From: Phaeotremella fagi
Taxonomy: Eukaryota > Basidiomycota > Tremellomycetes > Tremellales > Phaeotremellaceae
NCBI GenBank assembly: GCA_001599715.1
Contig: BCHU01000004.1
Location: forward strand, 1,302,001 to 1,366,000
Length of the DNA: 64,000 nucleotides
Direction of reading: 5' to 3'
Shown: piece by piece, positions 1 to 64,000 of the stretch
How the letters are laid out: each line of letters starts with the position of its first letter
Position numbering within the stretch: the stretch's first letter is position 1
Made by a program: the position numbers and the translations under genes
Notes under the pieces: generated by a model
Database searches by the model: none
What the model was told of the DNA's origin: nothing
The model's input: only the letters and a program-made list of their open reading frames with translations

Positions 1-1689
1 ACTTACGCCGCAAAACTTAATCCGTATGCTAAGGCGAATGCCTGAATACAGTAGTAAATATCAATCGAATCTTGAGAAACATCGAAAGACATACGATGGA
101 AATATAAACAGGCGAATAATTTTCATAACCAGCTTGATCAAAAGTCATCTCTGAAGTTAAAACTTTTGTAATATTATATCTAGCTCCTCTGTTGTCATGT
201 TCAGTGCGGAACTCTACTCATTCAAACTTACGTGTTATCAAATATAGAAGATGATGAGAAAGGTAGATTTTTGGCGTAAAAGACATTTGAGTAGTAGAGT
301 ATTGGAGCTAGGAACCATATGAACTACACGGTACGAGTCAGTAGACGTAGACCAGAGCTCGTCTACAACTCACGAAAATGAATCCAGCTAGGATATTCGC
401 CGTTGTCCACCAAGGAGTTGCTAGCGGGTTATTGAACGCTGATGCCATGCCCCAATCGAAAGTCAATAAAGAAAGTCCAGCTCCACTCTGATAGCCGAAC
501 AACAGATTGATCTAAGAACGACAAGTCCATATCAGTTATACGTCCCCAATAAGAAAACGATATCATTCAACTAACCACTTGATTGTGAGGTTTGATCCAA
601 GTCACCCAATCGAACTGACCACCACGTCAATATGTCTAGGTCGATATACGATACCCCGTAACACTTACAGTGCTTAAAGCGGTGAAAAGGTAATTCGGGA
701 AGAACGACCAAACGAACATGATCCCAGTATTCAGATAGAAGAACATCTGACGATTGTGCCATTTCTTCTTCCCGCTCGTAAAAGAGAAAGTAGATGAATG
801 GAGGGCGTTGAACACTGAGCAAATCAGAGAGTTATCGTATAAGCCAGATGTGACTTACACGATGTGTTGACTAGAGTACTTGGCCAAATCATGTTTGATG
901 GTCTAACTAGGAATCTTTGTAGACATCCTGAATAGGAGAAACCTAAAAGTTGACTTCCTAAGACTCTGATAGACATTTTGTTAAGCTTGTAGTAGACAAC
1001 ATAAGACATGACATACAACATCAATTGATATCCCCAACCCCAATTTTGATTATAGAAGAATCTCTGAACAGCAATCAAATTAGTAGCATAAGCCGAACTA
1101 GCAGAAACGTTGGTCATGATATAGACCTAACCCATCAAATCAAAAATACTCCCAACAAAAAGAGTAAAACCCCACTTACCAGAGTATGTTCCTTGACATT
1201 CCAATCACCAGGATTGATCCAACCCCAACCCCTACTTCTAGGTAATGTAGCAAAAAAAAATCCAATGGGATGAACGATGAGTTGAGCGACTATTCCGGTA
1301 ACGATCACACCTGGATATCTGTAGAAGAAGAATTGATTTACCCCCGGGATGAGGATCGCGAATATCGTTCCGAGCAGCCAGGCTCTGGTTGTTGATACTG
1401 GTAATTCAGTGTTGTCAGTTGGGAAAACTGAGGATTGGACTTCTGGATAGGGTGAATCGTCTTGTTCGGTGGAGGGCGGGGGCTCTTGGATTGATTTTTG
1501 ATCGTCATTGTATTGATCGTTCACGTTTGGGGTATTCATCTTATCGTCATCGTCTTCCGTAGTGATTTGTCCACTTTGGTCACTTTCTCCAAAGGCTAAA
1601 TTTATCTGGGGGGAAATGACGGTCGAAGAAGTTGAACTGAAATCGATTGGGGGTGAGTTGTAAACTAGTGAGAACGGATGAGCGGTCAT
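1..1689 (-). CDS. OPT-family oligopeptide transporter (3' end beyond window)
   Basis: Proton-coupled small-oligopeptide transporter of the plasma membrane (OPT family). After an acidic, Ser-rich N-terminus of about 85 residues, the first membrane block begins at TTRAWLLGTIFAILIPGVNQ and continues into GWGWINPGDWNVKEHTL. Splicing then gives VYIMTNVSASSAYATNLIAVQ, SQLLGFSYSGCLQRFLVRPS, VQRPPFIYFLFYEREEEMAQ, LFGYQSGAGLSLLTFDWGMA, NPLATPWWTTANILAGFIF and FLAPILYYSNVFYAKNLPFS, which is the order typical of fungal OPT proteins. The gene is split by many short introns; one of about 51 nt near 985-1035 removes an in-frame stretch (YQLML joins VLGSQ). The start at 1689 is the first ATG of the open frame. 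The C-terminal half lies left of the window. The start faces the CoA-transferase gene across about 620 bp of shared upstream sequence. The family call is firm; the peptide specificity is unknown. Confidence 0.9.
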
Positions 1690-2307
1690 GGTGAGCGAGG
1701 GAGTGAGTGATAGTCAAATCAGTAAGATGATGTTGGTCTCGGAAACATTTCATATTTATCATAAACTCGACTGATTAAATTATCAATTGTAATCTCTTGG
1801 ATAGTCAAAGGCCGTTCTTGAAGGATGGAACGTTGAGTGTGGGAGGAATCGTTGTGTCCTTTCAGTAATGTATTCCTTTCCTTTCCACTGATTGATTAGT
1901 TACTTGGATACTACTTGTTCTCCTCTTCTTCACTGAATTCACATTCATCAATTGATCTGCTGAGGTAGTGCTTGTACTTCACTTGTATAACATGAAATAT
2001 AGTATAGTAGTTCAGTAGGCTAAATACCGGTCAAATCACACTCAAAATAACTGTACTAGGATCCGCGGTAGATCCGTCATTCCGATCGGCCGTGAAACAC
2101 GACTACAGTTGAAAACATGGAAAAGATAGTCCGATGATGAATGTTGACCAGCGAACAGCGAAGACATCCGAGGTGTTATAGATGTTTGATAGAAATACCT
2201 AGACGTTATAGACAGCATTCGTCATCGTATCGTATTGATAGATTAATTCATATAGCATCGTGAACAAGTAAATACACCAAGACATAATCCACCTCCCACC
2301 AATCACC
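1690..2307. promoter_or_regulatory. Shared upstream region between OPT transporter and CoA transferase
   Basis: Intergenic stretch between two divergently transcribed genes, so it should hold both promoters and 5' leaders. I see no open reading frame or repeat of note. The last 80 bases before the ATG at 2308 are A/C-rich, like other leaders in this window. Confidence 0.5.
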
Positions 2308-4392
2308 ATGTTCTCAAGATCCATATCTCGTTCACTAGCAACGACAAGTATCAGAAATACAGCATCATCTTCAAGAACCAGTTCATCAATCTTACGACGC
2401 CAATCACTCTATCAAATCCAATCACAATCCCAACCCATATCCCAATCTAGATCACTTCAAACCACCCATCGTCCATCACCCCTAGATTCCGTCCCAAGTA
2501 AAGCAGAAGCCATCGGTCAACCAGCCGTTAACACTCGAAAAGGAAAATTATGGGAATCAGCAGAAGAAGCTATCAAAGATATCAAAAGTGGTAGTTTGGT
2601 ACTTAGTGCTGGTATGTCCTCAGTTTCTCAGTCAATTGGGGGCGAATATTGATTAGAGACAAAAAACAGGGTTTGGAGTTTGTGGAACTGCAGAAACTAT
2701 CATTAAAGCTATCAAAGATCGACCTGAGTTAAAAGATTTGACTGTGGTTTCCAACAACGCTGGTAACGCCGGTGAAGCGGGGTTAGGTATGTCATCATCT
2801 CAGAGCTGCATCTTAAGTCTCTCAGCTAAGATCTTGTTTAGCACCTCTGATCAAAACCAAACAAATCAGTAAAATGATTTTATCGTATGTTGGAACCAAC
2901 AAGAACCTCCAAGCTGCCTATTTGTCCGGAGAGATTTCTTTGGAGTTGAGTCCACAAGGAACCATTGCTGAAAGGGTTAGAGCTGGTGGGGCAGGTATGC
3001 CAGGAATATTCACCAGAACAGGAGCGGGTACGTAGTTCATTGTTTACGGTAGCATTGATCAATTTACTAATGTCCGCAACAGGGACGTTCGTCGAAACCG
3101 GTGGAATCCCACAGTTACTTTCTAAGAAGGACGAGAATGGTGATCAGACTGTTATCATACCTGGTGTCAAGAAGAGTGTCCAAGAATTCGATGGAAAGAG
3201 ATTCCTCTTCGAACCTGCTATCAGGGGTGATGTTGCTATTCTCAGAGCTTGGAAGGTTGATAAAGCTGGAAACTGTTGTTTCAGGTGGGTAAATGGTTGT
3301 CGATCTTGAGGGTATGTTGCTGATGGTTCTGGGTCTAGATATACAACCAGAGCATTTGGTGGGTTGATGGCTAGAGCAGCGAAATTGTCTATCGTAGAGG
3401 TAAGTCAAAATAACCATTCATAGAGATTGTCAACCTAACATCCAATTAGGCCGAGAATATCGTCGAAATCGGTGAAATAGCACCAATGGACATAGACCTA
3501 CCAGGAATCTACATCGACCGAATAGTCCCCGCCACCGTCGATAAAGAAATTGAAATCCTGACTCTACGCGAGGAAGAACCTTCCTCCTCCTCCTCGTCAT
3601 CCGAGTCAGAAGACAAATCACCAGCTCGAATCCGACGTGAAAAAATAGCCAAGAGAGCGGCGAAAGAATTGAAAGATGGTTATTACTGTAATTTGGGAGT
3701 TGGGATGCCTGTGCTAGCAGCTAGTTTCTTGCCTGAAGGAACGAACGTTTGGTTACAATCTGAGAATGGGATTTTGGGGATGGGACCTTATCCAACGAAA
3801 GATGAGGTTGATGCGTGGGTTTTTGTGTTTATTTTACGTGGTATTGATAGCTAACTATCTTGTTAGTGATATCATCAACGCTGGTAAGGAAACTGTCACA
3901 CTGGTTCCTGGGGCTGCTACTTTCGATTCATGTGAGAGTTTCGGTATGATTCGAGGTGGACATGTGGACGTTTCGATACTCGGAGCAATGGAAGTATCAG
4001 CCAATGGAGATCTCGTAAGTCCAACATCTATCATCCAAAGAAGTCCAACTGAATTGAAATACCAAAAGGCAAACTTCATGATCCCCCGAAAACTAGTGAA
4101 AGGAATGGGAGGAGCTATGGATCTAGTTTCCAACCCAGACGAAACTATGGTAGTAGTAGTCACCGACCACGTCGACAAAAACGGTCGACCAAAAGTAGTT
4201 GAGAATTGTTCTTTACCTGTAACGGGTGTCCGATGTGTTTCGAGGATTATCACGGATTTGGCGGTGTTTGATGTTGATAGGGTTAAGGGGGGCATGACTT
4301 TGATTGAATTAGCGGAAGGGGTTGATTTGGATTATGTTAGGAGCAAGACGGGGGCTGAGTTTGGGGTTGCACAGGAGGTTGGAAGGTTTTAG
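2308..4392 (+). CDS. Succinyl-CoA:3-ketoacid CoA transferase, mitochondrial (SCOT)
   Basis: Transfers CoA from succinyl-CoA to acetoacetate, the entry step for ketone-body use, in the mitochondrial matrix. The first 45 or so residues are rich in Ser and Arg with few acids, a typical mitochondrial presequence. The alpha part follows ([20 protein letters not shown], then [20 protein letters not shown] after an intron, then [20 protein letters not shown]). A Ser/Glu-rich linker with a poly-Ser run leads to the beta part, where [17 protein letters not shown] carries the catalytic glutamate of class I CoA transferases. [20 protein letters not shown] and GVAQEVGRF close the protein. About six short introns interrupt it (near 2613, 2787, 3028, 3283, 3400, 3815 and 4014). 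The fused alpha-beta layout and length fit eukaryotic SCOT. The ATG at 2308 is chosen because it precedes the presequence. Confidence 0.93.
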
Positions 4393-4633
4393 GTGGGGTT
4401 GATCTTTTTATGCATGGTGTTGTGTTTGTGGGAGAGTGATATTAGTTTGTTCATGTTTTGTTTGACTTCGTTCTTTGAGCGGTATCATTCATTTCTCGTG
4501 TGTGAGGACAAATGCAGGTTTCAAGACATGACCTCTGCAGTCTTGCGGTCGTGGATGTCATGGTATGAATACAATGCGACATGGCGTAATACCCTCTATC
4601 CCAAGTAGTGTCGTAAAATACATATCTCCGAAT

Positions 4634-5722
4634 CTACAACTTAGCCTGAACCCCAGCTCCTGGTCCAGCAAAACTAGTCCGTCCTCCCGCAACAACCTCC
4701 GAAACCAAATCAACACTCTCCAAAACCCAACTAACACCTTGATCACTAACCAACCAATCCTGACCTTCAACGCCTGTTTCCCCCTCCCCACCTCCACCCT
4801 CCAACAAAGCCTTCTTCAACCCGAAAACATGCGAAGTGACCTGAGGTCCTACACCCCTCTGAGCTCTCAAACAAGCAATAGCTACTATTGAAGTTAAGAT
4901 TCTACCGATTTTGTAGGGTGGAGATAAGGAGGTGGGATCGGAGAGGAGGGCACCGTAGTGCGAGTTTAGGATGTGGATTGGGAGATCTGGATGGGATTCT
5001 GTGAGTTTTTGGAGGAGTTTGAGGGAATGGGGTTCGTAGATCCCGTCCCATAGGGATCGTCCTCTTTGGGATATTTCGTTGATGTTGGACGGGGTTGGTT
5101 GTCTGTGATGGATGTTAGGTTTGAGTGTTGGGATGAGGGAGCTTACCTCGTTCCTTCGGTTGTGAGACCTTGTTTCACTTCTTCTGGTAAATGTGCACGA
5201 AGAGCTCCTAGATTGTTGATTGTCTTTAGTGTGTTAGATGGGTATACGGGTTTGAAATCAGTTAAAGATAACCCACTCTTGGAATCTAGACGATACAATT
5301 GGTTATCAGTAACCAAAACCGAATGCCCCAAGATAGAACCCAAACTCACCCCAGAAAAACTAATACATTTCAAACCAGTTTCCCTCATAATCTATTGAAA
5401 ACCATCAACATCCAACCAAACCCCCACCTAAAAGGTAACTCACAGCAGCATACCCAACCCTCTCCTTGACCCCTTTCCCCTCCCCAACGAAATCAAACAA
5501 TTCACACAAACTAGCAGGTGAATTGACAGTAACCAAAGCAGCCGTCGACAGCGTCAAAAAAGTGTCATCAGAGATACCACCTTTTCGACCGGACCTTCTG
5601 ATCCCTTGGAAGAGCTTTTGGATGATTGGTTTGGAGGGGGAGGGGAGGGCTTGGCCTAGAGCTGAGGGGGAGGCGATTAGGGATTTCAGGAGCGGGGAGA
5701 GTTTGACTGATGCTGCTGACAT
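4634..5722 (-). CDS. AhpD/carboxymuconolactone-decarboxylase-like protein with peroxisomal PTS1
   Basis: Three exons give a helical protein. Exon 1 (from 5722) ends near GVKERVGYAAV, exon 2 starts with MRETGLKCISFSGVSLGSIL, and exon 3 contains RGRSLWDGIYEPHSLKLLQK, then HILNSHYGALLSDP. The pattern of repeated helical pairs and the late WDGIYEPH segment resemble the fungal relatives of carboxymuconolactone decarboxylase/AhpD. The protein ends in AKL before the stop, an accepted variant of the SKL-type peroxisomal targeting signal. Yeast Pxp2 (YJR111C) is a known peroxisomal matrix protein with a domain of this kind, so this is a plausible counterpart. That link is inferred from architecture and the tail, not from alignment. 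Enzymatic activity is unknown. Confidence 0.6.
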
Positions 5723-6797
5723 TGTGTTGGGTTGGGTTTCTGTTTGAAATGAAGGATCTTTGGATTGTGATCTGACGTCTTCAGTCGGTTATTAGTTGGG
5801 CTGAACTCCAAATCTCGGTTTCATTTTCGACTTTCTCGATCGGTAAAACTCGTCTGGGTTTCTCCGACGGCCGATAGTAACAACTGGCAACTGGCAACAG
5901 ATTTGGTGAAATGTCTCTCAGTTTCATAGTCTGTTCAGAATGGATAGACAGTCTGTTGGTGATAACCTAAGCTAAATGCTCCGAGGGATAATCCACTGTT
6001 GAACAAGGATGAACTCGACCTTTAAAAGCTACTTGTACACCGATCAAATCCGAGGCCAAAAAGATCATCGCTACTCCTCCCGATATTGCTAGCGAGCATG
6101 CATCACTCACTACGTCTCCATTTCCTACTGAGTCAAAGTCAATGATAATACACAGATACAATATCATACTCAGAATTTTGCGATCTATTCCAGTGGAAAG
6201 GGTGAACTAGTCTCGAAGGGAGCTGGATACCTTTGCAGGAAATTTCAGATACTGTATCTCGTCAGGCTTTCTCTTTGTGAGAGTGAGGAAGTTGCGGAAT
6301 GTATTATATGAAGTTGACATCGCATTTGTTACTATAACTCAATGCTCTAATAGACATACTCTATGTCAATCAGGACAACAATGTCAGTAAGTCATGGTTT
6401 TTAAATCTTGCTGCCACGGAACGAGGTGCCCTCCAATTTGTTGGTATCTTGGACAGCTCCAATCTCGACCTCCTCCCCCTCCTTCTTGCCTTGCCAAAAC
6501 CTCTTTCATTTTTCGTCTTCATTCTCATCGTCCTCCGTGCCCTCGTTGATACCATAGCTAGCTTGTCTTTGCATAGCGAGATTACTGCAAAAGGTAATAT
6601 CCCATAGGCCTTTTCAATAGGAAGAGCATCACGTGAGCATTTACGCCATATTTACGTTTTAAGCTGTAGATAGAGATACAGATACCAGCAGTCAGCTTCA
6701 AAGTCTATCTAATCATTCCATTATCTGACCCATCTCATCATATCATCTTAACACCTCTTCCTCTGGAGATCATCCAGACACTCATCTCAACCCAACC
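5723..6797. promoter_or_regulatory. Intergenic region upstream of two divergent genes
   Basis: About 1.07 kb between the start of the PTS1 protein and the start of the Zn2Cys6 regulator. It contains two short open frames (5967-6167 minus, 6370-6555 minus) without recognisable features. The stretch 6715-6797 is C/T-rich with little G, a normal leader for this genome. Probably both promoters. Confidence 0.4.
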
Positions 6798-9700
6798 ATG
6801 TCCTCCCATCCAGATTTATCAGATACTTCAGCAGGTACGAAACCTTTACCGGGTCCATCTAGGACATGGGTTCCAAGAGCTTGTGATCGATGTGAGTGAA
6901 AATCGATGATTGAGACAGCAGTCTTTTCTTACTGATTCTTTTGTACTAGGTCGGAAAAGGAAAGCTCGTTGTGGTATGTTCAATCAACTGGATATGGATT
7001 GGATGACTGATTCCAATTACTTTAGACGAATCAGTGCCTTGTAGGAATTGTACCGAAGCAGATGTTGAATGTACACATCAAGCGCCTGTTCTGAAAAGAG
7101 GACCTAGACCTAGGTCAGTTGTAATAGGAATAAAACTGTCAACTTTAGAACTGACCAAAATGACAGAGCCCGACCGCAAGATTTAGAAAACCGATTGAAA
7201 AATCTGGAACAACTGATTTCAAGTATTCCAGGTGGATCCAGTTCATCTTCCAACACACTGTCAACGAGAGAAATTCAACAGATCAGATCCGCAGCCCACA
7301 TCACCCCTGGATCAGATTCGAGTCCACCAGCAGATATCGATTCGATGAACCCGTTACCCGATTGGGTTTATAATTCGACCTCACCTATTCAATTGAATCA
7401 ACAACCCCCAAGGCAATCGACGGATTTTGGTTTGAACAATCAATTCTCTTTATCGAATCATGCTTCTAATCTGAATCTCAATGGGAATGGGAACAACGAT
7501 CTGTTCTCTTCTGTTTCTTCGAATATCGTTCCTCAGAATTATGAAAGTTATGTTTCTAGCGTTTATGCCGATCCTGGACCTAGTAATTATCCTTGGACCC
7601 CTGTCGTTGTCTCCCAACCGAAACCTCAGAGACAACCCTCGATATCAGGTTCGAAACCTGTTCATGATCTACGATATCAGGATTCGGAAGGTCAAACGAA
7701 ATGGCTTGGTCCATCTAGGTACGTTCACTTCAATTCATACCAATACTAATTGATTACAGTGGAATGCCGCTATTAGACATGCTAAAAACAAGTAGTTCAG
7801 CTTCACCACCTAACACATCGGGGATGTCTCTGGCTGAAGAATGGATATCACTCTCTCAAGCTATAGGATTCGAAGTTGATAATGTTTTAGTCAAGAATCC
7901 TGGAACTCAACCTGCTGATCAACTGAAAACGACTGTGAAACAAGAGGACGACGAGACTTTGGATGAATTATGGTCGGCTGTTGTAGAAGCTTGTCCTCAG
8001 GATCTACTGGATACGTGAGTTGGATTCATGAGTACCACTGACTGTTCAGATTGGTTCGAGCATATTTCACTATCAGTCATCTTCGTAGGTTAACAGTCTG
8101 ATTCCATAACGTCGTACTGATCCTTAACAGTTTGGCCAATCCTCCATGTCCCCACCTTCATGACGTCCTACAACACAATATCATTTCGTCGAAACCCATC
8201 CTTCGTAGCTCTAGTGTTATCAATTTGCTGCTTATCATCTCGATACACCCAAGATCCACGCCTTTCAACACCCAACGATGACGGTGAAACTATCGCTCAA
8301 CAACTTAATCGTATCGCTAAAAGCGTATTAGCTAATGAAGCATCTGAGAGAGCGGATCTATACGTTATCCAAGCTTTGTTCAATTTGTCTGTCGTTCAGG
8401 AGGGCACGGCGAGACCTAGTTTGATGTGGGTGTATTTGAGTCAGGCATTGTCGTGAGTTGGAGAATCGCTTCTAAAAGTGATAAGTAACTGACAGTTCTG
8501 TAGGTTAGCTATCGACATTGGTCTCCATCGACGAACCGATGAATGGGCTTCTTTCAATGCGTGAGTGCAGGTGTGGAAACGTCACTGAAACTCCTTAGTG
8601 TCGATGTTGAAGTTCGCAAAAGAACACTCTGGGCTTTGTATTGTCAAAACATCAATGCCAGCTCGACTTATGGTCGTCCACCGATGCTCCGATTAGCTGA
8701 TATTGGTGGGTACCTTGCAATGTACATGGGTCGCGCTGATTTTTGCAGATCTTGACGAACCATCTGCCGTTGACGACGCTTACATCTCCCCAGACAGTGG
8801 GATCGGTACACAACCTGCTGATAGACCATCTGTGATAGCTGGGTTTCTAGCTGCTATGCGACTTCACATGGTGCTGGAAAGATGGTGAGTGAATAACCTC
8901 ATCCATTACTAAACTCATCCAGTATTCGTCGAATCAACTCCGTTGAAACCTCTTCAACCCAAACATTCCGCTCTCTAATCTCGTCATCACTGCCAAAAAC
9001 TTATACAACAGCGGACGAAACCACCTTCCTACCTAGAGCAGTCGATGGTTTACCAGGAGATTGGACTTTCACCCCAAGCACAGTCATCGAACAAGACAGT
9101 GTTCGTTTCTTCCAGAAAACCAGGGTTTTCACTCTTCAGAATTTCATCAAATTACTGATCAGTCGTCATAAATTCACGGAACTTGTTGGTGACATGGCCA
9201 GAGGGAATGTTGAAGATTGGAACGGTGACGTTACTGGTGGTCAAGGTGTTTTGAGACAAATCACTCAATGTGGGTTAGAAGTTTTTTCTGATGGTTTAAA
9301 TTCGTTTATTGATCTTGTACAGCTGCTGTGGGGATTGTTGGGACTTATAGCGTTATTGATGCCAGGGGTCGATTGGGGTTCTTTGGTGCTCATGCTGTGT
9401 GTATAGTGTACAAATTGCAGACAAAGTGTTGACGATATTTTCCAGATCGCTCAACTCACTCAAGCAGGAGCAGGACTTATCGGAGTCATCCTCCACCTTC
9501 GTTCATTGACTTCAAATGTCTCCGATCCAGTTCTAACCCTCGCAATGCAAGGTCTACCAGCCTCTATCCAAGTACTTCGTCAACTTGGTAAAAGAGTATG
9601 TCAAACAACGAAAGCGCAAACTAATATAAACAGCGAGCAGCAGGATTAAGATCAGCGGAATTACTAGCAGAATTCTCTAGAGCATGTAAAATCCCCATTT

Positions 9701-9930
9701 TCACTGGCAATCTCCAACCGTCACCTTCGACGACTGAGGATGATGGGACACCAGTCGAGGTGCCAATGTTGAGAGCTTTACCCCGTGTTCAACAGAAACA
9801 AAGGGATGACGATGGTGGTATCGGTGATGGTGCTGGTGCTGGGGTGGAGAATTTTCAGGATTGGTTGGATATGGCTTTACAGGGTTCTAAGGATGTTTGG
9901 ATGTCTATTCCGGATAATGGTTTCGCTTAG
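6798..9930 (+). CDS. Zn2Cys6 fungal-specific transcription factor
   Basis: DNA-binding regulator in the nucleus. Near the N-terminus, after splicing, ACDRCRKRKARCDESVPCRN plus CTEADVEC gives the six cysteines of a Zn2Cys6 binuclear cluster. A basic linker (KRGPRPRARP) and a short leucine-spaced helix (LENRLKNLEQLI) follow, as in dimerising family members. A disordered Ser/Pro/Asn-rich stretch comes next. The fungal-specific middle homology region is visible as RNPSFVALVLSICCLSSRYT, then DIGLHRR, then RKRTLWALYCQNINASSTYG RPPMLRL. The C-terminal part is helical and ends SIPDNGFA. At least ten short introns interrupt the gene, the first two inside the zinc cluster. Its target genes are unknown, and the neighbours give no hint. 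Confidence 0.88.
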
Positions 9931-10000
9931 AGCTGCGTGGTGATACATACATATACTAGTACATATGGATAATCTACATCAACATCTAGCCATAATGACT

Positions 10001-10957
10001 TTATTTTGCATCCAACGGAATCCTGTCGAGAGTTTTAGCGTTCTTGATAGATTCCACACCTTGTTTGTCGATTAATTCCAATAATCCATCAGCTACTATG
10101 TCACCGATTCGTGCGTAACCTTCGGGTGTGAAATGGAGTCTATCTTTATCCCATAATTTCGTGATATCCTCTTGAGGATTGCTGTAAGGTTGACGAATGA
10201 TATTATAAAGGTCGATAGTGAAACTTTGAGTGAATCAAGTTAATATCATCCCCAACGATAAAAGAACCAAGGGACATACTTCTCACGTACCATAATCCCA
10301 TCGTTCAATTCTGACAATACACCCTCAAGACCACCAGCCTCATATCTTTTGTTGAGAAGAAGAGGGGTGGTACCAGGTAAAGTCAAGGCGACGACGTTAG
10401 CACCGTGATCATCGATTATTTGGAAAATCTTGTCTAGTCCTTTAAGAGTGTGTTCAGCGGTTTGGCCCCATCCTATATCGTTAGTTCCACCGAAGACTAC
10501 GACCAGATCGAAGAGTTCATTGGTTTCTTCTGACTTCTTCACTAAAATGGAGTCGTTGTCAGAATGGATTATGAACGACGACGTTAGACTCACGCTGTTC
10601 CTCCAATCTACTGACGAACAACCCCTTCCGTTTCCCGTCAACCAAATCACCGACCAAATCCCCACTCAAACCTTCAGTAACCACCACAGCCTGATTAAAG
10701 ACTGACGTTCGTCCACTGAAAGCGCTATTCAGACGTTCTAAAAGAGTAGCGGAATATGGATGATAAACTGGATCGAAAGCTATGTGACCTGCTGTAAGTG
10801 AATCTCCTAGACAGAGGATTTTGATTGGTCCTTTGGAGTGGGGGTGGGAGAGGGGATTCGCGCTGGTGCTGGTGCTGGTGTACATCGTGTGAATGGTTAG
10901 GAGGGTTAGGATTAAGGCTGCTAGAGCTATAATTTGAGGTTGAGTTGGTTTGTACAT
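10001..10957 (-). CDS. Membrane-anchored SGNH/GDSL hydrolase
   Basis: Serine esterase/lipase of the SGNH superfamily. Residues 9-25 form a hydrophobic anchor (IIALAALILTLLTIH). Block I is ILCLGDSLTAG with the nucleophilic Ser, the GxND block is VVFGGTNDIGWG, and block V is DRLHFTPEGYARIGD with the catalytic Asp and His. An intron near 10540-10598 joins EEQL to KKSEETNELFDLVV, and a second one after MVREK joins to the last exon (FTIDLYNIIRQPYSN). The protein ends PLDAK. With a single N-terminal anchor it is likely a type II membrane or secreted protein with a lumenal/extracellular catalytic domain. The substrate is unknown. It converges on the Zn2Cys6 gene with only about 70 bp between the stop codons. 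Confidence 0.85.
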
Positions 10958-11662
10958 TGTTATTGTTATTTACATGTCTCTAGTCGATCTCTACTCATAT
11001 CCACATTCTTGTGAAACGGTGACAAACCAATGTGGCAAATTAGTGTAGTCCTGAATTTCTGAAAAAGTCTGCTTACCAAAGGGTGGTGGTTGTCTATGGC
11101 AATGGGTTTGCAGACGAAACCCACGGCGCTGAAGAAAACACTGTTTGACGTGACACACTCTTGCTTTGTGGGCCTTGATGAAAGAAGGACCTTCTCCATG
11201 AGGATCACAATCATCGTATCGTCAAGAAGCTGATCTTTCTTTTGAACGTGGAAAACAAGTTGTTGACCCGTCAGCTTTAGACAAGTGCATGCTACCATAT
11301 ATACTCTACTCTACATTCCCCAGGACTAGATTTTCGTAAGTCTGACAGGTTGAAGGTCAAGGGGATTGTCTTGAACATACGGTAGGTTTTTTTTTTTTCA
11401 TGTTTTATCCTAAGCCTTCTGAAGTAACTTTTTAGCGTTGATGTGACATCACTAACGTCCATTGTCTTCAAAAATCATTTCAAAAAGTCCGGAACAAAGG
11501 ATTGTCCAGAGTGGTCTTCCAGTGACCTTCGTGCTGTTATACAATAAACCGTTACTCGAAAAGTGTTTCTTTCTTCCCCATTATCTTTTCGCCACCCATT
11601 CGAATTTCGATTTTCAATTTATTCTTTTACGCATCATCCAATCAACAAGCAATCTTATCAAC
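10958..11662. promoter_or_regulatory. Divergent upstream region of SGNH hydrolase and first family A gene
   Basis: Non-coding stretch holding the leader of the SGNH gene and the full promoter of the first family A gene. The right half (about 11335-11600) is recognisably similar to the region before the second family A gene: a TCTGACA block, a TGACATCA site with GTCCATTGT nearby, an AAAGTC-GG-ACAAA block, and the pyrimidine-rich leader element. A 110-codon open frame on the minus strand (10966-11298) shows no features and is not called. Confidence 0.5.
11570..11596 (+). promoter_or_regulatory. Family A leader element, copy 1
   Basis: Pyrimidine-rich element (core TTTCTTCCCCA, then ATCTTTTCGCCACC) located 67 bases before the ATG at 11663. 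The same element precedes the other two family A genes at similar distances, so it is either a transcription-initiation/leader element or a remnant of the duplicated unit. Confidence 0.6.
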
Positions 11663-12364
11663 ATGGCTGACAACCCTCCACGAGGTACTCAATCGACCCA
11701 CTTCATATCCGACACCCACCAAGGGGACTCAAGCTCCATGATTGCCACCATCTCAAAACTCTCTGGGATAATTTTAGAGATGGAGAGAGCTCGAAACAGC
11801 AAGGGCAACAATACAACTCAAAGTCCTAGTGCTCAGCCAACCTACATCACATCCAACACCGCCGAAGGTATCTTTGAAATCACTCATTGCGACAAAGATT
11901 CTGATTTGTATAACTTTATGGAAGAATACTCTGCAGGAATAAAAGGCAAACACTCAATCTTTGTAGTAAAACCAAACAACACTTCGGTCTTCATGTTTGC
12001 CAACGTCTATCCAGGCCCAAACAATCAACCAGAGTTAAACATTAAAATCTGCGGCTATCTTCCAAAACGCAACCTCACTGATGAGGAGGGTGATGATGAT
12101 TATTTCATTCTTGGAAAATGTGGTCAGATGACGGGTCATCCAAATGATGTTATTAAGGAGCTCTCCAATCGCCATGATCTCACACACTACCTCTACAAAC
12201 AGGCCACATCTTTCAGTCACCAAATCGAGCCTAAATATATGAGTGCCTTCCACGCTTACAGATCCAACGAGCTTCTCAAGGATTTCTTTGGTGATTATAC
12301 AGTTATGGACGATATGGTCAAGTGGGTTTTCGAGGCTGAAAAGTCTTTGGAATCAGTTAATTAG
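11663..12364 (+). CDS. Family A unknown protein 1 (intact)
   Basis: A 233-residue soluble protein with no signal peptide or membrane segment; I do not recognise it. The start is the ATG giving MADNPPRGTQSTH, because both paralogues begin MAD at the same distance from the shared leader element. After a variable Ser/Asn-rich N-terminus it shares with its neighbours a central strand-rich motif (VKPNNTSVFMFANVY) and a C-terminal helical motif (FFGDYTVMDDMVKWVFEAEK). It has an extra 40-residue segment near the N-terminus and an acidic insertion (TDEEGDDDY) compared with paralogue 3. It is uninterrupted by introns. The first of three tandem copies on the plus strand. Confidence 0.7.
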   Translation: MADNPPRGTQSTHFISDTHQGDSSSMIATISKLSGIILEMERARNSKGNNTTQSPSAQPTYITSNTAEGIFEITHCDKDSDLYNFMEEYSAGIKGKHSIFVVKPNNTSVFMFANVYPGPNNQPELNIKICGYLPKRNLTDEEGDDDYFILGKCGQMTGHPNDVIKELSNRHDLTHYLYKQATSFSHQIEPKYMSAFHAYRSNELLKDFFGDYTVMDDMVKWVFEAEKSLESVN

Positions 12365-12467
12365 AAGAATCAAAGAGAAGATGCTAGAGGAGCTCTGTAC
12401 TGGTAAAGAGGAATGGAAAATAAGAAAAACCATAATAAGATCAGCTGTTTCATATGTAGTTTCACGA

Positions 12468-12485
12468 TGCAGCGGAGTGATTGCA
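12468..12485 (+). promoter_or_regulatory. Family A 3' element, copy 1
   Basis: The 18-base sequence ATGCAGCGGAGTGATTGC lies 104 bases after the stop of the first family A gene, after an A-rich stretch. It recurs after both other copies (13547, 14638) at 130-140 bases after the coding end. It is better conserved than the surrounding 3' sequence, suggesting a function in the mRNA or in 3' end formation. Confidence 0.65.
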
Positions 12486-12810
12486 CATGATTTGATAGTC
12501 CGACATTCCCATTGATACTGTCATACATCAGTTCAAGTTACCTAATACATGTCAATCGAGTTTCGTCAGTCTGACACAGTTGGGGGCAAGAAAAGGAAAA
12601 ATGGTTGATACAAAGGTTCTCATTCACGCATTATCCTACGCGTTCTAGAAAGGACCTTCCTTGCAACGTCGAGCTTGCTCCTCATAAGTGACATCATGGA
12701 TGTCCATTGTTATCATGGAGTCGTTTCATAAAGTCTGGCACAAAAGATCGATGGCCTTCTACCCTTTTTACATTCATACTTAAACAACGATGTCTCGAGT
12801 CAACTTTCTC

Positions 12811-12837
12811 TTTCTTCCCCATCATCTTTTCGCCACC
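12811..12837 (+). promoter_or_regulatory. Family A leader element, copy 2
   Basis: Second copy of the pyrimidine-rich element (TTTCTTCCCCATCATCTTTT then CGCCACC), about 65 bases before the ATG at 12902. Nearly identical to copy 1 at 11570. Confidence 0.6.
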
Positions 12838-12901
12838 AAATTCGACTAACAATCGCAGAATCTTCCTCCCATCGACATCAACTCAACAAATACTCATCAA
12901 C

Positions 12902-13407
12902 ATGGCTGATAGCACTACCCAAGATACTCAATCGACCTACATCCACTCCGATGCGCCGGATGAGATTCTCAATACCATGGGTTGGGAGAAAGATTCAAAA
13001 CTCTACGAGAAGTTGAGCGAAATTATCCAAATACAAAAAGCATTCGATTATCCAAGTCTGTCTCACGTCATCGTCAGGTCAGACAATCCTTCTGTATTCA
13101 TGTCCGGAGTCCTTTCCACTTGCAACGTCGAGGTATATGCAATTGATGTGGTTGTTGGTTCCTCCAAAAATCGTATTGGTCGAATAGAACTGGCAGGTAT
13201 CGCTCCGTCTCCCTCGGAACTCACCGATACTCTCTTCAAAGCTGTTACTGTACGTCCTTCAGTCAACAAACCATCAAAGGCATGAACGCGGCAGAGAGTA
13301 AGAAAACCATCGACACGTTTAACGATTGGTTAGGCGATTATAGCGTTATCGACGATACGGTTGAGTGGATTGTCGAAGCTTCGAAGAAACTTGAATACTC
13401 CAAGTAG
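12902..13407 (+). pseudogene. Family A unknown protein 2, frameshifted
   Basis: Second tandem copy. The frame opens at MADSTTQDTQSTY and reads through the shared central motif (IVRSDNPSVFMSGVL) but stops at 13283-13285 after 127 residues. The conserved C-terminal region is still present in another frame: from about 13258 it reads FSQQTIKGMNAAE, then WLGDYSVIDDTVEWIVEASK, and ends at the stop at 13405-13407. Compared codon by codon with copy 3 (FSQKGVDGLNGVE), copy 2 lacks 7 bases between the GCT at 13241 and the TTC at 13258, which explains the shift. No GT-AG intron I can find restores the frame. It is therefore either a young pseudogene or a truncated product lacking the C-terminal motif. 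Confidence 0.72.
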
Positions 13408-13546
13408 AACGAACTAACGTGGGAGCGATGAAGATTGAGGAAAGCGTAGAAGGAAAATGGAGAGTAGAAGTTGATGCTGTAATACAAAACCAAAAAAAAA
13501 AAAACATATAAAAAAAGAGTTAGTAGTAGTTACATTTAGTTTTACC

Positions 13547-13564
13547 ATGCAGCGGAGTGATTGC
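13547..13564 (+). promoter_or_regulatory. Family A 3' element, copy 2
   Basis: Exact copy of ATGCAGCGGAGTGATTGC, about 140 bases after the ancestral stop of the frameshifted second gene and after a run of A. Here the flanks ATGCA and TGCAT can pair around a ten-base loop. Confidence 0.65.
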
Positions 13565-13907
13565 ATATGAGACTGATCCAAAAAGCTACAATATTGGCAC
13601 AACATGCTATCCACCAGAAGCATTAGTTATCAATATAATCAAAAGTCATACGTCATGGCCTAGAATCCTTTCTGTCAATAATCTCCTTGTAAAGAATGAA
13701 AAGGGGATATGAAACTGAACTTTCTGTTATGATGTAGTTTGCTGGACAGATGCAAAATGAGAAACGTTTTAGTGATTTTATCTGTTCATCCTCACATGCC
13801 TCCTTTGATGATGGGCCTTTTTTTTCAAAAAATTAAGAACAAAAGATGTAGCACTCGGCTCGATTTTTTGGTCATAATATAATAGATTGCTCTCATTCAA
13901 AATTTTG

Positions 13908-13934
13908 TTTCTTCCCCACCATCCTTTTGCCACC
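13908..13934 (+). promoter_or_regulatory. Family A leader element, copy 3
   Basis: Third copy of the pyrimidine-rich element (TTTCTTCCCCACCATCCTTT, then TGCCACC), about 72 bases before the ATG at 14006. Confidence 0.6.
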
Positions 13935-14005
13935 AAGAATTCAAAGACATTTATACAAATTTTATACACGCATCAACAACCAAATCGACAAAGAGTTTCA
14001 TCAAC

Positions 14006-14506
14006 ATGGCTGATAACACTACCAAAGATACTTCTTCTTCCTACACCATTTCCAACACTCCTGAAGAGGCTCTCACCTCTATGGGTTGGGAGGAGGATTC
14101 GAAAATCTACCAAGAGTTGAAGAACCTCTTTCAAATTCGATACGATAGATCGTTAACTCAAATCATCACAAAGCCCAACAACACTTCTGCGTTCATCTAC
14201 GCTAACGTCAAAAGTTTGGGAGAGGATTTTAGTTGGCTTCCGGGCTCGGATGTTGTCATAGTCGTCAGTCCCTCAAAAGATCAACATGCAGCTATCCGCT
14301 TAGGCTCCATCCTTTATGACGGCAATGTCTTGTCAGTCACCAAAGCTATCCTCGACAAGACACTTTCGTTCAGTCAAAAAGGTGTAGATGGATTGAATGG
14401 TGTGGAGACCAAAAAATCTTTCGATATCCTTACCGATCTGTTGGGCGATTATAAGATTATCGACGATCTCGTCGAGTGGATGTACACTGCTAAGAGCCAA
14501 GTCTAG
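14006..14506 (+). CDS. Family A unknown protein 3 (intact)
   Basis: A 166-residue soluble protein of unknown function, the most compact intact member of the tandem trio. It starts MADNTTKDTSSSY, carries the MGWEEDSKIYQELKNLFQI helix shared with copy 2 (MGWEKDSKLYEKL), the central motif ITKPNNTSAFIYANV, a hydrophobic strand pair (GSDVVIVVSPSKD), and the C-terminal motif LLGDYKIIDDLVEWM. No introns, signal peptide or membrane segment. The three copies plus their leaders and 3' elements look like tandem duplication of a roughly 1.1 kb unit. Confidence 0.72.
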   Translation: MADNTTKDTSSSYTISNTPEEALTSMGWEEDSKIYQELKNLFQIRYDRSLTQIITKPNNTSAFIYANVKSLGEDFSWLPGSDVVIVVSPSKDQHAAIRLGSILYDGNVLSVTKAILDKTLSFSQKGVDGLNGVETKKSFDILTDLLGDYKIIDDLVEWMYTAKSQV

Positions 14507-14637
14507 AATTCCCCGCTGAATTATGTATCAAGGGAGCGTTGAGGGGGATCAGGCCAAAGGAGAGATGATATTGCGAATGGAAAATTAGAAAACAACAACA
14601 AAAAAACGAGAGGAAAAGTCAGTAGTTAATTTTTAAG

Positions 14638-14655
14638 ATGCAGCGGAGTGATAGC
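14638..14655 (+). promoter_or_regulatory. Family A 3' element, copy 3
   Basis: ATGCAGCGGAGTGATAGC, one mismatch from the other two copies, 132 bases after the stop at 14506 and again preceded by an A-rich stretch. Confidence 0.62.
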
Positions 14656-14851
14656 CCATACTTCTACTTTGCTTGATCAGTTGAACAGTGCGTGTTGTCG
14701 GATAAGTACTCGTACTTGTCACGAAGGATTGTTTGCCATCTTCAATCTGCCACGATCAGATTCAACGACAGTTTCCGTTGGAACACAATTACAGTACCAT
14801 ACTGATTCTTGAGCAACTCCAATTCACAGACGTTAAAATCCAGCTACAATA

Positions 14852-15688
14852 ATGGATCAAAAAACATCAGACCCCTACCCAACCCAACCATATCCAAAAG
14901 AATCATTCCCCCCAAGATTCCCTTACCCAAAAACCTCCTTACTCCCCCAAGACCCAACCCCAGATACCCAATTCTACACCGATCCGAAACTAGTACATCA
15001 CATCGACGAAAACGCTATCCACCATCTCCAACAATACTATGATTCCATCTCACCAACCGGAAAAATTCTTGATCTATGTTCATCTTGGGTTTCACATCTT
15101 TCGTCTTCCAAGGATAGGAGGGTGATTGGATTAGGTATGAATTCGGTGGAGTTGGCTGAAAATCCGGTTTTGGAGGGTTGGCTCGTTCATGATTTAAATC
15201 GATTCCCTGATTTTCAGGAATCTATCAGAAAGGACATAAAACCTGGAAAAGCTTTTAGAGGGGTTGTCGATGGTGAAGATAAATTTGACGCAACGATTTG
15301 TACGGTTTCGATTGATTATTTGGTTCATCCCCTAGAGATCCTGACTGTGATTTGGTGTTTGATGAAACCAAACTCTTATGTTCATTTAGCTATTTCTGAA
15401 AGATGTTTCCCAACCAAGGTGAGTAATTTATATCCTTTTCTGATAGTATCTGATTTTTTGTCACAGGTCGTTAAACCATGGTTAAGTCTTTCAAGTAGAC
15501 GTCGATTAGATTTAGTAGCTTCATATTTTCAATTCGCTGGGACGTCTTATCTCAACGATTCTCAAGAATCTGCGTTCCAACCTGGACAACTGTACGATAA
15601 CATCGAACGTATAGATTTAGTTCAACCTTCCATGGGACCTAGGGATCCTCTGTACATAATACGAGCTAGAACAAGAGCTTTGTCCTAA
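14852..15688 (+). CDS. SAM-dependent methyltransferase-like protein
   Basis: The fold of a class I methyltransferase is suggested by GKILDLCSSWVSHL (motif I region), VIGLGMNSVELAENP (strand 2), and FDATICTVSIDYLVHPLEIL (strand 4 and following helix). Motif I lacks the usual GxG, so cofactor binding should be checked. The long Pro-rich N-terminus (about 45 residues) is unusual. The frame is open throughout, but bases 15420-15467 form a good 48-nt intron (GTGAGT donor, CTGAT branch-like site, CACAG acceptor). Removing it keeps the frame and joins CFPTK to VVKPWLSLSS, a continuous helix, so the mature protein is probably 262 rather than 278 residues. The methyl acceptor is unknown. Confidence 0.68.
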   Translation: MDQKTSDPYPTQPYPKESFPPRFPYPKTSLLPQDPTPDTQFYTDPKLVHHIDENAIHHLQQYYDSISPTGKILDLCSSWVSHLSSSKDRRVIGLGMNSVELAENPVLEGWLVHDLNRFPDFQESIRKDIKPGKAFRGVVDGEDKFDATICTVSIDYLVHPLEILTVIWCLMKPNSYVHLAISERCFPTKVSNLYPFLIVSDFLSQVVKPWLSLSSRRRLDLVASYFQFAGTSYLNDSQESAFQPGQLYDNIERIDLVQPSMGPRDPLYIIRARTRALS

Positions 15689-15925
15689 GTAGCTAGCTGG
15701 TAGATTGTAAAAATCGTATAATTGATGCATAGAACTGAAAAAAGAAAAGAAATAAACAAAATCGTAAATTCGAATAAAATAATAAATCAATCCAGAAGAA
15801 AAGGTTGTTTTTTTGCTTGATAAAAAATAGGAAATTGGAGTCTAAATTTGTAGAATTTCGTTACGGCGTAACACCTCATATTCAGATCGTGTTAATGGTA
15901 GGCCAGCCCACAGAGGAGTAGGAGT

Positions 15926-17801
15926 TTACAACAACAAATCATCGAATCCACCGCCACCACTGGATTTAGCAGGGGGAGTTGAAGATGAAGGAGCACCCCA
16001 AAGTTTATTCATCGCTTTCTCTTGTTCGAGATCTTTGATCGTTTTACCGCCAGCAGCGCCATTAGCGGGTTTGGCACTGGTATTAACAGATAAAGATGAT
16101 AGTTGAGACGCGAAGAGGTCGTCGAAAGTCGAAGTAGCTTTGGCAGGTGGGGAAACTACTGTTGGAGATTGACGAGGTGCGTTAGAGATTGGTGGGGAAG
16201 TTAGACCACCGTAGTTTGGAGTTGAGAAGGAGGTTTGTCGGGGTTGGACGGGGAGGGAGATTGACGGTTGTCTTGGGGGTTGGGATGGGGCTGATTCGAG
16301 GAGATCGAATATGTTGTTGTTCTTTGGTGCTTGGGATTGAATAGGAGCTGCGGCAGGAGCTGATGGCGCTTGTTGGAAATCATCAAAGTCGTCTGTAGAA
16401 TCTAATCAGTCAACGTTAGGATCAGAAAAGAGAAGTCGAACGTACCATCAGCAGCGGCAGCTGGAGCTGCGACGGGAGCAGCCACGACATCGTCATCATC
16501 ACCGAAATCGAACAAATTGACTTCTTTGGGTTTCTTGACTGGTTTAACCGGTTCCTTGGCAACTGGTTTAGGTGGTCTGGATGAAGCTGCGTTTCCGCGA
16601 CTGGAAGAACTAGCACCAGTTCGACGTGGTGGCTGATCTTGATCGAAATCGTCGGCTCCTTCGTATTCATCGAAAGATCCACGGGGGGCAGCAGCAACAT
16701 CACGGAAGGTGGAACCTCGAGGACGGTAATCTGTGAGATGGTTAGTGAATGATCGTTAGAAATTTGACATTTCGCTAAGGATAGAACACATCTCACTCAC
16801 CCTCGTCCTCGGCGAAACCACCACTGCCTACTCTAGCACCACCAACAGTCTCACTTCCAAATCCACCGTATCGTCCACCGCTAGCACCACTGAAACTCAA
16901 ACCGTCGTTACCAGTTCCTTGATATTTATTACGGTTGGCTTTGGCTTTACGACGTTCGGTACGAATTTTATCGACATCGCCTAAGAGGGCGACGATTTCT
17001 TGAGCTCTGTTTCGAACTGAGAAATGTCAGCTAATGTTTTCTTCTCAAAGTTTTACGTTAGCTTACCATTGATACCTTGATCTTTACCCTTTTCATCGAT
17101 GTAATGGAAACTTCTTAACATTTTGATGGTCGACACGTGAGCTCTGGCATCGTCAACGACACGTTCGGATCCATGTTTGACCAAGTATTCGAGTAGGGTC
17201 AAAGCCTTTACAAGGCATTAATAAACGTTTCTGTAATCGATATTGGGTAAATCTGCTTACTTTGTATATTTGACGCCATTCACGGGCTTCCTTCCTGTGA
17301 TAGTGTCAGTTGACGTCCAATTGTCACGGTATTTACACAACTTACTCCATGAATCGAGCATAAATCGTTGGCATGATCTCGTTAAAATGGGAACTACAAA
17401 GGCAAGATATCAGCTGTAGCCAAGACCATAAAAAAGGTTCCCACTAATTGTTCGTGCTGTAGACAGATGAGTTAGTACAGTTTCATGGGAACGATAAACA
17501 ACAACTCACGCAGCTGCGATATCCTGCATCAAAGTAGATGAAGCACCCCTAAGTTATCGATCAGTATCGACCACGCCATTCGCGACTGTACATACCAAGC
17601 ATCATCGTTGGTAGCTTCTCTAACTTTCGCTTCCATTTCCGATACGTTGAGTACCATATTCTTAGCTTGGGTATAATACGATTTGATATCGTACATGGTA
17701 ATTTGTGATGCCTGTTTGGCGAGATCTGTCTGGGTGTTAACGAAAGCGCGTAGGGTGAATGAGGTGTCGAGATTTGGATACTCACTTTCGATGGTCTCCA
17801 T
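15926..17801 (-). CDS. ENT3: Ent3-like epsin, ENTH domain clathrin adaptor
   Basis: Adaptor that links phosphoinositide-rich trans-Golgi/endosomal membranes to clathrin. The ENTH domain occupies the first 150 residues: TMYDIKSYYTQAKNMVLNVS, then EMEAKVREATNDDAWGASST, then EWRQIYKALTLLEYLVKHGS. The C-terminal half is disordered and rich in Pro, Ala and Ser, with acidic DDFD, NLFDF and FDDLL type segments that fit adaptor/clathrin binding, and the protein ends GGGGFDDLLL. Several introns interrupt the ENTH region. At the 5' end, 60 bases after codon 5 can be read through, but they have a GTGAGT donor and an ACAG acceptor. Splicing gives METIENLAKQASQITMYD, a far better ENTH start than the unspliced reading. 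Its start faces TFIIF-beta across 252 bp. Confidence 0.9.
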
Positions 17802-18053
17802 TTTAGATTAGTTTTTACTTTTGATATCTTCTTCTTGAAGGGTTTGGAGGTACTATCCACGTCACCTTTGTAAGGTTGGGTATAGTTGAAGAAAGAATAA
17901 GATGAAATGAAATGAGATTGAATTGAATTCAACTGAAGGAGGTGGTGACAATGGCTGAGCATTTCCCTTGTGAACTTCGGCACACTGTTAGCCGGAGACA
18001 CTTAAAGATCTAGTAGGACTTCTGGTGTTCATCTTCGTCATCTATCACAAACA
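17802..18053. promoter_or_regulatory. Bidirectional promoter region ENT3/TFG2
   Basis: Short divergent intergenic region of 252 bp between two conserved genes, so both promoters and leaders must fit here. No individual site could be identified with confidence. Confidence 0.45.
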
Positions 18054-19535
18054 ATGTCATCCTATACGAACCAAGATATCAAGCCAGACGTAAAACCATC
18101 TGTATCCAATCCTTCAAACATCCCTTCATCCACTGCATCAACTTCGAAATTCGTTTTCCCACAGGATGACGATGAGGAATTATACATTCCAGCTGATTTA
18201 CAGAAGAACACCTGGGCTGTGAAAGTATGCATCGTTTTACCCCTTTCACTCTTGTTGTTCTCAATTTGAAGTTATGATTTAAATGGTACTGAACTGAAGC
18301 TGTGTTTTTCCAGATTCCCCGTTTCCTTTTGGAGAGATGGGAAAGGGTCGAGGAAGCTGGGATTGAATTGGGCACTTTGGTGATTGAGACTACGTGTGTA
18401 TCTTTTCTGTTCTACAAGCGACAAACGTCCTTCTAGCATACGATCATGGAAGGGAAAGAATGACTGATGAGCATAATGTCACTCAGTGATGATGGAAAAC
18501 CACCAAAATTAACATTGAAACTACCAACATCTTCACCAACTCCCTCTCCATCTTCAACACCTACCATCAAAGATGAATCAAACAAACGAGCTCGATACGA
18601 TACATCCAACATACCTGATGAATTTGAGTTCGTCATGCCACCCGATCAAGTGAAAAACACTTTTGTTTTCGTTGAGAATGAAAGACCTTGGAGTGGGGTT
18701 GGGAATACTTCTTCTAATGGGATAACTGTCAAGGGAGAAGTTGGACCTTCGGGAGGTGTGACTTTTGGGAAGAGGAAAAGGGAGCGGGGTGGGTTGCAGT
18801 TGTTTCTTGAGATCGGGTGATAGGGATTGACGGTGTTTTTAGCTCATCCTAAACTCGTTTCGGCCGTTGCTCATGAATGTACGATTCGACCTATTCATTC
18901 TGCGAAATATAATAGGGTTTTGGAACGACGTCGTTTGGAATCTGAACAGTCGAAGAGGTAAGGGAAAAGCGAGGGCTGAAGATCATGTTCATTAATCACG
19001 TATCATAGACCTATCATTCAACTTGACAACACCAACACCAGTCAAGGAAGGTTAAACCAATTGGCAAGTGGTTATGCCAACGCTACAAGTTCATTCGGTT
19101 CAAGCATGCTAGTAAGTCTTTGATCCTTCCTTTGTAAAAAAATTGTTCATTAACTCCACTCTTCAGAATGGAAAATCGAAAACTGGCAATGAACGTAACG
19201 CCAGACTAGAACGCAGCGAATTGATCGATAGGATATTCCAATTATTCACAGAAAAACGATATTGGGGTATACCGTCATTACGCAAAACGCTTAATCAACC
19301 TGATCAATATCTACGAGAGATACTCAAAGAAGTCGCCGTGATGGTCAATGAAGGGATGTACGCGAACATGTGGGAATTGAAAGAGGAATGGAGAAAATCT
19401 GGGTCGAACTCGAATAACAAGGATGGGAAAGTTGAAGGTGTGGGTGAGGTTAAAGGTGAATTTGAGGGGATGGAGGAGTTTGAGGATGATGAAGAGGACT
19501 TTGATGAGGAGGATTTCGAGGAGGTGGTGGGTTAG
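18054..19535 (+). CDS. TFG2: TFIIF beta subunit
   Basis: General transcription factor subunit that binds RNA polymerase II in the pre-initiation complex. The N-terminal dimerisation part starts with LYIPADLQKNTWAVK, joined by an intron to IPRFLLERWERV. The middle segment LTVFLAHPKLVSAVAHECTI RP is characteristic of the family. The C-terminal winged helix is clear (ELIDRIFQLFTEKRYWGIPS, then LREILKEVAVMVNEGMYANM WELKEEW), and the tail is acidic (EDDEEDFDEEDFEE). The exact splice around 18740-18830 is uncertain: a donor just after GPSGG with the acceptor at about 18828 keeps the frame. Other introns lie near 18224-18312, 18395-18485, 18959-19010 and 19112-19168. Confidence 0.9.
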
Positions 19536-19883
19536 AGAGATGACGCCAGGTTTCTTTGTTGGTGGCAGGGAGTGAACATGAAGGATGGGTTAAATCAAAT
19601 CCGTACGCTTTGAACAACTCGCGGCATATCTATGTACGACATACATGACCTTCAGTCTGGATGCAACCAATCCATCGTTTCTTATTCTACGCATAAATCG
19701 AAGCATTTGACTTTGGGGTGCTACATGATCATTAATATATATTATCTAATTTTTGTGGGAAAATGAAGATCACGTGACCCCGATCATAATTTCAGAATTT
19801 CTAACTTTTGCATGATACATTGACATTTCGCATTTTGAACTCTTTACATTGACAGTTGATATCAACAACAACAATAGCAAAGC
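19536..19883. other. Intergenic: TFG2 3' end and UTP12 promoter
   Basis: About 350 bp between two same-strand genes. A/T-rich, no open frame of note; the last bases before the ATG at 19884 are A/C-rich. Nothing else seen. Confidence 0.4.
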
Positions 19884-22800
19884 ATGGTGAAGTCATATAT
19901 GCGACATGGACCAACTCAGGTCAGTGATCAGTCTGATCCAATATCATAAATTCATCAAAAAACATATGATACTTATACTTGAAATCTTTAGGCCTTTGGT
20001 GTCGTCTGTTCACCGACCGCTAATACCTATTATGACGGTAAAAACGCTTATGTAGCTGGATGGGAAGATGTGCTAGTCTGGGATGTGAAGCGTGGTGAAC
20101 TGGTTAGTTTATGGCAACTGTCCAAGCTAATGGTATAGGTATCGATGTGGCATTCAACCTCTTTAACATCACCAATAACCTATATCACACCTGCCCCAAC
20201 TTCATCACCATCCTCATCAACTTCCCCACAAACTTTCGCCGTATCCTACACAGATGGATCAATAAGATTATGGACTTATGATCCTTCACAACCTGAGATC
20301 GAAGCTATCGAGACAGTCACCTTCAACGGACACAAAAAATCAATAACGACGATGAACTGGGATAAAGAAGGTAACAGATTAAGTAGTGGTGGTACCGAAG
20401 GTGAAATCGTCATTTGGGATAGAATCGCCGAAGTCGGTTTGTTCAGATTGAAAGGTCATAGAGGTCCAATAACTTCCATCCATTTCATTCAACATCCAAC
20501 GATGAATTCTACCAGTCATCCTGGTTTTTTGGTTACAACTTCCAAAGACACTTTTTTGAAATTATGGGATTTGAGTACACAGCATTGTGTTCAGACTGTT
20601 GTCGTTGGTCGGGGAGAGGTTTGGAGTTGTGCGGTGAAAGAGGAATTTGGTGATGAGGTCGAGATTGGTTTGGAGGGGGATGAGAATCAGAATGTTGGGG
20701 GTCGATGGGTTTTGGTTACTGGTAGTGGTGATGGTGAAGGCAAAGTTTGGACCATTGAGAAAGAAGCTTTAGTCAATGGAATGAAGGAGAACGAAAAGGG
20801 AGAGGTGGGTCATAGTCGCACTCCAGCTTTCTTAAGATACTGATGCTTATTTTTTAGCTACCAACCCTCATTCAACCACTCTGCAATCTACCACTCGGTT
20901 CATCGACCCAACCAATATCCCAACTCTCATTTCATCCAACGTTACCATTAATCTTTCTCCAAACTTCTGATAGAGCTGTTACGATACTAAGACTTCGAAG
21001 CGAAGAAGAAATCTCAGCTAAACGTGCAAGAAGAAAGAAAAGGGATAGAGAGAAGGGTAAAAAGAAAGGTGAAACTGGGGAGGTTGAGGGTGAGGTTGAG
21101 AACTCTGAAGTCAAATGGGAAGAGAGGGTTACGAGTTGGTGTGTGGTTAGAGCGAATGCTAAAGTTAAATCTTTTGCTTTCCCGGATGAAGAAATTTCAT
21201 CTGCAAAAGGTGGACTAAGTGTATGTCCATCTTAGTGTTCGAAAATTTGTATTGTAACTGAAACGTCTAATAGTTATTACTCTCACTCACCAACAATTCT
21301 ATCGAAACCTACACAATTCCATCTCCGTCTGTTGCAAAGAAATCCAAATCTACAGAAGGGAAGGCAATCGAACCAACCAAAACCCATTCGATAGAGTTAC
21401 CAGGTCATCGATCTGACGTAAGGAGTCTTTGTTTATCATCGGACGATCAAGTCATCGCTTCTGCCAGTAGTGGAACTTTAAAGATCTGGAATACAAGGAC
21501 GACAGCTTGTATAAGGACATTGGAATGTGGTTATGCAATTTGTTCGACTTTCCTACCTGGGGACAGACATGTAAGTGGAGTTTCATGAAGTATTTGAATA
21601 AGACTGAAGGATTTTTATTGACCCCTTATTCTAGGTCGTTGTTGGTACCAAGTCAGGCGAACTTCAACTCTTCGATATCGCCGCTTCATCCCTTTTATCA
21701 ACTTATAAAGCCCATCAAGGACCGGTATGGAGTATCCATGTCCGACCCGATGGGCGTGGTTTAGTCAGTGGTTCAGCAGACAAGGATGTCAAATTCTGGG
21801 ATTTCGAAATGAGAGAGGAAGGGGAAGAGCAAAGGACAGTTAGCAGATTAGGTGTTGAAACTGTCGTACGTTGATTTTCACTTACTTGTTCGCTGTTGAG
21901 ATGTTGATTCTTACTTTGATTTAGTACAAAACTAAGCAACTCGCTTTGGTTCATGTTAGAACACTTAAGATGACGGACGATGTTTTGGCTGTCAAGTATT
22001 CACCTGATGGACGGTATTTGGCCGTAGCGTTGTTGGATTCCACTGTCAAGGTGTTTTTCCAGGATACGCTGAAGTTTTTCCTGTCGTTGTATGGACACAA
22101 GGTGAGTGCATTCGCTGTTGCAACAAAGCGTCATCTGTATCTAACGTTATGTCCTATAGTTACCTGTTCTATCAATCGATATATCATCTGATTCGAAACT
22201 TATCGTGACTTGTTCTGCCGATAAGAATGTTAAAATTTGGGGAATGGATTTCGGTGATTGTCACAAGAGTATTTTCGCACATGAAGAGAGTATCATGCAA
22301 GTTGCTTTTGAGAAAGATAGTCATTATTTCTGGACTGTTGGGAAGGACAAATTGTTGAAATATTGGGATGGAGATAAGGTGTGTCCACACAATGTTAGAC
22401 GAGACGCTGTACTGACTCTTGACTTAGTTTGAACTCATTCAAAAATTCGATGGTCATCATGGTGAAATCTGGGCATTGACTGTCTCGAATAAAGGAGAAT
22501 TCGTTGTTACCGGATCTCACGATAAATCAATTCGAATCTGGGAAAAGACAGAAGAACCGTTATTCCTCGAAGAAGAAAGGGAACGAGAACTGGATGATCT
22601 CTATGATAGCAATCTAGCGGATTCGATGAACAAGCAAGATCGAATCGGTAAACTCGAAGGGGAGAACGATGAAGAAGACGGCGAAGAGACTGAAGAAGTC
22701 AGGAAACAAACCAAAGAGACTTTAATGGCTGGCGAGAAGATCATTGAAGCGTTGGAAATTTCTAATCAAGATTTAGAGGATATCAGGGAATACGAAGCGG

Positions 22801-23383
22801 AGAAATTGAAATTGGAATCTAATCCTGGGATGAACCAATATTTACCTCCTCCTAGTAGGAATCCGGAGTTGATGGCCAAAGGTGATATTAGTGCTCAAGA
22901 GAATGTTTTACGGGTGCTGCAGAAGATTTCGACGGCTTCTATGGAAGACGCTTTGTTGGTTTTACCTTTTAGATTGGTGGTTTCGCTATTAGAGTATTTG
23001 GATTATTTCGCTGAACATGTGAGTTCATTCTCTTCTTCACTTCGTTGTAAAAACCAAAAACTAATATCGTATACTAGAATATCGACATAAACCTAACATC
23101 AAGATTACTTTTCTTCCTAATAAAAACGCATAACAATCAATTGATCTCCAATAAAACCCTTCGAACTAGAATCATCTCACTGAGATACAATCTTCGAAAC
23201 GCTTTACAAGAACAGAGAAATGTTATTGGATACAACGTCGCTGGATTGAAATTCTTGAAGAGTCGATGGGAGAACGAAAAGATCGTTAGTGGATTTGGGG
23301 TTGATGAACTTGATGAAGAGAGTGTTAGGAAACGGATTGAGGAGGGGAAAGGGAAACGTAAGAGGATTGGGGTTAGGGTTTAA
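19884..23383 (+). CDS. UTP12: Utp12 (Dip2/WDR3), U3 snoRNP WD40 protein
   Basis: Component of the UtpB subcomplex of the small-subunit processome, acting in the nucleolus on pre-18S rRNA. It begins [20 protein letters not shown], the conserved Utp12/Dip2 start. Many WD40 blades follow, for example [20 protein letters not shown], then [101 protein letters not shown]. The C-terminal Utp12 helical domain is visible from [20 protein letters not shown] to [20 protein letters not shown]. About ten short introns split the gene. The charged insert [20 protein letters not shown] and the basic tail are usual for the family. Confidence is high. Confidence 0.95.
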
Positions 23384-23817
23384 ATTATCTGGTTCTATAT
23401 GTTCTCATGTATTCAGAGGGTTCTATTAATATTCAGCTGTAGTTGGTCGAACCAAGTCTTGCTTTGAAATTGATCTTCAGACAAATGTACAGTACGAGTA
23501 CAAGCGACATGGCAGTTGTCATTCAAAAATTCATCGCTGTAGTCAGAGAGCAAGCACTCGTTCCCTATTAAAATGAAGTCTTGGACAAACAAATTGTTGG
23601 TTGCCCCAAGCACCAGTCTTGGAACTTTCGTGACCATCGGGTTCATATACAAGCTTTGCTCAGTATGATACTGTAGATAATTCCTTTGAAGGTTAGACAA
23701 ATCACCACTTTCGTGAATGCAGAACAGTACAATCATTTCCTCATATTCATGCATTCAAACTATCAGAAACTAACACACTGCCGCATTGAGCTTGGAAGCT
23801 TATATCTCCTTCACCTC
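23384..23817. other. Convergent intergenic region, UTP12 / family B copy 1
   Basis: Between two stop codons. A 113-codon open frame on the minus strand (23413-23754) begins in the presumed 3' UTR of family B copy 1; it has no recognisable motif. The sequence just after the stop of copy 1 (around 23745-23817) resembles that after copy 2 (24510-24589), so the 3' flank was copied with the gene. Confidence 0.4.
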
Positions 23818-24261
23818 CTACTCCTTACTGGCATCAGTCTCGGTGGTGGTGGAAGCGTTTGAGCCATAATGAGCCTCGATTTCGTGATGAAGGAAAGTGG
23901 CAAGGAATTCGAAGGCTTCGTCTCGTTTAACCTTGGCCTCCTTCTCTTTCTTATCGGCTTCTTTGGCTTCCGTGGACTGAAACCATTTACTGAAAGTACT
24001 CTTTTCCTTCGGAGGACCATATTTCCATTGGTAGCCATGCTCAAAAGCTGACTTGAGCTCTTCTCTTGAGACTTGAGAACCCAATGGGTGTTTATGCGGT
24101 CCGTTGTCGAAATAACTGAATAGATAAACGGAATGGACAAGTCGAAGATCAAATATGATCTCCATAGATTCTGTGTTGATTGTGTAATATGTGTAAGGTT
24201 GATCACCTTTATCGATGACCCAGCCATGGGAGTTGGAACAGATATCCTTGATTTTAACCAT
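23818..24261 (-). CDS. Family B unknown protein 1
   Basis: A 147-residue soluble protein, single exon; I do not recognise it. It shares with its upstream neighbour the N-terminal motif NSHGWVIDKG followed by YTYYTINTESMEIIFDLRLV, then VYLFSYFD, a helix ELKSAFEHGYQWKYGP, a charged Lys/Glu linker (DKKEKEAKVK) and a C-terminal helix EAFEFLATFLHHEIEAHYGS ending SKE. No signal peptide or membrane segment. The start codon is set by alignment with copy 2. The two copies are head to tail on the minus strand and have matching upstream regions, so they form a recent tandem duplication. Confidence 0.7.
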   Translation of the reverse strand: MVKIKDICSNSHGWVIDKGDQPYTYYTINTESMEIIFDLRLVHSVYLFSYFDNGPHKHPLGSQVSREELKSAFEHGYQWKYGPPKEKSTFSKWFQSTEAKEADKKEKEAKVKRDEAFEFLATFLHHEIEAHYGSNASTTTETDASKE

Positions 24262-24321
24262 ATTGTGTTAACTTTGAAAAATTGAAGTACAGATTTTAGT
24301 GATACTGATTCTTTGATGGAT

Positions 24322-24421
24322 ACTGGTAGTTGGGGAAAGAAAAGAAAAGAAAAGAAAATTAAAAAACAATGTCATCGCCAACCCTTTCTTTCTTATCGAT
24401 TGGTCTTCTTAGTCAGAAGAC
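24322..24421 (-). promoter_or_regulatory. Family B copy 1 promoter: CT tract and degenerate palindrome
   Basis: On the minus strand, reading toward the gene, an interrupted palindrome (GTCTTCT/AGAAGAC arms, 24403-24421) is followed by an ATCGATAAGAAAG block and a TTTTC-rich tract ending CCCCAACTACCA near 24325. The same order occurs upstream of copy 2, where the palindrome is perfect. Confidence 0.55.
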
Positions 24422-24589
24422 TACTAGCAAGCTGGAGCAACGGTCAAATCACTGTTTGGCTTAGTGGTCAGAAACACCACTTTCTTGAATTACAAATCAT
24501 CTCCTAATACTCATGCATTGAACCAACCTATCAAAAACTTATACAAAAACCACTTTGAACCTCAAAGCCTAAATCTCTCCTTAACCTCT

Positions 24590-25156
24590 TTATTCCTCCT
24601 TACTGACATCAGTCTTGGTGGTGATAGTAGCCTCTGAACCATAATAAGTCTTGACTTCATTGAAGAGGAAAGTGGAGAGGAAGTCGAAGGCTTCGTCTCG
24701 AGCTTTGTCTTCTTTAGCCTTGGCCTCCTTCTCTTTCTTATCAGCTTCTTCGTCTTCTTTGGATCGGAAATATTTGCTGAAAAAACTTTTTTGAGCTTTG
24801 TCTTCTTTAACCTTGGCCTCCTTCTCTTTCTTATCAGGTTCTTCTTCTTCTTCGGACTGGAGATATTTGCTGAAAGTACTATTTTTTTCCTTCATATGAA
24901 CAGATAACCATTGGTAGCCTTTTATGAGAGCTGATTTGACCTCTTCTTTAGTGGGTTGAGAAGTCGTACATGTACCTGTATGATCAGCTTTCTTGGTATA
25001 ACTGATTAGATAAACCGGATCGAGTAGTCGAAAATCAAATATGGCCTCTGTAGCGTCTGTTGTGATTCGGTATTGGGTATAACCATCCCTTCTCTCTCTA
25101 GCATATTTATCAATAACCCAGCCATAAGAGTTTGGACAGACATTGGTTTCAATCAT
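24590..25156 (-). CDS. Family B unknown protein 2
   Basis: A 188-residue soluble protein of unknown function, single exon, paralogue of the gene at 23818-24261. It shares NSYGWVIDKY, YTQYRITTDATEAIFDFRLL, VYLISYTKK, EEVKSALIKGYQWL and the C-terminal helix DEAFDFLSTFLFNEVKTYYG ending SKEE. Its charged linker is doubled: a 31-residue unit (FSKYLQSEEEEEPDKKEKEA, then KVKEDKAQK) appears twice, whereas copy 1 has one. This accounts for most of the length difference. The Lys/Glu-rich linker is likely a highly charged helix. Orientation, spacing and promoters indicate tandem duplication. Confidence 0.72.
   Translation of the reverse strand: MIETNVCPNSYGWVIDKYARERRDGYTQYRITTDATEAIFDFRLLDPVYLISYTKKADHTGTCTTSQPTKEEVKSALIKGYQWLSVHMKEKNSTFSKYLQSEEEEEPDKKEKEAKVKEDKAQKSFFSKYFRSKEDEEADKKEKEAKAKEDKARDEAFDFLSTFLFNEVKTYYGSEATITTKTDVSKEE
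24700..24885 (-). repeat. Tandem 93-bp (31-codon) duplication inside family B copy 2
   Basis: Two adjacent units starting at 24700 and 24793 (plus-strand GAGCTTTGTCTTCTTTA in both) encode the repeated charged linker. The units differ at scattered positions, so this is not an assembly artefact of identical copies. The period is a multiple of three and keeps the frame. Confidence 0.75.
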
Positions 25157-25290
25157 ATTGTGTTTACTTTGAAAAGATTGAGGTATTGATTGTAGCGATA
25201 CTGATTATTTGCTTGATGGTAGTTGGGGAAAGAAAAGAAAAGAAAAAGAGAAAAAGATATTATTGTTAACCCTTTTCTTTCTTATCGATT

Positions 25291-25312
25291 GGTCTTCTAG
25301 GCCTAGAAGACC
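25291..25312. promoter_or_regulatory. Perfect 22-bp palindrome upstream of family B copy 2
   Basis: Half site GGTCTTCTAGG is followed immediately by its exact reverse complement, about 135 bases before the ATG at 25156. A degenerate copy with the same arms (GTCTTCT/AGAAGAC) sits at the equivalent position before copy 1. A symmetric site in both promoters suggests binding of a dimeric regulator. No factor is named because none is evident from sequence. Confidence 0.6.
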
Positions 25313-25487
25313 ACCAGGCTATAAAAGGAGCTGGAGCGCATCTGTGAATCAGTTTTCGGTCATTACATTCTCTTATGTTTTTCACATTTTTTTGGCCTAG
25401 AAGACCACACAAATTTCTGGCGATAAAAGGAGCTGGAGCATCGGTGAATTCAGTTTCAAGTCTTCTACATTCTCTAGTGTATTGCCA
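25300..25487. repeat. Tandem direct repeat, period 94 bp, in family B copy 2 upstream region
   Basis: Unit 1 starts GGCCTAGAAGACCAC at 25300 and unit 2 at 25394. Both contain ATAAAAGGAGCTGGAGC and a later TACATTCTCT. The second unit carries only the right half of the palindrome. A diverged single relative (CAGAAGACTAC, GCTGGAGCAACGG) occurs upstream of copy 1 at about 24413-24445. This is a promoter-region duplication unique to copy 2. Confidence 0.72.
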
Positions 25488-25743
25488 CTTAAAGGACCAT
25501 CGCTACTGTATATTTGTGGTAGGTGAAAGTTAGGATCTTATGGTTGATCCAGTTCCATCTGTGCCTACTGTATGTACAACACAGTGTTGACAAACAGATT
25601 GTTTCCTACTTCGCGGTACCATACAACAATGAATTGCACTCGTGCTCGTAAGGAGTAACTCTAACGTTAAACGTTTTTCTTCTTATTTCTTCTATCAGAA
25701 TCACGATTCCTGGTGGAAGTCAACGTCAGTTCCAATTTCAATT

Positions 25744-27358
25744 TCAAAAGGGAAAAAAAAAACTCCAAACTGACCGATTCAAAACCCAATTTGCCAACGG
25801 CCAAAACCAATCCATAATTCTCAACAACACCCTCCGCGTGTAAACCCTGACACCGGATTTATGTGAGATCTGTAAACGTCTTTTGGAATCTTTGATATAA
25901 CCTTGTGAACGATTTATGAGTTCTTTTTTATATTTTCCCAACAAGGTGTTTAGATCTTGATCTGCAATAAATATCTCTTTTAGTCATGATATCGTAAATG
26001 AACCGTCATTACTCACCTTGTTCTATGCCCAGTTCTTTTGATTTGATCAATGTTTCAATAAACAATTCCGCATCTTTTAAGGCTGTACTTCCGCCAGCTC
26101 CCCTAGTTTTAGTATCAGTACCAATAACATATATTGATTAATCGACCCACCCCTGGGGAGGCATGGCATGAGCAGCATCCCCAACCAAAACCACCCTCTC
26201 AGAATCGTACTCAACAGGTCGATCACAACTGACAATCTGCCATGCACCCAACGAACCCTCTTCCACATCCTGTGAAACCATCTCAATAATCCTAGCATCG
26301 GCATTATCAAATCTCAATTTCTCAGTTATTCGTCCAACCCATTGATCCTGAGTTAGCGTTTGATAACCCTCAAAAGATCTACAAGTGAAATTCACGAATA
26401 TGTATTCTGCGAGGGGGGGATCTGCGAATGGATTTGGATTTGGATTTTGGGGTTGGTGGAATGGGACTAGGAGGAGGGAATAGTCTTTGGAGCCTAGAAT
26501 CATGTTTATACCTTTTTGATCGATTGGGAGGGTTGTTGGGTTGGTTGAGAGTTTTAAGGAAACTACTAGATAGGGTAAAGTCGGGAATCTGGTTTGTGAA
26601 GGTGATAGCTGGGCTCGTATCGTTGATCCTATCCCATCTGCACCTGTAAATCATCGTTTCAGCAAATGATAATACATGTTCATTGAATTCGAAGGATTGA
26701 CTGACCAATTAGGAGATCACAAATTTCGATTCGATCCTCGAATTTCACATGGATCTTGTCGTTAACCTGTGTGAATCCAAGTACACCTTCCCCTCGTCTG
26801 ACATCCACCTTGCATCCCTTATCAGACCCATGCTCTAGAACATCCTTCAATACCCATCGATGGACGAATTGAGGTTGTTCACCCTCATATCTCCTAACCC
26901 CAAATAACCTCTTGAACCTCTGATCAAATATCTTGATTCCACCATGGTTGATCCCATGGTTTGAACGTTGGATCAATTGGCTGTATGTTTCTGGACTTAA
27001 TAACGCTTTTAAGCCTTCACGACCGTCCTGGTTGTATTCAGTATGAAAACATCTCAGTGTCGTCAGAGTTCACTAACCGGAGCTACATGTATTGGGTATT
27101 TTTGGAAAGTCGATTCCTCTGATTATCAGTAAGTAGTTAGACAGGGGTCTTACCACTCCTCTTTTCGTAGACGACGACCTCGACTAGGCCAAGTCTTCCT
27201 TCGAGTTTGGCTTTCTCTATCCCATGAGCGATCGCCAGTCCAGCGCTGGTTTCTAAGTTTTAGTCTCGGTTTATAGCTAGTGTTTGAAGACGGTTAAAGT
27301 AGAGACATACATACATTCCAGCACCGCTTATTATTATTTTGAAATGTTCGCTGGTCAT
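25744..27358 (-). CDS. FAD-dependent monooxygenase (aromatic-ring hydroxylase type)
   Basis: Flavoprotein hydroxylase of the salicylate-hydroxylase/UbiH superfamily. The first exon gives MTSEHFKIIISGAGM and the next TSAGLAIAHGIEKAKLEG then VEVVVYEKR, which together form the N-terminal FAD-binding Rossmann motif. DLLIGADGIGSTIR is the DG motif. RVVLVGDAAHAMPPQG, spliced to GAGGSTALKDAELFIETL, is the GD motif that contacts the flavin ribityl. Introns are short and frequent (for example 26106-26154 between PPQG and GAGG). The C-terminus has a hydrophobic stretch, LRIMDWFWPLANWVLNRSVW SFFFPF, that might be a tail anchor or a membrane-associated helix. The substrate is not predictable. It shares its upstream region with ARP3. 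Confidence 0.88.
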
Positions 27359-27752
27359 CTTGTTGATTTGTGGAAATGAAATTCGAAGGAGATCTCTGGT
27401 CGTGGCGAGGGGTCTTTCAACACGCAAATGGCAGATGAATTGATTAAGAACGCATTGAGGTATCTGAATGTAGATCTAAGTCTAGGTCTTCTTTTGACCC
27501 GATGCATGCATGGTAGATAATTTATACGTTATATGCTATTTTGCCTGTCAGTGTCCTCCATGACTGGACAAGCAACAACAGAAATGTCAGTCTCACCTTC
27601 CCAAATGTCAGGCTCATTTATCTCAGGGTAAACCTACTCTTTCAATCGTCACCGCCATTGACCTAGTCGTCGCTGAGATAGATAGATATTGAGAGATACC
27701 TTTTATACATCAACATCCAACACCAACACCAACACCAACACCGCCATCCACA
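27359..27752. promoter_or_regulatory. Bidirectional promoter region, monooxygenase/ARP3, with hexamer repeat
   Basis: Divergent intergenic stretch of about 390 bp. A CCAACA hexamer is repeated four to five times at 27716-27742, just before the ARP3 ATG, so it lies in the leader of the ARP3 transcript. Nothing else stands out. Confidence 0.45.
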
Positions 27753-31719
<3,967 letters not shown>

Positions 31720-32357
31720 GGTTGGGTTGGGTTGAGATTTTTCGTATACTGTAGATACAATTTCAAGTGGATCGATGAATTGTGGTAGTTTTGAATAGCT
31801 CGATAGGTCAGGAGTTGACTTGGGCTTGCCGCACTGACCACACTGGATTCTGTGATATCTTCTATTTACCTAGCATATACCCGTTAAACATTTCGTCTAG
31901 CTGTGAAAGTGAAGCGCCACGTGCCACATTGATACTGTATTTTACCCTTAAGTGACCTTTACCTGCGTCATGCCGCCATACAACAAGGTCTATAAATATT
32001 GTTATTGTTATCCTATTATTTACTATCTAAGGTATATGTCTATAGCAGCATAGTATCATCGTAGACAACAAGGATAGTAAGATCCAAAGAAAGACACCAA
32101 AAAATCACATCAATCCATTCGAAGGAATCAATCAAACTCAACGTCTTCCCTTCGCGTTCCATCCTTGACCAACACCGCCCGGTCACATCCACCTTTGGCT
32201 ACTCTCTCCCAATAAATTAGTTGAAAAACTTACTGTCGTCTCCTCCCAAACGGTCACATTATCCACTCTCAGGAAACGGCCAGTACTATCCAGTTATCTA
32301 CACCAACTTCTGAAGACTCCCAGTTGAGGAAGCTAGAATTTGGATTTCGTGGATACC
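31720..32357. promoter_or_regulatory. Intergenic: alpha-glucosidase 3' end and AP180 promoter
   Basis: About 640 bp. A TATAAATA sequence lies at 31992-31999. The stretch 32090-32340 is C/A/T-rich and low in G, a likely long leader of the next gene. No open frame of note. Confidence 0.4.
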
Positions 32358-35356
32358 ATGTCGAACAACTTTGATAAAATCGTTAAACTAGCTTGTAAAC
32401 CCAAGAACGCACCTCCCAAACCTAAAGTGAGTTGAAGTTTGATCATCAAACATTTGAGTGGAACGATGAACTGACCAAAACCCTTACAGTATGTCGAGTG
32501 AGTCAACCTACCCACCAACCATCTCCAATTCCAGTGGACAACTAACTAAACCCCGTCAGTGCACTTATCGCAGCGACGTTTTCAGACGACGGTTCAATCA
32601 ACGATATAACGCGTTCACTCTCTCTTCGTTTACGTGAACCTAATGCTGTGGTATGTTCTCCTCTATCAGTATCATACGGGGTTCCTTTAACTGATAACGA
32701 TGTACTTCACACTTTAGGTCGTTTTTAAAGGTCTACTCACGTTACATCAGATGATAAGATCAGGTTCCACTGATACGCTTTTGGAACATCTATCACATGG
32801 TGATGTATTACGTTTAAGGAATATCAGTGGCCAAAGTTGGGAGGGTGAGGCATCGAACTCACACTACCTTGTTTGGATGCTGATTGTCTTTCGGACCTAT
32901 AGGCTATTCACCACCTTCGAATCTAGGTCATTATGCAGCTTATATAGATGCGAGAATCAAAGCATTCCGTGATCTCAAACATGATTTGGTTAGAGTCCAG
33001 GCTGAATCGAATAGGAGAAGCGATGGGTTAGGTGCTGCTTGTGGGTCTCTTCTCAATAACGACACCCGAACCATGCGCTGACTTGGACATATAGCTAAAG
33101 CTAGACGTTTGCGTCATTTACCTGTTGAGAAAGGTCTTCTGAGAGAGGTCAGACAAGTTCAAAAAGTTATCGAAGCTTTGATTCAGGCAAAGGTGGGTTC
33201 GTGGTGATGAGTAAAAGTTTGGTACTAATCACCACTTTACTCACCTAGTTCTATGACGACGATTTGCGTGACGAAAACACAGTTCTTGCTTTTAGAATGT
33301 TGGTCAAAGATTTATTAGTCCTTTTCCAAGCTGGAAACGAGGGTGTCTGTAACGTTCTGGGTGAGTGTTTAAATATGAATCTGAATCTTGACTGATAAAC
33401 CCAAACCAGAACACTACTTTGAAATGTCAAAAGTAGACGCAACAGAATCATTCGACGTCTATAAATCATTCATCAGACAAACAGATCAAGTAGTTGATTA
33501 TTTGGCTGTCGCAAGAAAATTACATAACGTAGTCAACGTACCTGTACCGAATTTGAAACATGCTCCTACTTCTTTGGTAAAAGCTTTAGAAGAATATTTG
33601 AATGATCCAAATTTCGAACAAAACAGATTGGATTATAAGAACAGTTTGGGTATTGTTGAAGGGAAAGCTGCGGCTGCGGCTAGAGGAACTTCACCAAATC
33701 GTGAGTGGTGTTTGATTAATGTGGATGAATACTGAGCATCTGGATAGCATCATCAGCTCCTAAATCCACACCCTCGGCCTCAACCTCATCCGCTCCTGTT
33801 CCAACACCTGCTTCACCTCCTCCAGCAACGGCTCCAGCTGGCGCACCACAAAAGATTCAAGATTTCTTCGATTCAATTCAGGCCGATCAACAGCCAACAA
33901 TGTTTGGTGGGCAACAATCGTGAGTCGCTGAACAGATTGTCAGTTTTGAGACTAACATATGTGCAGAAACGGTTTCCAATCTCAAATGCAGCAACAGCAG
34001 GCCATGTTCAATCCTTTTAGACAAAGTATGATGATGCCCCAACAAACTGGATTCATGCAACCTCAAATGACTGGATTTTATCCACCTCCCATGCCTCAGA
34101 TGACGGGTTTCGTTCAACCTCAACCAACCGGAATGCCATTTGGTCAACAACAAGCATCACCTTTTGCGCAACAACCTTTCATCCCACCACAACAATTACA
34201 ATCTCAGCCCACTGGATTCCTTCAACCTCAACCTACAGGTTCTAATCCGTTCAGACAATCGATGATGTTACCATCACACACTGGTTTACCGGGACCATCT
34301 GGAGCACTCAGTCAACCAAGTAGTCCATTCGGAAATCGATTGAACGGAATACCAGAATCTTCATCGGTCTCATCAATCAATCGACCAGGTTCAACTCCTG
34401 CTTTTGGTGCTCCCATCGAACCGAAACCGTTGACGGCTCAAGTAACAGGTTCAAAGAATCCATTCGCACCTTCTCCAGGTAGTTTACCACCTGTCCCGTC
34501 GATTCCAAAAGGTCCCACAATGAATCAATTAGCTTTCAACGCCTTCCAGAACAATTCAAACGCTAACGCCAGCGCTAACGCCAACGGTAATTCTAATGGG
34601 TTCTCTAGTCTTTCTTCGAAACCTTCTTTCGCTCAACAATCAAGTAATTCAGCCCAATGGAATACTGGTTCTTTGAATAGTAAGCCTGAACCCTCGACTG
34701 GATCTGGTTCAGCGATGGCAGATATAGCTTCGGCGTTCACGTTCGATTCTAAACCTAACCAACAAAATGATTTCTTGGCTCAATTCGGTTCAATGGGATT
34801 GAACAGTTCCTCTACAGGAACAACGACCACCACTGGCACTGGTACAGGAATAGGAACCCAATCAACGGGTTTGACCTCGATTCCATCTCAATCCACTGGA
34901 TTCTTACAACCCCAGCAGACAGGGTTTGGTGGATCCACAGTGAAACCTTTTAAACCAAGTAGTAACTTTGGTTCAACTTTGATGGAAGGTTTACCACCAA
35001 TCTCATCACCTACTTCACCTACTGGTACCAATCAAAACGGTATCCAAAGTCAAACGACTGGGTTCCCAGCTTTCAATCCGTCCTCACCGTTTTCGCAACC
35101 ACAAGCACAAACGCAAAATCAACAGCAACCTCAATCACAACCAAACACTCAATTCGGTATAAACCCTCAAGCCACAGGTCAGATCAATCCATTCAGACAG
35201 AGCATGTTCCCCCAAACTCAACCTTTCAATCCTACCGCTGGTGGTGGGGTGGCATCCCCCTTCCAAAATCAACAATTTGGAACTAACGCTTTCGGGAACA
35301 TGTTTGGTGGTCAACAGGCTCAACCTCAACAACAGAATCAACAGAGTTTGATCTAA
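32358..35356 (+). CDS. AP180/CALM-type clathrin assembly protein (ANTH domain)
   Basis: Endocytic adaptor at the plasma membrane. The ANTH domain begins MSNNFDKIVKLACKPKNAPP KPKYVDALIAATF, with the lysine-rich phosphoinositide site, and continues VVFKGLLTLHQMIRSGSTD, then YAAYIDARIKAFRDLKHDLV, then LLREVRQVQKVIEALIQAKF and ENTVLAFRMLVKDLLVLFQA. After about residue 330 the protein is disordered and rich in Gln, Pro and Ser, with repeated QPQxTGF units and three copies of NPFRQSM. NPF tripeptides are docking sites for EH-domain proteins, so three identical contexts suggest multivalent binding. The long last exon (from about 33967) encodes the whole tail. Resembles yeast Yap1801/Yap1802. Confidence 0.92.
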
Positions 35357-35608
35357 ATAAAAGATATGGAAGTGGAATCTGGTTTTTTTATCGTGGAGTG
35401 GAGTTGTAAAATTTGTTTTTGGTTCGTTTATACCCCTTCTCTAGATCGTTTGGAATATCTCTTTTTTTTCTTTAATCTTAAAATATTTTAATCTTATTCT
35501 TTCTTTTCCATTTTTGTCTTAGGGGATCTCGGTGACGTTCGAAGGAAAAATAATGCAGATCCTGATGCATGATATATTATTTCATTTCTCCGATTGTCCA
35601 TGTCCTAT

Positions 35609-37216
35609 TCAATTTTCTTTTCCTTTATTCCTATTTTTCAGTTCAACCTCATGCCCCATGTCAACTCCCGTGCTTTCAGCTTTTGTAGTCGTATCCGATT
35701 CAGCGGGTTCGATCTCTTCAACGATCTCGTCGCGTCTAGCGCTGTTCTCATCGTTGATCAGGGATAATGGTCGGGATCTTGGAGATTTGGTTTTAGGTGT
35801 AAAGATGGGTGTAGGGGATGGGTTGGAGTTGAACAAGAAGGATGGTGTCAGAATGTTCACTAGGGCACTACCTATCAATCCGGCGACTGTTTTTTATTAG
35901 TGATCAGTCAGAGATTGATGGAGGGGAGGACTTGAACTCACTCAAACCAGTTATCTTTTCTGGTGGATTATGGAAATAAATACTAGTCATGAACAACATC
36001 CAGATCCACAAACCCAACAGAAAACTTCCAAACCAAGTAGATAAAACATGTATCAACCGGAACCAATATCCACTTTCAAGTCCCTCAATCTCCCGTCCCA
36101 GCCCAGAACTCAAACGTATAAAACTAGGCGCCAACTCTTTAACCAAAACCAACGCCGACAGAGTCAACAGAAAACTGTGTCCACTGATATCGAACCCGTT
36201 CGACCAACTAGGTTTCCTAAACGAAATCTCTAGATCCAGACCCGAAGGTAAATCTTTTTTCGAGGTTGGGTTGAGTTTGTTGATTTCAGAATTGGTAGGG
36301 AAGATCTCTGACGATTTGGATAAAAGTTGAAATAACTCTGGATGGGTTTTAGGTGTCAAAGGGATTTTCTTTTCGCAGAACGATTTTGGGAGGGGTAAAT
36401 AGTGTTGTTTGATTTCGACTTCTACTGGGTCTGAGGAATCACTTTTGGTGATAGCTGAATCGGAATTGATAGAGTTGGATGATATTTTACGGGTGGTAGT
36501 TGAAGTTAGGAGTTTTGGGAAATCTTTAGGTAAGAGTGGTTGAAGGATTGATGGATCGATATCCCATTCCAAAGGTAAAGGGACTGAACAACTTCCTCCT
36601 GAAATCGCAATAATCCTATCACCCAGCCCAGCACCAAAGAACCAAGTCGTGAATCCCAACCAAAGTGTCGAAGCTACAACTAAAACACATAACCTTTCTA
36701 TCCTCGAAGTTATCCTGATTCTCCTGGTTGTTGTGTTTCCTGATGACGAATGGGATGGCGGCGAGGTTAATAAATGTATCAAATAGATTGTCACGGTCCA
36801 TCCCCAACATTTTTTTACAAAGTATTGGTTGAAGAGATTGGATTTTCTGGCGAAATAGGCTTTCCTTATTGGTGTTATCGAGGAGGTTAATGATGATGTG
36901 TCAAGGGAGGTTTCGTAAATGACTGAAATTGAAATCCCGATTCTGTAGTTCCAGTAAGTTTTAATTCGTGATCGATTACATACATCATGATCAAGGTTAT
37001 CAATCCAGCTAAACTCAGTTGAGGTTTGTCTAATATATTATCCAGTAAACTCGAGGGGGAGGAGAGAGATACGTCCTGTGGTGTTGAACTCAACGACATC
37101 CTTCTTGCTGTTGCTGAGCGCGGTTTGATATCTATCGGTGAAGGTGAAGTGATAGACAGTTTCCTACGATGTGTTGTTGGGGGTGGTGTTGTTGTTATTC
37201 TTGATAGCTGGGGCAT
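35609..37216 (-). CDS. FIT family ER protein (FIT2/Scs3-like acyl-CoA diphosphatase)
   Basis: ER membrane protein linked to lipid-droplet budding and phospholipid balance; family members cleave acyl-CoA and belong to the lipid phosphatase superfamily. Hydrophobic segments appear at LAGLITLIMMYVIDH, WTVTIYLIHLL, IERLCVLVVASTLWLGFTTW, SFLLTLSALVLVKEL, and LSTWFGSFLLGLWIWMLFMT. Two signature motifs carry the catalytic histidines: FDISGHSFLLT and YFHNPPEKITG. Between helices is a long lumenal or cytosolic loop of roughly 130 residues that is larger than in animal FIT2. The N-terminus is basic and Ser/Thr-rich, the C-terminus acidic. Introns lie near 35879-35940 and 36795-36930. The motif pair makes the call secure. 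Confidence 0.85.
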
Positions 37217-37593
37217 CTTGAGATGAATTTATAGATGGGATGAAGATGATTTTATATGCTCTTAGTGGTAGTCTAAATGTCAATGCAACAGCAACAACAC
37301 GGACAGTGGCAAGGATGACGTCAACTTAAACGTGGCGTAGAGAGTAAACTCGAGCAAGAACATTGAGCAATAGATTTTCAGACAGACTTGTAGAACCTTG
37401 GAGCACATCGATGAAGATGAAATGGAGAACTCCAAATCTTGCAAAATCCATCTCAAATCGAAGAGAAAGTGACAGAGCTCCACTCCCTCCCCCACAATCA
37501 TTCTGCTGTCAACCTTTTCGTCCGACTTGGAGCAAGTTTCATCCTGTCCGAGTATACAGATCTATCTACAAGTGAGCTAAACCAATATCACTT
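37217..37593. other. Intergenic: FIT promoter and 3' end of Zn2Cys6 gene 2
   Basis: About 380 bp. Short overlapping open frames on both strands have no features. Probably the FIT gene promoter plus the regulator's 3' UTR. Confidence 0.35.
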
Positions 37594-39793
37594 TCAATTC
37601 CCCGATCGATCTCCCATCCAATCCAACGACCCCCAATTCTGAGTTTCACCAAAGAAAGCGAAAGAACCGAAAAACGGATCCGCCTGTAATTCAATTTCAC
37701 CACCAACGTTATTGGTGTTGTTACTGATTCCATTGTCGTTTGTGATATTTGACAGTTGATGTGGTGAGATGTAGTCGTTTGTTGGGATTGAATAATCGAA
37801 GGGTTTAGGATCGAGTGGTATCGGTAGAGAATTTGCACTTCCTGGTACGGGACTGTCACTCATATCCAATCCTGTCATAATGTGCATCAGTATGATCCTT
37901 GGACTTGTGTTATGGATAAAACGTACCCAGTTTATTAGCTATCAACAAGAAATTGTTTATTGCAACTGTAGCAGCCGGCCAACGACTTTGCAGCCAGCCC
38001 AAAAGTTCTAGAACGATAACGAAAAGATTCTCGGCTTCTTCCTGACGAAGTTCAAGGCGATAATAACATCTGCCGATCAATTGTCCACAGGTGATGATTC
38101 GACGTAAAGCTGGCCAAGCTAGATTATATAGATTCGTTCGATAGACTGATCGATATCCTAGTAGTATTTGTGTAATGGCTCGACTGACTACTGATAACGA
38201 ACTTGTTGCTAGTGTTGGATGGGATAGGGTTGGTACACGAAGTAAGAGTCTATCCCTGAGACCTTGTCAGCTGTGTAGGTCACTTTTACTCACCATTGAT
38301 AATAAATATTAGCAAACGCAACAGCAATAGGATGTTCATGTCTTCTCTGTTCCTCTCTAAACAGCTGCATATATCCCGTCCATTTGGCTTCGACATGTAA
38401 GATATACTCTTGAGTCATAGTATCGATCTTTCCCGAAAACATATCATCCAGACATTCGCATCTGATCATAGCAGCGGCGACCATGATAGGTTGAGCTCTA
38501 GGTCGTAAGATTGAAGCAGTGTCTATAGGTCCATTGAACCAATCGGGATCAACTTCTCGAAAAGGTAAGAATGGTGGTAAACCGCATAAAGTCGCGAAAT
38601 AGCTGTCATGGAAAACGGCGAGGAACAACAATAGTTCAACTCGATCTAATGGTGGATATAGTGATGCCGCTGGTTTACGAAGAATGCCTAATTCTCTGAC
38701 TTGCCAGACCATTTGACCGACTAGATGACGAGTTACGTCGACTGATCCATTGGCTATAACGAATTGTTGAAGGACGAGCAGTGTCTCTAATCGCCACGAG
38801 TCAGTATCCCTAAACGAGTTACATCAAAACACAACTCACGTAAAGCAGTACAAGACGCACTACCCCATTCAGCCAAAGTATGCATAGCATGTCGATACCA
38901 AGCAATATCCTGTCGACACTCTTCAGAAACCTGTAAATCCAAAGTCCCAGCTTCCGACGTGATCTCTTTAAATCTTGCCATACAGAAACAAGCGTAAACC
39001 AAAGCTTTCTGATCTTCATTCAGCGTTGCTGGATTTTCTAAAAATCTGAGATGAAGATCTTCGAGACGGGCTGCTGATAGGAAATCAAAGAATGGTAGGA
39101 TCGATGTGTTGAACATGTTAATATAGAGGGATTGAATCTTTTTGGGTGGATTGGGAAGTGGTGGTAATGGATCGTCTGTGTTCATGAATGGGAAACAATC
39201 GTCTCTACCTAATCCAAGTGACAGCGGGGCTAGATTGTTTGTCAGTAAAGCAACTTTCATGCTTGATAGACATACCATCCCCATCTTGAGTCCACCAATT
39301 TTGCAAATCAGCTTCGACGTTGTTTAAGAAATTGACATGAGCCAGTCCGTTTCCAGTAGCAACTGGAACAGGAGTAGTTCGACCACTACGTAGTGGATAA
39401 GGATCTATCCTGTTTTTGGCTCTAACACTGAGATGTTGTTAGTTACTTGTTATTGAAAACAGATATTGATCTCTGTTCCACGTGTAAAACCCACCGATGA
39501 GGTCTAGCTTTAGTTCTGACAACACATTGTTCAGCTTGTCCAGATGCGACACAGGACAAACATGGATAACCACCTGAACATCTTGTTCTTCTTGCTCGAC
39601 AGTTCTCACAGGCTTTACTTGTACGTTTAGCTATTTGTTTCTGGGACTGAGATTGAGATTTTACGTCGGGGACAGCTGTGGATGTAGATGCAGAGGTGGA
39701 TGTAGAAGTAGGTTGAATCTTTACGGAACTTGAAGAACCTATTGGGGAAGGTTCTTGGATGGAATTGGAGGTTGAGGTCGAGGTCGAGGCCAT
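37594..39793 (-). CDS. Zn2Cys6 fungal-specific transcription factor 2
   Basis: Nuclear regulator. After a Ser/Thr/Gln-rich start, SKACENCRARRTRCSGGYPC then LSCVASGQAEQC gives the six-cysteine binuclear zinc cluster, with a basic flank (RTKARPHR). The middle homology region is shown by RHLVGQMVWQVRELGILRKP, then DRVELLLFLAVFHDSYFATL CGLPPFLPFREVD. The C-terminus is acidic/aromatic (DPFFGSFAFFGETQNWGSLD), a plausible activation segment. Introns are near 37888-37930, 38262-38300, 38715-38790, 39231-39275 and 39425-39495. Targets unknown. Confidence 0.87.
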
Positions 39794-40026
39794 TGTATCT
39801 ATTGTCGTTGTTATTGTGGATAATGTTGTTGATGCTATTTCTTCTTACTTTTCTTCCATACTTGTACGCTGAATGTCACAGGTGCCGTTCGTTTCTCGGC
39901 CTCAGCCAAAAGGGCGCAAAGGCTGGAGTCAAAATCAATTTACGTAATTCCGGTACAACCTCCGACAATTACCGGTGTGGCTCCGCCAGGCTCCACAAGG
40001 TAGGTTGGCAAAATTCATACATTCAT

Positions 40027-41656
40027 TCACATTCCAGATCTAGAGGATGAAGCTACAGAACTTCCTCTCCCCCCTTCCTTCTTCCTCAACATCTTTCTAG
40101 GCGCTTTCGGGATTCTCTTCTTCTTTGAACCAACTTTAGTCCAATCTCCGAGATCTTCTTCTTCAACCTCGATATCGAGCTTACCAAGGTCCTTCCCCAA
40201 TTCGGTCTCGTCTTCCAATGCCTCCCTATTCTTCTTGCTACGGACTGAAGATTGCCTTGAAACAGTTTCCTCACTTCTACCTGCTGCTATATCGGCATAC
40301 GATAATCCACTTGGACTTGTGAGAGTGGTTGATTTTGTATTGGTGATATTGGCGGTAGTAGCTGATACTTGACTGGAAACAATCTCTTTGCTACCTGTCT
40401 CCTCATTTGAAACTTCTACTTGAATCATGGATTCACTATCCCCCAAGTCGCTGAAAACAGTGCCAACGTTACTTTCTTCTAAGACTTGAGTTTCCATATC
40501 GATCCGAAGTTCCATCTTGTTCTTTTCCCTCTCCAGCATCTCAAGTTCTTCTACAACCTCATCATCCCAACTGAGCTTTGATTGAGATCCCAAATTATCA
40601 TTATCGTTTTGAATTGGTTTTGCCTCGGTTGAAGTTTGAGTGTTGTATCTGAAGACAGAGGAAACATCTTCTGTAACGAAATACTGATTTTTACACAAAG
40701 CCATCAAACGAGGAATTTTCGAAGTCTCGTAGCGACCCAAAATATCGTTTGCTGACTGTTTCTCATACCCCTGTGGTCCATCGTCAAATCCAATGAAATA
40801 TGACTCACACTGCTTAACCGATAAGTCAGCAAGCTCCCACATCGTCTTCCAGTCACGGCCCACATGTTGACTTTCATCGGCATCGGTTGAAAGCTTCGTT
40901 CTCATTGCATGAACACGGACCCCGGCACCTAGTAGCTTTTGACCAATCTCAGCTGTAGTTCGACGAGCATAAGCTGCCATCCTGTACAATGACAAATCCT
41001 CCCATTCTTTCAAATTGTTTTTAGCTTCGATTTCAACTGTTTTGTCGCACCAACTTTCCATGTGTTGTCTGAATTTATCACCGCAATTGATATTTTCGGT
41101 TTCCATGAATTTCCATAAATTCTCTAGATAAAGTTCATAAATACTTTGTCTTTCTTCGTATCGTTTTTTGTGTTCTGTCAATCCTCATTTGTCAGCGTTG
41201 TTGCTTAATCAAAGACAAATCTGTAGTTCGGTATCCAAAATGAGACGCAGACTTACTCTCTTGTTTCCAACTCAGTTTATCGGTTTCAGTAAAACTCTTT
41301 TTATTCTTCAATAGCTTCTCAGTTCTTTCATCCAAGGATGCATACAATGAAGAGTAAACATCCAGGAGAGGTTTGAGTGGCGATTGATAATCCCGAGAAA
41401 TATCGCCAATAAGTGTTCCATATGAGCCAAATTTTGAAGCTCCATGGTCACCAATCAAAAGCGACATCTCATCTTTGAACCCACTGAGCTCTTTACCTTC
41501 TCTCTCTAGCTGACCGTATCCCATGACTTCCCAAATGTCGGAACGTAACCCAATTTGACCATCTTTTTCATAAAACTCAAAGTTCTTTTTCGTTGCTTTG
41601 GTCGTCGAGTCTTCTTCGTTTTGTGCTGAAGTTTCTTTTGATATAGCTTTAGACAT
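40027..41656 (-). CDS. Family C unknown protein 1 (only intact copy)
   Basis: About 516 residues, two exons; the intron (41182-41265 region) joins KLSWKQEK to HKKRYEERQSIYELYLENLW. I do not recognise the family. N-terminal block: NFEFYEKDGQIGLRSDIWEV, then LEREGKELSGFKDEMSLLIG, then FGSYGTLIGDISRDYQSPLK P. The centre is helical and charged, and has the motif NDILGRYETSKIP. The C-terminal third is Ser/Glu-rich and ends with a YADIAAGR motif, DWTKVGSKKKRIPKAPRKML and a GGRGSS tail. No signal peptide or membrane helix; the basic tail could be a nuclear or RNA-binding segment (inference). It is the only one of four tandem copies with no internal stop. Confidence 0.75.
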
Positions 41657-42043
41657 GGTTGGTTTTGTTTGTGCTGTAGTCTAGTCGACTGTAATCTTGT
41701 TTTTTACTCTGATGTTGTGTTTGGAAAGTGAAATGTATTTATGAAGTTCAATCACGTCCCCTCCTGAGTTTATGTTGCATTTCAGCAGCCTTCTGGTTGT
41801 TTCTGGGTTTGAAATTCGGAGTTTACGTTCCTTTGATACTGTATTTTAGTACTTTATGGGGCGTGACCGAGATAATTTATATGTGCTCCACTTATCTAGT
41901 CACTTCAATCAGTGAAATGTAAATCAACACTGTGCTCTCCTTAAATGAAAGAAGAAGAATGCCTTCGGGTGTGGATTTCTCATGAAATGAAACACAATGC
42001 ATCAAGATTATCAACCAATAGAGTTCCACTGCACCACTCAGAA
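41657..42043. other. Intergenic: promoter of family C copy 1
   Basis: About 390 bp between the start of copy 1 and the ancestral end of copy 2. A/T-rich; no recognisable sites. A plus-strand open frame at 41728-41922 is hydrophobic but unsupported. Confidence 0.35.
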
Positions 42044-43645
42044 TCACCCCCTAGAGCTCCTGGATGAATTTTCAGAACCTCTGCCTTTCCCTTTCCTCCG
42101 CTCCCACATCTTTCGAGGCATCTTGGGAATTTTCTTCTTCGAACCACAGACCTGTGTCCAAACTCCACCAGAATCCTCAGTTTCCCCCATCTCCAATTTA
42201 TCAATTTCCACGTCCTCCTCTTCAACTCTTGGACTCTCATTTACAGTACTAGAAACATTCCGAGAACCTTGTGAGAAAGATGATATTTCTCAACAACTTG
42301 GGTGAATTCTACCTGCAGCTACATCGGCCCAACTTCCTAAATTGGGGACTGGAGGTGAATCTTGAGTCTCAGTGTCGTCTTTGAGTTTTAATGAATGTTT
42401 TGAAACTCGACTAGAGCTAGAGCTGGTAGGAGATATTTGATCAGAGTTTTCCCACGATTTCTTTCTGGTCCATCTTGGGACTTTTAGATGGTCCGGTGAT
42501 TCCGACGTCTTTGTTTCTATCTTGGAGGTCTCTTCACCTTCGTATGTATTTGACGGATCTTGAACTTCTGCATTGACTTCGATTTTAAGCTCAGGTTTGA
42601 GATTCTCCTCCGCCAAGTCTTGTATTTCGTCTTCAACCTCATCAGCCCAGGTATACGACTTTTCTTCTACAGGTTGTAACTTCCTTGGAGGCGTTATAAG
42701 ACTTGTCTTCCATAAATCCTTTTCTCCCCTGAAGAACACATCACTGTTCATAGACCTCAGATAGGGAATCTCTGAGGACTCATATCGATTCAGAATATCA
42801 GTGAGCGATTCCTTCTCAACGCCTTCTGGCATATTACCATCAACCCCAATAAACTTTTCACAGTTACTAAAAACATTCTCAACCCCAACCAAAGCTTTTG
42901 ACCACGCAGTCATTCGTTCATGTAGAGGTTCCGTACCAGAGAAATAATAATGTAAGGCATGAACCCCAAGAATGACTTTTTCCGTCTCCTTGCCGAAACG
43001 CACTGTCTCACTACAAGCTAAAGATGTTTGGATCATGATTGAGTGATGTTCCCATGGTTTGAGGGTTGATGTTGATTCGTTTTGGGTGGTCTCGTTTGTC
43101 CACGACGTACAGTATCCTTCTAGTTTATTATAACAATCTTCATTCTCATCTCTCATGAACTTCCACAGATCCCCTGCATATTTGGAATAGAATAAGCGTT
43201 TTTCCTCAAGTCTTGCGGTGACCCCTATAACATTAAATCAGTTACAGTAAATTCAAATGAGCGTGCGACACAAACTTTTCTTTTTCTCTTCTGATTTATT
43301 CAGGGTAGGTAGACTGTCCCTCGCATTTACCAATTCTTTTTGTTTCAGACGAAGATCACCGTAAAGCGATTTTTAGACTTTTGAATACTTGGAAAGAGGT
43401 GAACGATAGTTGGATTGAATATTGCTAATCAGTGTACCGTAAGACTCAAACCTTTTAGCTTCATGATCACCAATAAGAATTGACATCTCCTCTTTGAGAC
43501 CACTCAGTGCTGTACCTTCTCTCTCACTTTTCCCGTATCCCATAACTTCCCAGATATCGGATCGTAAACCCACCTCGCCACTTTCAGTTTCGTAAAACTC
43601 AAAATTCACTTTCGGTCGTTCTGTGTCAACTTGCTCTTCGGACAT
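42044..43645 (-). pseudogene. Family C unknown protein 2, two in-frame stops
   Basis: Closest paralogue of copy 1: NFEFYETESGEVGLRSDIWE VMGYG, EREGTALSGLKEEMSILIGD, LTDILNRYESSEIPYLRSM, SWADVAAGR, and a tail reading KKKIPKMPRKMWERR then GRGSENSSRSSRG. With the intron 43225-43275 removed, the frame is continuous from 43645 to the TGA at 42044-42046 (517 codons) except for a TAA at codon 91 (43373-43375) and a TGA at codon 435 (42290-42292). Sequence after both stops still aligns to copy 1, and there are no frameshifts. A 45-nt GTAGAA...CAAG excision could remove the second stop, but the donor is poor and is coding in copy 1. The first stop has no such escape. Most likely a young pseudogene. 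Confidence 0.75.
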
Positions 43646-44043
43646 GTTTCCAATGATTATGATGGATTGTAAATGTTAGTATCAAAAGGAAATATTGAGA
43701 TTGGAGGTATGTGGTCGAAATAACGCTTGCCTTCTAAAGAATTTTGGGAGGTCTGAGTCTGAAATGAGTAATTGCAGTAAAAGTGGCACGCCACATTCGA
43801 CCTTCTTTGATGCTTCATTGGCGTGAAATGATTTGAAAAAAAAGCAATGTACTTGAAATTCGACTCCCGTGTAAATTAAAATAGTCTCCACATTTAATCT
43901 TTTTCTCTATCTGAAGCCTAGGAATCTGTCTGCATCAACAGTTGCTGCGCTTGGTGCTAAGTGTTACCATTGAGCCTTACATTTCACGTTCACAATTACA
44001 TATTTACGAAAGACATTTAGAGTACTTATTAATCTTTTTCTTG
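43646..44043. other. Intergenic: promoter of family C copy 2
   Basis: About 400 bp between copies 2 and 3. No recognisable element; a short minus-strand open frame at 43682-43891 is unsupported. Confidence 0.35.
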
Positions 44044-45497
44044 CTAACGCTCAGACCTCCACGATACAGACTCAGGACCTTTCCCATCTTGATAACTCTT
44101 TTTAAAACCTTTAGTCTTTCGGTAACCAGAAGCAGAATCGTAACCAGGTTTGGAGACTGGTTTTGGACGGCTATAATTCGATGTTCAGATATGCTTTTTC
44201 TTTTCCCTTTGTTCGACTACTCTTGTGACTTCTACAGACCAATCGGAGGACTCATCGTCTAACCAGCCCGCTAACTCCCACAATTTGTCCAAATCAGATT
44301 TGAATTTCTCACGTTCAGCAACCGATTGTTCTTGATATGCTGCAGCTTCTGCGGTCGGTTTGTCTTTTAGTTTATCTATGTCTCCGTCATCGTCTTGAAT
44401 GGGAGGTTGAATCTCAATGGTAAAAGTCTCGCTTGTTCTTTCTTTCTCCTCAATTTGAACATCTGAAAATTCAGCTCCTTCAATCAAACTTTTCACAGAT
44501 TCTTCCTTTCCATGAGAACCCTCTGTACCTCCTTCGTTGGCGGAAACCAGGTTAAACTTTTTAAAAACCTCCAAAGAAATCTCGTTCCTATATTTGGAGA
44601 GCACACTATCAACTGTTTGGAACTCTCGCTTTTCCTGAGAATCGACGTCATTCAATGTCAATTCCGTCTCCAAATACTCATATACTTCCTCCGCCCTGGT
44701 GACCTTCTCAAAATCGTTTGGCTGAACAGTTTCCATCATACCCCAATCGACGTCGAGCAAAAGTTCGAGCATTCGTAACTCCATGAAAGATTTTTGAATT
44801 GATTGATACGTTTTCCAAGTTTTCAAATATGAATTGTATGACATAGCAACGACTGAATGGAATTCATCTTTTGTTAGGAGATCTCTGATCTGACTGTAGG
44901 TATCCTCATGTGCCCAAGCTACGAGCCAATCATCAATCGAAATTTGAAATTCACACATTTGTTTATAAGTCTTATCACAGAATGCTTTTATATACGAAGC
45001 ATCAATGTCTCTTCTTTGTCGAATATTGTCTAAATCCTCTATAGGTTGATCAGTCTTCAAAGCTTCACTAGAACCTCCAGGATTGAAAACGAGCACATAC
45101 CAACTTTCCTTTCAGCCGCAAAACTCGAATCTTCGACGAATTTCTCAGTCTTTCGCAGACTCTCAAGGCGTTTTGCGAATCTTCCACTCATGTCTTTGAA
45201 AAAATGTTCAAAAGGTTCCAAAGGTGAAACATAATTCCAACTTAATTCTCCGACAACTTTACCGTAACTAGGAAAATCAACAACCTCAACCTCCTCCTGC
45301 GAGTTGATGGAATTGCTGAGTGAGGAAACCCATTTTACTAAGGCCTTGACATTGTCGCCAGATTTTTCTCTTTCTTCCATGTTCAGGCAGGATATGATGT
45401 TTGAGCGGAGATTTAGTTGGTTTGAAGCATTATAGAAATATTCGAACTCAAGTGTAGGTCCTTGACTGGTTGCAGTTCTGTCTTGAGTATCACTCAT
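44044..45497 (-). pseudogene. Family C unknown protein 3, late in-frame TGA
   Basis: Starts MSDTQDRTATSQ. LEFEYFYNASNQLNLRSNII aligns with copies 1, 2 and 4, followed by FPSYGKVVGELSWNYVSPLE PFEHFF. A 71-nt intron (45030-45100, GTATGT...TTTAG) joins AERKV to DNIRQRRDIDASYIKAFCDK. The helical centre has VDSVLSKYRN. The frame stops with TGA at codon 414 (44185-44187) after REKKKHI. It stays open for another 46 codons that end GKGPESVSWRSER and a TAG at 44044-44046, closely matching the C-terminus of copy 4 (GKGEGPDSDSWRSGK). So the copy either makes a 413-residue protein without the conserved tail or relies on readthrough. The bulk of the protein is intact, so it may still be functional. Confidence 0.68.
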
Positions 45498-45948
45498 GCT
45501 GAATGCACTGTATTGTATGTTACAATTACGATTCTAGTCTTGTAAATCAATAGCTAAGATTATTAGAGAGTGGAGATAAAAAAGGTTCTTGGATACAGTG
45601 ATCCCACAAGACACTGTATACTTACCCCTTGCGAAGGCTTCGCCTTCGTATGGTGTTCAGTACCATTACTGGACAATCCCATTTCAAAATAAAGGATACA
45701 GTACAATTTTTGCACATCTTCTCCCGAAGCAATCGGAATGTTAGGTCCTGTGAAGTCGAACAAGTGTGAGAGCACTCCAATCAATATTGACTGCGGCCAT
45801 GAAATTAAATAAATGAATCCCAGTAGAAACTATTCGGCAGCTCATCAATGAATCCATCAATATAACAACAATCCTGTAAAAACTATCTTTTCCACCACCT
45901 CCCACGCTTTGCCCTAAACGTTATAAACCCGTAAAAATAAAGAGACTT
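45498..45948. other. Intergenic: promoter of family C copy 3
   Basis: About 450 bp. Contains a 17-base perfect hairpin sequence at 45632-45648 (CGAAGGC-TTC-GCCTTCG). No coding potential seen beyond a featureless 73-codon open frame. Confidence 0.4.
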
Positions 45949-48016
45949 TCATTTACCAGACCTCCAGGAGTCAGAATCAGGACCTTCTCCTTTACCATAT
46001 CGTCTTTTAGAGCCCGAGGCAGAACCAACCGAAGAAGCAGAAGCAGAATCAAGACCTTTCCCTTTCCCTTCATCAGAGCGTCTCCTATATCCCGAAGTAG
46101 AACCAATGGATGAGGCATCCGAAGAACCAGAATCGGAACCAGGAGAAGTGAGTTTGAATCGATAACCACTGCGAGAATCACGCGTGAACATGTTGGTACT
46201 CCACTCTCTATCTCTGTTTGAGTACAACATTCTAGATCCTCTCGGAACCTCCAATGGAGGTAAATTTCTGATTCTAGAGACACTAAGTTCCGGTTTTGAC
46301 TGGAATATGTTGGATCTTCCGTATTCAGATTTCTCTACTTTTGATTTCCCTTTGTTCCGCTTTTCCTCTTCGTCTGCCAACGTTTGAACTTCTTCAGACC
46401 AATCGGACAATTCGTCAGACCAACCAGCTAAATCAAACAATTTAGACAACTCAGGATCATCCTTAATGCTCTGGTGCTGCATTACTTTGTTACTTGAAGC
46501 GGTATCTTCCACTGGTCTACAAGTTGCATTATCGTCGTAAAGTGGTGGGTTGACGATTGTAGAAGTGGTTTCATCTGCTGAGATTTCTGTTTGACTGATG
46601 AGTTTGTCTTGAGTAGAATCAGTGTTTTCTGGGCGTCTTGAACTTTCTTCGTCATCTTCAGGAGGTGATTGGATGATTGATGAGACCGTCTTACCGATCA
46701 ATTCTTCTACCTGAGTACCTGCTTCTGATCGGGCTGCTTTGATGCTGTCTTGAGGTTCTACTGTCTCAGTATCGTCTTCACGGGGAGTGTGTACAACCAA
46801 TATTGTAGTTTCTGCAACTTGATTGTCTGCTGGACAGTCTACATTTTCTTCGGTTGGATAAACGGTTTGAAGAGATTTTGATCTTGAAGCTCCATCATTA
46901 TCTTCAACTGGTGGCTGAACAGTTATAGAGATAGTATCACCAGTGAGATCCTTTGTTTCGATCACCTTTGTATCCAAAATTTGATCTCTGGTTGTAGCGA
47001 AGTACTTCGTTGTGGTACCAATCTTAGAATCCATTGAACGGTCAACCTTCGGAAGCTCGATTTTGAATTTTCCGAATAATTTTGTTGGAGCCATATCACG
47101 ATATTTCATCAGGATATCACGAACACTTTCGTCCTCCTTTGAAAGTCTAACCTCAGGATCATCCCAGCCTAGTGCTTCCTTGGCGCTATCTAGGTTTTCC
47201 TCGGCTTCTTTCAAAAATTTGAACGGTTTGAATTCGACAATCTTGATATTTTGATCTCCCGTTACGAGGCGGTTTTAAGATTTTCTTAATTCGAAAAATG
47301 ATTTATCGATTGATTCATAATCCTCCCAGATCTTTAGATAAGATCCAAAACTCATCCCGCAGATCAAGTTGATTTCTTCTTCTGATAAGAAACTCTCCAT
47401 TTGGAGCAATGTTTTTTCCGTAAAAGTAGCGTTGAACCATGTATCAACAGCACCTCTAAATTCGTTAAACTTTTCAAGACTCTTGTCACAAAATCCTTGC
47501 AAAAACTTCGAATCAATTGATCTCATTTCTCGAATATTAGATAATTGTGCTAAAGTGTAAATCAGTGAGTGCTGTTCCCGAGTCAAGACAATTTAAAAAA
47601 AAATAGACAAAACTTCATTTACTTTCTTTTTGTTCTTCTGAAAATTTGGACGATTCATTCAATAGGCCTTCAAGTTTGTTCAAAGTTCCCAAACGCTTTT
47701 CGAATTTCGATTTCAATCCACCAAAAAGTTGATCGAAAGGTTCCAAAGGTGAAACGTAATTCCATTTCAGCTCCGTAATGGCGCTCGACTTGGTAGGTAT
47801 TTCTGTTATCTTAGTACCACCACCTGTTTCCCTACTACTACAACTTAAAGTTTCAATCCATTTCTTAAGTTGTTTAACGTTTTCACCTGCCTTTTCCCTT
47901 TTCTCAATCTCCAGATATTCGGATATATTGGATCGTAGGTTTAATCGGTTTTTTGAATCATAGAAAAACTCATAGTCGAGTTTGATTTTCTTGTTCGTGG
48001 CAGTTTTGCTGCTCAT
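45949..48016 (-). pseudogene. Family C unknown protein 4, in-frame TAA at codon 223
   Basis: The largest family C copy, 664 codons if read through. The ATG at 48016 (MSSKTATNKKIKLDYEF) is chosen because the longer open frame lacks an ATG. LNLRSNISEYLEIEKREKAG and WNYVSPLEPFDQLFGGLKSK match copy 3. A 73-nt intron (47550-47622) joins EEQKE to TQLSNIREMRSIDSKFLQGF. After FFELRKS a TAA (47275-47277) interrupts, but the same frame continues NRLVTGDQNIKIVEFKPFKF, then VRDILMKYRD, then repeated IxVQPPxEDD-type acidic segments, and ends WRSGK with the stop at 45949. No donor site lies close enough to splice the TAA out. Everything else is intact with no frameshift. Confidence 0.72.
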
Positions 48017-48818
48017 CGTGGCAATGTGGTTGTGTACTGAAATTTCAAGTAAAACTAATACTGTGCTGAATTGAACTTGGTAAAAGTGCAAAATGATTTA
48101 TTCTGAAGAAGGCTTTCGTGTGACAGCGCTACTCAATAGTCACTTCAATGTCCGACGTGAGACAAAGGAGTGAAATTACACCCTTCGTAAAATTTGATGA
48201 AATTTCTATTGGTCTTTGTTTTCTCTACCGTGAATTTTACTCTGATGAGCAGAAAGAGCCGGCAAACGTATGTAAGAATTGGTATTCACAATCTGGGACC
48301 TCCATGAAGCAGATTCAGAAGTAACTTCATGAAATGCAAATATCAATGGAAGAAATATCCATCCCAAACAAGACCATACAAAACATTTTTCAATCCCCCA
48401 AACTCTTCCAACCCACCTCCGTCTCAATAATTCCAACCCATCATCTACCTATATCCCAAAAGAATGGACAAGAAGGGAAAGAAGGAAATGGATCTCTTTG
48501 TTTTTCTACTTTAACTTTCATTCATATAACAACCCTACTGTACTAATCTTTCATATATCTACTTTTAACTTTTTCACCTTTGGACTTTTGATTTTTTTTG
48601 GATTTGTTTTCTATAACCCTGTTTTAGTTTCTTGATTCTAGCGTCGTTTTTTCCTTGTTCAATTTCGGGTTTTTCATAGTTTCGTACTTTTCTTTAGATT
48701 TTGGTCTTTTCGATTCGTTCGTTTCGTGGCATAGCGTCAGTTTGGCATTAGGTGAGGGAAGATGGAGGGAATTGTTTCGTTTGAAAGAGACGTGACACAA
48801 CGATAACGAAAATCAATG
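48017..48818. other. Intergenic: family C copy 4 promoter and homeodomain-forkhead 3' UTR
   Basis: About 800 bp. The right half (48550-48740) is strongly T-rich on the plus strand, consistent with an A-rich 3' UTR of the minus-strand gene. No supported open frame. Confidence 0.4.
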
Positions 48819-51176
48819 TCACGATGTCGAACCAGAATTGGAGTTGAAATTCATTACAGATTTCTCGAAACCCAATCCGTCGAATTGTTGATTAATCTGA
48901 TAATCAGAAGATTGATTTTGACGATTAAATCCACCATGAGCGTTATCGTTTGGATGTCCATTCCCATTCCCATTCCCATTGGTGTTGGTACTCCAATAAG
49001 AAGGTGGTTGTTCACCATAAACCAAACCTTCGTATCCGTCATGAACACTGCCGTTGACTATCGATTCACCGTCTACACTTTCTGAACCTTCTTCCTTAGC
49101 CCTCTTGGCTTTAGCTTTCCTACCTGGTCTACCTTCATCTGGTATACCAGATTGTACCGTCCACCAACCACCTTTACCACCAGTGTCATCAGGTACACCA
49201 TCGATTTTATTAACTCTAACAAACATTTTCCTGGAACACAACAAAGTAAGTCTCAAGTTTCAAAACATCAAATCTTGTTTCACTCACTTTAGACTCAAAT
49301 TATGTCTAATAGAATTCTGCCATCCAGCAGTTTTCTTTTCATCCAAAGTCTTGAAGAACGGGAATCTATTCGCGATACTTGAATAAATCTGGGCCAATTG
49401 TAATTTATTGTCCGGAGCGCATTCTATGGCATAACGAATCATTTCATGATAAGGATGAGGCGGTTTACAATCCACACCTGGATTTTCACCGTTGGTAGGT
49501 AACTCGTTATGATTAGTTTTACGTGGTTGAGTAGGTTGTTGAGGTTGAGATTGTGATTGAGATTGAGATTGAGATTGTGAAACACCAGGAATCATTGGTG
49601 AAGTGAAAGAACCTGAACCGGAGGCTGAAGATGTTGGTGCAGCTCTATGACCGGGTAACCAAGGACTTTGTGAGATGTGAGGTATAGATGTTGACGCAGC
49701 GTCTTCTTCAGATATCGGTAAAGATGTGTTGGATTCGTCATCAACCGCCACGAGCATGTCATCGATATCTTCTTGAACCTGAGGTAAATATCTAACAGGT
49801 GACAAGGTAGCTCTGGAATATCTAGGATTCATGATTTCCCTAGCGTTAACAGCACCACCAATAGTTCTACGTCTTTTATGAGCGGATCTGCCAAGTACAG
49901 AACCGATTGGACTGCCTTCAACAGCTTCAGCTGCTGCAAGTAAATCATGAAGTTTATCAGGTGTTGAGGCCCGTCTCCTTTCTGGACTGGCTGAACGTCT
50001 TCGTTTCCTATGATCAAACGAATCACAGATCTGAGCTAAAGCGTACGAAGGCGCTGTAGCTTCAGGTAAAGGTCTTGGTTTACCCATAGGAGTTTTCTCA
50101 GTCGCAGCGACGATTTCTGCGAATTCGTCAAGAACCGATCGAGCTGGTGTACCGGGGAGTAAACGTCTGGATGAAGATATGGGAGAAACGAGAGTTGATT
50201 GAGGTGGACTTCTGGAAGTTGATTGTATAGGGTTCGAACGTGGGAAATCATCTTCTGAATCTTTTCCGTGCCAGACCAAACCTCTTATCATCGGTGGTTC
50301 AAGGGATGTTGAACTTGGATAATCCCAATGTGATCTTGGGAAAGCTACCGTGACAGCCCTAGATAATTCTTCTGATTCCGGAACCCGAGGGAATCGTTCG
50401 AGGAGCAAACGACGGACAGCGATGAGTGACATTGTAGGTGTCACTACACTGTGAGGCTGAGGGAGGTGATGGAAGTTTGTTCGTAGCCTTTGGATATCAA
50501 TAAATTGACCACAATTTTTATATGACTAAACTCACCAAGAGATCAGATCAACACTCGCACCATTTCTCAAAACCATCTTAGCCTCGAACGGAGGAGCCAG
50601 AGCGGTTTGTTGTCGTTGTCTTTCCCTTTCTCTAGCAATAGGCAGATCATCATCATCATCATTATCGACGTCTTCCTCATCGAATAACTTTCTTTCAATC
50701 TTAGAAGCGTCACTAGCTAAACCACGTTCTGATCTACCATACTCGGATCTACTGTATTCACCAGGTCGATAAGGTGAATAAGGAGTATGTTGATTTGAAA
50801 GGTAACGTGAAGAAGAATGATCAAAGGAAGGTGGGAAACGAGTTGAATAGGAAGTGGATGGTGAACCGTTAGATGGTGAGAGTGAAACTGGTGTTGGTAG
50901 TGTTCTACTGATTTTTTTAGGTGAAGGACGATGAGGTGAGAGCTGATTGAGGTGTTAAAGAGATATCTTAAAAAAGTATGTATTCAATTAACTTACCCGA
51001 CCGGATTCTCTAGCTTTACCTCGTTCGTCTCTGAACCAATTTCTAACACTTGTATTAGACCAACCAAGTTGTCTACCGAATTCAGCTTGTTTCTCCGGTG
51101 AAGGGAATTGATCTTTCTCGAAAACCTGTCGTAAAACCGTTGATGCGTCAACGGATGAATTTTTGAAGGATGGCAT
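48819..51176 (-). CDS. Homeodomain plus forkhead transcription factor
   Basis: Nuclear regulator with two different DNA-binding domains. Exon 1 encodes an N-terminal homeodomain: [28 protein letters not shown], then [17 protein letters not shown]. Trp48, Phe49 and Arg53 are kept, but the near-invariant Asn51 is Asp. Intron 1 (GTAAGT...TCAG) leads to [20 protein letters not shown] and an acidic stretch ([14 protein letters not shown]). A 48-nt intron near 50526-50573 completes a Trp codon and continues in frame to [15 protein letters not shown]. The forkhead domain is [20 protein letters not shown], then [20 protein letters not shown], then [19 protein letters not shown] and GKGGWWTV. The tail is Asn/Gly-rich. 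In-frame junctions at each intron support a single gene, though a cDNA is needed to exclude two. Confidence 0.82.
48960..48986. repeat. CCCATT hexamer microsatellite in coding sequence
   Basis: Four to five copies of a CCCATT hexamer encode an alternating Asn-Gly run near the C-terminus of the homeodomain-forkhead protein. Length variation here would stay in frame. Confidence 0.6.
49549..49580. repeat. TTGAGA hexamer microsatellite (Ser-Gln run)
   Basis: Five or so near-identical hexamers encode alternating Ser-Gln residues between the central region and the forkhead domain. In-frame and likely length-variable between strains. Confidence 0.6.
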
Positions 51177-52299
51177 AATGTGCGGATTGAAGGTTTAAGA
51201 TGAGGTGGTGATGAGGAGCAGTTGATATCTTTGGTAGCTAGCTGTTTGGGAAGAAAGGTTTGATGGTTAGTACATGATTAAATGTTTGGTAATGGATCGA
51301 ATGGAAGTGGTAGAAAGGATTGAGAAGTAAGGAGGAGTAAGACAATGAAGGCAGGGAGCTGAGGATGCAATGTTCCGTCCAATAGTATTAGGACTCACCT
51401 TTCAAAACCAATCCATACAAGACAGCAAAGAACGAATCCGATGTCGATGTCAGAGCTCAAAAAGGTTGTATGTATAGATTTAACTAAAGATGATAGATAG
51501 TGGGAAACAAGGTAGTGAGACAAAAACTAGGATAAAATATACCAGCCTACAAACTACGTATGGGCAGAATACGGGAGTTTTTTCGATTAATTTGTGTTGA
51601 CAAAGAGGTTAAAAAAGGCGGTTCAAGGTCTCCGTTGTTTACAGTATCTTTTGTAGATGGGGGATGTATGGAGTGTGGATGTATGTAGTTGTATGTATGT
51701 AAGATGAGGTATGAGATGGGATGTATGTAAATAAAGGATTCTACGGTCCAATGTCCATATTGTATTGTTGTTCCAGACGTCCCTGATTATTGTCAACATT
51801 TTATGTGGTGTCTTTTATTATCACTGAGTCATTCTCAAAGGTCCAATCAGATCTCGACACAACCCTCTCCCTATCAAAAGTAGTGTAAAACCCACGTCCA
51901 ACTATTATTTCAATCTCAACTAGACAGTTATTGTAATCTCAACCGTCCAATTCAGCCATCCATCTTAAACAACCATCTCTTGATATCTTGATGATCTACC
52001 TCGAATCCATACTAGTAACCTTTTGACTATCAAATTAATAGCGTAAACAAATCACTACTTAAGCTGGCACTGCCACTTTTCTTTTCCGCAGCAGTTCAAA
52101 AGTAGTCCTTCCGCCACAACGTCATTTCTAACGTCTACGTATCCGTCAAGTCTTAAAGTATGCATGTATACTGTACGTATGAAAACGAAAATCATAACTT
52201 AACTGTACAAACAAACAACAAGTAACGAACAACGAATCCCAACTCTAATGCCCCATCTAAGACTAAGAAATCCCAAAAATAAAGTGAAACCAAAAACAC
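51177..52299. promoter_or_regulatory. Long upstream region of homeodomain-forkhead gene
   Basis: About 1.1 kb between the homeodomain-forkhead start and the end of the type II membrane protein gene. Contains ATGTATG-rich tracts around 51667-51730. No open frame is supported. The unusual length for this compact window suggests a complex promoter or long 5' leader. Confidence 0.4.
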
Positions 52300-54647
52300 C
52301 TAAGTCCCATCAAAAGTAACCCCAACATCCCCCCAAGCGTTATTGACAATCAACCCATTNCCCCNCCCCTCCGAGCCACTCTGAACTTCCATCGGTGACT
52401 CAAACTCATCCGACCAATAACAAGCTCCCGTCAGAACACTGAAAGAGTTGTTCGACTGACTAGCGTTGAACCCGTTACTCGAATAAAACGGATCTGAGAA
52501 ATCAATAGGTCCAACAGAGATTTGTCGTAATCGATCCCAACCCTGTGGATCCTGTGAACTTGAGATTTTAGGAGTCGGTAAGCGAACTTGACCCCAGAAA
52601 TTCCTTATTGCAAATGGTCCAATGTAATTTGGATGCATTGAGATATCGACGGCTCCTTGACCGTTGGTTATTTCAGCTACTAGGGCAGTGTTGGGTGATT
52701 GGTGGAGATACGATATCGTTACTGGTCCATCAGAATTCATGAACGTCGTCATCACTTCGTGTCCTGGTATGAGAGGTGTTGATCCAGCATTTAACGTGTA
52801 AACTCGCTTCAGAATCGTGTTGTCGTTGGCGGTCCTGGCACGTAATGACTTGGATAGTGATCTTCCAGGGAAGAGAGATGGTGTGGGAAGTGAAGTAGAA
52901 TTATCTGTACTGGTCGGGTCGAACAATATTAAATCGGAAATAATAGCTCCACTGTACAGATATCAATACCAGTCTTTCCTAAAACTAAAAAGAACCTACT
53001 TTGAAGTGTTCAAACTCAATCCATCACTAACATTGAATAAACCTCTTATCGACCCGTCATTAGTAGCCACACTGATATTGGCAGCAGCAAGGTAACCAAC
53101 ATTGACACCACCATGATTCATGTTAATAGAGTAGTTACCGAAATCAACCACTTTTTTCATATCACCGAAACGAATTGACATGTGGTCGGCAGCAATCGAT
53201 AACGCAGGTACATAATTTGGTGGAGGTGGTAGACGAACCACGATATGTAGCGTTGGCAATTGATTTGGATCGAGTAAACTGGGATTTGAAATTTTACTGT
53301 CGGTTTGTATGGGAGTCTAAAAGGGTGTGATCGATGAGCATGGCCCACGTAGATTGTTGCTTAACTTACATAAATGCCAACTCCAACTTGATCTTTTCGG
53401 ACCATTTCACAAACACGCATTAAAGAATTGATATCTTGGTCACCACTATATCTGATGACAACGTCAACCTGAACACCATTCGTACTCGTCGTCAGATCTG
53501 TTGGACCGTCTGAACCGATAAACTCAAGTGTTCCGGTGGAACCTAAACCCCTTGACACGAAATATAATCCTTCTGTAGAATTGAGATCCAGGTTGAACGT
53601 AGCCAATGTAAGACTGTTCGATGGATACGGGACAGATAAAACGTTGAAAGGTGAGGTTGAACTGTTGAGTGATGTGAACTGATTGCAGATTGTCATGTTT
53701 CCGTCTGTTTTACTTGGTCCGTCCTATGGAGTGTCAGTCGGGAACGAAGCCAGATCACGTCCTGTAACTCACCCTTGAAGCCACATATGTAAGATTAGTA
53801 TCAACCGGCTAAAAGTGGATGTTAACAACAACAACACAGTAAGTACACTGTTACTTACAGTCCACTGCATAATCTTTCTACCGTTCTGACCCTGATCATC
53901 CCAGGAGGTAGTAGTCTGATTACTTTTAATGAAACCAGCCTTAAACCCTAAGAGCAATCCAACAACCAATCCAATCCCAATGAGCAACAAGGCCACCGTA
54001 GCCTGAATCCATCTTTTATATCTTCGTATAAATTTCTTAACTTTCGTCGGTAAAGGGATATCACTTAACGACGGGATAACGTTGTATATAGGTAAACCAA
54101 AAAACCGTGAACTTTCCTTGTTGTTTGATTTTTTAGATTTATTGGAATTAGTCTCCCATAATTTTGACGTTGATCCGTGAACAGGTGGAGAAGAATTATT
54201 TTGTAAAGTCGTCGAGGGACTTAACATCGGTTCTGATGAATTGAGATTAAGATTGAGATTGTTGGTATTAACATTTGAAAACGGTAAAAAACCGTTGCCA
54301 GTTGGTGTAAGAGATTGACTAGAAGAGGTAGGTGAAGGATGAGAATTAGATCGAAGGGGTAAAGCAGGGATGGTGATTTGCGGAGGAAATCGATTTTGAG
54401 ATTCGAATCTATCATCGAAAACGTCGAGACTCAACGAAGGTTGACTGGAAGATCCTGACCATCTTTGTCTCGACAGACGACCTTCATACGGTGGTAACTG
54501 TTCACCACGCCATTCATCGTGTATATATCCAAATCCTGATGTGTTTCTTCGATGAGCTTCAGGTGGATGTTGGAGATCTAACGATAACGTTGATTCGGAT
54601 GACGCGTAGATGTTTGGATCCTTTTCTGGATCTGGTGGAATGATCAT
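52300..54647 (-). CDS. Type II membrane protein of unknown function
   Basis: A disordered, Ser/Asn/Pro-rich cytosolic N-terminus of about 200 residues leads to a basic patch (KVKKFIRRYKRW) and one membrane helix at residues 213-235 (IQATVALLLIGIGLVVGLLL G). The large C-terminal region is Asn/Ser/Thr-rich with many NxS/T sites and beta-strand-like sequence: LYFVSRGLGSTGTLEFIGSD, then VQVDVVIRYSGDQD, then FGNYSINMNHGGVNVGYLAA. The positive-inside rule puts it in the lumen or outside the cell. This layout is common in conserved basidiomycete proteins of unknown role at the cell surface; I cannot assign a function. Introns are near 52950-52995, 53317-53370, 53723-53775 and 53812-53860. Two undetermined bases (52360, 52365) fall in codons near the C-terminus. 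Confidence 0.78.
52360..52365. other. Undetermined bases within coding sequence
   Basis: N at 52360 and N at 52365 in a C-rich tract. They leave two residues unresolved in the lumenal tail of the membrane protein; the frame is not otherwise disturbed. Confidence 0.95.
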
Positions 54648-55611
54648 TCTAAGTTGATTTCGACTTTGAGTTGTGGTTTCTTGACTATCAGAGTATTAAG
54701 GTTATATACAAATGGAAAGATCTAGAGTAGTGAAGATATCAAGGGGGGGAAGGGGATAAAGTTTGTTGCCAAGGAAGCTGTGTTGTGTCACTGCATAATC
54801 GAGATCGATCACCCTCTTTTTGTTGTTTCGATTTTTAGTGTTGTTTTTGGTCTCCGAGTGATCTATCTATCTGATTGATCACTGTGTTGATAGTACACCT
54901 ACAGATATGGTATAGTTATAAGCTGTAGGTAGAATGATAATGTTATATATACATAAGAGAGCACCATCCCATTTTCAGCTTTGCGGTACATATGTAATGT
55001 CTCAAATGTTAGGCATGCTATCAATGTTGATTTAGGCGCGCATCAGTTTCTCGTCCATGTCATTTGTGGCACCTCCCTGAACCAGATGTTACCGTCAAAA
55101 CAAACTCTCTAACATCCCTATAATCCGTATGAAACAACAAAATCAGCTCTAAGGATTCTCTACAAGCTAATTTCTCATAATTAAACTCAAAACGGTCATC
55201 CAAGGGTGAAATTGAACTCTTCCATCAGGATCTAATCATGACGTTCCCATGTTCTCACATCCATCGAATTACTCCCTAAATCACGTTCAGTACTGTAATC
55301 TACAGTACATCAGATTGACCGGTACATACAACAAATATCATTAATCTCTTCCACCCCTACGTCTGAAATTGATTCTATCCCTTAGAAAATCAGGAGAGCC
55401 CTCCGTTAATTCCTTTGAGTACCTTTGGTCTCATAATCAATTCCACAACAAAGGTATGAATTCTTGATCCTCTCCATATATCTGTCAGATCTAAAAAACA
55501 ATTCGGGATCTCCATTCTCATTTTTCTCTTTGTTTTGTTTTTATAATTTTTGAATCCACACTTGAGAACAATCTTTATACCGATAATTGTGATTGACTAT
55601 ACTTGGCTGAA
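54648..55611. promoter_or_regulatory. Divergent upstream region, membrane protein / kexin-repeat protein
   Basis: About 960 bp between two divergent genes. Contains runs of T near the right end (55516-55550) and several TATATA-like stretches (54940-54950). No supported open frame. Confidence 0.4.
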
Positions 55612-56738
55612 ATGAGAATCATCACCGTTACCCAACTTTTCGTTGCGATGGTTTCAATAGGAATCGCTAGAGCATGTTGGTATTCGGTATATCTTGAGAA
55701 TCCTAACGATTTCTATCAGAGATTTCAAGCCTGTAACGTAAGTTTCCTTATTTCAGATTATCATTTTTTTACCATCAACTGATAATCGTGTCCATACAGT
55801 GTGAAGGTGTGGGATACGGAAAAGGGAACTATGCTCAATGCTGTACTCCCCTCATTGTCCCCTCTGGCCAACATAGCGCTGCCACACCATCGGTCTGTTA
55901 TCAAGTAGCCCAATCAGTTGGTGCGACGTCCATCAATTCTTGGATTCCAACTACTGCCCCACCCACTACTACCACCCCACCCCCAACTAACTATCCAACC
56001 GGTACACCCTCCTCACCCGCTTCACCCACTACACCTCCACCGACATCTTGTGACGCCACATCCTGGGTAACCACCACAACAACAACTTCATGTACCACAA
56101 CCCCAACTTGCGTCACCACCACCATCACACCATGTCAATGTCAAACCTCCTCCGCAAACGCTATCTCAACCACCACCCCGTGGCAAGGTGATATCCCTCC
56201 ATCAAACTATGCAGGCGGTTACAAACGAGGTGAAAATTGCGTTTGCGAGACGACATCATCAGCCAACGCTGTTTCAACCACTTCTCCATGTTCGACTACT
56301 ACCCCTTGGCAAGGTGATATCCCCCCAACAGGCTATACAGGTGGTTATAAACGTGAGACGATCCCTACTATCCGTGCTGGTAAATTCAACAACAGAAAAC
56401 TTCCTCCTCCAGGCTACGACCATTCTTATAAACGTGAATTTGGTTTTGGTCATATCCCAAGAAACGCTCCGACAACTTGTATCTCTACTACTACAGTCGC
56501 TACAGATAATTGTACACCGACATCAACGCCTTGTACGGTTACAGTCACTGCTACACCCACCACACCTAATACACCTACTACATCGAGTGCGGCGGCTGTA
56601 TCGACAGAAACGCAAGACTGTAGTGAGGCTTCAAGTGCTAATGCCGTGTCTACTGGTACACCTTGGCAAGGTGATATTCCACATTCAGGGTATACAGGTG
56701 GATACAAACGTGCTGAAGAGACTCCGAGGGTCGAGTGA
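55612..56738 (+). CDS. Secreted Thr-rich protein with KR-terminated repeats (candidate kexin-processed peptide precursor)
   Basis: A 354-residue secreted protein in two exons (55612-55737 and 55800-56738; 62-nt intron). Residues 1-21 (MRIITVTQLFVAMVSIGIARA) are a signal peptide. A short Cys-containing region follows (CWYSVYLENP, CNCEGVGYGKGNYAQCC, VCYQVAQSV), then a Thr/Pro-rich, probably O-mannosylated stretch. The C-terminal half holds repeated units that end in the dibasic Kex2 cleavage pair: TPWQGDIPPSNYAGGYKR, TPWQGDIPPTGYTGGYKR, LPPPGYDHSYKR and TPWQGDIPHSGYTGGYKR. The three near-identical units are preceded by SSANA(I/V)ST. Kexin-processed repeat proteins are known in fungi; that this is one is inferred from the KR pattern. 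No CaaX box, so it is not a farnesylated basidiomycete pheromone. A structural cell-wall protein is the main alternative. Confidence 0.75.
56137..56711 (+). repeat. Imperfect repeats encoding KR-terminated peptide units
   Basis: Units ending at 56228, 56354, 56434 (shorter, diverged) and 56711. The first, second and fourth share about 17 of 18 residues before KR, but differ at many third codon positions, showing that the peptide rather than the DNA is conserved. Confidence 0.75.
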
Positions 56739-56876
56739 TGATGTTTTTGTAAATTGTACTTGTAATACTTGGACATTTGAGAATGCCACAAAAAGCTGTT
56801 TACGTAATATAAAATGCTCACATATAACGTACTGTCTAAATGATTTCCTTTGTTGATACCTCTCGTTGTACATATT

Positions 56877-58111
56877 ATGCAACCATTAAAACGTAAACTA
56901 CAACCATGGGCAACAGCGTCAACATCCACACCTTCATCCCCATCACCCGGTATGATAGGTAGTCCAAACGTGAAATCTGAACCGATGGATCCAGATCAAA
57001 AAAGATTCAAGCCAAGTAGTAAGTCGTGAGATCACAGATCACTCAGAGTGCTTAATCTTCCTCTTCGTCAGATTTAAGTAATCTATCTGTTACGGGTAGT
57101 CATGGGATGTTCAGAGATTATCGTACAGCAGCGAATGAGCTGTATTTTCAATTGAAGGTTGGTTGGATAGTTCTTTAAGTGTCTGTTGTTTATGATTGTT
57201 GACGTGAGAATAGAAAACTATGACTCTGGCCAGATTAGAAGCTTATGTTCGTGTTCAAGAGAGTAGTCCTGAGTTAAATGCTGAAGAGGTGTTGAATCAA
57301 TTGAAGAAATTGGAGAGAGTCACTTATAACGAAATAAATGAAGTTTTCGAATACAAGGTAAATAATTCTCGTCAATCCAAAAGAGTATCCTATCTAACCT
57401 CGCTTTCAAGCCTGAGGTAGTTCTAACAACTGAACCCCAACTTCGAACCTTCATACGAACCAACTCAACACCCTCCAAAGGCGTCTCAATGAAATCCATT
57501 CGAGAAGCTATGCCGACCTGTGGGAATTTCCTAGAAACGTTAGAAGAGAAAGGTGATATCCTGATTATGAGGGGTTTACAACATAATCTATTCAAAGATT
57601 TACCTTTACCGAAACTTGGTCGTAAGAATTTTAATGGTGTGGGGATAATGGAGGGTGGGGTTGGGAGGTTTAAGAACGTTTTCTGGGATGAGATTAGGGA
57701 GAGGGGGAGAGGTGGTAAAAAGGTTGATGAGGGTAGGTCTGTTTATCTTTCCGTTCAGATCAATTTTTAACACGAACGGTTAGAATTCATTTTCATGTGG
57801 GCAGACGTTCCAATAGCGGAAACAGACGATATCACGAAACTCCTTGCTGAACGTAAGTCTCGAACTCGAATTTATCGACTGACATCGTCGAAGAGGATCT
57901 GGGAGCATCGTCGGCTGTCCCACTTGCACCCAAAGTCGCACCATCGGGACCGATCAAGAAGAAAAAATCTTCAAAGAGGGCAATGAAAGTTACCAACACA
58001 CATATGAAAGCTTTCGTGAGTTTTGTTTATTTTATTGCGGTGTGTTGGATTGGTTAAACTGACGGTTTGCAGGGAATCGATTTTTCGAAAGACTACGAAC
58101 GTCCTTCATAG
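56877..58111 (+). CDS. TFA2: TFIIE beta subunit
   Basis: General transcription factor that helps load TFIIH at RNA polymerase II promoters. The N-terminus is basic and Ser/Pro-rich. The winged-helix core is seen in LARLEAYVRVQESSPELNAE EVLNQLKKLERV, then YNEINEVFEYKPEVVLTTEP QLRTF, then IREAMPTCGNFLETLEEKGD ILIMRG. The C-terminal basic helix region is KKKKSSKRAMKVTNTHMKAL GIDFSKDYERPS, which is diagnostic of TFIIE-beta. The ATG at 56877 starts MQPLKRKLQPW. Introns are near 57020, 57158, 57358, 57733, 57853 and 58016. Confidence 0.92.
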
Positions 58112-58307
58112 AACTGATAGTCTTTCACACATGTGAAAGCTTGTGTGATTCTTTTCAGGATAGGAAGGATTAGTGGACGGTTTGAATTGAATCAAATTTC
58201 CATGGATTACGAGCAGCGTTCATAGAATTGGACTTTTTTCCAAGGCTGAAAATATCTTGTACACCAATCATCATATGTAGCTATAACATTGCAAACTCTG
58301 CTTAACA

Positions 58308-60689
58308 TCAATTTTCACCTCTCACAAAAAAGTCATCATAAACCTCATAGGGGTACGCCTTATCCTTCTCTACTCCATCAAACCAATCTACATTGTGTTC
58401 ATCAACCGAACTTTCTTCTGACCAAGAATCCCCATCCCCATCTATCTCAACAAACTCTGAAACTGCTTTTTTGGCTAGCTGAGATTCACTGTCCCTCTCA
58501 TCAAGTTTTGAAATCTCATCCAAGGTTAATCGATCTCTATGATGATTTTTGAAAACATTCATATAATCCTTGAGTTCATCATCGCACGGCTCATTACTGA
58601 CCGTTGGTAGTTTAGTGAGCTCAACACCAGTCTTGAAATGGCCACCAAAACGACTGGTCAATCCAGCATAATGATCAATTGGTCCCAGCCAGTGTTCAGG
58701 ATGGTCTATCCCCCAAAACATCTGTCTCCATTGATGCATTGTCCTGTCTTTCCGTTTATCATCTGTAGACTCAATATTCTCTTGTTCTTGCTTCTTATTC
58801 GGATAAAACCTTTTTGTCTTGCGCTCAGCCAACTCCCACTCACTACTGTCGATCTCGTTCTCCTTACACCACTCAAGGAAATCTTGCTCGTTGTCAAATT
58901 TCCTTGTTTCAAGATCTAGCATTCTGAGCATTTCGCTCCTCTTTTTGTTGAATTCCGTTTCTGTTTCTTGTTCATTTGTGATTGCTGTTTCTTGGATACT
59001 CGGGGAGCCAAGTGCGTGATCTGGTGAATGGATTGATTTCCCTTTATCTCCCTTCATGCTTTTGGCTTTTTTTTCATCTTGATCGGCTGATATGACCATT
59101 GCTACACGTTCTGAAACCCACTCTTGGATTGAGTTTGATTGTCGAGTTGTCTGTGTCTTGAGTGAATTGTATCTATCAAGATGCTCTTGATAAGTCTGTC
59201 GATTCATTTTGAGCAAATTTTCAGCCTCAGCCTGATTGTGAACAATCATTACCGAGGCTTCACTCATGATGACTCTAGCTCTGTACAACCTCATTGAAGA
59301 TGACAGGGATAACATCTCCAGCTCAATCTTATCCTCTGGGGTAAGATTGTAGCCTGTCATTTTGATGAACTTATCTACCTTTGACACTCCGACCGATTCC
59401 TCGTACTTGAATTTATTCGTCATTTCTTCCGCAATTGATCTCCCAGCATCCATCAAAAGTGATTTTCGATACCCGCAGATTGTATTGTTCAAAACGCAGA
59501 AATCTTCATATGTCGTAATCCTTGCACGGAAATAATCTGTTTTTGTCTTCTGAAGCTGGTCTTCTTCATCCTTGACAATTTTATTGGCTTGTTTGAAATA
59601 CCACCATGCAAGTTCTGTTGCAACATTATCAGGATGAACAGATTTCCAGTCTCTAGATTTCCAACAAGCCTCGATAGAATACCTCCCCCTCCAAAAGCTT
59701 CTCTTCATGCTATCAAAACGCGGTAAACACTCTGAAACGTCATCAGTAAATTTCCATAATTTCTCTAGTTGACTGGAATCCATCATTCCATAAGGTATGT
59801 TTCTTAGCTCCCCTAGTTCGTCAGGCTTTAGACCCTCCGGAGCTTCTTTCATCAATTCTAAAAACTGATTCCAACTCAGATCATGTGGTATGGTTGGATC
59901 AATTTCATTATCAATCAATATCTTGCCTTCTGATTCTGGTTCTTCTTCCCATTTACATCCTACAAACATTGATGCAAAAATTTCTTCTTCCGTGAGACTC
60001 CTTTCGTATCGGCATAACTGTGCTCCTTCAATAAACATATCTCGAACAGATCTCATTTCAGAATCAAGATCCGCTTGATATTGTTCAAACCATGATTGTT
60101 GTCTCAAAGAGACATTTTGGAATTTATCGATTATTTGACGTCTACTATAATTCTGGGTTGCTATTGACATGCACAAGACTTGGTATGATACCTGGCTTAA
60201 ATCTCCAATTTGCGAGAGATATCTTTGTTGATTTGCTATAGCTTCTTCCAAAGCAACTTCCTTCTTTGATTCTACAATGAGCTGTTTTCTAGCTAGTTTC
60301 ATCCCTTTCTTGTCAGACTTGTCATTTTTCTGAATTGTGAGTTTTTTGATAGCCTTCTTGACACCAGTGTAGTCTTCCCAATTTGAATTCAAAGACTCTC
60401 TGATTTCTCGAGACACTTTCAGGAATTGATCGAAAATATCTTTACCTTTTTCAGTGGTTTTGTGCATGGGTTCGTTGTCGTCAACATCCCAAAAATGTCG
60501 TTGCCCAACTGAACAAGGGCTTGTAAAAGGTTGATTATTTACCATTTCAAGCCCTTTGGGCTTTTTCTCTAATGTACCATAAGGGTGTTGTCGGGATTTG
60601 AAGGTTGCTCTGGTTTCGAAAGTACCGGTTGCGGTTGATATAACGGTGAGGGCGGTCGTAAATTTGAGTTCAGTGTTGATGGTCTCCAT
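58308..60689 (-). CDS. Family D unknown protein 1 (793 residues)
   Basis: Single-exon large soluble protein I do not recognise. The first 45 residues look beta-rich (TELKFTTALTVISTATGTFE TRATF), followed by long charged helices typical of coiled coils (KAIKKLTIQKNDKSDKKGMK, then LIVESKKEVALEEAIANQQ; DRYNSLKTQTTRQSN). The C-terminal part contains FWGIDHPEHWLGP, then TGVELTKLPTVSNEPCDDEL and an acidic end (EIDGDGDSWSEESSVDE). The C-terminal segment aligns loosely with the next gene (GGVQIEKYEDTISHPDGDVV) and with the partial gene at the right edge. No signal peptide or membrane helix. Two long exon-only neighbours contrast with the intron-rich genes of the rest of the window. Confidence 0.72.
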   Translation of the reverse strand: METINTELKFTTALTVISTATGTFETRATFKSRQHPYGTLEKKPKGLEMVNNQPFTSPCSVGQRHFWDVDDNEPMHKTTEKGKDIFDQFLKVSREIRESLNSNWEDYTGVKKAIKKLTIQKNDKSDKKGMKLARKQLIVESKKEVALEEAIANQQRYLSQIGDLSQVSYQVLCMSIATQNYSRRQIIDKFQNVSLRQQSWFEQYQADLDSEMRSVRDMFIEGAQLCRYERSLTEEEIFASMFVGCKWEEEPESEGKILIDNEIDPTIPHDLSWNQFLELMKEAPEGLKPDELGELRNIPYGMMDSSQLEKLWKFTDDVSECLPRFDSMKRSFWRGRYSIEACWKSRDWKSVHPDNVATELAWWYFKQANKIVKDEEDQLQKTKTDYFRARITTYEDFCVLNNTICGYRKSLLMDAGRSIAEEMTNKFKYEESVGVSKVDKFIKMTGYNLTPEDKIELEMLSLSSSMRLYRARVIMSEASVMIVHNQAEAENLLKMNRQTYQEHLDRYNSLKTQTTRQSNSIQEWVSERVAMVISADQDEKKAKSMKGDKGKSIHSPDHALGSPSIQETAITNEQETETEFNKKRSEMLRMLDLETRKFDNEQDFLEWCKENEIDSSEWELAERKTKRFYPNKKQEQENIESTDDKRKDRTMHQWRQMFWGIDHPEHWLGPIDHYAGLTSRFGGHFKTGVELTKLPTVSNEPCDDELKDYMNVFKNHHRDRLTLDEISKLDERDSESQLAKKAVSEFVEIDGDGDSWSEESSVDEHNVDWFDGVEKDKAYPYEVYDDFFVRGEN

Positions 60690-61224
60690 GTTGAGACAGA
60701 GATATATGTTTTGCGTAGGAAAATCTGACAGAAATCAAATTGAAAACAGAAGACAGAAAACAGAAAAGAGTTTGGCAAGACATTCCGCCCAGTGTGAAAA
60801 GTCTCATGCGACTTCCATCCAAAAGAAGACCTGGTCGTTCTTGATAAATTGCCGATGAGTTTTTTGTGTTTATTTTGGATCCCCTTTCATTTTCGGCATG
60901 TATAGAGCCTTTCACCTTCTCGATCACATCCAGATTTGTCAGAGAAATTCATACGTCTAATGTCAGTTCTATGCATCTTGTGTTGGAAATATCGATCGAC
61001 GAGACTCAAGTAAAGCTAAACTCCAAGAATCAAGTACATGTTAGATGCATAGGGTATTACGGACGGCTAAGCAAAAAGAGAGGTGAGGCTGACATTTACG
61101 ATTGTTAGGCTCACTATTCAACATTCATGTGGCAACTTGAGGTGGCATTCGTCACTGGAAAAATATCTCCTACATCAAGTTTTACAGTTTGTACACGACA
61201 ATCCTTAACCTCCCCGCTCCAAAT
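60690..61224. other. Intergenic: promoter of family D copy 1
   Basis: About 535 bp between family D copies 1 and 2. No supported open frame and no repeat noticed. Confidence 0.35.
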
Positions 61225-63432
61225 CTATACTGAATCACTCTCATCTTCAGCATCATCTTCCGCATACAATATGGGCTTCCCCTTTCTCAGCTTCCAAATG
61301 TCATTCCTTCGTCTCAGGTCTCTAACAACATCACCATCTGGATGACTGATTGTATCTTCGTACTTTTCGATTTGAACACCACCGATTTTAGATTTTGCCA
61401 AGATCTGAGAGGCTATTGACGCTCTTGAGTTTTCTTGTGAGTTAAAAGTATCCTCCTCTTCTTCGTTCTCAGCTGAACGGTTAGAGGAACCCCATAATTC
61501 TTCCGCAGTTTTCATTCGATATTGTTTACGCGGATGGTTCTTGGCGGACGAAGTCTTTCTGTGATCGCTTTGTTGGCTTCGAGCTACCGATCTTTCCATG
61601 ACCTTCTGCCATTCTTGGTTGATGATACCTTTTTTACGATTCCATTCGTCGATTTCTTTTTCCGTCTGGAGAGTGCTAAAAGGATGGTCATATGTAGACT
61701 TCCTTGTCTCCGTGTGATCGGTGTTATTATCGGAGCGGAATGATTTTCTATGAACTTTACCAGAACGCTTCTTGGAGGGTTCCTGAACTTCTTTCTTTTG
61801 CTGCGCCTCTTCTTCCTCTAATGCTGTGATTAAATCTTCATCTTCGAAGCCTGAACATTCATTTACTGTTGACGAAGCTATCCAAGAAGCTTTCCAATCA
61901 GCAAAAACCCTAGGGTATTGTTTTACTTGTTTCTCGTAGTGATTAAATCTTCTTGTACTGATTCTGAGCTCTTTCTTACTTTTCTCTATCAGAGTATCTA
62001 AGAACACCTTGTCTCCAAATTTTGGAATTTGCACAGTAGCTTCTAAATTCTTAAGGATTGCAGCGTCATCATTGACTCGAGACTTGGCAATGAGCGCCTT
62101 CAGGTAAATCTTATCCGTTTCTCCAATTCTTTCGGAGGATTTAAGCTCGACCAAATTTGCGATCTCGTCTGATTCGCTCTCTCCCGGGCTGTTTCCAATG
62201 GCGTTGAATATTTTCACTCCTATACTATCAAGGTAGGCTCCTTTCTCTTTGATCAAGGGATTTTCGTTCGAGCCATCGTAGACGGACTTGATGTCGAAGG
62301 GCAGGATCGTTTGGAGGCTCCAAAATGTCTTTTTTTCGGCGTTTGAATACTCTTTTGACAATTTTCTAGCCTCAGACTCGAACCAATCAACCAATTTGCT
62401 TGAAGTTGTCTCTACCGTGTCCAGGGAAACCATTCTCTTGATGTCTAGCGAAATTGATTTCAGATGTCTATCATAACTTTTGTCTAAATGATTCTTGAAT
62501 TTTTTCAATTGATTTTTCTCGAATTGTTCGGTTTCATTATTCTCATTGAGTAAAGAGCTTTGACCAAACGACTGTTTTGAACTCTCACCAATCACCATTC
62601 CTTGAAATTCGTTGAATGTCAGATCTTTGGTAAACCTCTTGTCTTTGACCCTTTGAAACTTTGCATTTGAGCTTTCCCTACATTTCACCACCTTCTCCTT
62701 GAGTACCTCCGCAAATTTTTTATAATCATCAGCATGAGATTCGTCGAACTCTAAGGCTGCGGCAGCATGGGATTGAACCGTAAAAATCGAGTTCTCTTGA
62801 GAGAGGAGTTTAGCCTCATAAGCCTCCAACCAAACCCTTTCGGACGAAGTTATCACTTTGCCGAGATTTCCTCTGATATTTTCTTGTTTCTCAATACTCT
62901 CGGTGAATGTATTACAACATTCTTCAAAAAAAATTGCGAACCGACGGAGATAAGTAACAAGATTTATTGAAGTGTGTTTGAGGGGATCCTCTTTAGAGAT
63001 AAGAGGATTTAATTCGTATTTGGCTTTCTTGGTTTGCTTTTTCATCGTAGGGTCGTTCAAGCTACATATTTTTCTTAGAATTTTAAGACGGCGAGACAAA
63101 GTGTTGTATTCTTGACAAGTACTATCTGTGAGCGGACGAATTGCAACAACATGATCGTGCAGAGCTTGGAAGACTCGGTAAGGTAGAGAGCTGTCTTGTT
63201 CCATGGTGAAGCTACCGTTGACATCCCAAGTGGTTGAGTTTTTATCCGTCGGTAAAGATACGCCTGAACCTGAAGTGTATAAGACTTCCAAGCCAACAGG
63301 TACAGAAGACTGGTGTGGAAAGGTTGTCTGTACTTGTAGTTCGCCATTGTCACTTGATGTGATCGAAAATTGGACATCAAATTGGACTGTAGGATTCTCG
63401 TTGCCGGGGTAGAGGTTATTAAGAGTACTCAT
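61225..63432 (-). CDS. Family D unknown protein 2 (735 residues)
   Basis: Single-exon large soluble protein of unknown function. It has a beta-rich start (VQFDVQFSITSSDNGELQVQ TTF), a Trp-Asp-Val motif (TTWDVNG; copy 1 has HFWDVDD at the equivalent place), then long charged helices (YNTLSRRLKILRKICSLND; KELRISTRRFNHYEKQVKQY). Its basic C-terminal third contains EELWGSSNRSAENEEEEDT and IGGVQIEKYEDTISHPDGDV VRDLRRRNDIWKL, and an acidic end (DDAEDESDSV). The position of the WG motif, the GGV-type strand and the following D-V-V helix match the partial gene to the right. The shared layout supports an array of three related genes; overall similarity to copy 1 is low. Confidence 0.72.
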   Translation of the reverse strand: MSTLNNLYPGNENPTVQFDVQFSITSSDNGELQVQTTFPHQSSVPVGLEVLYTSGSGVSLPTDKNSTTWDVNGSFTMEQDSSLPYRVFQALHDHVVAIRPLTDSTCQEYNTLSRRLKILRKICSLNDPTMKKQTKKAKYELNPLISKEDPLKHTSINLVTYLRRFAIFFEECCNTFTESIEKQENIRGNLGKVITSSERVWLEAYEAKLLSQENSIFTVQSHAAAALEFDESHADDYKKFAEVLKEKVVKCRESSNAKFQRVKDKRFTKDLTFNEFQGMVIGESSKQSFGQSSLLNENNETEQFEKNQLKKFKNHLDKSYDRHLKSISLDIKRMVSLDTVETTSSKLVDWFESEARKLSKEYSNAEKKTFWSLQTILPFDIKSVYDGSNENPLIKEKGAYLDSIGVKIFNAIGNSPGESESDEIANLVELKSSERIGETDKIYLKALIAKSRVNDDAAILKNLEATVQIPKFGDKVFLDTLIEKSKKELRISTRRFNHYEKQVKQYPRVFADWKASWIASSTVNECSGFEDEDLITALEEEEAQQKKEVQEPSKKRSGKVHRKSFRSDNNTDHTETRKSTYDHPFSTLQTEKEIDEWNRKKGIINQEWQKVMERSVARSQQSDHRKTSSAKNHPRKQYRMKTAEELWGSSNRSAENEEEEDTFNSQENSRASIASQILAKSKIGGVQIEKYEDTISHPDGDVVRDLRRRNDIWKLRKGKPILYAEDDAEDESDSV

Positions 63433-63764
63433 CTTAAGCAGAAAGAGTTAAAAAGAAATTGAAGTACAATATTTGTATCAGACTTCTTTAAATGCACTTA
63501 TTCACTCCCGCTGAAAACCCCGCTCGCTCGAAGAGAGCTGATTTTACAAAAAGGAGAGTGGACACCCGCCTGTTGCCACGACTGCTCATGTTCAACAACC
63601 GCAAAGAGAAGAAGAGGTGAAACATCAACGGGAGAGCAGGCCACGTAGCACAGGAAGGCAAGCAAAAGAAACGCCCATTGAGACCCACAGTCTGTATGCA
63701 TTTACTTTTTTCGAACATTTACTTTAAACACATTGAATGACTATTGTACAGTACTGCATGTCCT
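63433..63764. other. Intergenic between family D copies 2 and 3
   Basis: About 330 bp, leader of copy 2 and 3' UTR of copy 3. Open frames on the minus strand (63488-63718) overlap in two frames and show no feature. Confidence 0.35.
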
Positions 63765-64000
63765 TCAAGCCTCCTTTTCCTGCTCTTCTTGTATTTCGTC
63801 GATACCCTTTGGGTTCATTATAAATCTGAATGAGCTTGCTTTTATAGCTTTGACGACCTCGGGATCTGGAGTCATGTCTTTGATGATAGGTAAAACCACA
63901 CCATAGTTTTTCTTTCCTACTTTATCACCATCAATGCTGGACTTGAGGGTCGATATCGAGGAAATGTCATCATCAGTCTCCTTGTTGCCACCCCAGAGTT
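63765..64000 (-). CDS. Family D unknown protein 3, C-terminal part
   Basis: The last 77 codons of a gene entering from the right edge; the stop is the TGA at 63765-63767. It reads LWGGNKETDDDISSISTLKS, then GVVLPIIKDMTPDPEVVKAI and ends EIQEEQEKEA. The order LWG, acidic Ser-rich spacer, G-V strand, then a P-D-x-V-V helix and an acidic end matches the C-terminus of family D copy 2 closely, and of copy 1 more weakly. It is therefore called as a third tandem member. The rest of the gene lies outside the window. Confidence 0.6.
   Translation of the reverse strand, partial: LWGGNKETDDDISSISTLKSSIDGDKVGKKNYGVVLPIIKDMTPDPEVVKAIKASSFRFIMNPKGIDEIQEEQEKEA

What the first reader, a model, noticed from the sequence alone, without database searches (positions are those of the whole stretch)
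55612..56738. Candidate kexin-processed secreted peptide precursor
Signal peptide, Thr/Pro-rich spacer and repeated units ending GGYKR or SYKR, three of them almost identical (TPWQGDIPPTGYTGGYKR). Synonymous changes between units show selection on the peptide. Cleavage after KR would release several near-identical 16-18 residue peptides. Such proteins in other fungi serve as signals, repellent-like surface peptides or toxins. No CaaX motif, so it differs from the known lipid-modified pheromones of basidiomycetes.
Basis: partly seen in the sequence, partly recalled or inferred. Interest (0 to 1): 0.75.

Follow-up and report, generated by a model that had tools for sequence, protein, structure and literature searches.

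The report
Fungal secreted peptide precursor, kexin sites
A fungal gene encodes a secreted, cysteine- and threonine-rich protein carrying repeated tails that each end in a likely protease cut site; it resembles known fungal peptide precursors, but its cut pieces would be longer and less uniform than first thought.

Summary
Gene and repeats are real. Spliced (intron 55738-55799), it encodes 354 residues: signal-like N-terminus, six-Cys part, Thr/Pro-rich spacer, and four dispersed units ending YKR. Three share TPWQGDIP and GGYKR plus an upstream SSANA[IV]ST; the fourth is degenerate (LPPPGYDHSYKR). Repeats and KR sites exceed shuffles, synonymous change between units exceeds amino-acid change, and 1 of 392 ORFs in 264 kb (this one) has three or more similar dibasic-ended units. 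A kexin gene lies in the genome; 4 of 4 KR sites have an acid at P1' or P2'.

One claim fails: no KR precedes any 18-residue unit, so kexin would not release 16-18-residue peptides but pieces of 162, 40, 25, 90 and 8 residues, three sharing a tail.

Best reading: a secreted precursor clipped by kexin into tail-sharing pieces, working like Ustilago Rep1 or other KEPs, most likely at the cell surface. It passes an emulated version of one published KEP rule (a loose one) and fails another. No homologue or paralogue was found, but the collections searched seem to lack fungal relatives, so orphan status and KR conservation in orthologues are untested. Moderate interest.

The parts
55612..55737 (+). 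Exon 1, residues 1-42: signal peptide and start of the Cys part
   Evidence: Translation, GT at 55738; unspliced frame stops at 55780
55612..55674 (+). Signal peptide, residues 1-21 (by eye: Arg-2, hydrophobic residues 3-19 with mean hydropathy 2.15, ARA|C)
   Evidence: no signal-peptide program was available
55738..55799 (+). Intron, 62 nt, GTAAGT...CAG
   Evidence: exon 2 has no Met codon and its frame is closed upstream by a stop at 55734-55736
55800..56738 (+). Exon 2, residues 43-354 and stop
55675..55898 (+). N-terminal part with six Cys (residues 22, 41, 43, 56, 57, 75), interrupted by the intron; no Pfam match, no credible PDB match
55941..56168 (+). Ser/Thr/Pro-rich spacer, residues 90-165, 68% S+T+P, likely O-glycosylated (inference)
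56148..56228 (+). Unit 1, residues 159-185: SSANAISTTTPWQGDIPPSNYAGGYKR; KR at 56223-56228
56256..56354 (+). Unit 2, residues 195-227: SSANAVSTTSPCSTTTPWQGDIPPTGYTGGYKR, six more residues in its linker than units 1 and 4; KR at 56349-56354
56400..56435 (+). Unit 3, degenerate, residues 243-254: LPPPGYDHSYKR; KR at 56430-56435; preceded by RK at residues 241-242
   Evidence: (4-5 of the 16 residues before KR identical to the other three)
56631..56711 (+). Unit 4, residues 320-346: SSANAVSTGTPWQGDIPHSGYTGGYKR; KR at 56706-56711
56712..56738 (+). C-terminal tail AEETPRVE and stop; hydrophilic, so no GPI or membrane segment is seen; no CaaX

Best explanation
The gene encodes a secreted precursor that enters the secretory pathway, is probably O-glycosylated on its Thr-rich stretches, and is cut by kexin after four YKR sites; the KR is then trimmed by a Kex1-type carboxypeptidase. 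The products are an N-terminal Cys/Thr-rich piece (162 residues) and pieces of 40, 25, 90 and 8 residues; the 162, 40 and 90 ones end in nearly the same tail (TPWQGDIPPTGYTGGY in the 40-residue one), and the 25 one in a related tail. The conserved tail is the part under selection. Most likely the tail-sharing pieces act outside the cell at the wall or surface, in the manner of Ustilago Rep1, rather than as small uniform hormones. Shown: open frame and repeats, constraint on them, KR enrichment, kexin gene. Inferred: splicing, secretion, glycosylation, cleavage, trimming and surface role.
For: Signal-like N-terminus and no other membrane stretch (maximum 19-residue hydropathy 0.67 after residue 25). 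4 KR against 0.19 expected, 0 of 20000 shuffles. Synonymous above amino-acid change between units, p 8e-4, 6e-7, 2e-6 for three pairs that are not independent. 4 of 4 KR sites have an acid at P1' or P2'; 10 of 100000 random draws do as well; acidic or small residues are over-represented at P1', P2' and P4' of cut kexin substrates (PMC2515848, passages). Kexin in the same genome: P-domain matches over the cut-off, subtilase-like motifs and a membrane tail read by eye in the frames (motifs recalled). 1 of 392 stop-to-stop ORFs of 100 residues or more in the window plus 200 kb has three or more similar dibasic-ended units (6 or more of 12 residues alike): this one; 3 others have two.
Against: P4 is Gly, Gly, Ser, Gly; kexin favours aliphatic P4 (PMC8528282, passages). 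P1' is Gly and Ala at sites 1 and 4; in yeast Pir4 a change from KR/D to KR/A stopped processing, and conserved KR sites of some Pry proteins stay uncut (PMC2515848, passages). Units are dispersed, not compact as in documented KEPs (PMC6339444, section 24). 11, 3 and 4 Cys in three of the five pieces could keep pieces linked. No expression or proteomic data. The surface role rests on analogy only.
Confidence: 0.5

Rival explanations
1. An uncut (or only partly cut) structural secreted or wall glycoprotein: a Cys-rich head on a Thr-rich stalk with repeated tails that bind something; KR is an incidental or structural end of the repeat.
For: Thr/Pro-rich stalk, 18 Cys, dispersed units; unfavoured P4 residues; examples of uncut KR and of a KR/A change that stopped processing.
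Against: KR kept in 4 of 4 units, including the degenerate one where only 4-5 of 16 preceding residues match; acid at P1' or P2' at 4 of 4. No hydrophobic C-terminus such as a GPI signal would need.
Confidence: 0.28
2. A precursor of a diffusible signal such as an alpha-type pheromone or quorum peptide.
For: YKR followed by E at two sites looks like alpha-factor precursors (recalled); kexin present.
Against: No XA/XP dipeptide after KR (GE, ET, EF, AE), the mark that PMC6339444 uses for STE13 trimming (section 24; passages). Pieces are unequal and mostly long. The 8 STE3 receptor matches lie on contigs C3 and C12, not C4, which bears only on linkage to a receptor gene.
Confidence: 0.1
3. A precursor of a toxin, antimicrobial or cyclised (ustiloxin-like) peptide.
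For: Tyr in the tails; kexin-cut cyclic peptides exist in other fungi (PMC7329392, passages).
Against: No UstYa/DUF3328 match in the genome, though that search rang in no control and so does not show absence; three of the five pieces are 40 residues or longer, and two of these are 90 or longer.
Confidence: 0.07
4. A gene that is not expressed or is decaying.
For: No expression data; no homologue found.
Against: Exon 2 is open for 312 codons before its stop, and the units differ mostly by synonymous changes.
Confidence: 0.05

Closest known systems
KEX2-processed repeat proteins (KEPs), PMC6339444 and PMC7329392
   Same: Signal-like N-terminus, at least three related units in one protein that end at KR.
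   Different: Units lie scattered among Thr-rich linkers instead of in a compact cluster; pieces are unequal and share only their C-terminal tail; the first piece exceeds the 100-residue limit of PMC7329392.
Rep1 repellent precursor of Ustilago maydis
   Same: Secreted repeat precursor with kexin sites; reported peptides of 35-53 residues plus one of 228 (PMC4617103, passages), so long and unequal pieces have a precedent.
   Different: Rep1 is described with 12 mostly tandem amphipathic repeats; here four dispersed, Thr-rich units with Cys between them. No sequence comparison with Rep1 was made.
Pir-type and other kexin-cut wall proteins
   Same: Kexin site in a secreted wall protein (Pir as a kexin substrate: PMC2515848, passages).
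   Different: No Pfam match at E 10 or better, so no PIR repeat was recognised; four sites along the chain rather than one N-terminal pro-site (the latter recalled).
Lipid-modified (CaaX) basidiomycete pheromones
   Same: Small secreted peptides as the end product (recalled).
   Different: No CaaX end; precursor of 354 residues with a signal-like N-terminus.

Membership tests
KEP as in PMC6339444 (section 24) | Signal peptide and no membrane segment | tested here: inconclusive
   Hydropathy and ARA|C by eye; SignalP and TMHMM were not available
KEP as in PMC6339444 (section 24) | At least four fragments after KR/RR cuts, at least three of them alike, covering 15% or more | tested here: met
   My emulation of the FIMO step: 5 fragments, pattern of 3 (40, 90, 162 residues), coverage 0.36; the 25-residue fragment did not join (p 5e-4 to 5e-3 against a 1e-4 limit). 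The rule is loose for this composition: 36 of 200 shuffles with KR fixed also pass; the p values of the match (6e-15, 6e-14) were not compared with those of shuffles
KEP as in PMC6339444 (section 24) | Repeats compact in one region (described there as typical) | tested here: not met
   The three DNA copies start 126 and 357 nt apart, with linkers
KEP as in PMC7329392 (section 13; passages) | At least three tandem repeats of 8 residues or more between kexin sites, none over 100 residues | tested here: not met
   First piece is 164 residues with KR, as I read the rule; the tandem-repeat scoring itself was not rerun
Kexin substrate | KR at P2-P1, favourable P1'-P2', aliphatic P4 | tested here: inconclusive
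   KR 4 of 4, acid at P1' or P2' 4 of 4, aliphatic P4 0 of 4
Kexin substrate | Cut in the cell by kexin | not testable with these tools
   Needs peptidomics
Rep1 repellent | Sequence relationship to Rep1; amphipathic peptides on hyphae | not tested
   Rep1 sequence was not fetched; resemblance is in layout only
Alpha-type pheromone precursor | XA/XP dipeptides after KR (STE13 signature) | tested here: not met
   GE, ET, EF, AE follow KR
Ustiloxin-type RiPP precursor | UstYa/DUF3328 gene nearby | tested here: inconclusive
   0 matches in the genome, but nothing rang in the 14 controls
Basidiomycete CaaX pheromone | C-terminal CaaX | tested here: not met
   Ends AEETPRVE

The most novel reading that the evidence does not exclude
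A kind of kexin precursor in which one protein makes a Cys-rich glycosylated head and several mucin-like pieces that end in nearly the same exposed tail (PWQGDIPP, then TGYTGGY or a close variant), held together or apart by disulfides: a tail-display system for the cell surface rather than a supply of identical peptides.
Probability: 0.2. Interest if true: 0.6.

Novelty: new variant of a known kind. Interest (0 to 1): 0.38.

Why it matters
KEP-derived peptides are widespread in fungi but their functions are largely unknown (PMC9769878, abstract in listing), and KEPs are reported as scarce in yeast-like groups such as Tremellomycetes (average 1.00 per strain; PMC7329392, passages). If the fungus belongs there (not established), a dispersed, tail-sharing precursor of this kind would be missed by a rule that limits pieces to 100 residues, so such counts could be too low. 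No second copy was found in the genome, which would make the function directly testable by deletion.

Tried and rejected
Homologues: three searches of the large protein database gave none: whole protein, 7993 candidates, E limit 1; residues 165-262, 106 candidates, E limit 10; residues 1-92, 3 candidates, E limit 10. In one search the candidates may have been crowded by Thr-rich proteins (inference). The database did not list the protein of this very window, so it probably lacks this fungus and its relatives; the misses say little about orphan status. Pfam at E 10: 0 families. PDB with residues 1-110: one match at E 3.5, taken as chance. Viral contigs with the exon 2 protein: none. Paralogues in the own genome: for the whole protein one match outside this gene, E 0.089, on C8, taken as low complexity without further study; none outside this gene for the unit or the N-terminal part; the DNA pattern TGGCARGGNGAYATHCC occurs 3 times, all in this gene. 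The tool calls its counts lower bounds.

Mating-type link: 8 STE3 matches lie on C3 and C12, the window on C4; rejected. Identification of the fungus: 5.8S rRNA 0 matches; Mating_N 0, and it rang nowhere; Pheromone one match at E 0.52, below its cut-off. I first read only the forward frames of that locus; one search shows that the match is a Ser-rich frame on the minus strand opposite a 392-residue frame, without a CaaX end, so I take it as chance. A scan of 8 STE3 loci for short CaaX ORFs gave one 65-residue frame, seen in two overlapping loci and not examined further, against 3 frames in the 20 control loci. No genus is claimed.

Structure prediction was not run: the Cys part is split by the intron, the spliced protein is not given letter for letter by the window, and a single low-complexity sequence tends to give a poor model.

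Literature: of four unit strings (WQGDIPP, TGGYKR, GGYKR, GYTGGY) only GGYKR occurs, in 1 paper of the library, a lysine-methyltransferase study, seen as a listing. Other searches, seen as listings. So 'not in print' holds only for those searches in that open-licence library; supplements were not searched.

Full report
WHAT IS THERE. The finding's start and stop are right, but the gene needs an intron (55738-55799, 62 nt, GTAAGT...CAG). Exon 1 read unspliced stops at 55780; exon 2's frame is closed upstream by a stop at 55734-55736 and has no Met codon, so the two must be joined. The product has 354 residues: a signal-like N-terminus ending ARA|C, six Cys in residues 22-75, a 68% Ser/Thr/Pro stretch at 90-165, then four units ending in YKR, with KR at 184-185, 226-227, 253-254 and 345-346, and a hydrophilic tail AEETPRVE.

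THE REPEATS. Three units share an 18-residue block around TPWQGDIP and GGYKR (15, 15 and 16 of 18 residues identical in the three pairs) and, upstream, SSANA[IV]ST; the second has six extra residues between the two blocks. The fourth, LPPPGYDHSYKR, agrees with the others at only 4-5 of the 16 residues before KR. The best internal ungapped match in residues 156-354 scores 128; 300 shuffles reached at most 60. KR occurs 4 times with 0.19 expected; 0 of 20000 shuffles had 4 or more. Among 392 stop-to-stop ORFs of 100 or more residues (both strands, unspliced) in the window and 20 further 10-kb stretches of the same contig, this is the only one with three or more similar dibasic-ended units (3 others have two) and the only one with two or more YKR.

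SELECTION. Between units, synonymous differences exceed amino-acid differences: 18-codon unit, pS 0.38, 0.61, 0.50 against pN 0.10, 0.13, 0.06 (Fisher p 0.028, 0.0009, 0.0016); 26 codons with the SSANA block, pS 0.44, 0.78, 0.66 against pN 0.09, 0.15, 0.08 (p 8e-4, 6e-7, 2e-6). Of the 31 differences summed over the pairs of the 18-codon unit, 21 are at third positions. The three pairs are not independent and the unit is short.

No KR, RR or KK stands before any of the three units within its piece. KR cuts give pieces of 164, 42, 27, 92 and 8 residues, or 162, 40, 25, 90 and 8 after removal of KR. Three of them share a C-terminal tail; none is a 16-18-residue peptide. A second protease, or cuts at single Arg as suggested for some agaricomycete KEPs expressed in Pichia (PMC9769878, passages), would be needed. 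The pieces hold 11, 3, 0, 4 and 0 Cys, so some may remain linked by disulfides (inference).

IS KEXIN LIKELY TO CUT? The genome encodes a kexin on C5: P-domain matches at 60.6 and 25.4 bits, over the cut-off of 21, with subtilase-like motifs and a membrane tail readable by eye in the frames (motifs recalled). At the four sites P1'-P2' are GE, ET, EF, AE: an acid at 4 of 4, where 10 of 100000 random draws give that. Acidic or small residues are over-represented at P1', P2' and P4' of cut substrates (PMC2515848, passages). Against: P4 is G, G, S, G, not aliphatic as favoured (PMC8528282, passages); in yeast Pir4 a change from KR/D to KR/A stopped processing, and conserved KR sites of some Pry proteins are not cut.

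IS IT A KEP? By the rule of PMC6339444 (section 24 read), my emulation is met, with a pattern of three fragments and 36% coverage; the 25-residue fragment does not join, and 36 of 200 shuffles with KR fixed also pass, probably because the protein is so rich in Thr, so passing means little on its own. That paper also describes documented KEPs as having repeats compacted in one region, which is not so here. By PMC7329392 (section 13 read; passages) it fails as I read the rule, because the first piece is over 100 residues. So it works like a KEP, and whether it is filed as one depends on the definition. Rep1 itself gives pieces of 35-53 and 228 residues (PMC4617103, passages), so long pieces are no bar.

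WHAT IT PROBABLY DOES. I favour tail-sharing pieces that act at the wall or surface: Thr-rich, probably glycosylated chains with a conserved end rich in Tyr, Gly and Pro. This is an inference by analogy. A pheromone is less likely: there is no STE13 signature, and the STE3 matches are on other contigs. A ustiloxin-like cyclic peptide has no support, though the UstYa search had no positive control.

LIMITS. No paralogue was found in the genome (lower bounds by the tool's own note). The taxon was not established. No expression, structure or protein data exist here.

Noticed in passing
L012-L019 (G000:C3:584238-591226 and C12:638055-639007): Several STE3-like pheromone receptor matches lie within 7 kb on C3, with one more receptor on C12; some frames hold stops, perhaps introns.
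   Followed up: partly
window 49287-50525, minus strand: ORF with a forkhead domain, likely a transcription factor (Pfam E 2.7e-18).
   Followed up: no
window 56877-58111 (about, by eye), plus strand: The next gene downstream, starting 138 bases after the stop, looks like TFIIE beta (weak Pfam matches in two ORFs, E 0.007 and 0.00028, both below cut-off).
   Followed up: no
window 53769-54647, minus strand: Divergent neighbour: a protein with a basic stretch followed by a hydrophobic segment, perhaps a single-pass membrane protein (by eye; no Pfam match over cut-off).
   Followed up: no
window 58308-60689 and 61225-63447, minus strand: Two long ORFs (793 and 740 residues) without any Pfam match at E 0.1 or better.
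   Followed up: no
G000, whole assembly: 5.8S rRNA gave no match in the 24 contigs (786 candidates seen, 39 scored); the rDNA may be missing from the assembly or withheld.
   Followed up: no
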